64,000 nucleotides of DNA, taken from the NCBI GenBank assembly GCA_022827625.1, contig JAJEIE010000016.1, forward strand, positions 1 to 64,000, given 5' to 3'. The notes below the pieces were generated by a model. That model did no database searches and had not been told where the DNA came from. It saw only the letters and a program-made list of their open reading frames with translations. Every line of letters starts with the position of its first letter. Position 1 is the first letter of the stretch. This document shows, piece after piece, positions 1 to 64,000 of this stretch. The position numbers and the translations under genes were made by a program. The DNA is from Candidatus Poribacteria bacterium (GTDB lineage Bacteria > Poribacteria > WGA-4E > WGA-3G).

Positions 1-1
1 T

Positions 2-193
2 GATGTCTCAGGTCGTTTGGTTCGGAGTTTGGATCTGGGTTGGCAGCCGGTAGGTTCATATATGACGCCGTCGAGTGCTGCGTATTGGGATGGTCGTAAT
101 GCTGTTGGCGAACGTGTCGCGAGTGGTATCTACTTCTACACATTGCAGACATCAGACTTTGCCGCAACCCGACGCATGGTTATCCTCAAATAG
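2..193 (+). CDS. C-terminal fragment of secreted/cell-surface protein with FlgD-like / T9SS-type C-terminal domain (truncated at window start)
   Basis: Frame 2 reads DVSGRLVRSLDLGWQPVGSYMTPSSAAYWDGRNAVGERVASGIYFYTLQTSDFAATRRMVILK*, typical 'WDGRN..G..VASGIYFY.L' motif. Confidence 0.75.
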   Translation, partial: DVSGRLVRSLDLGWQPVGSYMTPSSAAYWDGRNAVGERVASGIYFYTLQTSDFAATRRMVILK

Positions 194-217
194 GAAACGC
201 GGCAACACGATTCACGC

Positions 218-251
218 AAACGCCTTGGTGTCCTCATCAAGGCGTTTTTTT
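218..251 (+). terminator. Rho-independent terminator
   Basis: AAACGCCTTG-gtgtcctcat-CAAGGCGTTTTTT: 10-bp perfect stem followed by T-run, 25 nt after the upstream stop codon. Confidence 0.85.
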
Positions 252-293
252 AAACGCCATGTAAAAACGTTTTCGCTAAGCAAAAAAAACAAA

Positions 294-1100
294 ATGATTA
301 GAAATATAATTCTGCTCACCCTTCTGTTCTGCACTTTCATCAACACAACAAACGCACAAGACTATTATCCTGCTGACATCGGGAACGTCTGGATTCTCGA
401 GAGCGAGGATGGCACGGAACGAATTACCTATGCAATCGGAAAAACCGACGAACGTTTCAACGGAAAACAGGGACGAATTCTTAGCGTCACCACTGCAGTC
501 TTAGGGACAACCGCAGCGAATACGAGTACATTTCTCATGCAGGTGGATGAAGAAGGCATCAAAATTCATCGGATCGTTACAGCATTTGGCGATGTTTTCG
601 GCGAGGCGCGTATGGAATTCTCACCGCCCGCCACCTTTTTTCCAGCAGAACTTGAACTCACAAAAACATGGGAGTTTCGTGGCGAAACAGAAGTCTCTCT
701 CGTAGGCAACGTTACACTCTCCAGTGTAAGCGAAGTCGTCGCCATTGAGGATGTAAAAATAGCGACAAGAACGTTCAAAAACTGCGTAAAAATTCAAATG
801 CATACAAGAACGACCGCCGCGTTAGGCGCAACCCGATCCACCTCTTACCAATGGCTTGCCCCGAATATTGGACCCGTTAAATTTCAAACCAATCAGGACA
901 TCGTCTTTGAACTCGTCAAATCCAATTTAATCCCAGCCACGCGCCTCTACGACGTGAACACCGACGGCGTTGTGAATATCTTAGACCTCACCTTCGTCGG
1001 TGTTCGCTTCGGAAGCACAGATACTGAGGCTGATGTAAACGGAGACGGCACTGTCAACATTCTGGATTTGATACTCGTCGCACAGAATTTTAAAAATTAA
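294..1100 (+). CDS. Secreted protein with C-terminal dockerin type I domain
   Basis: Signal peptide MIRNIILLTLLFCTFINTTNA; C-terminus DVNTDGVVNILDLTFVGVRFGS..ADVNGDGTVNILDLILVAQNF = two dockerin Ca-binding repeats; start placed at ATG 294 (ORF track start at 75 overlaps upstream gene and terminator). Confidence 0.85.
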   Translation: MIRNIILLTLLFCTFINTTNAQDYYPADIGNVWILESEDGTERITYAIGKTDERFNGKQGRILSVTTAVLGTTAANTSTFLMQVDEEGIKIHRIVTAFGDVFGEARMEFSPPATFFPAELELTKTWEFRGETEVSLVGNVTLSSVSEVVAIEDVKIATRTFKNCVKIQMHTRTTAALGATRSTSYQWLAPNIGPVKFQTNQDIVFELVKSNLIPATRLYDVNTDGVVNILDLTFVGVRFGSTDTEADVNGDGTVNILDLILVAQNFKN

Positions 1101-1111
1101 AGGAGGCACCT

Positions 1112-2029
1112 ATGAAACGCCAATTTTGCATGGTTTTATGCGTCTTGACATTCGGACTGAACGTCACACAAGTCTGCACCGTCTTTGCCAGCCCTGCGAC
1201 GGAAAAAATTGCATTTACCTCCACGCGTGACGGCAATTCAGAAATCTATATAATGAATCCAGACGGAAGTCAGCAACAGAATTTAACTTGGCATTCGGCG
1301 AGAGATCTTGCCCCCGCATGGTCTCCAACAGGGCAACACATCGCTTTCAACTCAAACCGAGACGGAATTCGTGACATCTACTTGATGGAAGCAAATGGAA
1401 GAAACGTACGGAAGGTGTTCCGAAACTCAGCATATAGGGAGTACCCAGCATGGTCCCCAGACGGGAAAAAACTGGCTTATTTGCACGGCGAAGACCGGAG
1501 CATCCACGTCGGAACAATAGATGGTGAACAAGAGGAACGGGTCGCGCCAACAAACATCGTCGGTGGCTATCCGGCTTGGTCTCCTGACGGTTCAGAGATT
1601 GTCTTTGTGGACACAGATCCCCCAGCGGGGTATCTCCTGAAGGCTGTCAACCTACAAACCCGCAAGGTGAAAGTGTTGCTTCCAAATGACGAACCGAAAA
1701 CTATTTGGAATCCGGCTTGGTCCCCAGATGGCACCCTTATAGCGTTTCACTGGTATAAAAAGGGTATCTACACGATAAGAAAAAGTGGCAGGGGTTTAAA
1801 ACTTCTCGTCCGCGATGCCAGCCGTCCCGTTTGGTCTCCAGAAGGGGACGAACTCATCTATGGAAAAGGGAACCAACTCTTCAAATTCGCTCTCAGTAAT
1901 CGTAGATCCAAGCAGCTTACACACGGTGCAATTAATTTTGGCGCGGATTGGTCTGAAGTGAAACCTTTACCCGTCGAACCCCAAGCCTCCTCACTCACAA
2001 CAAGGTGGGCAGCCGTCAAACGAAGATAA
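1112..2029 (+). CDS. TolB-like WD40/PD40 beta-propeller protein, secreted
   Basis: Repeated 'IAFTSTRDGNSEIYIMNPDGS..PAWSPDG..IAF' PD40 motifs; RBS aaaggagg before ATG. Confidence 0.85.
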   Translation: MKRQFCMVLCVLTFGLNVTQVCTVFASPATEKIAFTSTRDGNSEIYIMNPDGSQQQNLTWHSARDLAPAWSPTGQHIAFNSNRDGIRDIYLMEANGRNVRKVFRNSAYREYPAWSPDGKKLAYLHGEDRSIHVGTIDGEQEERVAPTNIVGGYPAWSPDGSEIVFVDTDPPAGYLLKAVNLQTRKVKVLLPNDEPKTIWNPAWSPDGTLIAFHWYKKGIYTIRKSGRGLKLLVRDASRPVWSPEGDELIYGKGNQLFKFALSNRRSKQLTHGAINFGADWSEVKPLPVEPQASSLTTRWAAVKRR

Positions 2030-2048
2030 AACCCAAAACGACACCCAA

Positions 2049-3617
2049 TTAAATCAAGTGTCGTTGCATTTCGCCTGCACCAAGTGGTGTTGTACGCCAT
2101 GTCGTCGTCTCATCGGTTTTCAATCGCCACGAAACCGTGAGCGGCGAATTGCCACCGTTGTAGAAAGTTACTTCCGCGCTTTTTTCTCTACCGAGTATAG
2201 GACGCACCAAAGAAAGAAGCGACGATGGATGGCTCCGTTTGTCACCTTGTCGGACCTCCAGAAGTTGTGTAACTTCGCTCTGAACCTCACGCGTTCCTAA
2301 AAGCAGGGGACCGTAGCAAGCAGTGACAGCACCTTGTCCCCAATTCCGCCCATGTCCCGCTGCAACCGAGCAGACCGCGCCACCCATATCAGCGTGTTCT
2401 CGCCCACCGCGCAACACACGTCTCGCTATCTGTAGCCGTGTCGCAGCACCTCGCAACGCACGCATCGCGTAGGTAATCTCTCCTGTCACCTGATATGCCA
2501 ACGTCATAGTAGCCGTTGACGGTTCCCGAATCGGATTTACGGATCCATCATCCGACCATTCACCCCAATACGCCATATCCGCCCGTTTGCCGACCCCGAA
2601 TTCCCGACGGCGTATCTCTTGCGGGAAGATCAACGCCAACAACGCCGGGGGTTCATCAGGAAGGTCTACCAATCCAGAGCGGATTCCATCGTCAAACCCG
2701 GTATCCTCGAACGTCCACCGATAGTAACTCAGTGCAGCCGCTGCAGGATCGTTATACGGATCAGACAACGACCCCACTAACGGTTCGGCAATCCGCTTCG
2801 CTGCGGTTTTGAAGACTTCCTCGCCAGACAACAGATAGAGATCGCCCAAGGCATAGATCGCACCAGAAGCCAACAACACCTCAATCCCAGCGAGCGGGTC
2901 CCCCGGAACGTGGTGTGTACTTGCGACAAGACCGTGTAAATTCTTCGCGTCAACCGCAGCTTCGTCAAGACCTTCTCCGTCATGCGTCCAGAGCAGCGGC
3001 ATCGGGTCTGGCGCAGCGATGAGTTGTTCAGCCCGTTTTTTACCATACCGCAACGCCCATGTCAGATAGCGTTCTTCACCCGTCACACGATACGCCGCAA
3101 TGGCGATATGGATAAATCGAAAATGTTCCGCCAGTTCATAAGTATGTTTTTCTTCGTTCGTCACGAATTGCGTGCCGATGTTGTAGCCGATAAAGGTATC
3201 CCGCGTATAATCATACCACGGTGGGATTTCCGGCACCCAGTTCCCGATATGTTCAGCAGCATCTGTCAAGAGGTGAACAGCATCCGTATCTTCAGGTTTT
3301 ACCCCAATGTAACGCGGCAGAAAAAGCAGAAACGGTTCCGGTCCGTGATGTGCTTCGGCTTTCGGTTCGTAACCGTGGACGCAATCACGCTTCACCCACC
3401 CTTGTAGAGCCGCCTTCAACATATCGAAGTGCCGAAGGACAGTGGCATCACCGGTGATTAAATAGTGCGGAAACCACGCAAGCGCATAGTTCGCCTCGTC
3501 CTCACCACCATCGTTGGGACCCGGTGGATCCAGCAACATGCTCTGTCTGAGCCAACGGCTCATCTCGGCTTTGAGCCTGCTATAGGCATCATAACATTCG
3601 TGGATAGGGGTATTCAT
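2049..3617 (-). CDS. Hypothetical protein, possible six-hairpin glycosidase-like (alpha/alpha barrel) enzyme
   Basis: 522-aa ORF, aromatic/His-rich helical-repeat composition; function tentative. Confidence 0.75.
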   Translation of the reverse strand: MNTPIHECYDAYSRLKAEMSRWLRQSMLLDPPGPNDGGEDEANYALAWFPHYLITGDATVLRHFDMLKAALQGWVKRDCVHGYEPKAEAHHGPEPFLLFLPRYIGVKPEDTDAVHLLTDAAEHIGNWVPEIPPWYDYTRDTFIGYNIGTQFVTNEEKHTYELAEHFRFIHIAIAAYRVTGEERYLTWALRYGKKRAEQLIAAPDPMPLLWTHDGEGLDEAAVDAKNLHGLVASTHHVPGDPLAGIEVLLASGAIYALGDLYLLSGEEVFKTAAKRIAEPLVGSLSDPYNDPAAAALSYYRWTFEDTGFDDGIRSGLVDLPDEPPALLALIFPQEIRRREFGVGKRADMAYWGEWSDDGSVNPIREPSTATMTLAYQVTGEITYAMRALRGAATRLQIARRVLRGGREHADMGGAVCSVAAGHGRNWGQGAVTACYGPLLLGTREVQSEVTQLLEVRQGDKRSHPSSLLSLVRPILGREKSAEVTFYNGGNSPLTVSWRLKTDETTTWRTTPLGAGEMQRHLI

Positions 3618-3626
3618 GTGCTTCTC

Positions 3627-4454
3627 CTACAACAACGACTTGAGAAATTCGATACTCTGTTTCGCAATCGTCTGCGGATCCGGTTCAAAGTCGAAAACTT
3701 CCGTCGAAACATAACCGCTATAATCAATCTCTTTCAAGGCTTCAATGATAGGTGGATAGTCCACATTGCCAGACCCCGGCAGATACCCGTTATCGTCATT
3801 AGAGTGAAAGTGTGCGACGTGTGGCGCACAGTTACGAATCTGCGTCGGCATATCCAACCCTTCCTTCGCAGTGCTACAGACATCAAGAATCATCTGAAAA
3901 TTAGGATGATTCACGGCATTCACCATCTCAACGGCTTTGTCGGGATTCGTGATAAAATTCGTCTGGTCGCTCGACAACGGTTCCATACACAACATTACAT
4001 CCCTTTCACCGGCGAGTGCCGCGCCTTCCGTAAACGTCCCGCGCGCATACGCCCATGCCTCTTCAAAAGAGAGCGGGTCAATTACATTCCGTTGTTGTGG
4101 TGAACCAATCACCATCACCTTTCCACCTAAATCGGCGCATAAATTAATGAGTGCAAGAAAATAATCGCGCGTTTCTTCACGGATTTCAGCATCGGGGTGG
4201 TTAATATAGAGTCCCGGTGGCGAAACAAGCAGCCAATGCAGCCCAGCGATCTCTATTTTCGCAGCATCTGCAGCCTTGCGGATACGCGACCGTTCAGCCT
4301 CACTGATGTCTAACACCGAATCCGCCAGTGTAAACGGGGCGATTTCAACAGCCTCGTAGCCCAATTCGGCGGTATAGGTGAAAACATCCTCTATTTTCCA
4401 ATCTTCAAACATCTCATTGCATATTGCGAGTTTCATTTTGTCTCCCATATTCAT
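3627..4454 (-). CDS. Sugar phosphate isomerase/epimerase (xylose isomerase-like TIM barrel, AP endonuclease 2 family)
   Basis: LGYEAVEIAPF..., GLHWLL, EPLSSDQTNFITNPDKAVEMV, HFHSNDDNGYLPGSGNVDYPPIIEAL. Confidence 0.88.
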   Translation of the reverse strand: MNMGDKMKLAICNEMFEDWKIEDVFTYTAELGYEAVEIAPFTLADSVLDISEAERSRIRKAADAAKIEIAGLHWLLVSPPGLYINHPDAEIREETRDYFLALINLCADLGGKVMVIGSPQQRNVIDPLSFEEAWAYARGTFTEGAALAGERDVMLCMEPLSSDQTNFITNPDKAVEMVNAVNHPNFQMILDVCSTAKEGLDMPTQIRNCAPHVAHFHSNDDNGYLPGSGNVDYPPIIEALKEIDYSGYVSTEVFDFEPDPQTIAKQSIEFLKSLL

Positions 4455-4527
4455 TTTTCGACTATTGTATAGGGCTTCCGATTTTTTGTCAAATTTCCAC
4501 TACCCACTGCTATTTTGCCATCTTTCC

Positions 4528-4553
4528 TGTAGGAGGGATTTCCAAATCCTGAC
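4528..4553 (+). repeat. REP-like palindromic repeat (TGTAGGAGGGATTTCCAAATCCTGAC)
   Basis: Same 26-mer family at 6087, 6178, 9627 and inside glyQS. Confidence 0.85.
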
Positions 4554-4744
4554 TTTCTGCTTCCTATTCTTCCATCCTTCCACTCTCCGATACAAACTTC
4601 GTCAGTAACCCTTGCTGACCGCTGACCGCCGATAGCCGACAGCCAATAACTTTAAAAAATCACTTCGTAAATAAAAGAAAAATATGATATAATTATTTTC
4701 AACTCAGATACTATTCCATTTTTCGGCACTCAAAGGGGGAAAAG

Positions 4745-6091
4745 ATGCACACCATTTTAGAGCGTTACCACAAAACCTTTGCAAAAGACAGAGAGATGTC
4801 AGATGTCGCAAATCAACTGTTCCCCGACGGCGTAACACACGATGGACGATATATGTCCCCTTTCCCGATCTATATCACCCATGCACAAGGCTCAAAAAAA
4901 TGGGGACTCGACGACAAAGCGTTCATCGACTACTGGGCAGGGCACGGCGCACTCCTCCTCGGTCATAACCCCCCAGAAGTCGTAGATGCCGTGACGACGC
5001 AGATGCATCGAGGCACACACTACGGTGCCTGCCATCCCCTCGAACTCGAATGGGGATCGCTCGTGACGCAGTTGATTCCATCAGCAGAGCGCGTCCGTTT
5101 CGTCAGCTCCGGCACAGAAGCGACCCTGATGGCAATCCGTCTCGCGCGCACCTATACGGGTAAGAACAAGGTGTTGAAATTCAGAGGACATTTTCACGGT
5201 TGGCACGACAGTGTCATCTTAGGCGCATACCCGCCTTTCGATATGAGTGTCCCCGGCATTCCACAAGAGGTCCGCGATACAACGCTCCTATGCCCACCGA
5301 ACGACATCGACACCGTTGAAACGCAACTGAAAACGGACAAAGATATTGCGTGTATTATCCTCGAACCGACAGGTGCCTCCTTCGGTATCGTCCCGACCAA
5401 CGGCACATTTTTAAAGCAGCTCCGCGAGTTGACAGAAGCACACGGTGTCGTCCTGATTTTCGACGAAGTCATCACAGGGTTTCGCGTTGCACCGGGTGGC
5501 GCGCAAGCACACTACAACGTTACACCCGATATGACAACATTGGCGAAAATCTTAGCAGGCGGACTCCCCGGCGGCGCGCTTGCGGGGAAAAAAGAAATTC
5601 TCGAACTGATTTCCATGAAATCGGAAGCCGAGGGTTTGAAAATGCCACATCCGGGTACTTTCAACGCCAATCCCCTCTCCGCCGCTGCAGGCATCGCGAT
5701 GCTCAACATCGTCAAAACAGGCGAACCGCAGAAACAGGCACATCGGACTGCAGAACGACTCCGCACAGAATTGAACAGCATTATTGACGATTACAAACTC
5801 GACTGGGTCGTTTACGGCGAATTTTCGGGGATTAGACTGCTCATAGGACACGGCGAAAAAGATGTACGTGCCTCCGATTTCGATCCCTATACATGGGATT
5901 ATCGGAAACTGAAAGGCAACAGTGACCCAGATATGCAGGAACGTCTCCGGTGCGGTCTGTTGCTAAACGGCATCGATCTCGCCAGTAACGGCGGAATGAC
6001 AACCGCAGCGCATACCGAGGAAGATATTACAAAAACAGTCGCAGCATTTGCGCAGACACTTGAGTGGTTGAAAGCAGAAAAAGCATTGTAG
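4745..6091 (+). CDS. Aspartate aminotransferase family / glutamate-1-semialdehyde 2,1-aminomutase-like PLP enzyme
   Basis: LFPDGVTHDGRYMSPFPIYITHAQGSKKWGLDDKAFIDYWAGHGALLLGHNPPEV; RFVSSGTEATLMAIRLARTYTGKNKVLKF; DEVITGFR; TTLAKILAGGLPGGALAG. Confidence 0.9.
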   Translation: MHTILERYHKTFAKDREMSDVANQLFPDGVTHDGRYMSPFPIYITHAQGSKKWGLDDKAFIDYWAGHGALLLGHNPPEVVDAVTTQMHRGTHYGACHPLELEWGSLVTQLIPSAERVRFVSSGTEATLMAIRLARTYTGKNKVLKFRGHFHGWHDSVILGAYPPFDMSVPGIPQEVRDTTLLCPPNDIDTVETQLKTDKDIACIILEPTGASFGIVPTNGTFLKQLRELTEAHGVVLIFDEVITGFRVAPGGAQAHYNVTPDMTTLAKILAGGLPGGALAGKKEILELISMKSEAEGLKMPHPGTFNANPLSAAAGIAMLNIVKTGEPQKQAHRTAERLRTELNSIIDDYKLDWVVYGEFSGIRLLIGHGEKDVRASDFDPYTWDYRKLKGNSDPDMQERLRCGLLLNGIDLASNGGMTTAAHTEEDITKTVAAFAQTLEWLKAEKAL

Positions 6092-6216
6092 GAGGGATTT
6101 CCAAATCCCGACACATCAACCTTAGACAGTCGCAGCATTTGCGCAAACACTTGAGTGGCTGAAGGCAGAAAAAGCATTGTAGGAGGGATTTCCAAATCCC
6201 GACACATCAACCTTAG
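6035..6216 (+). repeat. 91-bp direct tandem duplication of the aminotransferase 3' end plus REP
   Basis: Two copies (6035-6125, 6126-6216) differing at about 3 positions. Confidence 0.93.
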
Positions 6217-6323
6217 CCCGTAATGAAATGGAGGGGTTTTTGCTTGGGTGTTTCCTTTAGATCTACGGAGAGGCTCGTTGGTCATTCAATTCACCTCACC
6301 GAACCACAAGGTAAATTAAAAAA

Positions 6324-7307
6324 ATGAAGACAATTACGTATCGCGACGCCCTTAAAGAAGCGTTAGCAGAAGAAATGGAACGCGACGATGCCGTCTTTCT
6401 GATGGGTGAGGATATCGCCGAATACGGCGGTGCCTACAAAGTGACAGACGGACTCCATCAAGAATTCGGGAAAGACCGTATCCGAAACACGCCAATCTCG
6501 GAAGCCGCCATCATCGGCACTGCCCTCGGCGCAGCGGTTACAGGCATGCGTCCCGTTGCCGAGCTAATGTACATCGACTTTACAGCGGTCGGTATGGACC
6601 AGATCGTGAACCAAGTCGCGAAAATCCGCTATATGGTCGGTGGACAGTTAGATGTGCCACTCGTGATTCGGACGCAAGGCGGTGCGGGTCGATCCTCTGC
6701 GGCGCAGCACGCACAGAGTCTTGAAGCCTGGTTCGTGCATATCCCCGGACTGCTCGTCGTGATGCCTTCTACACCTTACGACGCAAAAGGACTCCTGAAA
6801 ACAGCCATCCGAGACGACAATCCGATCATGTTTATTGAGCACAAACTCCTCTATACAGAAGAGGGAGAGATTCCCGAGGAAGAATACACAATTCCCTTGG
6901 GCATCGCCGACGTAAAACGCGAAGGTGAAGATATAACGATTCTCGCAACTTCACGGATGGTCTTGAACGCACTCATCGCCGCAGACGTGCTCGCCGATGA
7001 AGGCATATCCGCTGAAATCATCGATCCAAGAACGCTGATGCCGCTTGATAAAGACAGCATCCTCAACTCCGTTCGGAAAACGAATCGGTTGCTCATCGCC
7101 CATGAGGCAGTCGGCAGAGCCGGTTTCGGTGCCGAGATCGCCGCGCTCGTCGTGCGGGAAGCGTTTGACTATCTGGATGCACCGATTGAACGCGTCGCAG
7201 CTGTACCCGTCCCTGTCCCCTTCGCGCCCGTGATGGAAAACTTTGTTATCCCCAACGCTGATCAAATCGTCGATGCAGCACGAAAACTCGTTCGTTACGA
7301 AATCTAA
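6324..7307 (+). CDS. Alpha-ketoacid (pyruvate-type) dehydrogenase subunit beta
   Basis: MKTITYRDALKEALAEEMERDDAVFLMGEDIAEYGGAYKVTDGLHQEFGKDRIRNTPISEAAIIGTALGAAVTGMRPVAELMYIDF... Confidence 0.93.
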   Translation: MKTITYRDALKEALAEEMERDDAVFLMGEDIAEYGGAYKVTDGLHQEFGKDRIRNTPISEAAIIGTALGAAVTGMRPVAELMYIDFTAVGMDQIVNQVAKIRYMVGGQLDVPLVIRTQGGAGRSSAAQHAQSLEAWFVHIPGLLVVMPSTPYDAKGLLKTAIRDDNPIMFIEHKLLYTEEGEIPEEEYTIPLGIADVKREGEDITILATSRMVLNALIAADVLADEGISAEIIDPRTLMPLDKDSILNSVRKTNRLLIAHEAVGRAGFGAEIAALVVREAFDYLDAPIERVAAVPVPVPFAPVMENFVIPNADQIVDAARKLVRYEI

Positions 7308-7336
7308 ACAAAACGCCCAGTTCCCTAAAATTGGTA

Positions 7337-7357
7337 GGTGCGGTTTGCAACCGCACC
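7337..7357. repeat. Palindromic REP-like element GGTGCGGTTTGCAACCGCACC
   Basis: Near-perfect inverted repeat between convergent genes; may act as bidirectional terminator. Confidence 0.75.
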
Positions 7358-7412
7358 GGACTTCACTTTCCAAATCCTTATCGCCATTGATAACCATCTG
7401 TAAGAGAGGTTG

Positions 7413-8657
7413 CTAACCCTGATCCTCTGTTCCGGTTTCTCCAACCAACCGCTGATACATCCGCGTCAAACCGAAAGCGATGGGTGTCCACACCAGCGCC
7501 GCCACCATAGCCGTGATTGAGAAAGCGGCACCCGCAATCGTCCCCACGCCGAATCGAACGAGCTCAATCACGCCAGCACTCCCACCCTTTGAGAATCGGT
7601 ACCCAAACGAATCAATAATCTGTTTCGCGCGATACCGCGAGTCGTAAGAGAGCGGCATATAGAACAACTCTTTCGCCGCCCGAAAAAGCGAGTAATCCAA
7701 GGCTTTAAAAATCGTATACGCCGCCGTTCCATTCCGTAGTGAAGGGGATACCGTCAGAATGTAGCTGCTGACGAAATGGACTACCGGAATACCGAGATGA
7801 ATATAACGGAGCGCAACAAACCTGAGCGCAAGCGGCACAACCACCAATTGTAAAATGCCCGCTGCTAATCCGAGATTCCCATAGACACCACCGAAAAACG
7901 CCGTTCGCATATCTTTATCAGGTATTTCCGATTCCGCTAAGCCATTAAAACGGAGATCCAGGACAGTAGAGACCACCTGTGTGCTGAGGATCAACGCCCC
8001 GATAAAAATTAAATACCGAGAACGAAAAAGCACTTTTACACCGATGTGCCCAAGCCTGCCACCCGCTTCTTCTTCACTCGGTTCAGGTTCACCACCAAAC
8101 TTGTAAGCAAGGACACCGAGAACCGCCGTCGGTACAAGAGATGCCGCTGTGAACAGCAATAACGGTTCAGAACCCAACTCAGTCGCCAACAGACTCACAG
8201 ACCTCCCACCGAAAAACGAACCCATCGACGCAACAGCGCAAAAGGGACCGTTAATTCGCTTCGCCTGTTCAGTCGTCAGCACACTGTTCACAAACGACCA
8301 GAATTGCTCAATAACTATCACGATATACGCTTCACGGAACACATAGATGATCACCGCGGCGAAATGCATACCACGGACAAGCGCAGCGTAGCATCCCAGG
8401 ATTAAAATACCGGAAAAAAGGGAAGTTATTGCCAACGCACGCGTCGCCCCCTGCCACGAAAGCAGGCGACCATAACAGTACAGCATCACGAGCATACTCG
8501 GTGGAACCGCTACCATACCACGCGGCAGATTTTCTGCACCGTACGCATCAATGAATAGAGAGGACGATACGGAACGAATAAACTCATAACCGAATAACAC
8601 AAAACTGGCAGCCGCACTAATTGAAATAGCAGCGTAAATAAGTCGTCGTGGAAACAT
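7413..8657 (-). CDS. Multi-pass membrane transporter (NTP/NDP exchange transporter- or MFS-like)
   Basis: About 12 hydrophobic segments; start set at MFPRRLIYAAISISAAASFVLFGYEF (8657) so it does not run into the upstream phyH-like gene. Confidence 0.75.
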   Translation of the reverse strand: MFPRRLIYAAISISAAASFVLFGYEFIRSVSSSLFIDAYGAENLPRGMVAVPPSMLVMLYCYGRLLSWQGATRALAITSLFSGILILGCYAALVRGMHFAAVIIYVFREAYIVIVIEQFWSFVNSVLTTEQAKRINGPFCAVASMGSFFGGRSVSLLATELGSEPLLLFTAASLVPTAVLGVLAYKFGGEPEPSEEEAGGRLGHIGVKVLFRSRYLIFIGALILSTQVVSTVLDLRFNGLAESEIPDKDMRTAFFGGVYGNLGLAAGILQLVVVPLALRFVALRYIHLGIPVVHFVSSYILTVSPSLRNGTAAYTIFKALDYSLFRAAKELFYMPLSYDSRYRAKQIIDSFGYRFSKGGSAGVIELVRFGVGTIAGAAFSITAMVAALVWTPIAFGLTRMYQRLVGETGTEDQG

Positions 8658-8685
8658 TATGTTAGATTGCCCCTCAAAAATCTCT

Positions 8686-9513
8686 CTATCGCTCTGGAAT
8701 GCTATCCTCAGTTGGACGAGGATTGTGTACCCAATGTCCACTCGGATCGCTGCCTCTGGCAACAATCGCGCGCTGGTTCCAATCGTTCGCGGCGTGGACA
8801 TCCGGCGGCACAAACCGCATCGTCAATCCACAACGCCGTCGGTCTGAAGCGTTCGGTTCAGAACCGTGCAACAGCAGGTCGGAATGTAAAGACATCTGTC
8901 CGGCTCTCATCTCAAAGGGAAAAGGCGCGTCCCCATATTCCGTAGCACCGTGTACCGTCTGACCGAGAACATTCTTTTCCTCAGCAGTACTTCGTTCAAA
9001 TGCGATCTGTCCGTGCACATGCGACTTTGGAATAACCGTCATCGCACCGTTCTCGACAGAAGCATCGTCAATCGCCAACCACACCGTGACGGTTTTGCTT
9101 GGAGACAGGGGCCAATACGAGGCATCTTGATGCCAACTCACCTGCTTAACATCACCCGGCATCTTGCAGAAGTAGTGTGTTCCCCAACAGATAAGCACTT
9201 CACCGAGCAGATCCTGCACATAATCCAGAACCCTATCCTCCGTAACCAGATCGTGGATACCTGGGCAGCTGGTATGCCACCCGTTAATGGAGTAACTATT
9301 CATCCCCGCCCCCAACGCTTTCTCCATGAGTTGATTGAAATAGGCGCGGTGCTCGGCGATCTCTGCTTCAGAAAAGACATCCAAGGGTGAAATGAATCCT
9401 CTTTCATTGAAGTGTGCAATTTGGGCAGACGTTAAGGTCGTTGGATTCTCATTTTCAACCGGAAAAAACTGTAGTCTTCGATTCAGTTCCGGCATTGCGT
9501 CTGTAATGGGCAT
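8686..9513 (-). CDS. Phytanoyl-CoA dioxygenase (PhyH) family protein
   Basis: VSWHQDASYWPLSPSKTVTVWLAIDDASVENGAMTVIPKSH...LHGSEPNASDRRRCGLTMRFVP. Confidence 0.92.
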   Translation of the reverse strand: MPITDAMPELNRRLQFFPVENENPTTLTSAQIAHFNERGFISPLDVFSEAEIAEHRAYFNQLMEKALGAGMNSYSINGWHTSCPGIHDLVTEDRVLDYVQDLLGEVLICWGTHYFCKMPGDVKQVSWHQDASYWPLSPSKTVTVWLAIDDASVENGAMTVIPKSHVHGQIAFERSTAEEKNVLGQTVHGATEYGDAPFPFEMRAGQMSLHSDLLLHGSEPNASDRRRCGLTMRFVPPDVHAANDWNQRAIVARGSDPSGHWVHNPRPTEDSIPER

Positions 9514-9626
9514 CGGCGCGTCCTCTTTTTTTAGGTAGGTTAGAAGTTTGTATTGTGGGTATGATACCAAATTTGAACCCGCTTGTCAATTTGTTTTGCT
9601 TCCCAAACAGAGCCATTCAGTCCTTC

Positions 9627-9652
9627 TGTAGGAGGGAACTCCGATTCCCGAC
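9627..9652 (+). repeat. REP-like repeat (degenerate copy)
   Basis: TGTAGGAGGGAACTCCGATTCCCGAC. Confidence 0.7.
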
Positions 9653-9928
9653 ATATTCCTGTAAGGTCACCCTTTCAACTCGCGATACCTTTGCGACAAT
9701 GCTCAAAAATCTGATAATTGAATAGCTCTGATAATCAGACCAGTTTTTCTTGACAGCTCTTACCAAATATGCTATTATTTCCAAAATAGACTGTGACAGC
9801 GGTGGCACAGTGTCGTTCGGAAGTTTCCATTATAGTGAAACTAAAAAATAAACAGACATTCCGTGCTGCGTTTGACTGTATCAGTAATCCTAAACTTCAC
9901 TATAATTCTACATCATACGATCCGATTT

Positions 9929-11068
9929 ATGAAAACTACCCATAAGATCCTTTTCCAAGATGCCCGAGAGTTAAAAGAAATTGCTTCAGAAAGCGTTGAC
10001 CTGGTCGTCACCTCTCCACCATATCCGATGATTGAAATGTGGGATGAAATGTTTAGCAACCAGAATCCAAGAATTCAGGATGCGTTAGCGGGCGGTGATG
10101 GAAAATCGGCGCATGCGTTGATGCACGAGATCCTTGATTCTGTATGGGATGAAGTATTTAGGGTCTTAAAAAACGATAGATTTGCATGTATCAATATAGG
10201 CGATGCAACAAGGAAGGTTAGAAACGATTTTTGTTTATATTCAAATCACGCGAGAGTTTTGACCTATCTCTTAAATATCGGGTTTTCAGCACTACCTGAT
10301 ATCCTCTGGCGAAAACAGGCCAACACGCCCAATAAATTTATGGGATCAGGCATGCTACCTGCAGGTGCCTACGTAACGCTAGAACATGAATACATTTTAA
10401 TAGTCCGAAAAGGTTCAAAAAGAGAATTTAAAACAGAAAAAGAAAAACAGAATAGACGCGAAAGTGCGTTATTTTGGGAAGAACGGAATATCTGGTATTC
10501 GGATGTTTGGACAGATATTAAGGGAACAGAACAGAAACTTTCCAATGCAATATCCCGATCGAGGAGTGCAGCATTTCCCTTCGATTTGGCTTATCGACTG
10601 ATAAATATGTACGCTGTGAAAAGTGATACAATACTTGACCCGTTTTTAGGGACAGGAACCACGGTTGCTGCTGCGATGACATCGGGACGCAATAGTATCG
10701 GTGTCGAAATTGATAAAAGCTTTCAACATATTTTATGTCCAATCGCACACGGCATCATCGATTTTTCAAACGATTATTTGCACGACAGGTTACTCAGACA
10801 CGTAGCGTTTGCAAAAACCCGAACTGAAAAATCGGGCCCGTTAAAATACAGAAACAAGCATTACGGCTTCCCAGTGGTGACGAGTCAGGAACAGTTCATT
10901 TTGTTGAACGGCTTAAAAGAGGTTCGAGACTGTGGCGATAATATTTTTGAAGTCATGTATACAGCAGAGCCGCAAGATTTGAATTTTCAGCAACCCTCAG
11001 CATCTATAGCAGGGAAGAAAGTGAAGTCTTACAATAGACCTATTCAACCGAGTATGTTGGACGTGTAG
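9929..11068 (+). CDS. Site-specific DNA methyltransferase, N4-cytosine/N6-adenine type, TSPPYP motif
   Basis: VDLVVTSPPYPMIEMWDEMF; ILDPFLGTGTTVAAAMTSGRNSIGVEID. Confidence 0.92.
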   Translation: MKTTHKILFQDARELKEIASESVDLVVTSPPYPMIEMWDEMFSNQNPRIQDALAGGDGKSAHALMHEILDSVWDEVFRVLKNDRFACINIGDATRKVRNDFCLYSNHARVLTYLLNIGFSALPDILWRKQANTPNKFMGSGMLPAGAYVTLEHEYILIVRKGSKREFKTEKEKQNRRESALFWEERNIWYSDVWTDIKGTEQKLSNAISRSRSAAFPFDLAYRLINMYAVKSDTILDPFLGTGTTVAAAMTSGRNSIGVEIDKSFQHILCPIAHGIIDFSNDYLHDRLLRHVAFAKTRTEKSGPLKYRNKHYGFPVVTSQEQFILLNGLKEVRDCGDNIFEVMYTAEPQDLNFQQPSASIAGKKVKSYNRPIQPSMLDV

Positions 11069-11095
11069 GAACTTCATATCGGACAAAAAAAATAT

Positions 11096-11677
11096 ATGCA
11101 AATCAAATTAACAAATACTGAAATTCAGGAATATGTAGATGCCCCTGCTTGTGAATTTCCGAAGTATACGACCCAATTAATAAATCTCGCAAACCAAAAT
11201 TCGCAGGCTACGCGCCCAAGACACGTTGGACAAATGACTGAACTGATTCAGGATTTTCCAGGAAAGTCTTTTGAAGAATGGGTGCAATGGTATCAAGAAC
11301 AATATCCTGGAGCAATTGACAATGCGACAGAAAAAATCACTGCAATGATAGAAAATCTTGACCTGGCACTACCCAAAATTGACCGAGCTATGGTTAAAGC
11401 ATGGGTAGAGGATCTGATCCTTGTCAAAACCTATACAGGACTTAAATTTCAGGAGGCAATCCTAAGAAAGTTGGCAGAAATAAAGGACTGCGACTACCGT
11501 TTGGCAGAACCTCATGAGGAATCACAAGGTATAGATGGATTCGTAGGTGAAGAGGCATATTCCATCAAGCCAAGCAGCTACGAGGCAATGCCATATTTAT
11601 CAGAATCCATAGAAGTGAAGATGATTTTTTATGAAAAAAGGAAGGATGGTGTAGTGTTTGAAATCCCAGAGGATTAG
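11096..11677 (+). CDS. Putative type II restriction endonuclease, MjaI-like family
   Basis: PKYTTQLINLANQNSQATRPRHVGQMTELIQDFPGKSFEEWVQWYQEQYPGAIDNATEKI..; directly downstream of the methylase; family recalled by eye. Confidence 0.72.
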   Translation: MQIKLTNTEIQEYVDAPACEFPKYTTQLINLANQNSQATRPRHVGQMTELIQDFPGKSFEEWVQWYQEQYPGAIDNATEKITAMIENLDLALPKIDRAMVKAWVEDLILVKTYTGLKFQEAILRKLAEIKDCDYRLAEPHEESQGIDGFVGEEAYSIKPSSYEAMPYLSESIEVKMIFYEKRKDGVVFEIPED

Positions 11678-11760
11678 CAGTAGAAGAACCTATAGGTTGC
11701 GTTAATTTAACAAATTCACATACTGTAGACCTTACCTATCTATCAGAAAACACTAAAAAA

Positions 11761-12762
11761 ATGGACGAAAAACGAGCCAGTGGACGCTACTACACCCGTG
11801 GGAACCCGTTTCAACTAAAACCGTTCCAGACGTGGGCAAAAGAGATCAACTTAGAACAACAGACAGCTTTAGAACCCTTTGCCGGTGCTAAAGACATCCC
11901 ACAACTGATTGACGCAGCACAGCTTCGGTGTCAAGACTGGGCATTTTTTGACATTGAACCAGGGGCAAAAGGGATTGTGCCACGAGACACGCTCGCCGAC
12001 TTCCCGACCGGCTTCAATGTTTGCATCACCAATCCCCCGTGGTTAGCGCGCAACTCCGCAACCCGTCGTGGCTTACCGTTCCCAGAAGCAACCCAATATG
12101 ACGATCTCTACAAATACGCACTTGAGCAGTGTCTGACGCATTGCGGATGGGTCGCAGCAATTATCCCAGAAGCATTCATTCGGAGCGGTCTGTTCCTACA
12201 ACGGCTACGCGACTTCATCTCCTTAGTCCCTCAAACACAACACAAGACTACGGAAGAAAATGGGAAAAGAGACACTTCCTATATGTTTGAGGATACCGAA
12301 CACCCTGTGGGACTCGCCTTATTCACACCGGACGCAACACCCGATGTTAGGGTCTGGCGTAACAATCAACCTCTTGGTGGCCTCGGCAAACTACGAACAC
12401 ACCTTCCCCAACCTTCTCGTAATCGCAGCATTGTGTTCAACGACCCAAACGGAAATCTCGGACTCATCGCCATAGACAATACCGTTTCCGCTTCCATCCG
12501 TTTCTGTCCACCAGAAGAACTGAAAGACTACCCGATCCGTGTTCACTGTCGTTCCATTACAAAAATTGGCGTGCCATGGCACGTGGATATAGACCTGCTC
12601 AATACTTACTTGACAACAATCCGAGAGAAAACCCACGATGTTTTTTTAACGGCTTTCAAAGGCTTACGCCGCGATGGACATTACCGCCGCCGATTAGATT
12701 GGGCTCTGACGCGAGCAATTGTTGACACACAGCAACTACAACTTGCAACGAAAACCAAATAG
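11761..12762 (+). CDS. SAM-dependent DNA methyltransferase-like protein with NPPW motif
   Basis: TALEPFAGAKDIPQLI; GFNVCITNPPWLARNSATRRGLPFPE. Confidence 0.8.
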   Translation: MDEKRASGRYYTRGNPFQLKPFQTWAKEINLEQQTALEPFAGAKDIPQLIDAAQLRCQDWAFFDIEPGAKGIVPRDTLADFPTGFNVCITNPPWLARNSATRRGLPFPEATQYDDLYKYALEQCLTHCGWVAAIIPEAFIRSGLFLQRLRDFISLVPQTQHKTTEENGKRDTSYMFEDTEHPVGLALFTPDATPDVRVWRNNQPLGGLGKLRTHLPQPSRNRSIVFNDPNGNLGLIAIDNTVSASIRFCPPEELKDYPIRVHCRSITKIGVPWHVDIDLLNTYLTTIREKTHDVFLTAFKGLRRDGHYRRRLDWALTRAIVDTQQLQLATKTK

Positions 12763-12765
12763 AAT

Positions 12766-13083
12766 ATGAACAGCCAAAAATTAATCTGCCTACTTCTACT
12801 GACAGCACTCATCACGTTTGCGGGATGCATACCCGGCGATGGCAAACACACCGCAGAAAAACCCGCAGGCTTTTTTTGGGGCATCTGGCACGGCTGGATC
12901 GCGCCAATATCGCTGATTTGGCACCTATTTGACTCAGATATCCGTCTCTACGAACCAAACAACACTGGCTGGTGGTACGACTTCGGATTTTACATCGCCG
13001 TTATCAGCGGTTTCGGCGGCATCTCTTTTTCACGAAAGAAACGTAAGAAGGTTGTCGTACAGGAGAGCAGTAATTCTGAATAG
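12766..13083 (+). CDS. Small membrane lipoprotein, conserved hypothetical
   Basis: Lipobox ITFAGC; GFFWGIWHGWIAPISLIWHLFDSDIRLYEPNNTGWWYDFGFY. Confidence 0.85.
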   Translation: MNSQKLICLLLLTALITFAGCIPGDGKHTAEKPAGFFWGIWHGWIAPISLIWHLFDSDIRLYEPNNTGWWYDFGFYIAVISGFGGISFSRKKRKKVVVQESSNSE

Positions 13084-13201
13084 GTTGTACCTGTTATAGC
13101 GAAGACTGGCAGTCTACGTTACATACTGCTGAATGCTGTCTGCAATTTTATCGTCCGAAGTAGGATTATCGGATTTGCGGGATTAAGGTGCGGTAGAAGA
13201 C

Positions 13202-13220
13202 GGGCGAGACAACCTCGCCC
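13202..13220 (+). repeat. Palindromic repeat GGGCGAGACAACCTCGCCC
   Basis: Same core at 15558-15574. Confidence 0.75.
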
Positions 13221-13265
13221 CTACGGCACATTTACCCTAAGATTTAAGGAATAGGCAGTCAATAA

Positions 13266-13873
13266 CCCCCCGCTCAAGCATGGGGACTTGTGAAAAGGCA
13301 CGCACCATAGAACGTGCGAAGAAATGGAATCAGTCCTTTAGTCCTTTGGAAGTCGGTAAGCAGTGGTTCTACACAGAAATAGAAAAAAGGTGGGAACTGC
13401 TAACACTTCAAGGATACGAAACGAAAGAAATACGCGATAGATTAGGTCTCAAGAAGTCGTCAAAGAAACTTGCTGATATTTTTTCAGCACATTGTGTAGA
13501 TTCTTGGTGTTTAGCGTATCACGCTATCGGAGGACAGAATATCCTTGATAACACAGATATTCTCTGTATAGCACCTATACCGATACGTAGACGTGAACTC
13601 CATAGGCAGAATCCACAAAAAGGTGGGAAAAGACCCCGCTACGGTGGCACGACTTGGAACGGACTGGTAAAGAATATCCTCGTTAAACACGCTAAATATG
13701 GATTAGCCCGTATTAGCGGGTTCGGCAAACAAGGTATTTCTCTCTACTCCTTAGAGGGAAAACGCCTCTGTCAAAACGCAAAACCACAAGATTTTAGAGT
13801 GCTAACACGACTAAACTTTAACTACAGGAGCGGTGTTTCCTCCCCCTGCTAAAGCAAGAGGGTCTCTACACCG
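13266..13873 (+). mobile_element. Remnant of an IS605-like/ISC-type element carrying a truncated RRXRR (IscB/IsrB-like) gene
   Basis: Left hairpin CCCC-GCT-CA-AGC-AT-GGGG (13268-13285) and right hairpin cggtgtTTCCTCCCCCTGCT-AA-AGCAAGAGGGTCTCTacaccg (13831-13873) bracket the ORF. Confidence 0.6.
13280..13852 (+). pseudogene. 5'-truncated RRXRR-domain (IscB/IsrB-like) RuvC nuclease, C-terminal half
   Basis: EKARTIERAKKWNQSFSPLEVGKQWFYTEIEKR...GYETKEIRDRLGLKKSSKKLADIFSAHCVDSWCLA (RuvC-III HxxD)...RRRELHRQNPQKGGKRPRYGGT..GLVKNILVKHAKYGLARISGFGKQGISLYSLEGKRLCQNAKPQD. Confidence 0.72.
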
Positions 13874-13882
13874 AATATTTTG

Positions 13883-15511
13883 ATGAAAACTTTTGAGACG
13901 CGAGGGCCCGTGTATCGTGAGCGTAACTATGTCGTCCGACGTACCGCGGAACTTGCGGATTTTATTAAACGCGTCAAACAAGGGCGATACATCGTCATCT
14001 TTGCGCCGCGGCAAACAGGCAAAACCACCTTTTTCCGATGGGCACTGGACGCTCTCGCAAACGAAGAGATACCCTATTTTCCAATCCAACTGGATTTTGA
14101 GGAGTATAGAACCTTTTCGCCTTCCGATTTTTATGACTACCTCTGCAAAGATATTCGCAAAGAAATTAAAAACGTTTTTGAAAAACGCGGTGAAGAAATT
14201 TCTGATAATTTAAGGCAATTTCTGGAAAATGCAAAGATTACCAATCACGTTTCAATGAGAGAGTTTTTTGAAGATCTTGCGAATTTGCTGATTGGCAACG
14301 TGGACTCGCAAATGACACCTTTGACCCAGCGGGTTGTTATTATCATTGACGAATTTGATGGCGTTCCGCAAACTGTCGTAAGCAATTTCCTCCATTCGCT
14401 CCGACGCATCTATCTCTCCGATATCGCATCACGGTGTCCCTTTAGCCTCGGCCTCGTCGGCGTTAAGAGCATAACACAACTGAACTATGACCGCTCTATC
14501 TCGCCCTTCAATATTCACGACGAGTTCGCCTTGCCCAACTTTACGCTCGAACAGGTGCAAGAACTCCTGGGACAATATACCGATGCAGTTGGTCAACCCT
14601 TTGCCGCTGAAGTCATCACAACACTTCACAAACAGACAGCAGGTCAACCCTTCCTTGTAAATCGGCTCGCACAGATCCTTACTGAAGAACTGGATCTTCC
14701 AAAAACTGAGCGAATTGACATGACTCACTTTTCGGAAGCACACACGCGGCTGCTGCGGGAACAGAACACTAACACCCAGCATCTCCTAACCAATATCCGA
14801 AAGAATCCCCGCTTTGAAACTATCCTCATGGAAATTGTCTCCTACGATAGAGGTGTCGAATTCAACCTGCACAACGAATATATTGACGAACTTGTGACTT
14901 ACGGGGTTATTTCGGAAGGTGCTGACGGGATGTGTGAAATTGTCAACCCGATTTATCAGTATTGCATCATGCGGGCATTCCAACCTTTGATAAATGGGCT
15001 GGAACGTGAATATTTTCCTGAAGATATAGAAACCGATTTTTTAGATTATCTCGCAGCCGATGGACAGATTCGCCTCCAGTCTCTGCTTGATAATTTTCAG
15101 GATTTTATCGCACGCGCCGGATATCGAATTCTGCAAGTGCCGGAAACCCCGAAAGAATTTGTTGGGCAGTACCTCCTTTTCGCATATCTTGAGCAGTTTG
15201 TGCGGTTGGTACGTGGGCGAATGTACCTTGAAGTACCAACCGGACGCGGAAGGACAGATCTGCTCATTCTGCACAACACACGAAAATACATCGTCGAAAC
15301 CAAGATTTGGGAAGGGGAACGTTCCTATGCAGCAGGAAAGCAGCAACTGGCAGCATATATGCGGTTAGAGGGTGCAGCGGAGGGGTACTATATTGTGTTC
15401 GATCATCGTAAGAACCCAATACCTCGAACAGAGACAGAGGTTGTCGAAGGCTTCACCATCCGAAACTACGTCATCCCTGTCGTGCAAGAACCGCCCTCAC
15501 GGAGAACATAA
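13883..15511 (+). CDS. AAA-like ATPase with C-terminal PD-(D/E)XK nuclease-like domain
   Basis: Walker A FAPRQTGKTTFF; Walker B VVIIIDEFDG; C-term RTDLLILHNTRKYIVETKIWEGERSYAAGKQQLAAYM (D..ExK). Confidence 0.87.
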   Translation: MKTFETRGPVYRERNYVVRRTAELADFIKRVKQGRYIVIFAPRQTGKTTFFRWALDALANEEIPYFPIQLDFEEYRTFSPSDFYDYLCKDIRKEIKNVFEKRGEEISDNLRQFLENAKITNHVSMREFFEDLANLLIGNVDSQMTPLTQRVVIIIDEFDGVPQTVVSNFLHSLRRIYLSDIASRCPFSLGLVGVKSITQLNYDRSISPFNIHDEFALPNFTLEQVQELLGQYTDAVGQPFAAEVITTLHKQTAGQPFLVNRLAQILTEELDLPKTERIDMTHFSEAHTRLLREQNTNTQHLLTNIRKNPRFETILMEIVSYDRGVEFNLHNEYIDELVTYGVISEGADGMCEIVNPIYQYCIMRAFQPLINGLEREYFPEDIETDFLDYLAADGQIRLQSLLDNFQDFIARAGYRILQVPETPKEFVGQYLLFAYLEQFVRLVRGRMYLEVPTGRGRTDLLILHNTRKYIVETKIWEGERSYAAGKQQLAAYMRLEGAAEGYYIVFDHRKNPIPRTETEVVEGFTIRNYVIPVVQEPPSRRT

Positions 15512-15557
15512 TCCGTCAGATTGTGCCTTTTATCGCACAGCCTGACAGTAGAAGACA

Positions 15558-15574
15558 GGCGAGACAACCTCGCC
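15558..15574 (+). repeat. Palindromic repeat GGCGAGACAACCTCGCC
   Basis: Shared core with 13202-13220. Confidence 0.7.
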
Positions 15575-15577
15575 CTT

Positions 15578-15715
15578 TTAGTTCAGCAAATACTTGATGA
15601 TCCCGATAGTCCTATGGTTCCCGACCTGGAGGAAGAAATAAACATGTTAGTATATGACCTATACGACCTAACGTCCACAGAAATTGCACTAATAGAGAAA
15701 GGACATAACCTATGA
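15578..15715 (+). pseudogene. C-terminal tail remnant of a type IIG/Eco57I-like DNA methylase
   Basis: LLVQQILDDPDSPMVPDLEEEINMLVYDLYDLTSTEIALIEKGHNL* resembles the common '(L)EREIDxLVYxLYGLTxEEIxLVE' terminus. Confidence 0.55.
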
Positions 15716-16704
15716 AAACTTTAGTCATCGGTGGAACAGGCAACATCAGCCGCGGCATCGTCGCCGCATTACAAAATCGAAACCACGAAGTCGTCCTGTT
15801 CAATCGTGGACAACATGTCGATCCACCACCCTCCGATGTTCGCGTCATCCAAGGCGACCGGCAAAACCGCGAGGATTTCGAGGCAAAGGTCAGTGCCGAA
15901 AACTGGGATGCCGTCATTGATATGATTAGCTTCAACGCAGACGATGCCGCCTCCGCACTCCGTGCATGTCAAGGACGCGTCGGACACTTCGTCCACTGCT
16001 CAACAGTAATGACCTACGGACCCCCATTCAGCGGTATCAATCTCCCAGAGACAGCACCCTTGCAAGGCACATCAGGTTATGGACTCGGCAAAATTGCAGC
16101 CGATAATCTACTTTTAGAGGCACACGCGCGCCATGGATTTCCCGTAACCATTTTCAAACCCTCATATACACACGGACCCGGTATACCCCTCCATCGACAA
16201 GTCGGCGGAGACGGGAGTTGGATTGATAGATTACGCAAAGGAAAACCGATCCTCTCTGCAGGCGATGGACTCAACTATTTTCAGTTCCTGTCATCTCGCG
16301 ACGCAGGAATTGCGTTTACAGATATATTGGGTAAATCCGATTGCTTCGGCGAAATATACAACATCGTCCATCCACAAGCACGTACATGGGACGAGTGGCA
16401 CCGTGCCGCAGCAGACGCACTCGGCGTTGATATAGAGATTGTGCATGTCTCACAGGAGACCCTCATCGCAATGGCACCCGAACGGTTCAGCGGCTTACGC
16501 GGCAACTTCGGGCACACCCAAATCTTCAGCCATGAGAAACTCGCAGCAGTATTACCTGAATTCAGTCCACAAATTCCGGTTACAGAAAGTGTCGCAGAAA
16601 ACATTGCATGGATGGATAAACACAATCGCGTCCCAAATAGTGATGCCAACGATTTGGAAGATCAGATTATTGCGGCAGTCCGCAATCTACCGCGCATCCC
16701 ATAG
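15712..16704 (+). CDS. NAD-dependent epimerase/dehydratase family protein
   Basis: MKTLVIGGTGNISRGIVAALQNRNHEVVLFNRGQ. Confidence 0.92.
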   Translation: MKTLVIGGTGNISRGIVAALQNRNHEVVLFNRGQHVDPPPSDVRVIQGDRQNREDFEAKVSAENWDAVIDMISFNADDAASALRACQGRVGHFVHCSTVMTYGPPFSGINLPETAPLQGTSGYGLGKIAADNLLLEAHARHGFPVTIFKPSYTHGPGIPLHRQVGGDGSWIDRLRKGKPILSAGDGLNYFQFLSSRDAGIAFTDILGKSDCFGEIYNIVHPQARTWDEWHRAAADALGVDIEIVHVSQETLIAMAPERFSGLRGNFGHTQIFSHEKLAAVLPEFSPQIPVTESVAENIAWMDKHNRVPNSDANDLEDQIIAAVRNLPRIP

Positions 16705-16719
16705 TCCAGAGGTGAGAAC

Positions 16720-17532
16720 ATGCTAAAAATCAGATCAGCGTTAGATTCAGAAATGCTTGATCGCGTCGAACACGACCTACGCGAAGATGGATTCCATATC
16801 ATCGAGAACGTAATTACCACCGAAGAAGCAGACGAAGCGCGCCAAGCAGTCTGGAAATTAGTCGAAGAAGACATCGCTAACGGACACGACCACAGTTACG
16901 GAGACGGCAAAATCCGACGCGTCTGGGCAATCGTCGGGAAAGCACCGATCTTCCGGCGGTTCATCCAGCACCCGACCGTCGTAGCAGTCTGGAAACGGAT
17001 GCTCGGTGAAGATGTCATCGCCTCTACATTCACAGCAAATATCGTTGGACCCGGCGCACCCGCAGGCGGTTGGCATATCGACTACCCATATTGGGCGATG
17101 CAAGCCCCGTTCCCATCAGGGTCACTAACGGGACAAACCGTCTGGATGTTAGACGATTTCACCGTAGAAAACGGCGCAACAGCCTGTATCCCCGGTTCAC
17201 ACAAAACGCTCCGTCGTCCCGAATTAGGAGAGGCAGAGGGGCTTGAAATGGCTGTCGCTACGGCACCGAAAGGCTCTATCATGTTCACAAACGGAGCAAT
17301 CTGGCATCAGTCCCGCCCAAACCTAACGGAGGCACCACGCGTTGGGTTGCTCGGTATGTATAACAGATCGGTCATCTACCCACAAGAAGATATGCCCCGT
17401 CAACTGACCGATGCGGAATTGGCAGGTGAAAGCGACACGCTAAAACAGTTGCTGGGCAGGAATATACCCTTCCGCGATCCAGACCACGGGCAGAATTGGC
17501 ACCGCACGGATATCGGATTTCGCCAGGTGTAG
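16720..17532 (+). CDS. Phytanoyl-CoA dioxygenase family protein
   Basis: GGWHIDYPYWAMQAPFPSG..QTVWMLDDFTVENGATACIPGSHK...WHQSRPNLTEAPRVGLLGMYNRS. Confidence 0.92.
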   Translation: MLKIRSALDSEMLDRVEHDLREDGFHIIENVITTEEADEARQAVWKLVEEDIANGHDHSYGDGKIRRVWAIVGKAPIFRRFIQHPTVVAVWKRMLGEDVIASTFTANIVGPGAPAGGWHIDYPYWAMQAPFPSGSLTGQTVWMLDDFTVENGATACIPGSHKTLRRPELGEAEGLEMAVATAPKGSIMFTNGAIWHQSRPNLTEAPRVGLLGMYNRSVIYPQEDMPRQLTDAELAGESDTLKQLLGRNIPFRDPDHGQNWHRTDIGFRQV

Positions 17533-17688
17533 CAAGGATATAGAACTCTGAATTATGGAGATTTGTGTATTGGAAACCTACAGCAGACGTTGTTGAATAG
17601 TCTACCCTATATTAAAAAAAATTTTGAAAACGGAATACTGACTGCTGACAGCCGATTGCTGACTGCTTTAAATTTCAAGGAGGCATTT

Positions 17689-18735
17689 ATGCCAGTTGTA
17701 TCTCACGATGTCTTGAGAAAGTTTGTATACGATATCTATCGCGGTGCCGGCGGTACAGAGGAAGACGCCCGTATCGTCAGTGACCACGTCGTCGATTCTA
17801 ACCTCGCCGGACACGATTCACACGGTGTCATCAACGCGCCCAACTACATCAGCGGCATGGAAGGCGGTCCCGCCGCAGACAAAATGGAAATCGTCAGAGA
17901 AAGCGGCGCAGCGACCGTCATCAACGCGAACCGCGCCCTCGGCATGGTCGCCGCACGCAAAGCCATGGAAATGGCTGTCGAAAAAGCACAAACGTGTACC
18001 ATCGGCGCAGTCGGTCTACACCAATGTGGACACGCCGGACGGATGGGTGAATACCCACCGATCGCAGCACGTGCCGGGATGATTGGCATCGTCTTACTCA
18101 ACGGTGGCGGACGCTTCATGCACCCCCACGGTGGCACTTCCCGGAGACTGCCACCCAACCCGATCGCGATCTCAGTGCCTCGTCAGGGCGGCGAACCGCT
18201 CCTCCTCGATATGACGCTCAGCGTCGTCGCAGGTGGGAAACTGCTCGTTCAGACCGCACGCGGTGAATCCATACCGGAAGGGTGGATGATAGATGCTGAA
18301 GGTAAACCGCTCACAGATCCAAACGCCTTCCGCGAACGCCCACAGGATACAGCCGTTATGCCACTCGGCGGCTTTCAATTCGGACATAAAGGGTTCGGAC
18401 TCGGCGTGATGATAGACGCGATCGCCGGTGGTCTCTCTTGGGCAGGATGTAGCCGTGAAAACCCGACACGTGGGGCAAGTGGCATCGTCATGTTCGCAAT
18501 CAAAATTGAGGACTTCATCGACTTAGCGGATTATGAACAGGAAATTGCGCACCTCGTAGAGTGGGTAAAATCATCTGCTCGACTACCGGGTATTGATGAG
18601 ATCTATGTCCCTGGAGAATTTGAAGAACGGAGTCGTGAGAAACGTTTGCGCGAGGGCATACCGATTGAGGAACCCACTTGGAACCGTCTCGTTGAAGCCG
18701 CTGAACGTTTCAACATCGCGATCCCCAGTCTCTAA
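17689..18735 (+). CDS. Ldh family (malate/L-lactate-type) oxidoreductase
   Basis: DSNLAGHDSHGVINAPNYI; GLHQCGHAGRMGEYPPIAARAGMIGI; start ATG 17689 with RBS aaggagg. Confidence 0.92.
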   Translation: MPVVSHDVLRKFVYDIYRGAGGTEEDARIVSDHVVDSNLAGHDSHGVINAPNYISGMEGGPAADKMEIVRESGAATVINANRALGMVAARKAMEMAVEKAQTCTIGAVGLHQCGHAGRMGEYPPIAARAGMIGIVLLNGGGRFMHPHGGTSRRLPPNPIAISVPRQGGEPLLLDMTLSVVAGGKLLVQTARGESIPEGWMIDAEGKPLTDPNAFRERPQDTAVMPLGGFQFGHKGFGLGVMIDAIAGGLSWAGCSRENPTRGASGIVMFAIKIEDFIDLADYEQEIAHLVEWVKSSARLPGIDEIYVPGEFEERSREKRLREGIPIEEPTWNRLVEAAERFNIAIPSL

Positions 18736-18780
18736 TATAACCTAAGTTGCTACCTTTGTAGCATAACCTAATCAACGATA

Positions 18781-18800
18781 TGAAGTCCATATGGACTTCA
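18781..18800. repeat. 20-bp perfect palindrome TGAAGTCCATATGGACTTCA
   Basis: Direct reading. Confidence 0.9.
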
Positions 18801-18912
18801 CCGAGGTTGTGCATATTAGAGCATAGACTGTATGAAGATTCATTTATTAATTCGGTAATTTTCAAACGTGCAATAATAAATCAGACTACTACGAACCTAC
18901 CCGTTTGTAGTA

Positions 18913-18928
18913 GGGCAATTCATTGCCC
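18913..18928. repeat. Palindromic repeat GGGCAATTCATTGCCC (also at 37026)
   Basis: GTAGTAGGGCAATTCATTGCCCGT found twice in the window. Confidence 0.85.
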
Positions 18929-18979
18929 GTCGATTTCCGTACCAACAACCAACTGCCAACAACCAATAGGAGATAAAAA

Positions 18980-19579
18980 ATGCGAATCTACAGTTTGTTT
19001 GCTTTGCTTATCGGCATTATGGGGTGTGCTGCACTGAACCAGCCCATCAACGAGATGGCAGCGTCACGCCTCACCTGTGAGTCCAACCCGGAATTTGTAG
19101 ACGGTAACCTGGAGACGGAGAGCACATTCGCAGTAAATGGATTCGTACGAAAAGCCTACCACCTGCATGAAGGCGAGGGGCGGCGACTCGCCTACGCACA
19201 ACGCCGCTATCTAACAGTCGTTGAAGGGCAACGCCGGACAGAAGCGATTATTAAACTCGATGCGCCGACCTATGTTTCCTATGTGGAAGTCTATCCGGCA
19301 TCGCGGCGGATTCAGAATTTCGCGATGATGACAACAACCGACGATCCCCCACGCTTCGATGTCGCCTTTGAACGTGTGTCCGACAAACAGCATCAGGACA
19401 TAGAGGGATTAAATCCGGTGCGCTTTCAGATCGGACGAGAAGTGCTTTATCTACGCATGAGCGCAGACGGCATTGAAGACAGACAGAATTCCGTACAAGG
19501 CGAAAATTCAAGTATCGAGATCCCGCTCATAGGGGCTTCAATCCGTGAAGTCAAATTTTACGTCCGTGAGACGCTATAA
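18980..19579 (+). CDS. Hypothetical lipoprotein
   Basis: Lipobox LIGIMGC; RBS aggag. Confidence 0.75.
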   Translation: MRIYSLFALLIGIMGCAALNQPINEMAASRLTCESNPEFVDGNLETESTFAVNGFVRKAYHLHEGEGRRLAYAQRRYLTVVEGQRRTEAIIKLDAPTYVSYVEVYPASRRIQNFAMMTTTDDPPRFDVAFERVSDKQHQDIEGLNPVRFQIGREVLYLRMSADGIEDRQNSVQGENSSIEIPLIGASIREVKFYVRETL

Positions 19580-19594
19580 CCCAAACGGTTTGAA

Positions 19595-19669
19595 CATCAA
19601 GAGATTGATATTCCCTTGAAAGGAGCGTCAATTCGTGAAGTCAAACTCTATGGAAAACAGTCATCATAG
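19595..19669 (+). pseudogene. Duplicated C-terminal fragment of the upstream lipoprotein gene
   Basis: HQEIDIPLKGASIREVKLYGKQSS* parallels SSIEIPLIGASIREVKFYVRETL*. Confidence 0.8.
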
Positions 19670-19716
19670 AATCCGCATCTGGCAAAGAAGGGAAAACGGA
19701 CGAGAATAAAAATCAC

Positions 19717-19745
19717 TTGACTTTTATTCCAAAACGTTATACAAT
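19717..19745 (+). promoter_or_regulatory. Sigma70-like promoter TTGACT-N17-TACAAT
   Basis: Spacing 17, upstream of phoH. Confidence 0.6.
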
Positions 19746-19956
19746 AGAAATAATTTAGCAGCTTACGCAAAATAACTCCTGCAGGCACTTTAATTAACAC
19801 AACGCGTCGTTAAAAAGTAGCACAGCAGTGAGATCCAATTGGTGTAACTTCTGAAATTTGACTTTTTCTACGAACTTGTGGTAAGTTAAACGTAGTATCC
19901 ATTTAGGGTAAACCTATCGGTTTCCCATATCAAAAACCCGGAGGATTAGAATCCGA

Positions 19957-20973
19957 TTGCAAAAACAAGCATTGAAGGGTGTTCCCATACAGAGCAACGC
20001 TGAAGTGCAAGCCCTCTTCGGACAGAGCGATGCCTTCCTAAAAATCATTGAAGATGACTTTGATGTACGCGTTGTTTTGAAAAGTGACAGCATCGCTGTC
20101 ATTGGTGAAAACGTCACTGAGGTTAACCGTGTGACGACGGTTCTCGAATCACTACTTCACCGCATCCGGAAAGGAGAACGCATTCAGGCAACCGATGTAA
20201 ATTATGTTATCCGCGCATCGGGTGTTGGTGAACAAGGCGACTTAGGTGAAACCGGAGCCGAGTCGATTCCGGTATTCTCAAAACGCGGGGTCATTCGTCC
20301 CAAAACCGCCGGTCAGCAAAGGTACGTTGAAGCGATCAAACACAACGACCTTGTTTTCGGTATCGGACCCGCGGGAACAGGAAAAACCTATCTCGCGATG
20401 GCAATGGCTGTCTCCGCACTCAAAAGCGGACAGGTGAGTCGTATCATCTTAACGCGACCCGCCGTTGAAGCCGGTGAGAAACTCGGATTTTTACCCGGCG
20501 ATATCGCCGAAAAGGTACATCCATACCTGCGTCCCTTATACGATGCACTTTACGATATGATGCCGCCAGAGACGCTCGACAAATATATCGAGCGGAATGT
20601 TATTGAGGTTGCCCCTATCGCTTTTATGCGAGGCAGGACCCTCAACAACTCCTTTGTTGTTTTAGATGAAGCACAAAACGCAACTATTGAACAGATGAAA
20701 ATGTTCCTGACACGCCTCGGCTTTGATTCAAAAGCCGTGGTCACCGGCGACATTACACAGACAGACCTGCCAACACACAAGGTCTCAGGACTCGCAGATG
20801 CGCAAGAAGTCCTCTCCGGAATTAAAGGCATCGAGTTCATCTATTTCTCAAAAGTTGACGTTGTACGGCATGAATTGGTCCAACGCATCGTCGAGGCTTA
20901 TGAACAGGCATCACCACAAAATATAAGACCGAACGGCGCAAAGCCGCCACCTATGTCCGACAGAGAAGGATAG
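19957..20973 (+). CDS. phoH: PhoH family ATPase (start TTG uncertain)
   Basis: FGIGPAGTGKTYLAMAMAVSALK...RIILTRPAVEAGEKLGFLPGDIAEKVHPYLRPLYDAL; FVVLDEAQNAT. Confidence 0.93.
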   Translation: MQKQALKGVPIQSNAEVQALFGQSDAFLKIIEDDFDVRVVLKSDSIAVIGENVTEVNRVTTVLESLLHRIRKGERIQATDVNYVIRASGVGEQGDLGETGAESIPVFSKRGVIRPKTAGQQRYVEAIKHNDLVFGIGPAGTGKTYLAMAMAVSALKSGQVSRIILTRPAVEAGEKLGFLPGDIAEKVHPYLRPLYDALYDMMPPETLDKYIERNVIEVAPIAFMRGRTLNNSFVVLDEAQNATIEQMKMFLTRLGFDSKAVVTGDITQTDLPTHKVSGLADAQEVLSGIKGIEFIYFSKVDVVRHELVQRIVEAYEQASPQNIRPNGAKPPPMSDREG

Positions 20974-20979
20974 CCTGCT

Positions 20980-21447
20980 TTGATTGGCATCACAAACACG
21001 AGTCGCAATACCAACTTTGATGTGCAAGTCGTTCACAGAGCAGTCAGTATAACACTCAAAGCACACGGCGCAGAAGCCTGCGAAGTGAGTGTACTCCTGA
21101 CTGATGATGCCGATATAAGACAACTCAACCGGGATTACCGCGGTATTGACGCACCAACGGACGTTCTGGCGTTCGCAATGCGCGAGGGCGAAGAGGGGCA
21201 TGTGAATCCACATCTACTCGGAGACCTCGTTATATCCCTTGAAACCGCAGCGCGGCAAGCCACAACAAACGACGCTCTCAGTCAAACCGGCGGCAACCTT
21301 GAAACTGAAGCAGCACTTCTCGCAGTACACGGCATGCTACATCTGCTCGGATATGACCATCAAACGCCAAAAGATGCTACAGTTATGTTTGAGAAACAGA
21401 AAACTATTTTCTCTCTACTGGAGAAACCCAAGCACTACTGTCCGTAG
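20980..21447 (+). CDS. ybeY: rRNA maturation endoribonuclease YbeY
   Basis: YRGIDAPTDVLAFAM; HGMLHLLGYDH zinc motif. Confidence 0.93.
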   Translation: MIGITNTSRNTNFDVQVVHRAVSITLKAHGAEACEVSVLLTDDADIRQLNRDYRGIDAPTDVLAFAMREGEEGHVNPHLLGDLVISLETAARQATTNDALSQTGGNLETEAALLAVHGMLHLLGYDHQTPKDATVMFEKQKTIFSLLEKPKHYCP

Positions 21448-21486
21448 GCTCTTGAGATCTGCAAAATCGGCACGTCTACAGGGGGT

Positions 21487-22764
21487 GTGATCTTACGTTT
21501 GGACGACCTACACCTTGTCATCAAACTCGTTAGCTTAAGTACACTTCTAATTCTCAATGCGCTGTTTTCAGCCGCCGAGGCGTTGCTCGCTCGGTTAACG
21601 CGGGGTGATATCCTCAAATTCGCTGAGGAAGGTGGAAAACGCTACGAAGTCCTCACCTCACTACTGCATAACCCACGGCGCTACTCGCTCACTATCATCA
21701 CCGCAAAAACGATTCTGATAGTGGTGAGCGTCATGGTGTTTATGACGTTCTGGAAATACCCAGCAGTGAACGCCGCACTTGCTGTCGTCTGCTTGGTCAT
21801 CTTTACTGAACTGTTCCCGAAAAATTATGTGCAGAGTAGTACAGGAGACGCAACAATCCAAGCACTCAGCGTTCTTCGCGCCGTCTATTGGGGCGGATTT
21901 CTGGTGCTAATTCCCCTGAATTTCGTCGCCAATCTTCTCGTTCGCGTTTTCGGCGGTAAAGTCACCTCGGCACAGGACAGCCTTGTGTCCCCAGAAGTCT
22001 TAGAAACACTTGACAACGTCGCCGACAGTCAAGAAATATTAGAACCCGACGATCGGGAAATGATTGCCCGAATTTTAGACCTACCCGACAAAGTCGCACG
22101 AGAGATTATGGTTGCGCGCACCGACATGGTCTGTCTTGAAGTCACGACCCCGGGTGATGAGGTCCTACAAACAACCATCACCTGCCGACATACCCGTATT
22201 CCTATTTACGAAGAAACCATTGACCTAATTATCGGAATTCTGCACGTTAAAGATATGCTCGATTGCTGGGAAGAAGGTAAACCTATCAATCTCAGAGAAC
22301 TTATTGTCGACCGAACGCCTTTCTTCACACCAGAAAGCAAGAATATTTCCGAACTCTTCCGAGAACTCCGCGCACATAAACAGCACATAGCAATCGTTGT
22401 AGACGAATACGGTGGAACCGCTGGGATTGTGACCTTAGAAAATATCATCGAAGAAATTGTCGGCGAAATCCACGATGAAGACGAAATCGACGAAGAAGAT
22501 GCCTACGTCCAGATGGATACCAACACCTATTCGGTTGATGCCCGGCTGAATCTTATCGAGCTAAACGAAAGGCTCGGCACAGAACTTGAAGCAGAAAATA
22601 TTGATACAATCGGTGGGTTCGTTGTAGATTATCTCGGACGCGTCCCAGAACAGGACACGCAATTCACATACCGAGGGATCCGCTTTACCATACTTGAGGC
22701 AGATGAACGACGCATCCAAAGAATTCATATCCAAGTGCCAGATAACAACAGTGATGGCTTTTAA
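21487..22764 (+). CDS. Hemolysin family protein (CNNM transmembrane domain + CBS pair + CorC_HlyC)
   Basis: DLPDKVAREIMVARTDMVCLEV; IAIVVDEYGGTAGIVTLENIIEEIVGEIHDEDE. Confidence 0.92.
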   Translation: MILRLDDLHLVIKLVSLSTLLILNALFSAAEALLARLTRGDILKFAEEGGKRYEVLTSLLHNPRRYSLTIITAKTILIVVSVMVFMTFWKYPAVNAALAVVCLVIFTELFPKNYVQSSTGDATIQALSVLRAVYWGGFLVLIPLNFVANLLVRVFGGKVTSAQDSLVSPEVLETLDNVADSQEILEPDDREMIARILDLPDKVAREIMVARTDMVCLEVTTPGDEVLQTTITCRHTRIPIYEETIDLIIGILHVKDMLDCWEEGKPINLRELIVDRTPFFTPESKNISELFRELRAHKQHIAIVVDEYGGTAGIVTLENIIEEIVGEIHDEDEIDEEDAYVQMDTNTYSVDARLNLIELNERLGTELEAENIDTIGGFVVDYLGRVPEQDTQFTYRGIRFTILEADERRIQRIHIQVPDNNSDGF

Positions 22765-22784
22765 ACATCAAAATCGAAATTAAT

Positions 22785-22813
22785 TTGACAACCTTCAATA
22801 GAAAAGGTATAAT
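22785..22813 (+). promoter_or_regulatory. Consensus sigma70-like promoter TTGACA-N17-TATAAT for tRNA-Pro
   Basis: Perfect -35 and -10, 17-nt spacer, 13 nt before tRNA. Confidence 0.85.
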
Positions 22814-22825
22814 TAAACATAAGAA

Positions 22826-22900
<75 letters not shown>

Positions 22901-22931
22901 TTCTATCCCTTCATAGACAACGCACTTATAC

Positions 22932-23003
22932 CAAATTTTACCCGGTTCATGCTATACAGCATGAATACCGTTGATTTTGATTATGATTTACAGGTAAAAT
23001 TTG
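22932..23003. mobile_element. 72-bp MITE-like element with 11-bp perfect TIRs
   Basis: CAAATTTTACC...GGTAAAATTTG flanking core CGGTTCATGCTATACAGCATGAATACCGTTGATTTTGATTATGATTTACA. Confidence 0.65.
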
Positions 23004-23021
23004 TCTTTGCTTTACATTACC

Positions 23022-23807
23022 ATGGCAGCCCAAAAGACAGAAGCGATTGTCATTCGCACCTTACCCCTTCAGGAATTCCATAAAATCATCACCTTCTACA
23101 CCCCCGACTTCGGGAAGGTCAAAGCGGTTGCCTACGGAATAAAAAGTCCGAAAAGCCGTCTCGGTGGGAGTTTAGAACTCCTCAACTATGGGACGCTCAT
23201 CTTCCAACACCGCGAAAATCGGGAATTACAGAACCTCACTGACTTCAATCTCCTCAACGGGTTTGACGCAATCCGCTCCGACTTCACACGCATCACCTAC
23301 GGATGCTATTTCGCCGAACTCGTAGACAGCAGCGCCTCTGAAGGTGTCGCTAATCCTGAAATCTTTGATCTCCTCCGAACGACATATCAATTTCTGGTCC
23401 ACGCCGATGACATCCCTTTACTCGCAAGAGGTTTTGAAATCAAGTTTCTGGACTGCACAGGCTATGGACCTGAACTCGCGCGGTGCGTCCATTGCGGCTC
23501 AGCTGTAAAAGGCATCTCTGTTCATGGAAAAAGCCACGCAACAACTCAGTTCGGCATAGCATTCAGCATCCGTTACGGGGGTGTGCTTTGCGACGGTTGT
23601 GAAAACCGAGACGGTGCCGCCTTTACAATCACACCGGGTAGTCTTGAACTGCTAAAGATGCTTCGGAAATCTGAGTGGGAACGGTTCAACCGAATTCGCG
23701 CCTCCACCCAGAACCATCAAGAACTGAAACGTGTACTGAGTCGTTTCATCGAATACCATACCGAACGGACTTTGAAAAGTCTCAAATTTATTGAGAGTGT
23801 TTTGTAG
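23022..23807 (+). CDS. recO: DNA repair protein RecO
   Basis: KTEAIVIRTLPLQEFHKIITFYTPDFGKVKAVAYGIKSPKSRLGGSLELL. Confidence 0.93.
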   Translation: MAAQKTEAIVIRTLPLQEFHKIITFYTPDFGKVKAVAYGIKSPKSRLGGSLELLNYGTLIFQHRENRELQNLTDFNLLNGFDAIRSDFTRITYGCYFAELVDSSASEGVANPEIFDLLRTTYQFLVHADDIPLLARGFEIKFLDCTGYGPELARCVHCGSAVKGISVHGKSHATTQFGIAFSIRYGGVLCDGCENRDGAAFTITPGSLELLKMLRKSEWERFNRIRASTQNHQELKRVLSRFIEYHTERTLKSLKFIESVL

Positions 23808-23869
23808 GCATTTAAATCACATTCGTCAAAACATTCAGAACTTATTATGATTCATAAGGAGTTATAAAA

Positions 23870-26800
23870 TTGAAAAAATATAACCCGTTGCAAACCCACA
23901 GAGACAAATCACAGAAAACTATAAAGTTTATTAAAATTGTTCCGCTTTTAATCGCTGCCATCTACGTTATTACAGCCGTTACCCTCAATGTACATGCTGC
24001 GATCACTGGAAAGATTGCCGGGGTAATCACCACTGAAGCAACAAACGAACCGCTGGCGAATGTTACGATAACAATCGTCGGAACAAGCAGCACCGCAACA
24101 ACAAATGACGCTGGCTATTACGTGATGACCAACATCTCACCCGGCGATTATGACGTAAAAGCTGCACTGACAGGCTACGGGCCCGAGACTGTGCAGGGCG
24201 CGAAAGTCCTCGCCGGACTCACCACGACCCTAAACTTCGCCTTGAAAACTTCTGAGGTCGTTACACTGGAAGGGATAACGGTAACAGCCGTCAAACCGCT
24301 AATCAAGCGGGACGTTACGCAGACGACACGAATTATTGAATCAGAAGACATTGAGGCGATGCCTCGCGATACGGTCAACGGTATCCTACAAACCCTACCG
24401 GGAGTGGCAGTGCTAAACTCCACTGGCTCAACCCATGTTCGCGGCGGCAGGTCAACGGAGATCAGATATCTTATTGACGGCATCCCCATTAACGATCCGA
24501 TCGGCAGAAGTTTGGGATTGAGTATCGGCACGAATTCCCTTGAACAAATGGAAGTTATCACCGGAGGATTCAACGCCGAACACGGCGACGCACAATCCGG
24601 TATCGTTAACCTCATCACGAAAGTTGGAACAAGCAAATTCTCCGGTAGAATCCGCTATCGAGTTGGACAGTGGGGAACGCACCACGGCGACCCCCTATAC
24701 GGTCCCTGGCTCGATCCAGACAACGGATTCCGTCCGATAGCACTTTCACCCTTCAGAGGCATCTTCATCGGCCAACCCTATGATTACCAAACGCCGTATC
24801 GCGGACAGGCAGATACAGTTGCGGAGTTAGCGGAACGCGAAGGCGATGACCAAGTCGTCTTTACAGAGATTTTCCCGGGTGTATATGCTGATAGGACGGA
24901 AAACCCCCTGCAACCCGTTATAGACCCCGAAACAGATGAACCACAGGTTAATCCAGATACGGGTGAAGCAATCATGACGCGTCAACCTTACAAAGACGCT
25001 GATGGCACTGTTATTGACTACGAAAAGAAACAGGTCACACTCTTAGACGGCTATGTTGTAGATTTGGAACAATATAGAGGATTGTTCAACGATACGAAAA
25101 ACTACGACCTGTCTCCGAGTCATATCGGTGAATTCGCACTCAGTGGACCGATATGGGGAAACCGATTGACGTTCTCCGCCTCGAGCCAAATAAACCGGAA
25201 TAGTAGCTTTCTACCCAATAGTACCGGAACGGGATATATCTTCCAAGGTAAACTGAAATTTGAAGTAACGCCGAGTATTAAACTCACCGCAGGTGGGCTT
25301 TTCAACCGGAGAGAAAGTCAGTCCTATGGGGGTTCACTACGTTTCTGGCCCAGTGCTGTTCCAGAGTCAAAATCGGATGCCCGGAATATATCCGTCCGTC
25401 TTTCACACAATATCAACTCCGGGACTTTTTATACGCTGACACTTGGGCAATTCCATCGCACCTCTGAGGCGAATCAACCCGGAAAAGTGTGGGACCCGTT
25501 AGACAAGACGTTTGATGAAAACGCGTGGGATCCTGAAAAATCCTTTGAGCAGAATCAGGAAGAAGGCAGAATCAGAAACCCACCCCAACAAGCATACAAC
25601 GATACAACCTATTTCGTGGCAGGAGATAACAACTCTTGGGGTTCCAGTAGCGCGACAACCTCAATATTAAGAGCGGATTTTGCCAGTCAGGTTACGGCGA
25701 ACCATCTGATCCAGACAGGCGTTGAATTCTTAGGATATGAACTCTACAATCTTGGCGCGACAAATTACGGAAGTACCAACCTCTACATGGAGTTTTACGA
25801 TGTCCAACCGCAATCCCTGAGTATGTATGTCCAAGACAAAATGGAGTATGAAGGCATGATTGTCAACGCCGGATTGCGATACGACCTCTACAGCCCAGAT
25901 GGTATCTCACCGGCGGATCCCTTGGACCCGCTTGAACTGAATGACGACGGCACAATCAAACTCGACAAAAGCACCTATAAAGTCGGGCTACCGATTATCA
26001 AAAATCCAGTTGAGGCTTCTCCTAAACACATGATCGCACCACGTCTCGGCATCTCCTTCCCAGTTACTGAGCGGTCGAAGTTGCACTTCACGTACGGACA
26101 TTACTACCAGATTCCACGCGGAGACGATCTCTACGAAAACCTCAGTTTTGACATGCGCGGCGCAATCCGAAGACGAGGCAATCCCGACTTAAATCCAGAA
26201 AAGACCATCGCTTACGAAGTCGGAATAGTCCGACAATTTACTGACGATCTAACGGTAGATATTACCGGATTCACCAAGGATATTGACAGACTCGTCAACA
26301 GTGTGCACGTTGATATTACCAACGATTACAGCTACTTCCTTAACGGCGAATTCGACGGCAGGCTCCACGGTATCTACGGTCGGGTCCAAGGCTTTGAACT
26401 CACGATCCGCAAGTGGCACACGGAACGGAATCGGGTTTCTGGGATCTTGAGTTATACCTATTCTGTCGCGAAGGGGAAAGGTTCGAGTCGAAACCTCGGC
26501 TACCTCACCTACTACCGACAGCAGCCTGATGTAACCGAAAGTCATCCGTTGGCATGGGATCAGCGTCACATCTTTTCTGGAATGCTGAACATCCAACTGC
26601 CTTTTGAGGCTGCCGTCAACTTTGTAGGTCGGTACGCCAGCGGCTTGCCCTACACACCGAATCCGAGAGCACCGGTCAAACCCGACATCAACTCAAAGCG
26701 TTATCCGCCCACCTATAACGTTGATGCCCTCTTTAGCAAACGGAGTCGGCTTGGCGGGTTGACCTACACCTTCTTCGCCGACATCCGCAACATCTTCAAC

Positions 26801-26938
26801 ACAAAAAATCTCGACGATCTCCTCGATGCGGTGACCTACGATCGCTACGGCATCCCACTCGACAGTCAAAAGCATTCACATCCGTTGTCATGGAGCTCCC
26901 CGCGATTGATTATGATGGGCGTGAGTCTTGATTTTTAG
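23870..26938 (+). CDS. TonB-dependent receptor with N-terminal carboxypeptidase-regulatory-like domain
   Basis: GKIAGVITTEATNEPLANVTITIVGTSS; plug TVNGILQTLPGVAVLNSTGSTHVRGGRSTEIRYLIDGIPINDP; C-terminal beta strands. Confidence 0.92.
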   Translation: MKKYNPLQTHRDKSQKTIKFIKIVPLLIAAIYVITAVTLNVHAAITGKIAGVITTEATNEPLANVTITIVGTSSTATTNDAGYYVMTNISPGDYDVKAALTGYGPETVQGAKVLAGLTTTLNFALKTSEVVTLEGITVTAVKPLIKRDVTQTTRIIESEDIEAMPRDTVNGILQTLPGVAVLNSTGSTHVRGGRSTEIRYLIDGIPINDPIGRSLGLSIGTNSLEQMEVITGGFNAEHGDAQSGIVNLITKVGTSKFSGRIRYRVGQWGTHHGDPLYGPWLDPDNGFRPIALSPFRGIFIGQPYDYQTPYRGQADTVAELAEREGDDQVVFTEIFPGVYADRTENPLQPVIDPETDEPQVNPDTGEAIMTRQPYKDADGTVIDYEKKQVTLLDGYVVDLEQYRGLFNDTKNYDLSPSHIGEFALSGPIWGNRLTFSASSQINRNSSFLPNSTGTGYIFQGKLKFEVTPSIKLTAGGLFNRRESQSYGGSLRFWPSAVPESKSDARNISVRLSHNINSGTFYTLTLGQFHRTSEANQPGKVWDPLDKTFDENAWDPEKSFEQNQEEGRIRNPPQQAYNDTTYFVAGDNNSWGSSSATTSILRADFASQVTANHLIQTGVEFLGYELYNLGATNYGSTNLYMEFYDVQPQSLSMYVQDKMEYEGMIVNAGLRYDLYSPDGISPADPLDPLELNDDGTIKLDKSTYKVGLPIIKNPVEASPKHMIAPRLGISFPVTERSKLHFTYGHYYQIPRGDDLYENLSFDMRGAIRRRGNPDLNPEKTIAYEVGIVRQFTDDLTVDITGFTKDIDRLVNSVHVDITNDYSYFLNGEFDGRLHGIYGRVQGFELTIRKWHTERNRVSGILSYTYSVAKGKGSSRNLGYLTYYRQQPDVTESHPLAWDQRHIFSGMLNIQLPFEAAVNFVGRYASGLPYTPNPRAPVKPDINSKRYPPTYNVDALFSKRSRLGGLTYTFFADIRNIFNTKNLDDLLDAVTYDRYGIPLDSQKHSHPLSWSSPRLIMMGVSLDF

Positions 26939-26973
26939 ACAACGTGAGTAGGTGGAAAAACTACCAACCCGGT

Positions 26974-26997
26974 AGGCGCGGTTTCCTAACCGCGCCT
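26974..26997. repeat. REP-like palindrome AGGCGCGGTTTCCTAACCGCGCCT
   Basis: Perfect stem, same TTTCCTAA core as 59746 and 37091. Confidence 0.85.
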
Positions 26998-27031
26998 CTT
27001 ACTGAACTCATATTAGATAGGAAAATTCTGA

Positions 27032-27805
27032 ATGAGAAAAATCAACATTACAGAGGCAGATATAGCTGCTGTAGCAATTGAGATAGCAAAGTTTGCATCG
27101 GATCTTCCAAACCCGGAAGATTTAATCAATCCTCATCCGCCTGCTGTTCGAGTTATTGATTGTGTCCTTTCACTCAACAGACCATACGATACGTTCGTGG
27201 TGCCCCGGCTGAAAATTTTTATGAGCAATCATCCCGATATACAACAGATCACCGAGTTGGCTGAACTCATGACAAGTTATCCCACACCGCATGCGTTCGT
27301 GCAACAAGAACTCAATTATAATCACGAGGATCGAGCAAGGGTTCTGCATGAGGTAGTTGTGTTCCTTTGCACAATTGTTCAGCAAACACCAACGATTCCT
27401 GAGGAGAACGCTCTCAGACAGTGGGTAGTGCAAACACAGCCTCAGACTCACAGATTAAACATCAGAGGTTTTGGGCCTGCTGGTTTTCAGTACCTCTGCA
27501 TGTTGTTCGGTGCAGATACCACGAAACCGGACATTTATATCATCAGATTTGTATCTGAGATCTTAAACCGAGATGTATCAGACTTAGAAGCCCATGCTCT
27601 CTTGGAAGCAGCCTCTGAACGCGAGGGCCTCTCTGTCCGTGCAGTTGACAGTTACATTTGGAACAGAGGCGCGCGAGGAGAACAAAATGCTGATAAACCA
27701 AACACTGTCCAACTTGCTCCAGATGTCGCAGCTGCTTTCCCGAACAAAGAAGCCGTTAATGAAGCTTTACGTTCCATATTGGAGGAGAGGGATAAGGAGC
27801 GATAA
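27032..27805 (+). CDS. Hypothetical protein, HhH-GPD-like region plus antitoxin-like C-terminal tail
   Basis: RGFGPAGFQYLCMLFGADTTKPDIYIIRFV; tail VQLAPDVAAAFPNKEAVNEALRSIL. Confidence 0.75.
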   Translation: MRKINITEADIAAVAIEIAKFASDLPNPEDLINPHPPAVRVIDCVLSLNRPYDTFVVPRLKIFMSNHPDIQQITELAELMTSYPTPHAFVQQELNYNHEDRARVLHEVVVFLCTIVQQTPTIPEENALRQWVVQTQPQTHRLNIRGFGPAGFQYLCMLFGADTTKPDIYIIRFVSEILNRDVSDLEAHALLEAASEREGLSVRAVDSYIWNRGARGEQNADKPNTVQLAPDVAAAFPNKEAVNEALRSILEERDKER

Positions 27806-27807
27806 CC

Positions 27808-28068
27808 ATGTCCAAAACAATTGAAGGCATATATCGCAACGGGAAAATAGAACTCTCAGAAACACCGCGTGATGTGTGCGAAGGCACACACGTCGTTGTC
27901 ACTTTCCTTACACCGGGTTCTGTAAATTTACGGGAACATGGCATTGACGAAGCACAAGCAGCAGAAATGCGCGCACGCCTTACATCCTTTGCCGAAGATT
28001 GGGAAAGCCCAGAGATGAATGTCTATGACAACTATGATGAGGAAAAAGCCAAATTACAAACGCGGTGA
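27808..28068 (+). CDS. AF2212/DUF104-like antitoxin family protein
   Basis: KTIEGIYRNGKIELSETPRDVCEGTHVVVTFL. Confidence 0.7.
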   Translation: MSKTIEGIYRNGKIELSETPRDVCEGTHVVVTFLTPGSVNLREHGIDEAQAAEMRARLTSFAEDWESPEMNVYDNYDEEKAKLQTR

Positions 28069-28119
28069 TGTGTTTTAATGCTTCAAAACAATTGATAGAG
28101 AGTTTCCTAAGTTGATACA

Positions 28120-28392
28120 ATGGAATTTGAATGGGATCCTAATAAAGCATCAAGTAATCTTGTTAAACATAATGTATCTTTTCACGAGGCATCAACTGTG
28201 TTTGGAGATCCATTGGCACTCACATTCCCCGATCCAGATCATTCACGTGATGAAACACGATACATCACGCTCGGCGAGTCAATACAAAGACAGCTGCTTA
28301 TTATCTCTCATACGGATATCGGGCAACGAATCCGAATTATCAGTGCCCGTAAAGTCACTCGTCAAGAAAGGAGAATATACCAAAATGGCTGA
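28120..28392 (+). CDS. BrnT family toxin
   Basis: MEFEWDPNKASSNLVKHNVSFHEASTVFGDPLALTFPDPDHSRDETRYITLGES..RIRIISARKVTRQERRIY. Confidence 0.88.
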   Translation: MEFEWDPNKASSNLVKHNVSFHEASTVFGDPLALTFPDPDHSRDETRYITLGESIQRQLLIISHTDIGQRIRIISARKVTRQERRIYQNG

Positions 28393-28618
28393 CAGAACTG
28401 AACTCAATGATGAATTGCGCCCCGAATACGACGAAACGCTGCTAAAAAATGGCATTCGCGGAAAATACGCCAAGCAATATGCTGTCGGCACAAACATTGT
28501 TCGCCTCGCACCAGATGTTGCTGCCGCTTTTCCAACTGAAGAAGCCGTTAATGAAGCTTTACGATTCGTTCTAAAGGTAATGGACGATGCGAAGCATCTA
28601 TCCCGACATGCGGATTAA
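28385..28618 (+). CDS. Putative antitoxin partner of BrnT
   Basis: Overlaps brnT by 8 nt; DELRPEYDETLLKNGIRGKYAKQYAVGTNIVRLAPDVAAAFPTEEAVNEALRFVLK. Confidence 0.75.
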   Translation: MADRTELNDELRPEYDETLLKNGIRGKYAKQYAVGTNIVRLAPDVAAAFPTEEAVNEALRFVLKVMDDAKHLSRHAD

Positions 28619-28641
28619 CAATTAATTTCAAGACATAACAA

Positions 28642-30447
28642 ATGAATTTCGCCGGAGTCAGTTTAAAAAGCGAATCCACACGTATAAAAATTATCCTATT
28701 CTGTATCCTAATCGCTTCCGGTGCTTTAGTGCTACGAAACGTCGGACACAGCGGGATTACCTATTGGGACGAAGGGTTTCACGCCGTCGTGGCGCGGAAT
28801 TTGACGAAACATCCGCTCAAATTCACGCTCTACGACCAACCGTGGCTCCCTTACGACTACAAAGGGTGGGGTGAGAACCACATCTGGCTACATAAACCGC
28901 CTGTCGCCATGTGGACGATCTGGCTCTCGCACCTCTTTTTCGGTATCAACACATTCGCGCTTCGGTTACCGTCTGCATTCAGTTTAGTTATAACAACATG
29001 GCTAACATTCCGAATCGCTGCGGATCTCTTTGATAAACGGACGGGACTCATTGCCGCGTTCCTTATCGGTTTCAACCCGTTTCTCTTTGAGTCCATTCAC
29101 GGCTATCGCTATTCGGATCACATTGATATCGCACTGCTCCTTTGGGTCCAGGTTTCGTGCTGGTTTCTGCTTCGAGCCATTCGCACCGGAAAACCGAGGA
29201 ATTATATTTTATCAGGCGTTACGATGGGGATCGCCTACTTATCTAAAAGCTATCTTGCCCTAATCACTTTCGGCATCGCCCTTGTCGTCTGGTGTATTGC
29301 AAGAGGGAAACAAATCTATCGTAAAAGATACCCATCGGATGATACCGGACAAAACGAAACAACTGAAGCAAAGATCCACCTCAGTGATATTGGATTACAA
29401 CTCTTGGCGGCAATTGCGACAGTCGCACCGTGGGTTATCTATTGCTTAATCTACTACCGCAAAGAATTTTTATGGGAACATAAACGCGTCCTCGATCACC
29501 TGAACACCGACGTCGAAAGTTGGGGAGCCAGCTGGGATCGACCGCTGTTTGACTATATGCCCCTGTTCTACCCGCTGTTTTACGCCGCACTCGTCGCTGC
29601 AGTTCTATGTCTATTAGTCGTTATGTTCAGACGCTGGCGTTTAGCAGAACTATTTGTATTAGCGTGGAGCATCGGTGTAATCATCCCGCACACGCTTGCA
29701 GAAACGAAAACACCCTCGGCAACGATGATTGCCGTGCCACCCCTGCTGATCTGTCTGGCAGCAGTTATTAGCCGAGCATGGCAACGAAGGGATTGGGTGT
29801 ATACGGCAATCTGGGCAGCGGGGATGTTTGCGATTACCATCATCTCTGGTGGACGCACCCTCGTCAAGAGTCGAGACCAGTTCGATGGACTCAAAAAGAT
29901 TGCCCCTTTCATCCAGACGAACTTCTGGATTGTCGAGCAGCTCATCGGGTTCGGTGTACTGCTGGCGATTTTCGCAGGTGTGTACATGCTGGTTCGACAG
30001 CGGAATTTACAAAGATGGATATGGCTTGGGCTTCGCACAATCGCACTCGTAATCGCTTTATTCTATGCCGGTCATTACGTGCATGCCGCATACAAAGTCA
30101 CAGAACGGAATTACAAGACCTCTTTATATGAAACAAGTGGTCAACGCCTCCAACGTGAGATGCCAGAAAATGCCTGCTTCTTTCTTGACGATGAACGCGT
30201 CGGGGCGCATTTCGACTTAATGTATTACGCCGACCGGTCAACGTATCAGATTTATAATAAACACATGAAAAAGCCTCGCGATTTCAAGAACCAAGCCAAG
30301 AAAGCGCGTGAAGCCGGCGCGATCCCATACCTCTTCTCCGTCAAAGGTATAATGTATGACTATCCGCTGTTCATCGAAGGCGAAGTGGACATCGGGAACG
30401 GAAAAATGCAACGGTATCGGGTTTTTGAAATTACAGAAAGTCAATGA
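28642..30447 (+). CDS. Glycosyltransferase family 39-like (ArnT/PMT superfamily) membrane protein
   Basis: TYWDEGFHAVVARNLTKHPL...WLHKPPVAMWTIWLSHLFFGINTFALRLPSAF. Confidence 0.88.
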   Translation: MNFAGVSLKSESTRIKIILFCILIASGALVLRNVGHSGITYWDEGFHAVVARNLTKHPLKFTLYDQPWLPYDYKGWGENHIWLHKPPVAMWTIWLSHLFFGINTFALRLPSAFSLVITTWLTFRIAADLFDKRTGLIAAFLIGFNPFLFESIHGYRYSDHIDIALLLWVQVSCWFLLRAIRTGKPRNYILSGVTMGIAYLSKSYLALITFGIALVVWCIARGKQIYRKRYPSDDTGQNETTEAKIHLSDIGLQLLAAIATVAPWVIYCLIYYRKEFLWEHKRVLDHLNTDVESWGASWDRPLFDYMPLFYPLFYAALVAAVLCLLVVMFRRWRLAELFVLAWSIGVIIPHTLAETKTPSATMIAVPPLLICLAAVISRAWQRRDWVYTAIWAAGMFAITIISGGRTLVKSRDQFDGLKKIAPFIQTNFWIVEQLIGFGVLLAIFAGVYMLVRQRNLQRWIWLGLRTIALVIALFYAGHYVHAAYKVTERNYKTSLYETSGQRLQREMPENACFFLDDERVGAHFDLMYYADRSTYQIYNKHMKKPRDFKNQAKKAREAGAIPYLFSVKGIMYDYPLFIEGEVDIGNGKMQRYRVFEITESQ

Positions 30448-30638
30448 TTATGAAAATTAAACCAATCAAAACTGAAGCAGACTATGAAGCTGCACTAAAA
30501 GAGATAGAACAACTTTGGGGATCAAGTTACGGCTCGCCAGAGGGCCATAAACTTGATGTGCTTGTTACCATGGTGGAGGCTTATGAAGAAAAACATTATC
30601 CCATTCCGCCGCCAGAAAGGGCCTCTGAAAAATCGTAA
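30444..30638 (+). CDS. HigA-type antitoxin N-terminal domain protein (no HTH)
   Basis: KIKPIKTEADYEAALKEIEQLWGSSYGSPEGHKLDVLVTMVEAYEEKHYPIPPPE*. Confidence 0.7.
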   Translation: MIMKIKPIKTEADYEAALKEIEQLWGSSYGSPEGHKLDVLVTMVEAYEEKHYPIPPPERASEKS

Positions 30639-30752
30639 GCGGTTTTTATGTCCATTTATGGTTTCATCGGAATCATTTTTTGACGCTATCTTTCTTTGAT
30701 AGCAATTTACTTACTATCAAGATTGGCATATATTACGAGGTGAATCTAAATT

Positions 30753-33734
30753 ATGAAATTATTGCGATACAAACTACTCCTCTCCACAATTCTCGCGCTC
30801 GCCACATTATCAGCAAGTGCACAAGTGGATTGGAAAGCACTCGATGTAGGCAACCTATCGTCTGCTATCTTTAACACCGGGGTCGTTGGGTATCCGAGCA
30901 ACCCAACAGCAAACCCTTCAGGGTGGTGGCCCGCAGGAACAAACGATTCCTACATCTTTGAAGGCGATATCTGGATCGGTGCGAAGAAAGGTGGGGAAGT
31001 CGCCGTTTCTGAAGCAGATGGCAGACAAAGCGAACTTTGGCCCACCGATGATGCTTCGGAAGTCATTTCAGACAAGCCCGGGATGACAACAAAAGGGACA
31101 CCAACAAGTCAATCTATTTTTTTCAAATGCTCTGACACGAATCCCGATGCAAATAAAGGCACGATTCTCGGATTAGAACTTGAAGTCAACGGGTTCCAAT
31201 GGAGTTATGCACCCCTCTACGACTTTTTTATCCTTGAGTATAAGGTCACAAACGTCGGTAGCGACACCCTCGAAGACCTATTCATGGCGTTCCGATACGA
31301 CGTGGACATCTCCAGTAACGAAACAGGGACAGCAAGCTACTCCGCTGATGACTTTGTCGCCTTGGACCAAACCCCAGACGCTCTGAATCCAGTAGACCAT
31401 CCCAACCGTTATCTCTCTTATGGATTTTCCAACGCCTCCGCACCCGGCTACATCGGCTTGCGTGTTTTGGACGCTTATGTGGGAGAGCATCCAAAGGATC
31501 CCGGGATAAAAATCCCTTTTGCCGCACACAAACGGATTACCATCTCCACAGACCCAACCACCGATGCTGAGAAGTACGCCCTTATTAGTGTGGCCGGTGT
31601 TGAACCGCTCCCTGCGAACTACGACGATCAACGCTTCATCCAATCCTATGGACCCGTTGAATCGTTTGCCCCCGGGGACTCCTTCAACATTATCATTGCC
31701 GTAGCGATCGGCGAAGGACTCACCGGTTTGCAAGCCTCTGCCGACTGGGCACAAAAACTCTATGATGACGGCTACGTCGCACCCGCACCGCCCCCTTCAC
31801 CACTGGTCAGCGCTTATCCCGCCGATGGACAGGTAACCCTCGTCTGGGACAGCGAAGGACGCTGGGTCGACCAAGGTGTCGGCAAAAGGATTGAAGAATA
31901 TGTTGACGTAACCGACCCCGATAAAATTTTTGAAGGGTACCGCGTCTATAGGCGGGACGTCTCTTACGATGAAGCCACGGGGAACCCCGTCGAAGATTGG
32001 ACGATGTTGATGGAGTTTGATAAACCGAGCGCAACCGGTAATTTCTTCACAGTCTCACACGTCGGTAAGCAATCCGATGCCACTATCGAAAATATGGGCG
32101 ATGAACCCTTCTTCGCCGATTTCTTCAAAAGTGCGGTTTACATGATCAAATTCAACTCCAGCACCAGTTTTGAAATCATCAACACGACGCTTTGGGAAGT
32201 TATGGCGTACAATCCAGCCTTCCCAGGAAACGGCGGCGGGTATACCATTATCCAAGATCCAAGCACGTTTGCACCGTATCCAGATGGAACGTATCAGTCG
32301 GGTGCCTTGATGTATTTTGGCGGGCTTTACGTAACAATCACTGACGGACCCTCAGGACCACCCGTCGCTGGCGACATCTTTCGCGTCGTTTCCACACCCT
32401 CACAAGCACTCGGTGAGGACGCAGGCATAAAAAACTTCTACACCGACGCAGGCTTAACGAACGGACTCGAATACACCTACGCCGTCACGTCTTACGACAC
32501 AGGTAACCCTAAATCCGGACTCATCGCGATGGAGAGCAGCCAGATTGAGACGATGGTCCATGTTGTGCCGCGCGCCCAACCTGCTGGCTACCGAGAACCG
32601 ACGGCTGATATAGAACAGCAAGGGCAAGGGAGTGTTACCGTTGAACCGATGGTCCTCGCACCAAACAAAATAACTGGGCATCAATACAAGATTGTTTGGG
32701 AGGGTGCTAAACAGATAGGTCCCGCGGCATACATCACAGGCCCCGGTTATCAACCACCTTCTTATGAGATTATCAACACGACAACAGATCAGACTGTCGT
32801 CGAGAAACAATTCTTTGATTGGTTTGATCCCGATCATGGGGAGGCTATCGAAGAACTCTCTCCGATGTTTGACGGGGTCGTTTTGAAGATAACAGGGGTT
32901 AACGTATTCTACGGAACCCCAATGGAAAATCCGATTAACGATGTCAAACTAACGGCAGGCACAGTAACAGGGTGGGAAGTCAACATCCAATCTCCCGGCT
33001 TTGGTGAAAATACCTGGCCCAACATATATTGGGCGACCTATTACCGTCCACATACATATTCAATTACATTTGTTGACGACACACACGTCACGGTAGTGGA
33101 CGAAGACACCGGTGAAGAGATTCAATTCAACGGAGAGCGTGCCGAAGGATATGCCATCCTAACCGGAACAGGTTGGCGTGATGAATACGTCCCAGCTGAA
33201 ACCCCAGGATTTTTCCGAATTTACATTCGGGGCGGATACGTCTACATTAAAGATCCGAATGCCGAAATTTCCGAAGGAGATGTATTCACTGTTGAAATGG
33301 GCGGGGTCAGCGCACCACGAGACGGCGACCAATCTCTGCTAAACACAAAAGGGGAAACGCTCTCGCCTGAAGACATTGAGGCGGATCTCGGTAAAATTCG
33401 GGTCGTCCCAAACCCGTATTTCGTCACGAACAGGGCGGTCCTCTCGGAAGGAACGGACAAGATTTTCTTTACACACCTGCCACCGCGGTGTACGATTCGG
33501 ATCTACACATTGGTAGGCGAATTGGTACGAGAGATTGAGCATGAAAGCATTGCCCCCTTTAATCCAGATGAACGCTTGGCACAAGGAGACAAAGGCGGAA
33601 CAGCATCCTTTGAACTCCTCAATCGCTACAATCAAGCACTCGCAAGCGGTGTTTATATTTACCATGTTGAAGCCCGAGACGAAACTGACACGGTCGTCGG
33701 TAACAAAATCGGCAGATTTGCTATCATTCGATAA
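30753..33734 (+). CDS. Large secreted protein with FlgD-like/T9SS-type C-terminal region
   Basis: Signal peptide MKLLRYKLLLSTILALATLSASA; C-term VRVVPNPYFVTNRA...IRIYTLVGELVREIEH...YNQALASGVYIYHVEA. Confidence 0.85.
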   Translation: MKLLRYKLLLSTILALATLSASAQVDWKALDVGNLSSAIFNTGVVGYPSNPTANPSGWWPAGTNDSYIFEGDIWIGAKKGGEVAVSEADGRQSELWPTDDASEVISDKPGMTTKGTPTSQSIFFKCSDTNPDANKGTILGLELEVNGFQWSYAPLYDFFILEYKVTNVGSDTLEDLFMAFRYDVDISSNETGTASYSADDFVALDQTPDALNPVDHPNRYLSYGFSNASAPGYIGLRVLDAYVGEHPKDPGIKIPFAAHKRITISTDPTTDAEKYALISVAGVEPLPANYDDQRFIQSYGPVESFAPGDSFNIIIAVAIGEGLTGLQASADWAQKLYDDGYVAPAPPPSPLVSAYPADGQVTLVWDSEGRWVDQGVGKRIEEYVDVTDPDKIFEGYRVYRRDVSYDEATGNPVEDWTMLMEFDKPSATGNFFTVSHVGKQSDATIENMGDEPFFADFFKSAVYMIKFNSSTSFEIINTTLWEVMAYNPAFPGNGGGYTIIQDPSTFAPYPDGTYQSGALMYFGGLYVTITDGPSGPPVAGDIFRVVSTPSQALGEDAGIKNFYTDAGLTNGLEYTYAVTSYDTGNPKSGLIAMESSQIETMVHVVPRAQPAGYREPTADIEQQGQGSVTVEPMVLAPNKITGHQYKIVWEGAKQIGPAAYITGPGYQPPSYEIINTTTDQTVVEKQFFDWFDPDHGEAIEELSPMFDGVVLKITGVNVFYGTPMENPINDVKLTAGTVTGWEVNIQSPGFGENTWPNIYWATYYRPHTYSITFVDDTHVTVVDEDTGEEIQFNGERAEGYAILTGTGWRDEYVPAETPGFFRIYIRGGYVYIKDPNAEISEGDVFTVEMGGVSAPRDGDQSLLNTKGETLSPEDIEADLGKIRVVPNPYFVTNRAVLSEGTDKIFFTHLPPRCTIRIYTLVGELVREIEHESIAPFNPDERLAQGDKGGTASFELLNRYNQALASGVYIYHVEARDETDTVVGNKIGRFAIIR

Positions 33735-33746
33735 ACGGAGAACGCA

Positions 33747-34811
33747 ATGCGATACATAATTTATACGCTCTTATTCACACTTCTTTTCCTATGGGTTGTC
33801 CCCAGCGATGCCACAACCAATGTCGGCACAGCCGGGGCACAGTTTCTAAAAATCGGTCCCGGCGCACGGGTAGACAGTCTCGGTGGCGCATTCGGTGGAC
33901 TTGCTGACGACGTAACCAGCATCTACTGGAACCCAGCCGGCATCAGCCAACTCGACAAAATCAGCTTCTCAGACACGCATACGATCTGGCTCGCCGACCT
34001 CCGCTACAACTATCTCGCCTTCGCCACACCGATAAAAAATATCGGCACCTTGGGCGCAAGCGTTACATTCCTCAATGTTCCTGAAACGGAAATCACGACG
34101 CTGGCAAAACCCGATGGTACGGGTCTCTGGTACGCCGCTTATGACACCGCCGTTTCACTGGCGTTCGCTCGACAACTCTACGCAACAGAATCCGGGGCCA
34201 AACTCTCTGTCGGTATCAACGCCAAATACATCCACCAACAGATCCATCGGGAAAGTGCCAGAGGAGTCGCCATTGATGTTGGCACGCTATACCACACCGG
34301 CTGGCGGAGTCTACGTATCGGAATGTGTTTCTCGAACTTTGGACCGGAGATGCGCTTCAGCGGTCCCGATCTACAGAGCGGTGCCGAAGTCGCAGGCGAC
34401 CCACGGATTGCGGACTACCGTCCGTTTCCGGACACAACAAATCCGGCGCGAAAAGCGGCATTAGAGACGAACGAGTTTCCACTGCCGTCCAACTTCAGGC
34501 TCGGTATCGCCTACGATATTATTGATACCGGTGACAATCTGCTCACGCTTGCACTCGATGGCAACCATCCCAACGACAACAGCGAGCGGTTGAACATCGG
34601 CATGGAGTACTGGTACAGGAAAATGGCAGCAATTCGTGGCGGTTATAAGTTCCGATTGGGAGAAGACCGTACAGACGATGAAGAAGGACTCACACTCGGC
34701 TTAGGCATCCACCTAAACCTCGGCAAAAGAGTGCTTTCCCTCGATTATGCCTACGCCGACTTCGGCCGCCTACAACAGACACACCGCGTGAGTATGGGAC
34801 TACAGTTTTAG
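33747..34811 (+). CDS. PorV/PorQ family protein
   Basis: TNVGTAGAQFLKIGPGARVDSLGGAFGGLADDVTSIYWNPAGIS. Confidence 0.9.
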   Translation: MRYIIYTLLFTLLFLWVVPSDATTNVGTAGAQFLKIGPGARVDSLGGAFGGLADDVTSIYWNPAGISQLDKISFSDTHTIWLADLRYNYLAFATPIKNIGTLGASVTFLNVPETEITTLAKPDGTGLWYAAYDTAVSLAFARQLYATESGAKLSVGINAKYIHQQIHRESARGVAIDVGTLYHTGWRSLRIGMCFSNFGPEMRFSGPDLQSGAEVAGDPRIADYRPFPDTTNPARKAALETNEFPLPSNFRLGIAYDIIDTGDNLLTLALDGNHPNDNSERLNIGMEYWYRKMAAIRGGYKFRLGEDRTDDEEGLTLGLGIHLNLGKRVLSLDYAYADFGRLQQTHRVSMGLQF

Positions 34812-34853
34812 AGCGCGATGATAAATGTATCTACAAAAACAGGAGACTCGAAT

Positions 34854-34883
34854 TTGCTAAAACAGAAGTCATTATGCTATAAT
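34854..34883 (+). promoter_or_regulatory. Sigma70-like promoter TTGCTA-N18-TATAAT
   Basis: Extended TGCTATAAT, upstream of 34931 ORF. Confidence 0.55.
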
Positions 34884-34930
34884 AGATATAAATCAACTCA
34901 TTAAGATGCGCTCAAAAGGAGTCCCTAAAA

Positions 34931-35158
34931 ATGACAAACGAACGGCTCACCCTTGAAGAGATGGAACAGAAATATCCCGATGAATGGCTATTCATCGTTG
35001 ACTGCGAATATAGCGAGAATACTGAACTGCTGTCGGGGTGTGTCCTTGTCCATAGTCCTTCTCGTGCTGATATTTACAAAGCCTCATCACAATACAAAGG
35101 TAGCGCAGCAATACACTGTACAAGCAAATTACCTCAAGGTATGGGTTACCTATTGTAA
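34931..35158 (+). CDS. Small conserved hypothetical protein, translationally coupled to aspartic protease
   Basis: Stop overlaps next ATG (TAATG). Confidence 0.7.
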   Translation: MTNERLTLEEMEQKYPDEWLFIVDCEYSENTELLSGCVLVHSPSRADIYKASSQYKGSAAIHCTSKLPQGMGYLL

Positions 35159-35550
35159 TGGGACATATCTCCTTTAACCCTGCAGCTAAATCAATCTATC
35201 TTCGCCTTAAAGTCGGTAGCATCAACGCCGATACGACTCGCGATATACTTGTAGCACTGGATACAGGTGCCTCAACCACCACAATTCCTACAGAAGTGGC
35301 TGTGGACTTAGGATATGACCTCTCAAACCCAAATGAACAGATGATGACCGCCAACGGAATCGTCTTGGCAAATCGTATCGCTGTTCGTAAATTGACAGCA
35401 ATTGGCGAAACGGTTGAGAATATTGATGTTGTGTGTCACGATTTACCGGAAGGTTCAATAATAGAAGGACTATTAGGCTTAAATTTTCTCAGGCATTTTG
35501 ATGTCAATATCTCATTCTCAACCGGAACTATTGAACTTCATCCACGCTAA
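35158..35550 (+). CDS. Retropepsin-like aspartic protease family protein
   Basis: ILVALDTGASTTTIPTEVAVDLGYDL; GLLGLNFLRHFDV. Confidence 0.88.
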   Translation: MGHISFNPAAKSIYLRLKVGSINADTTRDILVALDTGASTTTIPTEVAVDLGYDLSNPNEQMMTANGIVLANRIAVRKLTAIGETVENIDVVCHDLPEGSIIEGLLGLNFLRHFDVNISFSTGTIELHPR

Positions 35551-35574
35551 TCTGGTTCCGAAAGGGTATCAAAT

Positions 35575-36981
35575 ATGACAAACAAACCCAACATCGTTTA
35601 TCTTCTTTCAGATCAGATACGCGCGTGTTCATTGCCCATATACGGCGATACACAGATCGAAACACCGAACATCGACCGCCTCGCACAAGAAGGCACCGTC
35701 TTCTCAAACGCAATTGCCACCGCACCCGTCTGCACTCCGTACCGCTCCATGTTACTCACCGGAAGGCATCCACAGACGACAGGACACCTCATAAACTTCG
35801 TCAGAACCCGGCATGACGAAATCGGACTCGGCGACGTTTTCAGCAGGAACGGCTACCGGACAGCGTGGGTCGGTAAATGGCATCTCCACACGGGTTCATT
35901 CCCAGAAATCGGTGGACGCGATTATGTCCCTGAAGGGCGCGACCGCCTCGGTTTCCAACACTGGCGCGGCTATAACTTCCACACCGACTATTTCAACGGA
36001 ACTGTGAACCTTGAAGAAGACTGGCGAAACGAAACTTGGGACGGCTACGAAACCGATGCCCTCAACCGATACGCCTTTCAGTTCATGGATGCGGTAGATG
36101 ACGATAATCCGTTCTGTCTGTTTATCTCTCCACATCAAGCACACTCCACACCTTACGAGTTTGCCCCACAGGAATACTACGACAGGCTGCCCACCGAACT
36201 CCAATTACCAGAGAACGTCCCTGACTCGGTTAAAGCAGAATCGCTAAGAATCTATCGACACTATCTCGCCATGACGCTAACCGTAGACGACATGCTCGGT
36301 GAATTGATGGCGTACCTCGAAAGAACCGGGCGCGTTGAAAACACGCTCCTCGTCTTCGGATCCGACCACGGCACACAAGGCGGCGCACAAGGCATCAATT
36401 TCTGGGCGAAACGGGAACCTTACGAAGAATCCATTAAAGTCCCGCTCATTATGCGGCTCCCCGGCATTTTTGAGGGCAACCGTACCTGTGACACGCTCAC
36501 CTCCCCCGTCGATCTGTTTCCATCGCTCTGCGGTTTATGTGGCATCCAACCTCCCCGAACCGTCGAAGGCTACGATTTGTCGGCATCTTGGCGCGGTGAA
36601 ACCGATACCTTTGAACAGGGAGCCGTTCTAACGATGAACTTTGGTTCAACCTACGACTATCTTGTTGACGGTAACGAGTGGCGCGGTGTCCGCACAAAAA
36701 CGCACAGTTACGCACGGTGGCTCGATGGCAAACGGATGCTATACGATGTAGAAGCAGACCCTTTGCAAATGAACAATCTCATCGACAACTCCGACGCAAA
36801 ACCGTTGGCAGACGAGATGGAAACCACCCTCTCAAACCTGATGGACACTCGCAACGACACACTCCAACCCGCCACGAGTTACACAGATTGGTATGACGTA
36901 CAACGCCGCATCGTCCGCAACGCCCACGGCCCCCTCGGCAACCCAGAAGATGAACCCGACTGGTCCCTGCTAAAAAGATAG
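35575..36981 (+). CDS. Sulfatase (type I, Cys-type)
   Basis: KPNIVYLLSDQIRACSLPIYGDTQIETPNIDRLAQEG; active-site CTPYRSMLLTGRHP. Confidence 0.93.
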   Translation: MTNKPNIVYLLSDQIRACSLPIYGDTQIETPNIDRLAQEGTVFSNAIATAPVCTPYRSMLLTGRHPQTTGHLINFVRTRHDEIGLGDVFSRNGYRTAWVGKWHLHTGSFPEIGGRDYVPEGRDRLGFQHWRGYNFHTDYFNGTVNLEEDWRNETWDGYETDALNRYAFQFMDAVDDDNPFCLFISPHQAHSTPYEFAPQEYYDRLPTELQLPENVPDSVKAESLRIYRHYLAMTLTVDDMLGELMAYLERTGRVENTLLVFGSDHGTQGGAQGINFWAKREPYEESIKVPLIMRLPGIFEGNRTCDTLTSPVDLFPSLCGLCGIQPPRTVEGYDLSASWRGETDTFEQGAVLTMNFGSTYDYLVDGNEWRGVRTKTHSYARWLDGKRMLYDVEADPLQMNNLIDNSDAKPLADEMETTLSNLMDTRNDTLQPATSYTDWYDVQRRIVRNAHGPLGNPEDEPDWSLLKR

Positions 36982-37086
36982 TATATTCACGCCCCAACGC
37001 CAGACCAAGTTTTCAGTTCGTAGTAGGGCAATTCATTGCCCGTTCGCCGCTGGAGAGATTTCCCAACCCCTCTTAATTCCGTAAAT

Positions 37087-37184
37087 GGTAGGTGCGGTTT
37101 TGCGGCGTACTCGCCCCGGTTCATGCCCTAAGGCATTCATACCGTTGATTCTGATTCATGCGACGTGCATTCCTAACCGCACCG
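37087..37184. repeat. Nested repeat: REP palindrome interrupted by a second palindromic repeat
   Basis: GGTAGGTGCGGTTT|...CCGGTTCATGCCCTAAGGCATTCATACCGTTGATTCTGATT...|CCTAACCGCACCGG. Confidence 0.7.
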
Positions 37185-37564
37185 GGTCGAAAAAAACACC
37201 TCATTTCTTTAGTTCCGTAGGGTTTATTTCCTTGGATATTTCTTCAACATGTCTATAGCACGCGTGTATTAACACATTTATATTATGTATATATTTTTTT
37301 TCTGTAGGAGCGAGCTGTGCTCGCGACAGTGAAAAGAAATGTTAACATCTGTAAACGAGAATGAAAATGAAAACCGAAAACTAAATAGTTCTGCAACTCG
37401 CGTAAAAACATTGGCAACTTTGGTATAATGTGATATACTTTATTCTGTGACTTAAACCTCAGTGAGAGGCACACTCGGTCATCTATACCGGTGAATCTGT
37501 CGCAGTAGAAAATTGTAGTGGACAGCAAACAGGTGTAGCTTTTCGGATTCTCCGTTATAATGGT

Positions 37565-37780
37565 ATGCCTAAGCGTCCTCACAACAACAAAATTGAGAAA
37601 CAAAAAATTTACGGTTACCACATTCATTTTGCTACAGAGCGATATCAGGAGAGAGGTTATGACGAGGACACTTACGCAGAAGAGACGGACCGTTATAATA
37701 ACCTTGAAGGCGCATTACAGTGTCTTATACAAGATGCGAATTTTGAATTGCCAGCACAGCTAGAATTAGAACTTCTGTAG
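37565..37780 (+). CDS. Small hypothetical protein
   Basis: MPKRPHNNKIEKQKIYGYHIHFATERYQERGYDEDTYAEETDRYNNLEGALQCLIQDANFELPAQLELELL, directly upstream of DUF1828-like gene. Confidence 0.55.
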   Translation: MPKRPHNNKIEKQKIYGYHIHFATERYQERGYDEDTYAEETDRYNNLEGALQCLIQDANFELPAQLELELL

Positions 37781-37792
37781 GAGGTGAGATCA

Positions 37793-38575
37793 ATGTCAGT
37801 CAAAACAATAGAAAAAGACTTTATTAACAAAGTCTCCGCAGAGATACAACTTTCAGCAGATGGCAGAGATCGTTTCCTCGTCTCAACCCCCTTTCATTTC
37901 AATGACGGGGATCAATTGGTTATTGTACTGAAAAAGATGGGGGATAGGTGGGTACTCTCAGACGAGGCACACACCTATATGCATCTTTCATACTATATGG
38001 ATGAACAAAGACTCCATGAAGGAAATCGCCAGAAGTTAATTCTAAAAGCCTTATCTATGTTTCAAGTTAAAGACTATGATGGGGAATTAATTATTGATGT
38101 ATCCGATGGATGTTATGGGGAAGCCCTTTATGACTTTGTCCAAGCCCTACTGAAAATAATCGACGTTACATACTTGTCTCGAGAAACGGTTAAGTCAACA
38201 TTTCTCGATGATTTCCGAGCCTTTTTGTACCAAAAGGTAAAATCAAATCGCATGACATTCAACTGGCAACATCCAACAAATGATCCCGATGGAATTTATA
38301 AAGTAGACTGCAAAATAAATGGAAAAGTTCCTCCACTATTTGTGTTTGCCCTAAATAGTGATACGAAAACGCAAGCAGCAGCACTCACATTACACCAATT
38401 CAAAGCATGGGGTATTGATTATCAACCTCTGGGTATCTTTGAAAAACCGAATACAACTACCCGAGATGTATTTTTACGTTTCAACGATGTTTGCCAAACA
38501 CATTTCACCGACATCATCCAAAGCAGCGAAGAAATCGGGGAATATTTGCAAAACTATATCTCAGATGAAGCATGA
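37793..38575 (+). CDS. DUF1828/DUF1829-like protein
   Basis: DRFLVSTPFHFNDGDQLVIVLKKMGDRWVLSDEAHTYMHLSYYMD; RBS taggaggtgag. Confidence 0.8.
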   Translation: MSVKTIEKDFINKVSAEIQLSADGRDRFLVSTPFHFNDGDQLVIVLKKMGDRWVLSDEAHTYMHLSYYMDEQRLHEGNRQKLILKALSMFQVKDYDGELIIDVSDGCYGEALYDFVQALLKIIDVTYLSRETVKSTFLDDFRAFLYQKVKSNRMTFNWQHPTNDPDGIYKVDCKINGKVPPLFVFALNSDTKTQAAALTLHQFKAWGIDYQPLGIFEKPNTTTRDVFLRFNDVCQTHFTDIIQSSEEIGEYLQNYISDEA

Positions 38576-38745
38576 CACTTGTTGCCATAATGCGAACTTA
38601 TAAAGTTGCGATAGCACACTCAATCCACAAGCGGTCGGCAAAGTTTCTCAACTCTGCCGACCATCGGATTTTACCATAACTTCAGCAGACCCCGCGATAC
38701 GGACCCCCTCATCAAGGAAGAACACAAATGCCGCAGGAACATATA

Positions 38746-39168
38746 ATGAACTATCAAGAAAGCCGTTGGATACAAAGAGCCGATAGTTTTCGTAGAGCAT
38801 TTTCGCGATTGAAACAAGGGGTGGATTTAGCACGACAACGCCAACTGTCAGACCTGGAAGCACAAGGACTGATACAGGGTTTTGAATATACCCATGAATT
38901 GGCATGGAATACGCTAAAGGATTTCCTTCAAACGCAAGATTTTAAATTGTACGGTTCAAGAGATACAACCCGAGCCGCTTTTAAAGAGGAATTAATTGAA
39001 AATGGAGAAGCATGGATGGAAATGATTCGCCACCGCAATTTAACAATGCATACCTACAACGAGAGCATTGCTGAGGAGGTTGTTTCCGCGCTTCTCAATA
39101 CATATTTCTCTGAATTTGAAACATTGCTAGCGAAAATAGAACATCTCAAACAGGAACAATCGCCATGA
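38746..39168 (+). CDS. HI0074/HepT-like nucleotidyltransferase substrate-binding protein
   Basis: MNYQESRWIQRADSFRRAFSRLKQGVDLA...LIQGFEYTHELAWNTLKDFL...GSRDTTRAAFKEELI. Confidence 0.87.
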   Translation: MNYQESRWIQRADSFRRAFSRLKQGVDLARQRQLSDLEAQGLIQGFEYTHELAWNTLKDFLQTQDFKLYGSRDTTRAAFKEELIENGEAWMEMIRHRNLTMHTYNESIAEEVVSALLNTYFSEFETLLAKIEHLKQEQSP

Positions 39169-39446
39169 AATACGGATTATCAAATCGCACCCTTCAAAAG
39201 ATCCAGAGCGTTTTAAGCCATTATCCCCAAGTTGAAAGAGCTATTTTGTACGGGTCCCGCGCTACAGGAACCTACCGAAATGGTTCTGATATCGACCTTA
39301 CGCTTTATGGTGATGCCTTAACGCATAGCATACTCTCCCGAATCGATACTGAACTCGATGATCTGCTCCTACCCTATACAATTGACTTATCCATTTTTGA
39401 TACTCCCACGTCTAAAGTCGCGGGATTCTTGCTTCTTCATTCGTAG
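39165..39446 (+). pseudogene. MNT/MntA-like nucleotidyltransferase, 5' part; C-terminus replaced by IS sequence
   Basis: ILYGSRATGTYRNGSDIDLTLYG; last codons (after IDLSIFD) lie in IS200/IS605 right end. Confidence 0.82.
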
Positions 39447-40620
39447 CCTCCTACTTGTGGAGGACTTACACAAACTCCACAAGCGTTTTAACTCTCCGTG
39501 TAGCCCACGGCGAGGTTCCTAAGATTTATTGCAGCGTTCTGATCTCTGTCTATTTCGGTGTCGCACCACTCACAGTGATAGATTCGCTCCGATAACGATA
39601 GTTCGTCTTTGACATATCCACAACTGCTACACGTCTTGCTTGAAGCAAAGAATTGTGGGGCTTCTATAATAGGTATCTCAAGCACTTCTGCTTTGGATTT
39701 GAGTTTGGCGAGAAAGCCACCTAAAGCAGAATCAGATAAGGCTTTTGCCAGTTTCCGATTCTTGAGCATATTGGTAACCTTAAGCGTCTCAATACCGATA
39801 GCACTACCACCTTTTACAATCTCTGTGGTTGCTTGGTGGTGTGCATCGTTTCGGATACAAGCAATCTTGTAGTGTATCTTTGCCACTCTCTCTTTTTGCT
39901 TATACCAGTTGTTAGAGAGAAAAACCTTTCGACTTAACTTACGCTGCTCTCTGGCAAGTTTCCGCTCATATCGCTTTAGCGGTCTTGGATTCGGGTATTG
40001 CTTACCATTATCAAGGGTTGCCAGTGAGTTGATGCCCACATCTATGCCAATCACAGGGAGTCCGCGTGTATCACGGGGAGTATGAGGTGTTCCTGTCTCA
40101 ACGGTAATAGATACAAACCAACGTCTTGCTGTTTCCGTCTACTCTTACTGCCTGTTCGTCTGTGGTGTAACTTAACTTATGCCCGCGTTTCTTATACTTC
40201 GGGAAGTTGCTGATTTTATCCTTCCAACGCTTTATGCCATTCGCAAGTCCTTTGATAGCGTATAAACCTACACGTTGGTCTTGCTTACAAACCCAATCGC
40301 CATAAGAGTGCTTCCGTTTATTCCAACGATTGTTGAGATCAATCTCGGAACGAAAGTCGTCTATTTCCAGCCCTGCTTTGAAATCGGATAAGGCGTTGTT
40401 ATAGGCGAACCTCGCATATCCGCATTGACTCTGAAACCAACGCTCCTGAACGCTATTCGGACGCAACGCTATTTTATGTGTGCTGTGTGCCATTTGTGGT
40501 ATCGCATGTCGCGCTTTAACCGCTTATCACAGTCGGTCGGCGAGGAGACTGCACTGGGAAGTGCAGGTGATAAGTCCTCGCCCACGCGATATTATAATTG
40601 TACCACAAATTACACCTTTT
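39403..40620 (-). mobile_element. Decayed IS200/IS605-type element (tnpB only)
   Basis: Terminal GAATCCCGCGACTTTAGACGTGGGAG (minus) typical of IS605 right ends; nested hairpin GGCGAGGA..CTGCACT..AGTGCAG..TCCTCGCC at 40539-40582; no tnpA. Confidence 0.75.
39488..40493 (-). pseudogene. tnpB: RNA-guided endonuclease TnpB (OrfB), disrupted by internal deletion/frameshift
   Basis: N-part 40098-40493 (MAHSTHKIALRPNSVQERWFQSQCGYARFAYNNAL..), C-part 39488-40054 (VIGIDVGINSLATL..SSKTCSSCG..CEWCDTEIDRDQNAAINL) in different frames. Confidence 0.9.
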
Positions 40621-40763
40621 TGTCAAATGTTTTTTTGCTACAAACGCACGAGATACGCGGGTTGGACCCCGGGGAATGCCATAAGGCATTCATACCCGGG
40701 CAAGCCTTTATAGGCTTGATACCGTTGATTCTGATTCACCTAAAGACTTGGGATTGTTAAGTG

Positions 40764-40852
40764 AGTCTCTTCATCAGATTGACAACCCTGTTATGGTTGA
40801 GCAAATTCAATGCATTGGGGTAAACTTTTATGAGAAATACGGAGATGTCTAA
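40764..40852 (+). pseudogene. 3' remnant of the split nucleotidyltransferase gene
   Basis: SLHQIDNPVMVEQIQCIGVNFYEKYGDV* = typical MNT-domain C-terminus. Confidence 0.75.
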
Positions 40853-40968
40853 CTTCAGGACTATTTACAGAAACCCATAAACGCCGCCCTCGCCCTCCGC
40901 AATCCCGCAAACCCCGATTCTGACAAATATCTGCTGACCGCCGATAGCCAATAGCCATTTGAAAATCC

Positions 40969-40997
40969 TTGCTTAAAGAAATCTATTATGCTACAAT
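40969..40997 (+). promoter_or_regulatory. Sigma70-like promoter TTGCTT-N17-TACAAT for glyQS
   Basis: 17-nt spacer, about 50 nt before ATG 41047. Confidence 0.6.
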
Positions 40998-41046
40998 AAA
41001 TGTGCATCAATCAATACCAAATGGAGCGTGCCAAGTAAAAACAGAT

Positions 41047-44000
41047 ATGACACTTCAAGAAATAATTTTAGCGTTAGAGAAATTTTGGGCAGACCAAGGC
41101 TGCATCATCCAACAACCCTGTGATATAGAAGTCGGCGCAGGCACATTTAACCCCGCCACCTTCCTACGATGCCTCGGACCAGAGCCGTGGAAAGTCGCTT
41201 ATGTAGAACCCGTCCGCCGTCCAACCGATGGCAGATACGCCGAAAACCCATTCCGCGTTGGGGCATATTATCAATATCAGGTAATCCTCAAGCCCGCACC
41301 CGAGAACGTACTACCGCTCTACCTTGAGAGCCTTTATAGCCTCGGTATCTCCCCCCGCAAGAACGATATCCGATTCGTCGAAGACGACTGGGAGTCCCCG
41401 ACCCTCGGTGCTTCCGGACTCGGTTGGGAAGTCTGGTGGAACGGTGCGGAAGTCACACAATTCACCTACTTCCAACAGATGGGAAGTATCGATCTCGACC
41501 CGATATGTGCCGAGATTACCTACGGGCTTGAACGCATTGCACTCTACTTACAGGACGTGGACGACTTCTTCGACATCCGCTGGAACGAACACGTTAATTA
41601 CGGCGATGTCCATCGACAAAGCGAAGTCGAATATTCGACTTACAACTTCGAGCATGCCAATGTAGAGATGCTTTTCGACCTGTTCAGCACCTACGAGAAG
41701 GAGACCCACGCCTGCTTAGATGCCGGGTTAGTGCTACCCGCGACCGATCATGTCCTGAAATGCTCCCACACCTTCAATATGCTCGATGCCCGCGGCGTTA
41801 TTAGCGTCACAGAACGGGTAAGCTACATCGAACGCGTGCGACGACTCGCACAACGGATCGCACGCGCATACTGCACGCAGCGTGAAGAGATGGAACATCC
41901 CCTACTCGAAAAATGGAAATCTGTAGGAGGGATTTCCAATCCCAACACATCCTCTGTAGGAGGGATTTCCAATCCCGACCCCACTACACAAAAAACTACC
42001 GATTTCCTCTTCGAAATCGGCACCGAAGAGATACCCGCGAGTTATGTCCCGCCCGTTCTTGAGCAGCTTCGTAAAACCGCAACCGACTCCCTGACGAACC
42101 ACAGAATCCCATTCGGCGAAATTGAAGTCCTCGGTACACCAAGGCGTATCACACTCAGTGTCAAGGACCTAAAGACGCTTCAAGAAAGCCAAGAAACAGA
42201 AGTGGTAGGTCCCCCAAAACGCGTCGCCTACGATGAAAACGGCGAACCGACAAAAGCCGCCATCGGTTTCGCAAAGACGCAAGGCGTGGAACTCTCAGCA
42301 CTCCGCATCGTTGAAACCGAACGTGGAGAATACGTCGCCGCCTCCAAGCACGAAACAGGTGAACCGACACAAGAGGTATTGCAAAGACTCCTACCCGAAT
42401 GGATTGAGGCACTCCGTTTCCCGAAAACCATGCGATGGGAAACACAGTCTGAAGGACAGCAGGCGTTCGCACGTTTCGCACGTCCTATCCGATGGCTCAT
42501 CGCACTACTCGGAGACGAAGTCGTCAATTGCGCCTATGGCGGTCTGGACGCAGGACGCGTCACCTATGGACACAGAACCTTGCATCCTGAACCGATAAAC
42601 TTGGCATCTGCAAACTTAGACACTTATAGCGAGAAACTCCGTGCTGCCGGAGTGATCGTCTGTCCGAATGAGCGACGCGAAACAATCAAAAAACAGGTAA
42701 CAACCATTTTAAAAACAGAGGGTTGCCTACCAAAACTCGACGATGCACTCCTCGACACAGTAAACTATCTCGTAGAGAACCCACAACCCATCGTCGGCAA
42801 CTTCAGTGAGTCGCATCTGGAAATACCGTCTGAGGTGCTAATTACCGCTATGAAGACGCATCAACGCTATTTCCCAATGTGGAAAGACGACACCGCACTC
42901 GCCGCAAAATTTATCACCATTTCTAACGGGACAGATGGCAACATTGACGGCGTTCGACACGGAAACGAACGCGTGCTTCACGCCAGACTCAACGATGCCG
43001 AGTTCTTCTACAGAGAAGATCAGAAGACCAGTCTTGCCGATAAGGTCGAACGTTTAGGCGCAGTTGTTTTTCACGCCAAACTCGGTTCACTCCTGGAGAA
43101 AGCAGAACGGCTTAAAGCACTCGCTGCCTTTTTGGCGCAGCTTGCAAGCCAAAAACTTGCTATAGAAAAACCCAGTACACAGCTGCAGCTTGGAGAAACG
43201 ACCGTCCGCCATATAGAACGCGCCGCTTGGCTCTCTAAGGCAGATTTGACGACCCAAATGGTCATCGAATTCCCATCCCTGCAAGGCATCACAGGAAAAT
43301 ATTACGCCCAAAACTCTCGTGAAGCTGCGCCCGTCGCCACCGCTATCGCAGAACACTATCAGCCCCTTGGGGCAGACACGCCACTACCGGAAACCGAAGC
43401 CGGTGCAATCGTCGCTATTGCCGATAAAATTGACACTATCGTCGGATATTTCGGGATAGAAGAACGACCCACAGGTTCACAAGACCCGTACTCGTTAAGG
43501 CGACACGCCCTCGGCACCATCCGGATCCTCCAAGACAGGAAACTTACCCTTTCCTTAGATACCGTCGTCCAAAAGGCACTCGATCTGTATAACGTAGCGT
43601 TAGCCGATGACACACAGATAAGTGTCCTTAACTTCATTAAAGAACGCCTCCGCGTCATATTGCAACAAACACAGCAATACGCCCCCGATCTCGCCGATGC
43701 CGTCTTGGCAGTGGGTGATGTTGATATCGTCGATATTCTCAATCGCGCCAGCGCACTTGCCGAATTTCGCTTGACACCAAATTTTGAGGAAGTATATAAT
43801 GCACTCAATCGAGTGCTGAGGATTTTACCGGAGGATGCCGCCGAAACCGTAGATACTACCCTATTGCACAACAATGCCGAGAAGCAATTGTTCAACTGCA
43901 TCACTGCGGCAGAACCTAACTTCAAGCAAAGTATCACGGAACGCAACTACGCCAAACTCCTGACGCAACTCGCCGTTTTACAACCAGCAATCGACACATT

Positions 44001-44130
44001 CTTTGATGAAGTACTGGTCATGGCGAAAGAACCAGCACTGCGGGCAAACCGATTGGCGTTGTTGAACCGAATCGGACGAAACATTTATGCTATCGCAGAT
44101 CTCACAAAACTCGTCATCGCTGGGAACTAA
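41047..44130 (+). CDS. glyQS: Glycyl-tRNA synthetase, fused alpha and beta subunits
   Basis: Alpha: [47 protein letters not shown]; beta: [23 protein letters not shown]. Confidence 0.95.
41920..41985 (+). repeat. Two 33-nt in-frame copies of the REP-like repeat within glyQS
   Basis: TCTGTAGGAGGGATTTCCAATCCC(A/G)AC..., translated [22 protein letters not shown]. Confidence 0.92.
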
Positions 44131-44165
44131 AAAATAGCTGATAACCATGAAACGAGAGGAAAAAC

Positions 44166-47100
44166 ATGAAACGACGCTTTGAACATCTACCGTGGCAGAC
44201 ACGCCTCATTCTCTTATGTATCGCTGCGACTGCCTTTCTGATAGGATGCGGTGAGAAGGAAAATAGAGACATTATCGAAGCGCGAGCCGCCATTGTTCGC
44301 GGGGATTACACCGCCGCACAAGCCGCCGTTGAAAGGACAGATGCCGGAAACCAAGAAGCGACACACTTACGCGCCTTCTTGCAAAATCGGACACACGCCG
44401 ACACAAACAGGTGGCAGCAAGCCATCACAGCATCAAACGCGTATCTGGAAACATTGACCGCCGACATCCGCGCGATCTCATTACAGGAAGATCCTGACTC
44501 CGACGAACTCGATCGACAAGAAAGACTCACCCGATCACAAAACGCTATCTCTGGACTTTTTGCCCTGTCACTCGCTGAGGCGGTCAAACAACGCGCAGAA
44601 CTGTTAGCCGAACTTATCGTCCCCGCAGACACCGGGGTCGTCATAGCACTGTTAGCCGCGGAAAAGTGTTATCAACCTAATGCCCGTGCAGCTGCCAGAC
44701 AACTGATCACCAAACTTGGAGATGGAGAACGCGCTGCTGAATTACTTCAACAAGCAACACACCATTCAGACACAGCCATACAAAAAGAAGCAATCCGCCA
44801 TCTCGGTGCTATGCGTAAACCTGACTTTATACCGGTCTTTGAAGACGCTCTTGCCAAAACCGATAGTTCACCAGAGGTCGCGTATAGAGCGATCGTCGCT
44901 CTTGAACAACTGAAAAGGGTACTCCCCGATAGTATAGCTATTGCGACCGGACTACAACTCGCACTGAAGAATAACAGCGCCCAAGTTCGGATGCACGCCG
45001 CAAAACTCATCGGCACCATCCAAGCCCAAACCGCTGTGCCTGACCTTATCAGGCTTCTCGCAGATCCGAATACTTATGTCAAAGATACAGCCATAGATGC
45101 CCTTAACCGTATAGGCGAACCCGCGATTGCGCCACTCATCGAGGTCCTCAATACAAAAGCACACAACCTCATCCCCGATGAAGACATCGGTTTCACCAGA
45201 GAATACCAATACATCGCCAGTGCTTACATCGACGCCTTATGGATGAAAAAATACCGAATCGGCACACAATCCGCTGCAATCAAAGCACTCGGACTGCTGC
45301 AAACAGAAGCCTGCGTCCAGCCACTCATCAATGAGTTAGCGAATGAAGAATTAAAAGCAGACGCCTTAGCAGCACTCGTCGCAATGCGCAATGTTGCTGT
45401 CCCCCTCCTGATTGATGCCCTCAAAAATGCCTCCGATGAAATTCGCGTACAGGTCGCAGACGCGCTCGGACAAATCGGGGACCGGCGCGCAATAGTCCCG
45501 CTTATTGAAACACTGAATACAGACCCACATAAAGAAGTGAAAGCATTCGCAGCAATAGGACTCGGCAATATGTATGCGCGCGGGGAAAATAACACCGCAG
45601 TCACCGCACTCACCAACGCACTCTCCTACGACGATACCACTGCCACTAACGCAGCAGAGGCACTCGGAAAAATTAGCGTCGTTACAGAAGACACCGTTCA
45701 AAAACTGATTATCATTGCGCTCGATAAACAGATGCGTGAAACCTTGCGTTCCGCAGCACTTACCGCACTTTGGCGACTCAAACCGGAAAAAGCAGTTCAG
45801 TCAATGCTCCTTATCACGTTCAGCGATGAAACCAGTCCTGTCCTCCGTGCCAGTGCCGTCAAAGTTTTGAGTCGTATAAAAGCACCCGAAACCGTGCCTG
45901 TCTTGATATGGATGCTCTCTACACGATTCGATGAAATTTCCGATTTCCAGAGGCACATGAAACGCGAGTATAAAACGCTTGACGCACTCCGAACCCAAGT
46001 CGATACTTTCCAGATCCAGTGGACCGCCGACTACCCACAAACGAACTACCGTACATGGGGTGAACTTAAACCGATTCCCAGCCTGGTGCGTAGTGAAGTC
46101 GCCCGTGCACTCGGTGTTATCAAAGGAGAAACCGTCATAGAACCCTTAGTTCGCGCACTTGAAGACGACGGACGCGCCACGGTGCGACAGAGCGCAGCAT
46201 GGGCACTCGGGGAAGTCAAAGGTGACCCGACAATAGAACCGCTTGTTACCGCACTCAAAAAGGACAAGCAGGGCGTCGTCCGGCAAGAAGCAGCCATCGC
46301 ACTTGGAAAAATCAAAGGACAAAAAGTTGTCGATCCGCTTGTCGATGCGCTGAAAAATGATAAGTATGAAACGACACGCTTTCAAGCCGCAAAGGCACTC
46401 CGAGAAATCCAAGCCGGGGATAAAGGACTCGTTGATGTCGTCAAAAAGGGGTTAGGAAATTTTGATGACGGATATGAAGTCCAATCTGTACAAGACGAAG
46501 TCATCGGCGCATTAATCAAAGACGGAAACCTGGCGACTTCCGAATTCGCAGTCGAGGCATTAAGGTCTGCCGATGATGAGTGGACGCGATGGGCACTTGT
46601 ACATGTTATCGGCACACTGAGTAAAAAACCCGCACTTGATGCAATGGTCGCAGAACTGAATCATCCCAGCTTCGTTGTCCGTAAACGGGCGACAGAAACG
46701 CTCGGCGGTTTCAAAGAACGGAGTGTCGTCGATTCATTAATCGCTGTTCTCGAAAACACCGGTGAGATGAAATCCATACGCGCAGGTGCCGCCAATGCGC
46801 TCGCTGGACTCAAAGACGAACGCGCCGCAACAGCACTCCTGAACGCACTCACCGATGAAAATGCTGAAATCCGATTACGAGCCGTCACAGGTTTAGGCAA
46901 CCTTAAGGATGCAAAAGCCGTCGCGAAACTCATCGAAATTCTTGAGAATCCGTTAGAACCGGATGACATCCGTGCCGCCGCTGCAACAGCACTCGGTAAC
47001 ATCGCCGATAAAACAGCCGAACCCGTTCTGATTCGCGCCTTAGACATCCGCATCGGAAATATCTCGAAAAACGCGATGATTGCGCTCGGTAAACTCGAAA

Positions 47101-48014
47101 GCGAAGCAGCTATCCCGAAACTTATCGCTATCCTTGAGGATAAACGGATCCCACTCGATGCCAGTACAAATGCATTAGCGAACGCTTCTGCCCGGACGAA
47201 AGCAGCAATAGCCCTCGGCGAAATTGGCGGACCCCGCGCCGCTGAAGCCCTCGGCAAACGCCTCATTGACGATACCGAATATATCGTCGCACTTGAGGAC
47301 GCAGCAAACAGGAAAGCTATCGGTGCAGATGACCTAAAACGCAACTGGAGCTGGGAAGTTTTTGTCAACGCTGCCAAAAAACTCGACTTACCGGAATTCG
47401 TTGCCACTAAAATGGCTGCGCGTACAGCGGACACATGGGAAAATCATCAGGTCAGGAACGCCGCAATGGTTGCCTTGGGTAAGTCTGGTACTTTTACGGA
47501 TACTTCCAAGTTTAAAGAACGCTTAGCCGATCCGGTTGTCGATATCCGAAAAGCCGCAGCACTCGCCATTGGTCAAGCTGGAATCCGGGAACTCATGCCA
47601 GACCTCATCCAAATAATGACAGGTGAAACCGAAGTCAACAAGGATGTCCGGCGCGCTGCCACACAAGGACTCGGTGAAATCGCAGATGAAACAACAGTCG
47701 ACATCCTTATCCAAGTCCTGAACAACGATGACAACCACGTCGAAATTCGACGCGATGCCTCAAGGGCATTGGGCAAAATCGGAACCGACAAAGCGGTAGA
47801 TGCCTTGGTGGAAAAACTCAGAGCACTCCATGAAGCCCAAATTACAAGAGGCCTCCGTCTGGATGCCATCAAGGCACTCGCAGACGCTAAGAACGCGAAG
47901 GCAGCCCCGCTCTTAGAATTGATCCTCCAAGATCAAGACGCAGAAATCCACTTCCAAGCGGCAGTCGCACTCTTTGAAATTACAGGTGAAGGCTACGGCT
48001 ATAACCGCATATAA
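44166..48014 (+). CDS. HEAT-repeat lipoprotein (1282 aa)
   Basis: Lipobox FLIGCG; many 'AVxxLIxALxxxxxxVRxxAAxALGxIG' repeats. Confidence 0.92.
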   Translation: MKRRFEHLPWQTRLILLCIAATAFLIGCGEKENRDIIEARAAIVRGDYTAAQAAVERTDAGNQEATHLRAFLQNRTHADTNRWQQAITASNAYLETLTADIRAISLQEDPDSDELDRQERLTRSQNAISGLFALSLAEAVKQRAELLAELIVPADTGVVIALLAAEKCYQPNARAAARQLITKLGDGERAAELLQQATHHSDTAIQKEAIRHLGAMRKPDFIPVFEDALAKTDSSPEVAYRAIVALEQLKRVLPDSIAIATGLQLALKNNSAQVRMHAAKLIGTIQAQTAVPDLIRLLADPNTYVKDTAIDALNRIGEPAIAPLIEVLNTKAHNLIPDEDIGFTREYQYIASAYIDALWMKKYRIGTQSAAIKALGLLQTEACVQPLINELANEELKADALAALVAMRNVAVPLLIDALKNASDEIRVQVADALGQIGDRRAIVPLIETLNTDPHKEVKAFAAIGLGNMYARGENNTAVTALTNALSYDDTTATNAAEALGKISVVTEDTVQKLIIIALDKQMRETLRSAALTALWRLKPEKAVQSMLLITFSDETSPVLRASAVKVLSRIKAPETVPVLIWMLSTRFDEISDFQRHMKREYKTLDALRTQVDTFQIQWTADYPQTNYRTWGELKPIPSLVRSEVARALGVIKGETVIEPLVRALEDDGRATVRQSAAWALGEVKGDPTIEPLVTALKKDKQGVVRQEAAIALGKIKGQKVVDPLVDALKNDKYETTRFQAAKALREIQAGDKGLVDVVKKGLGNFDDGYEVQSVQDEVIGALIKDGNLATSEFAVEALRSADDEWTRWALVHVIGTLSKKPALDAMVAELNHPSFVVRKRATETLGGFKERSVVDSLIAVLENTGEMKSIRAGAANALAGLKDERAATALLNALTDENAEIRLRAVTGLGNLKDAKAVAKLIEILENPLEPDDIRAAAATALGNIADKTAEPVLIRALDIRIGNISKNAMIALGKLESEAAIPKLIAILEDKRIPLDASTNALANASARTKAAIALGEIGGPRAAEALGKRLIDDTEYIVALEDAANRKAIGADDLKRNWSWEVFVNAAKKLDLPEFVATKMAARTADTWENHQVRNAAMVALGKSGTFTDTSKFKERLADPVVDIRKAAALAIGQAGIRELMPDLIQIMTGETEVNKDVRRAATQGLGEIADETTVDILIQVLNNDDNHVEIRRDASRALGKIGTDKAVDALVEKLRALHEAQITRGLRLDAIKALADAKNAKAAPLLELILQDQDAEIHFQAAVALFEITGEGYGYNRI

Positions 48015-48024
48015 GGAGAATTTT

Positions 48025-48348
48025 ATGGCTTTTTTTGAACTACGGCAATATAGAACGCAACCCGGTCAACGCGAGAATTGGGTGAAATATATGGAAGAAA
48101 CCGTCTTACCATTTCAAATTTCTAAAGGAATGGTTGTGATTGGCAGTTTCATCGGCGAAGAAGAGGACGATCTTTACGTCTGGATTCGGCGATTCGAGAG
48201 TGAAGAACAGCGCGAACAACTCTACGCAGCCGTCTATGAGGATGACAGGTGGGTAAATGAAATCTCACCCCGCGTCGGTGAACTCATCGATAGAGAACAG
48301 ATCCTTGTCACACGGCTCGAACCCACTTCTCGCTCAGCACATCAATAA
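48025..48348 (+). CDS. NIPSNAP family protein
   Basis: FFELRQYRTQPGQRENWVKYMEETVLPFQISKGMVVIGSFIGEEEDDLYVWIRRFES. Confidence 0.87.
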   Translation: MAFFELRQYRTQPGQRENWVKYMEETVLPFQISKGMVVIGSFIGEEEDDLYVWIRRFESEEQREQLYAAVYEDDRWVNEISPRVGELIDREQILVTRLEPTSRSAHQ

Positions 48349-48379
48349 GAAACTTCGCATCCAAAACGGAGGTGGTTTG

Positions 48380-49126
48380 ATGGGACCTGAAGAAAAATAT
48401 CTGTTCGACCTTTGGGGCTATATCAACATCGAAAATGTCTTGGGAACAGACGAACTCGCTGAACTGAATGCCCTTATCGACGCACAAGCGTACCCCGATC
48501 CCGTTGACGACGATGTTCATTCACAGAGATTCGGGGGATTCTTGAGTTGGGAGAACGACGCATTCCGAAAACTCCTCAGTCACCCGCGCATCATGCCGTT
48601 CTTGGCAGAGATCGTCGGTCCAAAATTCCGGCTCGATCACGTCTACGGTATCCTGATGATAGAGGGAAATCCAGGCGGAAGGCTTCACGGCGGCGGAACG
48701 CCCTATGACCCAGCCCAGTACTACGTCTTCCGAAACGACCGGATGTATAACGGTTTAACCGTTGTCTCATGGGCATTGACCGATATGCTGCCAGGACACG
48801 GCGGTTTCTGCTGTATCCCCGGCAGCCACAAGAGCAACTATCGGTGTCCTGACCATTTCCGACCCGTCGAGGAGAATCAAATCTGTATGGCACCCGTGCA
48901 TCAGAAGGCAGGAGATGTCGTCATCTTCACGGAGGCACTGACGCACGGTACCCTTCCCTGGACTGCTTCGCACGAAAGACGCTCGATTCTGTTTAAGTAC
49001 TCACCCGGGCACGCCTCATGGGGACAAGGCAGATACGACGATGAACTCCGCAATCTCATGGCAGACGAGGACCAGAAACTGATGCTCGAACCGCCTTACG
49101 TCGCAAACCGAAAACCGGTTGTCTAA
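48380..49126 (+). CDS. Phytanoyl-CoA dioxygenase family protein
   Basis: GRLHGGGTPYDPAQYYVFRNDRMYNGLTVVSWALTDMLPGHGGFCCIPGSHKSN. Confidence 0.9.
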   Translation: MGPEEKYLFDLWGYINIENVLGTDELAELNALIDAQAYPDPVDDDVHSQRFGGFLSWENDAFRKLLSHPRIMPFLAEIVGPKFRLDHVYGILMIEGNPGGRLHGGGTPYDPAQYYVFRNDRMYNGLTVVSWALTDMLPGHGGFCCIPGSHKSNYRCPDHFRPVEENQICMAPVHQKAGDVVIFTEALTHGTLPWTASHERRSILFKYSPGHASWGQGRYDDELRNLMADEDQKLMLEPPYVANRKPVV

Positions 49127-49169
49127 ATGGTGGTTTGTCAGGTTGGACGGAGACCATGCTATGCCTATT

Positions 49170-49199
49170 CGCTGGCAAGATTTCTCAATCTCGCCAGCG
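49170..49199. repeat. REP-like palindrome CGCTGGCAAGATTTCTCAATCTCGCCAGCG
   Basis: Inverted repeat with related ATTTCTCAAT core. Confidence 0.7.
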
Positions 49200-49289
49200 T
49201 CGGCGACAATCTATAAATCATGCGCAAGATACCAGCAAAAGACCTTGATTTCATTTTCACCCATTTACTATTCAACAAAAGAGTTGATT

Positions 49290-50291
49290 ATGGACTTTAT
49301 TGAAGAACTTGATAACCTATCTAACCGTATTGCCGATTACAAAGATAAGGTAAAAGGCGAACAAGCTACGATAGATGCCTTTGTCAAGCCCTTTATACGT
49401 GCTTTGGGATATGACGATACTAATCCAACAGAAGTTGTGCCTCAATTTACTGCTGATATTGGCACAAAACAAGGCGAAAAGGTTGATCTTGCTATTCTCA
49501 AAGATGATAAAGTCGCCATGCTTATTGAGTGCAAAGATTGGAGTTCAGATTTTTCCAGAGAAAACTTTTCACAACTTTTCCGTTACTTCATAGCCGTTCA
49601 GGAAGCTCGAATCGGTGTCCTAACCAACGGTATTCAGTATAAATTTTACGCAGATTTAAAAGCACCGAATAGGATGGATGAAGACCCTTTTTTTGAATTC
49701 GACATGTCTGAAGTTCAGCCATCACTGGTCAATGTGCTCAAAAACTTTACCAAGGATAACTTTGATTTAGACAACATTTATTCCGCTGCAGGAGTTCTAA
49801 AGATAAAGCAAATCCTGATAGAACAACTGAAAACACCTACCAAGGATTTTGTTGAATTTTTCTACAATGCTATAAAACTACAGATGGAGATACAGGATTT
49901 CACAGCTGTTGTCAAGCGTGCATTTAATGAGTTTCTCGACGAACAGAGGGAGAAAAAAACGAACCGGAGTAATGAACGCCTCGCGAAGTTTACCAACCTC
50001 AAAGTTACTATGTCTGATGGGCATATCATACATCATCATAATGGGAAAGAAACTTATATTGAGGTCCTTGAAAAGTTAGGACTGGAAAAAGTAATGCGTG
50101 TTCGCCCTAACATCGTATCAACAGAACAGTTTTCCCTCGCCACTAAGGGGACTAAGCGCGGGAGGTTTTGGGTAAGAGGAACAAACGGATTCAGCACAGG
50201 TGATAGAAAAGCAGAACTTGAAAAGATCGCTAATCTACTTGGTGTTTCATTGCTTGTAGAACAAGTCGAGAAAAAGCCAAAGTCTAACTGA
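49290..50291 (+). CDS. Type I restriction enzyme HsdR N-terminal-like (HSDR_N) domain protein
   Basis: GEQATIDAFVKPFIRALGYDDTNPTEVVPQFTADIGTKQGEKVDLAILKDDKVAMLIECKDWSSDF; start ATG 49290. Confidence 0.85.
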   Translation: MDFIEELDNLSNRIADYKDKVKGEQATIDAFVKPFIRALGYDDTNPTEVVPQFTADIGTKQGEKVDLAILKDDKVAMLIECKDWSSDFSRENFSQLFRYFIAVQEARIGVLTNGIQYKFYADLKAPNRMDEDPFFEFDMSEVQPSLVNVLKNFTKDNFDLDNIYSAAGVLKIKQILIEQLKTPTKDFVEFFYNAIKLQMEIQDFTAVVKRAFNEFLDEQREKKTNRSNERLAKFTNLKVTMSDGHIIHHHNGKETYIEVLEKLGLEKVMRVRPNIVSTEQFSLATKGTKRGRFWVRGTNGFSTGDRKAELEKIANLLGVSLLVEQVEKKPKSN

Positions 50292-50323
50292 ACATCAAGG
50301 TCATTCAGTTTTCCATTTTGTAG

Positions 50324-50342
50324 CACAAACTGTTAGTTTGTG
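50324..50342. repeat. Palindromic repeat CACAAACTGTTAGTTTGTG
   Basis: Also 56469-56487; variant at 52692-52712. Confidence 0.85.
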
Positions 50343-50566
50343 TTTCTTGTGTCCGGCGCAAACTAATAGTTGGCACTATAACGCTAATTGAAAATTTCTG
50401 AATAACATTAGCCCCAGCGGGGCGATAGGTGTATAGAAAACCTATTATCCCAAAGACCAAGTCTCGGCGGGGTGACAGATGTATCGTGAACATATTTGAA
50501 AAAGGAATCAAATGATTGACATCACACTGAACTGCCAACGTTAATTTAGACCAAAAATCAGTAAAG

Positions 50567-50672
50567 TTAAGACAAATTTTTTCGTTGAAATTCGACAGGC
50601 ATCAAATAGTCTAACGCCGAATGCGGGCGTTTCTGGTGATACACTTGTAGGATAAATCGGATATCCTTTCAT
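50567..50672 (-). pseudogene. C-terminal remnant of IS3/IS481-type transposase (integrase core)
   Basis: Minus strand reads DIRFILQVYHQKRPHSALDYLMPVEFQRKNLS*. Confidence 0.75.
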
Positions 50673-50841
50673 TTAGACCGTCATTATATCACAATCTTGG
50701 TTTAGACAGTGGCCCAAATTTCCGATGGCAGTATATCATTCATTCCGACAAAATAGTTACACGCCCGGTGTGCCGAAAAATTTGATTTATGAAAATATAT
50801 AAGGTATAATCCTTATATGCTAGCATATCACCTCTAATTGT

Positions 50842-51303
50842 ATGAAAAATAGTCAGGAAAATCTTGAAAATAACGCTGAACACCGTGTAGAGAAGCACAC
50901 CAATTTTCTGGGAGAAATTCCAGAGTCCTGGCAACGGTGTGCAAGGGCAGCCTTTGGATACATTTTTTGCCTCTATATGATCATCGCTGTCTCATCTGAA
51001 ATTGCTGTTGCTATCCTTCCAGAAACGACATGGTTAGAAAAGATCATAACCGTGATGAATAACATTGAGTCACACCTATATCATTTCGGTATCGGTTTGG
51101 GGATAGCGATAATTGCACCGTGTTTGGCATGGGAGCATCTTATGTATTTGCGAGAAAAACGAAAACGCGAGCAAGAACAACGGGCACGCGAGCAAGCGGA
51201 AGCGATAGTTGCTGAACTCCAGAAAGAGGTCGACCATCTACGGAGTGAGTTAGCCGCACTAAAAGCACGTTCGCATTCGCCCCAGGGAGAGAATAGAGAT
51301 TAA
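50842..51303 (+). CDS. Hypothetical membrane protein with C-terminal coiled coil
   Basis: Two TM segments then EKRKREQEQRAREQAEAIVAELQKEVDHLRSELAALKAR. Confidence 0.7.
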   Translation: MKNSQENLENNAEHRVEKHTNFLGEIPESWQRCARAAFGYIFCLYMIIAVSSEIAVAILPETTWLEKIITVMNNIESHLYHFGIGLGIAIIAPCLAWEHLMYLREKRKREQEQRAREQAEAIVAELQKEVDHLRSELAALKARSHSPQGENRD

Positions 51304-51417
51304 GCTCGCGATGCGCCGGAAATCATTCCTACCGATAAAAGGTATATCCCTTTCTCATACGCGAGCGTATAGAAGACTATTCAAGGCAACGATAAGACAA
51401 ATTGCAGATACATCGCG

Positions 51418-52563
51418 CTACCAATCCGCAACACTGCCATCGGTATCATAATAGAATTCGCCGCCGAGTTCTTCAGGGTAGGTATCAAGCGTCTGCTCCG
51501 CTTCTGTTTCATCAATCTCAAACCCAAGCCCCGGTTTTGTCGGCAATTCGATGTGGCCATCTATGACTTGCCACGCCTCAGTGAATAAACCGTCCCCTAA
51601 ACCGGCATCAATCTGTTCTTGAATCAGGAAATTCGGCACAACCGCATCAACATGAAGGGAGGCAGAAAAAGCGACCGGTCCAATAGCACAATGCGGCGCG
51701 ATGTGCATATAGTAAACCTCCGCCATGTTCGCAATCTTCTTCAGTTCAGTAATGCCACCGGCGTGAGAAGTATCCGGTTGGAGATAAGCCACCGCCTGTT
51801 TCTCAAATACCTCGCGGAATCCCCAACGCGTCAGCAACCGTTCACCCGTCGCAATCGGGAACGGCACATGGTCAGAAACGAGTTTGAGGGCATCCACATT
51901 CTCTTGCGGAATCGGTTCCTCAACGAACATCGGACGCATACCTTTAAGTTCATGACAAATTTCAATAGCGAGCGCAGGGGTCATCTTACCGTGAAAATCA
52001 AACGCAAGCTCGACATCGGGGCCCACCCACTCGCGCATGAGATACGCACGTTCCACAAATGCGTCAATAACCGCCGGCGGCTCGTGTCCACGCCACTTGC
52101 CACCGGGACCAGTTTTAAATGCCGTATAGCCACCTTTTCGTTGTAAAAACTCAAGACGTTCTTTCGCAGCAGCTTTGCCTTCGTCTGTTAAACTCCCAAT
52201 GCCCCAATGTGCATAAACGCGGATGCGGTCACGCACCGCACCGCCCAACAATTGATACGCAGGCACATCGTAGTATTTACCAGCAATGTCCCACAACGCC
52301 TGATCAACACCGGACAAAGCAGACATTAGGATGTTTCCGCCTCGGAAGAAAGCAGAACGATAGACGTGCTGCCAATGATGCTCAATCCGTAGCGGATCTT
52401 TACCGATAAAATAATCAGCAAGTTCCTCAACAGCCGCACATGTACTTTTAGGTTTACCTTCAAGTGTGGTTTCACCCCATCCGACGATGCCGGTATCCGT
52501 CGTGATTTTCACAAGTCGCATCCGGCGACGCGGGTAGAATTGTTCAATCTTAGCAATCTTCAT
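51418..52563 (-). CDS. Mandelate racemase/muconate lactonizing (enolase superfamily), galactonate dehydratase-like
   Basis: GIVGWGETTLEGK; FDFHGKMTPALAIEICHELKGMRPMFVEEPIPQENVDAL; IATGERLLTRWGFREVFE. Confidence 0.9.
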   Translation of the reverse strand: MKIAKIEQFYPRRRMRLVKITTDTGIVGWGETTLEGKPKSTCAAVEELADYFIGKDPLRIEHHWQHVYRSAFFRGGNILMSALSGVDQALWDIAGKYYDVPAYQLLGGAVRDRIRVYAHWGIGSLTDEGKAAAKERLEFLQRKGGYTAFKTGPGGKWRGHEPPAVIDAFVERAYLMREWVGPDVELAFDFHGKMTPALAIEICHELKGMRPMFVEEPIPQENVDALKLVSDHVPFPIATGERLLTRWGFREVFEKQAVAYLQPDTSHAGGITELKKIANMAEVYYMHIAPHCAIGPVAFSASLHVDAVVPNFLIQEQIDAGLGDGLFTEAWQVIDGHIELPTKPGLGFEIDETEAEQTLDTYPEELGGEFYYDTDGSVADW

Positions 52564-52802
52564 CTTTTTAACTATGTACTCCTGGGCACCGCTCCATTAC
52601 ATTTCGCGGTGGTTTCCTGTGAATTCCAACCAAATTTGGGTTAAAGTAGTTGTAATACCATGTCCGAACACGAATATATCTGTCTGCTGTAGCATAGACT
52701 GTTAGTCTGTGCTGTCCTGTGTTCTGTTGCATAAAATCTATAAGGCAACATGGATTTTTAGAAATCGTATAAGAATAACCTACCAGCAAGAAAGGAAAAA
52801 AT

Positions 52803-54140
52803 ATGTCCGCACAACCCAATATCCTCTTTATGATTGCCGATGACCACCGATGGGACGCTATCGGCGGCATGGGCGACCCAACCGTGAAAACACCGACACT
52901 CGATTCCCTCATGGCGCGCGGAACGACCTTCCGTCAAACACATATCATGGGATCCCTCGTCGGCGCCGTCTGCGTACCGAGCCGTGCCGCCGTTCTCACC
53001 AGCGCGAATCTGTTCCGTAGCGGTGGCAACCAAATTAACCGAGATTTAGCAGTCTGGCCAGAAGTGATGCGTCAGGCGGGGTATCATACATTCTTTTCTG
53101 GCAAGTGGCATAACGATCGACAAACGTTCACGAACAGTTTTGATGACGGTGCAAAAATATTCTTCGGCGGCATGAGCGATCAATATAAAGTACCCGTCTT
53201 CGATTTCGATCCCACAGGAAAATATCCCAACGATGCCAAATACATCGGGGAAAAGTTTTCTACAGAACTGTTTACAGATTCCGCCGTGCAATTTATAGAA
53301 AACTACGATCAAACGGATCCTTTCTTCCTTTACCTCTCCTTCACTTCACCGCACGATCCGAGGACAGCACCCGGAGAATACGCTACGATGTATTCACCAG
53401 AGGATATACCTGTCCCAGAAAACTTCGTTCCAGAACACCCGTTCGATAACGGAGAAATGCGTATCCGAGATGAAGTGTTAGCACCCTTCCCGCGCACCCC
53501 CGAAATCGTCCAACAACACATCGCCGACTATTACCGGATGATTACACACATGGACGCTGAAATGGGGCGCGTGCTAAGAACCCTCGAAGCCATTGGACAA
53601 CTCGACAACACCATTGTCATCTATACTGCCGATCACGGACTTGCTGTCGGGCAACACGGACTGTTAGGCAAACAGAATCTCTATAACCACAGCATCCGCG
53701 TTCCATCAATATTCGCTGGACCCGGAGTCTCCGAAGGCGTAACAGTGGATGCCTTAACCTATCTGTACGATGTTTTTCCGACGGTTTGCGACCTTACCAG
53801 TGTCGAGTGCCCAAATACGACCGAAGGCAAGAGTTTGGTCCCGCTGATGGAAGGTTGTGTCGAACGGGTACGGGCGACAGTCTTCGCGGCGTATAAAGAC
53901 ATCCACCGCACCATCAGTGACGGACGCTGGAAACTCATCCGTTACTATGTATCTGAGGAGACAGGTGCTGGCACGGATTGTATCCAACTGTTCGACCTGG
54001 AGCAAGATCCGTGGGAGACGACCAACCTCGCAGATTTGCCCGAACACGCCGACCGTATTCGCTCACTCGCTGCAGATATGAAAATGTGGCAAACCGAGAA
54101 GGACGATTTCATGAAGGATATACCGGTGTTGTTGGAATAG
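52803..54140 (+). CDS. Sulfatase (type I, Cys-type)
   Basis: QPNILFMIADDHRWDAIGGMGDPTVKTPTLDSLMARGTTF; active-site CVPSRAAVLTS; FSGKWHND. Confidence 0.93.
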   Translation: MSAQPNILFMIADDHRWDAIGGMGDPTVKTPTLDSLMARGTTFRQTHIMGSLVGAVCVPSRAAVLTSANLFRSGGNQINRDLAVWPEVMRQAGYHTFFSGKWHNDRQTFTNSFDDGAKIFFGGMSDQYKVPVFDFDPTGKYPNDAKYIGEKFSTELFTDSAVQFIENYDQTDPFFLYLSFTSPHDPRTAPGEYATMYSPEDIPVPENFVPEHPFDNGEMRIRDEVLAPFPRTPEIVQQHIADYYRMITHMDAEMGRVLRTLEAIGQLDNTIVIYTADHGLAVGQHGLLGKQNLYNHSIRVPSIFAGPGVSEGVTVDALTYLYDVFPTVCDLTSVECPNTTEGKSLVPLMEGCVERVRATVFAAYKDIHRTISDGRWKLIRYYVSEETGAGTDCIQLFDLEQDPWETTNLADLPEHADRIRSLAADMKMWQTEKDDFMKDIPVLLE

Positions 54141-54174
54141 TGGACCGCCCGCTTTTAAATTATAGGTAACCGAA

Positions 54175-54269
54175 TTCGTAGGGGCGGGGTCTCCCCGCCC
54201 ATCACCATATACAACACACCAAACGATGATAAACAATTTCGTAGGGACGGTCTCCCTGCCCATCACCAT
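54175..54269. repeat. Two tandem copies of palindromic repeat (TTCGTAGGGGCGGGGTCTCCCCGCCCATCACCATA)
   Basis: Copies at 54175-54209 and 54238-54270, about 61 nt apart. Confidence 0.8.
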
Positions 54270-54297
54270 AAATTTAGACTGAACACGCTAATAATTT

Positions 54298-55437
54298 CTA
54301 TCTACCACGCCCAATCACAATCAATCGTGCCGCCTGCTCCGCTGTGTCAGCGATTAACCGGGTCGCATCTGCAACAGCGACCTCAAGAGACATCGGCTCT
54401 TGGACGATACCCAACATCGCGTCAATACCGGCTTCGTAAACCGCTTCAGCACCTTCAGCAATGCCGCCAGCAATTGCAATGACAGGGATATTGTGTGCTT
54501 TCGCTACCTTTGCGACACCAACAGGCGTTTTGCCAAACGCCGTCTGAAAGTCCAATTGCCCCTCACCCGTAAAGACAAGGGAGGCACCTTTCACCCGTTC
54601 TTCGAGTCCAACGGCATCAATCATAATATCAACGCCAAGTTTCAATTCCGCGTTAAGAAACGCCATGAGACCCGCACCCAATCCACCGGCAGCACCCGCA
54701 CCGGGGATGTCATTGAAGGATCTCCCAAGCGTCTCAGTTAAAACCTCGTCAAAATGTCCGAGACATTCATCTAAGGTTTCAATCATTTCAGGGGTAGCAC
54801 CTTTCTGGGGTCCATAGACGTGTGAAGCACCCTCTGGACCCGTCAATGGATTGTTCACATCACAGGCAACGACCGTCTCGGTTTCAGCGATAGCCGAATG
54901 TAAACCCGTTATATCTATTGACCGCAAGTGTCCAAGGTTCCCACCACCGCGTAGAATCTGTTTCCCATCCGCGTCCAGTGACCGAACACCAAGTGCCTCC
55001 CCCATTCCGACCCCGCCATCGTTCGTCGCGCTGCCGCCAATACCGATAATCAAGCGTCTGCACCCTGCCTCCAAAGCAGCATGGATCAGCTGCCCAGTCC
55101 CATAAGTCGTGGTAAGAAGTGGGTTCCGTTGATCTGGCGCAACAAGTGTGAGACCCGAAGCAGATGCCATCTCAATAACAGCCGTCTCCCCGTCAGCAAG
55201 GATACCAAATTTCGCCTCAACCTCGTTTCCGAGTGGCGCAAGCACACGACGCGTTTGAATATGACCCCCCGTTGCATCAACGAGGGATTGCACAGTCCCC
55301 TCGCCGCCATCCGCCATCGGCACTTTTTCTATGACAGCCTCTGGAAACACGCGACGGATTCCTTGCTCAATCGCACGCGCAGCTTCAAGCGCACTGACAC
55401 TCCCTTTAAATGAATCAGGTGCAACTACAATTTTCAT
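54298..55437 (-). CDS. Glycerate kinase
   Basis: MKIVVAPDSFKGSVSALEAARAIEQGIRRVFPEAVIEKVPMADGGEGTVQSLVDATGG. Confidence 0.93.
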   Translation of the reverse strand: MKIVVAPDSFKGSVSALEAARAIEQGIRRVFPEAVIEKVPMADGGEGTVQSLVDATGGHIQTRRVLAPLGNEVEAKFGILADGETAVIEMASASGLTLVAPDQRNPLLTTTYGTGQLIHAALEAGCRRLIIGIGGSATNDGGVGMGEALGVRSLDADGKQILRGGGNLGHLRSIDITGLHSAIAETETVVACDVNNPLTGPEGASHVYGPQKGATPEMIETLDECLGHFDEVLTETLGRSFNDIPGAGAAGGLGAGLMAFLNAELKLGVDIMIDAVGLEERVKGASLVFTGEGQLDFQTAFGKTPVGVAKVAKAHNIPVIAIAGGIAEGAEAVYEAGIDAMLGIVQEPMSLEVAVADATRLIADTAEQAARLIVIGRGR

Positions 55438-55647
55438 GACGAACAATTTATCACAAGCCTCACAACTTGTCAAGTTCCTACTGAAAAATTGCTTGACACC
55501 CAAGGCAAATTCATGTCAAAATTTAAAGCACTATGGAGATCTGCAAAGACGAAGTAAACTTCTATCTTGGGATCGCATTACAAATTATACCATTGCTAAC
55601 GGAATTTGCGCTTCAGCGATGGATTAAAACAGAAAAATAGGTGACAC

Positions 55648-56415
55648 ATGGACTGGCAACTGGAAACAACCGTCTCTGACGAACAGGTTACATTTTACAA
55701 AGACAACGGTTATCTCACTTATGGACGCATCTTCACAAAAGCAGAACTCGATACACTCCGAGATTATGTGGACGAGATGATCGAGAATTTGCCAGAAGGG
55801 AGACGTCCAGAACAGATGGACGTGCCGCATTTTGAGCATCCATTTCTGTTTAAATACCTGACGCACCCACGCGTGCTAAAGGTCATCGAACGGTTTATCG
55901 GACCAGATATCGTCCTCTGGTCAAGCCACTTTATCAGCAAACGGGAACACGACGGTATGGCAGTGCCGTGGCATCAAGACGGCGTTTATTGGGGTAAGTC
56001 TCTTGAGCCGATGCACGTTATCACAATGTGGTTAGCCGTTGATGAATCGACAGTCGAAAACGGATGCATGCGCGTCATACCCGGCAGCCATAGACTGCGG
56101 GATCGCCGCTATGAAGACGTGGATCGCACAAATAATCTCTTCGGTAGCGAAGTCGTGGAAGCCGACTTAGACACGTCGAAAGTGGTTAATCTGGAGTTGG
56201 AAGTCGGCGAGTGCCATTTTCACGACGCATGGACAATCCACAATTCCAGTTCCAACGCCTCACAGAAACGTCGGTGCGGTTACACCATGCGCTACATGCC
56301 AGCAGATGTCCGTTATCCCGGTGCAGAGTGGCGGCGTAAACACTATATCTACCTGCTGCAAGGCGAAGATAAGACAGACGGGTTTAACGCTTATACCCCC
56401 ATCCCAGAATTTTAA
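55648..56415 (+). CDS. Phytanoyl-CoA dioxygenase family protein
   Basis: AVPWHQDGVYWGKSLEPMHVITMWLAVDESTVENGCMRVIPGSH...RRCGYTMRYMP. Confidence 0.93.
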   Translation: MDWQLETTVSDEQVTFYKDNGYLTYGRIFTKAELDTLRDYVDEMIENLPEGRRPEQMDVPHFEHPFLFKYLTHPRVLKVIERFIGPDIVLWSSHFISKREHDGMAVPWHQDGVYWGKSLEPMHVITMWLAVDESTVENGCMRVIPGSHRLRDRRYEDVDRTNNLFGSEVVEADLDTSKVVNLELEVGECHFHDAWTIHNSSSNASQKRRCGYTMRYMPADVRYPGAEWRRKHYIYLLQGEDKTDGFNAYTPIPEF

Positions 56416-56560
56416 AGGTTCAAGAACAAAATTCATAACAATGTTGGACAAAATCTGTCCCCTTGCACCACAAACTGTTAGTTTGTGTCATTTTGGATAT
56501 GACTGCCCAAAAGACCCCAAGCCTTGAAACAGAGTCTCAAGAAAACGGAAAGGAAAATCC

Positions 56561-57421
56561 ATGCGTCCCTATTTTGATGTACATTGCCATATCGGTATGA
56601 CAGTATCACGTGCCCCAATCGTTGGACAAAGCACTGGAAAATGTTTAGCGCGGATGGCATCCGCAGGCGTTATCGGCGCAATTCCGTGTCCAACAGCCGG
56701 TAGCCCACAAGCACGTGGTGTATTGGACACACGCACACAACACGAAACAATCGCCAACGCATGTAAATTATACCCGGAACGTTTTCCGATCGGACTCGGA
56801 ATCGCTGAAGTTCGACACGAACAAGCCGGTGCCGACGAATTGGAACGCGCGATGCGGGAAGATGGTTTAGTCGGATTCATGTGTCATCCAGGGTTGTCTG
56901 GACACTCACTCGGTGGTGAACTCCACGGATTTCTTGAAATCGTGGCGATGTACAACGGACTTTGTCTGCTCCATCAGGCGGGTTCCACGCGGAACATTGC
57001 CACTTACGCAAAGCGATTTCCATCAATAACGTTTATTATTGGGCACGTTTCGATGAACAAAGCCGGCCACCTCGATGCAATTGAGCAGTGCGGAAAATCT
57101 GAGAACATCTGGTTCGACGTGGCACAGAAACCGGAAGGGGCAGACACAAGTTGGGATCTGGTACATCTCATCAACAACCTCGGCAACGATAGAATCATGT
57201 TCGGCAGCGATCTACCCTATTACGATTTCCGGTGGGTACAAGCGCAGATTGAGTCGGCAGACCTTGATGATGAAACAAAAGAACGGATTGCCTATCAGAA
57301 CGCAGTCCGGTTAGTTCAACAATTTCGTGAAGACTGGACACCGACACTAACGCCCATAAAACCACCACAGGCTTATTCAGAAGTTGAGATGTGGGATGCG
57401 AACGGAGCGAGGTTACGCTAA
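56561..57421 (+). CDS. Amidohydrolase family (TIM-barrel metal-dependent hydrolase)
   Basis: YFDVHCHIGM; FIIGHVSMNKAGHLDAIEQC; DRIMFGSDLPYYDFRW. Confidence 0.88.
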   Translation: MRPYFDVHCHIGMTVSRAPIVGQSTGKCLARMASAGVIGAIPCPTAGSPQARGVLDTRTQHETIANACKLYPERFPIGLGIAEVRHEQAGADELERAMREDGLVGFMCHPGLSGHSLGGELHGFLEIVAMYNGLCLLHQAGSTRNIATYAKRFPSITFIIGHVSMNKAGHLDAIEQCGKSENIWFDVAQKPEGADTSWDLVHLINNLGNDRIMFGSDLPYYDFRWVQAQIESADLDDETKERIAYQNAVRLVQQFREDWTPTLTPIKPPQAYSEVEMWDANGARLR

Positions 57422-57540
57422 TTGGTAGGAACAATATTTAACTGAAGGGTCCATTACGCATGGAAACCTTGTACCCTAAACTGTTAGTTCGCGGAGGCTA
57501 CAGACTACGAATCACTCTCATCTAACTAAAAAACCGACAA

Positions 57541-58401
57541 CTACTTGATAACCTCAACGGCGCGAATCCGACGGCGTAGCACGAAAAGATAAAAAACTAT
57601 CAGGACGCTTTGGACGAGGAATGCCCATACCCAATGCACACTATAATCCGGCGAACCCCCAAACAGGGTCGTGCCGAGAATGTCGTAGTTCGCCCAAATC
57701 GATACCAAAGCCACTTTGCTGGTGCGCGCCATCTCTTTAAGGATCTCATAAAGAACAATCGAGCCAAACCACACGGCAGAGAAACCGATGATGGCATAGC
57801 GCGGATTCGTGGTCAGCGATGAGAACACCAGTATCAATAGACTCGTAGACAGGATAATAATTACGGAATAGGCGATGATTGAAAAAGGGACCCAGTAGTA
57901 CTCTTTCAGAAAAGCCGTGCCTGCTAATAGCGACTGTTCAAGAAATAACAATAACCCAGGAACCAACGTCAGACAAGCCAATAAGATACCAATAGCAGCA
58001 AACTTACCCATTAAGTAATCTATCCACGAAATCGGTTTAGACAAATACAGTGAGAGGGCGTTGTTCTTCAGATCGGTAGCGATTAATCCTGAACCCCCGA
58101 AAACAGCAACCAAGGCGACGATAAAGGTCGACGGAAACGGGTAGATTCGGAACAGAAACTTCTGAAAAAATTCGCTATCAATCTTAATAAACGCTAACTC
58201 TACGCCCGGCATCTGACTGATATAGATAAGTATGGCGTGGGCAAAGATGTACATTAAGGGCGGGATAGCAACAATTAACCGGACAATTTTCCGTTGTGCA
58301 AGCAGTTTCAGTTCTGCCTTTGCAATAATCCACCACCGTGTATGACTATGGGTCTTCAGCGTGCCTTCCCAATGTCGGTAGTTCTGTGTGTGAATAGGCA
58401 T
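57541..58401 (-). CDS. ABC-2 type transporter permease
   Basis: GLIATDLKNNALSLYLSKPISWIDYLMGKFAAIGIL; six hydrophobic segments. Confidence 0.83.
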   Translation of the reverse strand: MPIHTQNYRHWEGTLKTHSHTRWWIIAKAELKLLAQRKIVRLIVAIPPLMYIFAHAILIYISQMPGVELAFIKIDSEFFQKFLFRIYPFPSTFIVALVAVFGGSGLIATDLKNNALSLYLSKPISWIDYLMGKFAAIGILLACLTLVPGLLLFLEQSLLAGTAFLKEYYWVPFSIIAYSVIIILSTSLLILVFSSLTTNPRYAIIGFSAVWFGSIVLYEILKEMARTSKVALVSIWANYDILGTTLFGGSPDYSVHWVWAFLVQSVLIVFYLFVLRRRIRAVEVIK

Positions 58402-58491
58402 ATTTTTCAGTTGTTATCAATTATCGGTCAAGAGAAATGTAACAGCCGCAAAATGTGGCTGATTGCTGACGGCTGACGGCTGACAGCCTGT

Positions 58492-59031
58492 TCAATACTT
58501 ATAAATAGCCGTTCTCTCTAAGGTATCCGTGAAGGGCCCCTGTTTCTCAGTCTGGATTTCAACCTCTATGACACCTAAATGGGTATCGCGTTCCGGATCC
58601 TCCTCAATGAAGACGCGTGGAATCTCCGCCGTTAAGAGCCGATCCAGTCTATGGAGTTCCTGTGACCAGCGAAGATCAATCAGCCGACCATCGTAGACCT
58701 TTCGATGCTTTTCGCCATTACGGATGGAGTAGACTTTTGCATTCGTGGTAAAATCGGCTTCAGAGATCGTACTCGTCCCAACACTCGGGCTGAGAATGCT
58801 CTGGTTCCATATCAGTGGCGTGCCATTTCTATCCACCAAATAAATTCTCAAATCAATCCTGTCAACGCGTGGATCCGATTGAAGCTCAATCCCTTCAAAA
58901 TTCTGGATCACACCACTCCCACATGAAAATGTAAAAAGCACACAGATCCCAACGAGCACAATGCCCCGCAATTTCAAGGTAAAGCGAAATTGATCTGGGA
59001 ATAGATCAATTTGTCTTAGCTTTACATTCAC
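58492..59031 (-). CDS. Hypothetical lipoprotein
   Basis: Hydrophobic segment then FTFSCGSG lipobox-like. Confidence 0.7.
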   Translation of the reverse strand: MNVKLRQIDLFPDQFRFTLKLRGIVLVGICVLFTFSCGSGVIQNFEGIELQSDPRVDRIDLRIYLVDRNGTPLIWNQSILSPSVGTSTISEADFTTNAKVYSIRNGEKHRKVYDGRLIDLRWSQELHRLDRLLTAEIPRVFIEEDPERDTHLGVIEVEIQTEKQGPFTDTLERTAIYKY

Positions 59032-59141
59032 ACCTATTCTCCTCTTTTATGCCTTTTTAAGGGCAGCTTGCAGGCTTCCCATAGCAGTCTGTTTTATCTA
59101 TTATATCCTTTCTGAGTGTCAGAAGTCAATCAAAATCTACC

Positions 59142-59169
59142 TTGAATCTTTTTCCAAAAGTGATATAAT
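59142..59169 (+). promoter_or_regulatory. Sigma70-like promoter TTGAAT-N16-TATAAT, possibly leaderless
   Basis: -10 ends 7 nt before ATG 59177. Confidence 0.55.
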
Positions 59170-59176
59170 GGTTGTC

Positions 59177-59728
59177 ATGAAATCTACCAAAGTTTTAATC
59201 GGTTCAGAAAATAGGGTAAAAATTGAGAGCACACGGCAAAGTTTTTCAAAATTTTTCAAACCGTTAGAGATTCACGGATTACCTGCTGATTCAGGTGTCT
59301 CCGCTTCACCCTTTAACGAAGATACATTCACAGGTGCCAAGAACCGAGCCGAACATGTGAAACGTATCAACGATGAACAGGCACTCAAGGCTAATTTCTT
59401 CGTCGGTATTGAGGGAGGACACCTTCAACTGCACAATAGATGGTTTCAATTCACTGTCATCTATATATTGGATCAACAGCATCGAGAAAGTTTCAGCACG
59501 ACCGGCATGTATGAATTACCCAACTGGATAGTCGAGAAACTTCTGGCAGGGACTGAATTGGCATACATCATTGACGAACTCGCTCAAGAGTCCAACACAA
59601 AGGAAAAACAGAGTGCCAGCGGATTCTTGACAAATGGAGCAGTAAACAGATTACAAAATTATACGCAAGCCATAACATTTGCCTTAATCCCGTTCCTTCA
59701 AGAAGACCTCTATTTTCAACGAAAGTAA
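59177..59728 (+). CDS. yjjX: Inosine/xanthosine triphosphatase (DUF84/YjjX family)
   Basis: KVLIGSENRVKIESTRQSF; GLPADSGVSASPFNEDTFTGAKNRA; FFVGIEGG. Confidence 0.85.
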   Translation: MKSTKVLIGSENRVKIESTRQSFSKFFKPLEIHGLPADSGVSASPFNEDTFTGAKNRAEHVKRINDEQALKANFFVGIEGGHLQLHNRWFQFTVIYILDQQHRESFSTTGMYELPNWIVEKLLAGTELAYIIDELAQESNTKEKQSASGFLTNGAVNRLQNYTQAITFALIPFLQEDLYFQRK

Positions 59729-59745
59729 GATTTCGCACTTCGCTG

Positions 59746-59771
59746 CTGACGAGGTTTCCTAACCTCGTCAG
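59746..59771. repeat. REP-like palindrome CTGACGAGGTTTCCTAACCTCGTCAG
   Basis: Perfect arms around TTTCCTAA-type core. Confidence 0.85.
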
Positions 59772-59800
59772 TGTATAGACTATAACTTCGGAGGAGACTC

Positions 59801-60883
59801 ATGAAAGCCGCAGTCCTATATGAAACCGACACGCATCTAAAAATTGAAGAGTTCGACTTACCGCGTCCAAGTGCAAACCAGGTCCGAGTGCGATTAATCG
59901 CCAGTGGCGTCTGTCACTCCGATTGGCATGTCGTCAAAGGAGACTGGCCCTTCGTCAGGTTGCCCGTCATCCTCGGACACGAAGGTGCTGGGGTCATAGA
60001 AGAAATCGGAAGCGATGTAACCCAAGTGCAGGTAGGCGACCATGTGATCCTCTCATGGAAACGGAACTGTGGATACTGCGAAATGTGTCAGAAAGGATAC
60101 CCAAATCTCTGTGCGATGCCTGCTGACAGTTCTGGCAAACCCGCAATAAAAACAAGCGGGCGTGAAATAGACCAGATGTCAGGATTAGGAACCTTCGGCA
60201 CCGAGACACTCGTCCCTCAAGACGCTGTGGTTCCTATTGATAAAGATATGCCATTCGCACAAGCTGCGTTAATTGGGTGTGGCGTGATGACAGGTGTCGG
60301 TGCCGCTATTAACACCGCACAAGTCGCACCGGGCAGCTCGGTAGCCGTCTTTGGATGTGGTGGGGTCGGTCTCAACTGCATACAGGGTGCAGCACTCTCC
60401 GGCGGCGAACCAATAATCGCCGTTGATGTATTAGACAACAAACTCGAACTCGGAAAACAGTTCGGTGCTACCCATACCGTCAACGCCTCCGAAGTAGACC
60501 CCGTAGCACAGATTAAAGAGATTACCGACGGACGCGGGGTCCACTATGCTTTTGAGGCAATCGGGTTGATTGGTGAAACTTTCCGGCAAGCGATTCTTTG
60601 CACGCGGAGCAGAGGCGTAACAGTCTTCGTCGGACATGCTCCAGAAAACACCACTGTTGAATTCGATGCTCGGATGCTGATAGCTGAGAAAACCGTTATA
60701 GGTTCAATGTATGGAACAGCCCGCCCGCATGTAGATTTCCCACGTCTGGTTTCGCTCTACAAAGCCGGGCAACTCAAACTGGACGAACTCGTCACGCGTA
60801 CGTATCCGTTGGAAGGAATAAACGATGCATTCGAGGCATTAGCAAGAGGCGAAGTCGCACGGAGTGTACTCAATTTGACTTAA
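59801..60883 (+). CDS. Zn-dependent alcohol dehydrogenase
   Basis: SGVCHSDWHVVKGDWPFVRLPVILGHEGAGVIEEIGSDV; CGYCEMCQKGYPNLC; VAVFGCGGVGL. Confidence 0.93.
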   Translation: MKAAVLYETDTHLKIEEFDLPRPSANQVRVRLIASGVCHSDWHVVKGDWPFVRLPVILGHEGAGVIEEIGSDVTQVQVGDHVILSWKRNCGYCEMCQKGYPNLCAMPADSSGKPAIKTSGREIDQMSGLGTFGTETLVPQDAVVPIDKDMPFAQAALIGCGVMTGVGAAINTAQVAPGSSVAVFGCGGVGLNCIQGAALSGGEPIIAVDVLDNKLELGKQFGATHTVNASEVDPVAQIKEITDGRGVHYAFEAIGLIGETFRQAILCTRSRGVTVFVGHAPENTTVEFDARMLIAEKTVIGSMYGTARPHVDFPRLVSLYKAGQLKLDELVTRTYPLEGINDAFEALARGEVARSVLNLT

Positions 60884-60887
60884 GATG

Positions 60888-60922
60888 AAAAAAAAAGGGA
60901 CAGGCACACAAAAACCGTCCCT
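60888..60922 (-). terminator. Rho-independent terminator for the minus-strand gene
   Basis: Minus strand AGGGACGG-tttttgtgtg-CCTGTCCCTTTTTTTTT. Confidence 0.75.
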
Positions 60923-60957
60923 ATGTTTAAAGAAGACATTCCAAGGGAAAGGAACCT

Positions 60958-61881
60958 TCACCGATCGTCCGTTGGTGGAGAAGGGACAATAAGCTCAGGA
61001 AGTATAATAGTCTCAGGCACATGTGGCTGCTGATCTTCGCCTCGCAACTCAATTAGGTACTTCCAAGTCTTACCGTTTTCATTGATCTTGTGAACTTCAA
61101 CCCAGTCCTCTTCACTGGGTACTTCCGTGATGTCCCAACCCGTTTGACGGGTGCCATCTGAAATAGCGGATAATTGTTCATCGTGTGTTTTCGTCGGGTC
61201 GTTGAGACGTTCGACATTAATATGACGAGACATCGAGACGTTTCCGCTCAAGACCTGTTCTGCTCCCTTCGGATTCCGGGATCTCCAATCCCTCTCATCT
61301 ACATTGCTCATTCGGTCAATAATCCTATCCCTTGTTGTATCATTTGGCATTGCATTATAAGTGAACCGAATTTGCCAATTTTGAAGATTAATGCGACTCT
61401 TGGTCGTATTGTAAAGTTCGATCAAGACAGTATGATGAAGCCGAACAATAGATGCCGTGTGCAAGTCCTCTGGTAATACACTCTTATCATTCCCTGTCCA
61501 CCACAACTCTCTAAGCTTAATTCCTGTGGCTCCCCCTTCAACTAACTGCGCTATGAATTTCGGTTTGATATGGCGAATAACGAGAGCCTTAGAATGCGCT
61601 GTAGAATCTACCGGTTTGAGCACTTCAATTGTCACACCCGTACCATCAGACTCCTTTGCAGGCAAAGCCTTCACAAGATTCAAGGCTTCAGACCCGGTTA
61701 GCCCCAAATCCTTCGAGACATCTAAGGTCAGCTTCCCGCCTCCATCAATATGCATTGATGGAATATCTTTTATCATAGCGTTCTGGGACATCCGTTGCGC
61801 CGAAGTCAAGGTCGGAATACACAAACTTATCAACAGCACCGCGATGACACTAATTATCAAAAACATCATTCTCGTTTTCAT
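60958..61881 (-). CDS. Hypothetical secreted protein
   Basis: Signal peptide MKTRMMFLIISVIAVLLISLCIPTLTSAQ; VLIELYNTTKSRINLQNWQIRF suggests lamin-tail-like segment. Confidence 0.75.
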   Translation of the reverse strand: MKTRMMFLIISVIAVLLISLCIPTLTSAQRMSQNAMIKDIPSMHIDGGGKLTLDVSKDLGLTGSEALNLVKALPAKESDGTGVTIEVLKPVDSTAHSKALVIRHIKPKFIAQLVEGGATGIKLRELWWTGNDKSVLPEDLHTASIVRLHHTVLIELYNTTKSRINLQNWQIRFTYNAMPNDTTRDRIIDRMSNVDERDWRSRNPKGAEQVLSGNVSMSRHINVERLNDPTKTHDEQLSAISDGTRQTGWDITEVPSEEDWVEVHKINENGKTWKYLIELRGEDQQPHVPETIILPELIVPSPPTDDR

Positions 61882-61976
61882 GAAACCTCTCCTCCTTCAA
61901 AAGATAATCTCCTTATGGAAACCCATTACAAAAAATAAAATGTTGTTCAGGAATAAAAATCAGAATTCAGCAGAAA

Positions 61977-62825
61977 TTATTCAAGAATACGCGCCATCCG
62001 CTCGCGGACCCATGCCTTATGCTCAGGATGCGTATGAATATAGAAGGTGCCGTTCTGAATTGCGTTATAGACATGCGCCGCCACCTCTGCGGGCGACAGT
62101 CCAGCCTCCATCTCAGCACGGGTATTCCGTGAGCCACCGATAATCGGTTCATGCGGACGCGACCGTTCCGTTGGACTTCGCAGGGCATCCGGTCGGTTCC
62201 GATCAGATTCCAGAATCCCCGTGCGGACCCATCCAGGGCAAAGCACATGCACCTGAATATTCGCACCCTTCTGCGCCAACTCATCAGCAAGTGTTTCCGA
62301 AAGCACGACAACCCCGTGTTTGCTCACCTTATAGATACCTTCACCACCGCCGCCCACCAAACCTAAAATGGAAGCAGTATTCACAATATGACACGCGTCC
62401 CCTTGTTCAAGCATGCGAGGCACAAACGATCGGATGCCGTGAATCACACCCCATAGGTTCACACCTAATACCCACTCCCAATCGGCGAGCGTATGCTCCC
62501 AGATAGGACGACTACAGACGACACCTGCATTGTTGCAGAGAATATGCACCGCGCCAAAAGCGTCCAGTGTCTGCACCGCAAGGTTTTCAACATCAGCCGG
62601 ATTTGAGACATCCGTTTTGACAGTGAGAACGGTCGCGCCTTTAGCACTTAAGTCTGCCGCAAGTTCGGCTAACGGTGCCTCCTCAACATCGGCGAGGACG
62701 ACTTTCATGCCCTCCGCGGCAAACCGTTCCGCTAAACCTCTCCCGATACCGCTTGCTGCACCCGTAATAACGGAGACCACTTTTGGCGTAGCTTGCAAGC
62801 CAAAACTTGCTTTACAAACTTTCAT
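61977..62825 (-). CDS. SDR family NAD(P)-dependent oxidoreductase
   Basis: VVSVITGAASGIGRGLAERFAAEGMKVVLADVEE; CNNAGV; YKVSKHGVVVLSE. Confidence 0.92.
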   Translation of the reverse strand: MKVCKASFGLQATPKVVSVITGAASGIGRGLAERFAAEGMKVVLADVEEAPLAELAADLSAKGATVLTVKTDVSNPADVENLAVQTLDAFGAVHILCNNAGVVCSRPIWEHTLADWEWVLGVNLWGVIHGIRSFVPRMLEQGDACHIVNTASILGLVGGGGEGIYKVSKHGVVVLSETLADELAQKGANIQVHVLCPGWVRTGILESDRNRPDALRSPTERSRPHEPIIGGSRNTRAEMEAGLSPAEVAAHVYNAIQNGTFYIHTHPEHKAWVRERMARILE

Positions 62826-62830
62826 GACGT

Positions 62831-63517
62831 TCAAATCTCCGCTTGACGTTGCTGATGATATTCTTCCAACGCCTGATTCGCATTCACAATCGTCTCTAAC
62901 TTTTCGACGAGTGCATCAATGTGTTTGCCCGGAAAAGCGAAGTAGAAGTCATCGTCGGACAGTGCCGTATAGACGCGGTTCCCGATACACCCCAAACTAC
63001 TCACACTCCGTCCGCCTTGGACCACAGCAGGAATCACAGCACAGGTCGGTCTGCCCATGACCCCGTTTCCAGTGCCGATACCCGCAGCAGTCGCGGCTTC
63101 CGCTAAGAGCATCATTTGTCTCGGTGTCCCAGAGATAATGACGACATCCGGCATCCCAGATGCATCTGCTAACGGAGAATAGACAGCATTCTGGAAAGGG
63201 ACCTCGCGTCGCGGAATTCCCGGGACCTCCTCCATAGAAATGTAGCCGAGTTCGCCCATCAATCCGAGCGTATTTTGGAGTTCTTCGGCTTGTGTCGGAG
63301 GGAGTTCAACGTTGTGGGTATAACACCCTATCGGACAGTTGTAGTGGTCAGACGCTTCAGTATAGAAAATTTTGCCCTCTGCTGCGCGTCGCCAATAGGT
63401 GCAGCCGGAGGCTTCAACTTTCTCGGTTTGCGGAATGTTATCAGGCGGTACGTCGTGAAAGGTTATCGCAACGGGAGCAGTTTCCAAATTAAGGAGCTGC
63501 TGGATTTGTTCTGACAT
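62831..63517 (-). CDS. DUF169 domain-containing protein
   Basis: SGCTYWRRAAEGKIFYTEASDHYNCPIGCYTHNV; GRPTCAVIPAVVQGGRSVSSLGCIGNRVYT. Confidence 0.85.
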   Translation of the reverse strand: MSEQIQQLLNLETAPVAITFHDVPPDNIPQTEKVEASGCTYWRRAAEGKIFYTEASDHYNCPIGCYTHNVELPPTQAEELQNTLGLMGELGYISMEEVPGIPRREVPFQNAVYSPLADASGMPDVVIISGTPRQMMLLAEAATAAGIGTGNGVMGRPTCAVIPAVVQGGRSVSSLGCIGNRVYTALSDDDFYFAFPGKHIDALVEKLETIVNANQALEEYHQQRQAEI

Positions 63518-63540
63518 GTTTCTCCTTTATGAGATGAATG

Positions 63541-64000
63541 CTAAATGTGAATCAAGGCAAACTGCCCTTCGGTGGGTTCCGCTCAGCAAAACCACGCTTC
63601 CGTGATCCGTGGCGCAGGTTGATGCTGATTACGGCACGACGGAGCGTGCCTACTACCATGCATATCAGCAGCGAGCGACCATACTCGATAAAAGGTTTCC
63701 AGAGCGTCAATACCGGCGCGCCCGTCGTTCTCAACGAGGGTATTGACAGTTTTATGAAGTTCATCCATTCGTGGATCGGGGTGCGCCCACACGTAACTGA
63801 AAGAGGCTTCATCGCGTTCGAGTGAAAGTGTTTTCACTTCAGGACGATTGAGTAGATATGAACCCGGTGGAATCAGTAACCGAACAGCATACTGCACGGG
63901 ATCCACGTGATAGACAAGGCGATGCGTATCAACAAACTGGAGGATATCAAGATAGTCTTCTAAGGTAGTCCACGGCGTGAAAGGCACCCACGTGGGGCGT
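63541..64000 (-). CDS. CUAEP-tail radical SAM selenoprotein, C-terminal part (in-frame UGA at 63583-63585; truncated at window end)
   Basis: ...PRITEAWFC-UGA-AEPTEGQFALIHI-UAG; residue string C-U-A-E-P. Confidence 0.72.

What the first reader, a model, noticed from the sequence alone, without database searches (positions are those of the whole stretch)
13266..13873. Truncated RRXRR / IscB-IsrB-like RuvC nuclease between IS605-type hairpins
The 190-aa ORF matches the C-terminal half of RRXRR proteins (EKART..AKKWNQSFSPLEVGKQWFY; HCVDSWCLA RuvC-III; RRRELHR..RPRYGGT; HAKYGLARISG..QGISLYSLEGKRLCQNAKPQD). RuvC-I and RuvC-II and the N-terminal RRXRR domain are absent, and no HNH is visible. Hairpins with the same GCT-NN-AGC core bracket the ORF; the ORF's ATG and stop lie inside these hairpins. 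This looks like an internally deleted ISC/IS605-like element.
Basis: partly seen in the sequence, partly recalled or inferred. Interest (0 to 1): 0.65.

Follow-up and report, generated by a model that had tools for sequence, protein, structure and literature searches.

The report
Internally deleted IsrB mobile element
A 625-bp remnant of a common RNA-guided-nuclease (IsrB) mobile element, with its guide-RNA gene and the first half of the nuclease deleted, has landed between the ribosome-binding site and the start codon of an ATPase gene in a Candidatus Poribacteria genome; the remnant is ordinary, but this element family's habit of landing on start codons is worth a look.

Summary
The 190-aa ORF is the C-terminal half of an IsrB protein. 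The same Poribacteria genome has full-length copies 80-85% identical over this stretch, and nearly every genus member carries them at about 340-390 aa. Full copies are about 1,258 bp: left-end hairpin, structured RNA, RRXRR-RuvC ORF, right-end hairpin. The window copy is 625 bp (13258-13882). About 650 bp is missing between the left-end hairpin and the codons after RuvC-II, which removes the omegaRNA, RRXRR/PLMP, RuvC-I, bridge helix and RuvC-II. HNH was never present: this is IsrB, not a degraded IscB. The exact empty site exists in sister genome G022. No other genus member has this junction, while other copies carry different internal deletions, so this is a private deletion derivative and not a conserved short gene. 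It is almost certainly dead as a nuclease. Any movement would need a transposase supplied in trans.

Side finding: these elements insert immediately 5' of RTGA. In 22 of 72 sites this is a start codon preceded by a Shine-Dalgarno, against 2.9% of background sites. Their right end keeps an AGGAG-type motif beside a hairpin, 6-10 nt from the start codon once the hairpin is looped out. A built-in ribosome-binding site is possible but unproven.

The parts
13258..13882 (+). whole deleted element, 625 bp (full-length relatives about 1,253-1,270 bp)
   Evidence: exact empty site AAGGAATAGGCA|ATGAAAAC in sister genome G022, L125; lengths of full copies
13258..13292 (+). left end (LE): GTCAATAACCCC-hairpin-GGGGACTTGTG; also the first 35 nt of the omegaRNA in full copies
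   Evidence: same motif 668-705 nt upstream of the RuvC-II codons in full copies, 23 nt here
13292..13293 (+). deletion junction: LE joined directly to the codons just after RuvC-II (TTGTGA/AAAGGCACG)
   Evidence: comparison with L002, L003, L044, L060, L075, L118; no other copy in 38 genus genomes at up to 3 mismatches
13280..13852 (+). 190-aa ORF: C-terminal half of IsrB (HNH-linker region, RuvC-III HCVDSWCLA, TAM-interacting C-terminal domain); first residues MGTCE come from the LE and junction
13826..13873 (+). right end (RE): AGGAG followed by a two-part hairpin (outer stem CGGTGT/ACACCG 13831-13836 with 13868-13873, inner hairpin around GCTAAAGC)
13874..13882 (+). AATATTTTG, RE tip between hairpin foot and target
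13883..13886 (+). target / TAM-like tetranucleotide ATGA, here the start codon of the AAA_35 gene plus one base
   Evidence: NTGA is the TAM of DtIsrB (PMC9581776)
13246..13250 (+). AAGGA, presumed native Shine-Dalgarno of the AAA_35 gene, 7 nt from its ATG at the empty site, now separated from it by the element
13883..15511 (+). AAA_35-type ATPase gene (host gene into whose 5' leader the element is inserted; not part of the element)
   Evidence: PF14516 4.1e-18; 99% identical orthologue without the element in G022

Best explanation
This is a non-autonomous internal-deletion derivative of an IsrB-type OMEGA element of the IS200/IS605 superfamily. Shown: both ends and the right-hand half of the element are kept. 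A single deletion of about 650 bp joins the left-end hairpin to the codons after RuvC-II. The element sits immediately 5' of ATGA, between the Shine-Dalgarno and the start codon of an AAA_35 ATPase gene, with no target duplication. Inferred: an IsrB element inserted by single-strand transposition driven by a Y1 transposase acting in trans, and lost its interior before or soon after insertion. The 190-aa product, if made, cannot nick DNA: it lacks two of the three catalytic RuvC motifs, the bridge helix, the PLMP domain and any cognate omegaRNA. The end hairpins could still be substrates for a transposase supplied in trans.
For: Paralogues in the same genome at 85%, 80%, 80% and 64% identity, two of them uninterrupted 356-390 aa frames. 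Genus-wide full-length copies. Full copies hit RRXRR (2.4e-29, 5.4e-31), IscB NF040563 below its cut-off and solved IsrB 8DMB at 3.7e-35. The upstream RNA of full copies shows compensatory pairs (22 of 33) and a weak HEARO match starting at the LE. LE-to-RuvC-II distance is 668-705 nt in nearly all full copies and 23 nt here. Exact empty site with 100% identity across the join. Junction private to this genome. Independent internal deletions in other copies: L080, L094, L112 and L145. No excess of substitutions at conserved positions (2, equal to the family median) and dN/dS about 0.09 to near relatives, as among full copies, so the deletion is probably recent.
Against: The ORF is intact and in frame from an ATG inside the LE hairpin, which could suggest use; chance alone gives one frame in three, and the deletion looks recent. 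No Y1 transposase with matching ends was found in this genome: three Y1_Tnp hits, none flanked by these ends. Whether the deletion preceded or followed insertion is not resolved. The genome is a MAG, so a collapsed assembly cannot be excluded without reads.
Confidence: 0.93

Rival explanations
1. A domesticated short protein: the remnant keeps the TAM-reading C-terminal domain and part of RuvC and has been retained as a nuclease-dead DNA-binding regulator of the AAA_35 gene, in the manner of the nuclease-dead TnpB-derived regulators (recalled, not tested).
For: Intact ORF, low dN/dS, conserved residues kept; position directly upstream of the AAA_35 start codon.
Against: No guide RNA, no bridge helix, no PLMP domain, which contribute to target recognition or activity in DtIsrB (PMC9581776). 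Junction unique to one genome. Low dN/dS is explained by ancestry as a full-length gene.
Confidence: 0.03
2. A mobile miniature lineage: the deleted form itself is transposed in trans and exists as several copies (like the palindrome-associated short derivatives known for IS200/IS605 elements).
For: Both ends intact; insertion is recent relative to a 99%-identical sister locus.
Against: Single copy in its own genome and none in 37 other genus genomes; no exact match in viral contigs.
Confidence: 0.12
3. Assembly artefact: two copies of the element were merged, giving a false deletion.
For: MAG assembly in 41 contigs; two other IsrB copies in this genome lie at contig ends (L004, L005).
Against: Unique flanks on both sides, junction far from contig ends, no parent copy within 15% identity to merge with, and similar deletions in single-contig genomes (L080 on the 5.85-Mb OX639992.1).
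Confidence: 0.03

Closest known systems
IsrB (OMEGA nickase, e.g. DtIsrB, PDB 8DMB)
   Same: Full-length copies in the same genome align over RRXRR/PLMP, RuvC-I, BH, RuvC-II and RuvC-III, have no HNH, carry a structured upstream RNA and sit next to an NTGA-type TAM.
   Different: The window copy has only the C-terminal half and no omegaRNA body.
IscB / HEARO (ISC elements)
   Same: Shared ancestry; NF040563 and RF02033 give sub-threshold matches to full copies.
   Different: No HNH in any copy examined; scores below curated cut-offs.
IS200/IS605 deletion derivatives and short palindrome-ended elements
   Same: Two end hairpins kept, interior lost, no target duplication, fixed flanking tetranucleotide.
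   Different: Half of the accessory nuclease ORF is retained and only one copy is known.

Membership tests
IsrB protein (functional) | N-terminal RRXRR/PLMP domain | tested here: not met
   No Pfam hit for the window ORF; present in L002 and L003
IsrB protein (functional) | RuvC-I, bridge helix and RuvC-II | tested here: not met
   Deleted; ORF starts after VEDI
IsrB protein (functional) | RuvC-III and C-terminal (TAM-interacting) domain homologous to DtIsrB | tested here: met
   phmmer to 8DMB, query 17-177, E 2.5e-11
IsrB protein (functional) | No HNH domain in the full-length family | tested here: met
   Full copies 340-346 aa, no HNH hit
IsrB element | omegaRNA between the left end and the ORF | tested here: not met
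   Window has 35 nt of LE then codons; full copies carry about 205 nt with covariation
IsrB element | Family-specific LE and RE hairpins and adjacency to NTGA | tested here: met
IS200/IS605 superfamily | Insertion without target duplication next to a fixed short target | tested here: met
   Exact empty site with ATGA on the right
IS200/IS605 superfamily | Mobilised by a Y1 (HUH) TnpA | tested here: inconclusive
   Three Y1_Tnp genes in the genome, none with matching ends
IscB | HNH inserted in RuvC | tested here: not met
   Absent in window and full copies
RNA-guided nicking activity | Guided nicking of NTGA-flanked DNA | not testable with these tools
   Needs biochemistry

The most novel reading that the evidence does not exclude
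The IsrB elements of Poribacteria (full and deleted) use RTGA as landing site and TAM and so tend to land between a gene's Shine-Dalgarno and its start codon. Their right end has evolved a replacement ribosome-binding site: AGGAG directly beside a hairpin that, when looped out, puts it 6-10 nt from the new start codon. The element could thus live in front of genes without silencing them, and even the half-deleted window copy keeps this device.
Probability: 0.3. Interest if true: 0.6.

Novelty: new member of a known kind. Interest (0 to 1): 0.22.

Why it matters
As a nuclease remnant it adds little: one more decayed OMEGA element. It is useful because an exact empty site fixes the element's edges and target, and because it led to a testable regularity: these elements land on start codons far more often than chance and keep a Shine-Dalgarno-like motif at the right place. 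If that motif works, it would explain how an element that inserts between a gene's ribosome-binding site and start codon stays tolerated.

Tried and rejected
Pfam and NCBIfam scans of the ORF: no hit, because the models cover only the lost N-terminal half. Rfam on the whole window: only a tRNA. Folding 13083-13290 as omegaRNA: z = -2.2, but this is host flank also present at the empty site, so not element RNA. DNA search of 13084-13300 in the own genome: only short matches to a dispersed flank repeat, no second copy of the junction. Y1_Tnp genes of this genome as autonomous partner: no matching ends. Same junction in genus genomes and in viral contigs: none. Papers on IsrB or IS605 insertion between Shine-Dalgarno and start codon: none recognised among the titles and abstracts returned. 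The dN/dS test cannot tell selection after the deletion from selection before it. Considered and not done: structure prediction of the 190-aa remnant, since homology and missing motifs already settle the question.

Full report
OBSERVATION. The 190-aa ORF is at 13280-13852 on the + strand. The ORF has no Pfam or NCBIfam hit. A direct sequence search of solved structures gives one match, IsrB 8DMB, E 2.5e-11, covering query residues 17-177.

FULL-LENGTH RELATIVES. The window's own genome (5.0 Mb, 41 contigs) has four more copies. Two are uninterrupted long frames (L002, 356 aa; L003, 390 aa by the first possible start) and two start at contig ends (L004, L005). Of 98 genomes searched as relatives, 41 have matches. 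Nearly all genus members have them, up to 13 per genome, and most sit in frames of about 340-410 aa. The named hits of a separate genome scan are all Candidatus Poribacteria. From the conserved MFVPV start, L002 and L003 encode 340-346 aa, hit RRXRR at 2.4e-29 and 5.4e-31, IscB NF040563 below its curated cut-off and, for L002, IsrB 8DMB at 3.7e-35 over residues 3-282. No HNH was found. The family is therefore IsrB, which lacks HNH by definition (PMC9581776).

WHAT IS MISSING. Full copies begin with GTCAAYWACCC-hairpin-GGGCTTGTG (with variants), 668-705 nt before the codons that follow RuvC-II. In the window this distance is 23 nt. The intervening roughly 205-nt RNA region of full copies folds with compensatory changes in 22 of 33 predicted pairs and in two copies gives weak, sub-threshold HEARO matches that start exactly at the left end. 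In the window only its first 35 nt remain. The ORF also lacks RRXRR/PLMP, RuvC-I, bridge helix and RuvC-II, and starts with MGTCE encoded by the left-end hairpin and junction. RuvC-III (HCVDSWCLA) and the C-terminal region remain.

EDGES AND INSERTION. The AAA_35 gene downstream has a 99%-identical orthologue in G022. The two loci align up to 13257 and again from 13883, with nothing in between in G022...AAGGAATAGGCA|ATGAAAAC.... The element is therefore 13258-13882 (625 bp), with no target duplication and ATGA on its right, placed between a presumed Shine-Dalgarno (AAGGA, 13246-13250) and the ATG of the AAA_35 gene. Ten further genomes with recognisably the same neighbourhood also lack it there.

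IS IT A SHORT GENE OR A DELETION? The junction sequence, at up to 3 mismatches, occurs in none of 37 other genus genomes. Other copies have their own, different internal deletions: L080 (frameshifted, 33-aa product), L094 and L112 (frameshifted), L145 (in frame, with the RuvC-III Asp changed to Gly). The window ORF departs from conserved positions no more than its full-length relatives (2; median 2) and its dN/dS to near relatives is about 0.09, as among full copies. This fits a recent deletion and gives no evidence of use after it. The shared history as a full-length gene explains the low ratio.

MECHANISM. Best supported: a dead, non-autonomous deletion derivative of an IsrB element. Shown: ends, deletion, empty site, target. 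Inferred: transposition in trans by a Y1 enzyme. The genome has three Y1_Tnp genes, none with these ends. Not resolved: whether the deletion preceded the insertion.

SIDE FINDING. The flanks of 72 non-redundant insertions in this family were rejoined in a script; nearly all end next to RTGA. In 22 the RTG opens a frame of at least 60 codons preceded by a Shine-Dalgarno at normal spacing, against 2.9% of RTGA sites in the surrounding DNA; a frame of at least 60 codons follows in 43 of 72 against 26%. A few sites are related between sister genomes, so the p-value printed there is somewhat optimistic. The right end carries an AGGAG-type motif next to the outer stem in 70 of 80 copies, and the stem foot lies 6-10 nt from the RTG. 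The Arg codon there is AGG in 61 of 64 Arg-coding cases, while AGG is 110 of 1,179 other Arg codons; the following Ser is AGC/AGT in all 59 Ser cases against 276 of 994 elsewhere. Copies with other amino acids there often keep a shifted AAGGA or AAAGGAGG. This could be a built-in ribosome-binding site bridged by the hairpin, or a constraint from transposase recognition; nothing here decides between them. Two of six cyanobacterial plasmid copies inspected also end next to an annotated start codon with a GGAG(G) 7 nt before it.

VERDICT. Observation confirmed and interpretation supported, with refinement to IsrB and corrected edges. The element itself is ordinary.

Noticed in passing
window 13246-13257 / 13883 and 72 related loci: IsrB elements of this family sit immediately 5' of RTGA, often exactly between a Shine-Dalgarno and a start codon (22/72 versus 2.9% background).
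   Followed up: partly
window 13826-13882 and about 80 related loci: AGGAG-type motif beside the RE hairpin with strong codon bias (AGG 61/64, AGY 59/59) and 6-10 nt from hairpin foot to RTG: possible hairpin-bridged ribosome-binding site.
   Followed up: partly
L145 (G031:C90): Another IsrB deletion derivative, in frame (RuvC-I and bridge helix lost) and with the RuvC-III Asp changed to Gly (HCVGSWCLA); a candidate nuclease-dead form.
   Followed up: no
window 9863-12762: MjaI-type restriction-modification cluster: DNA methyltransferase, RE_MjaI endonuclease (PF09568, 2.8e-61) and a second Eco57I-like methyltransferase just upstream of the element.
   Followed up: no
window 13883-15511: AAA_35 ATPase with a weak PD-(D/E)XK/NERD-like C-terminus; the family is strongly amplified in this genus, up to 25 copies per genome.
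   Followed up: no
window about 13193-13220 and 15548-15575: Short dispersed repeat (GGGCGAG-CTCGCCC type) recurring in the window and elsewhere in the genome.
   Followed up: no
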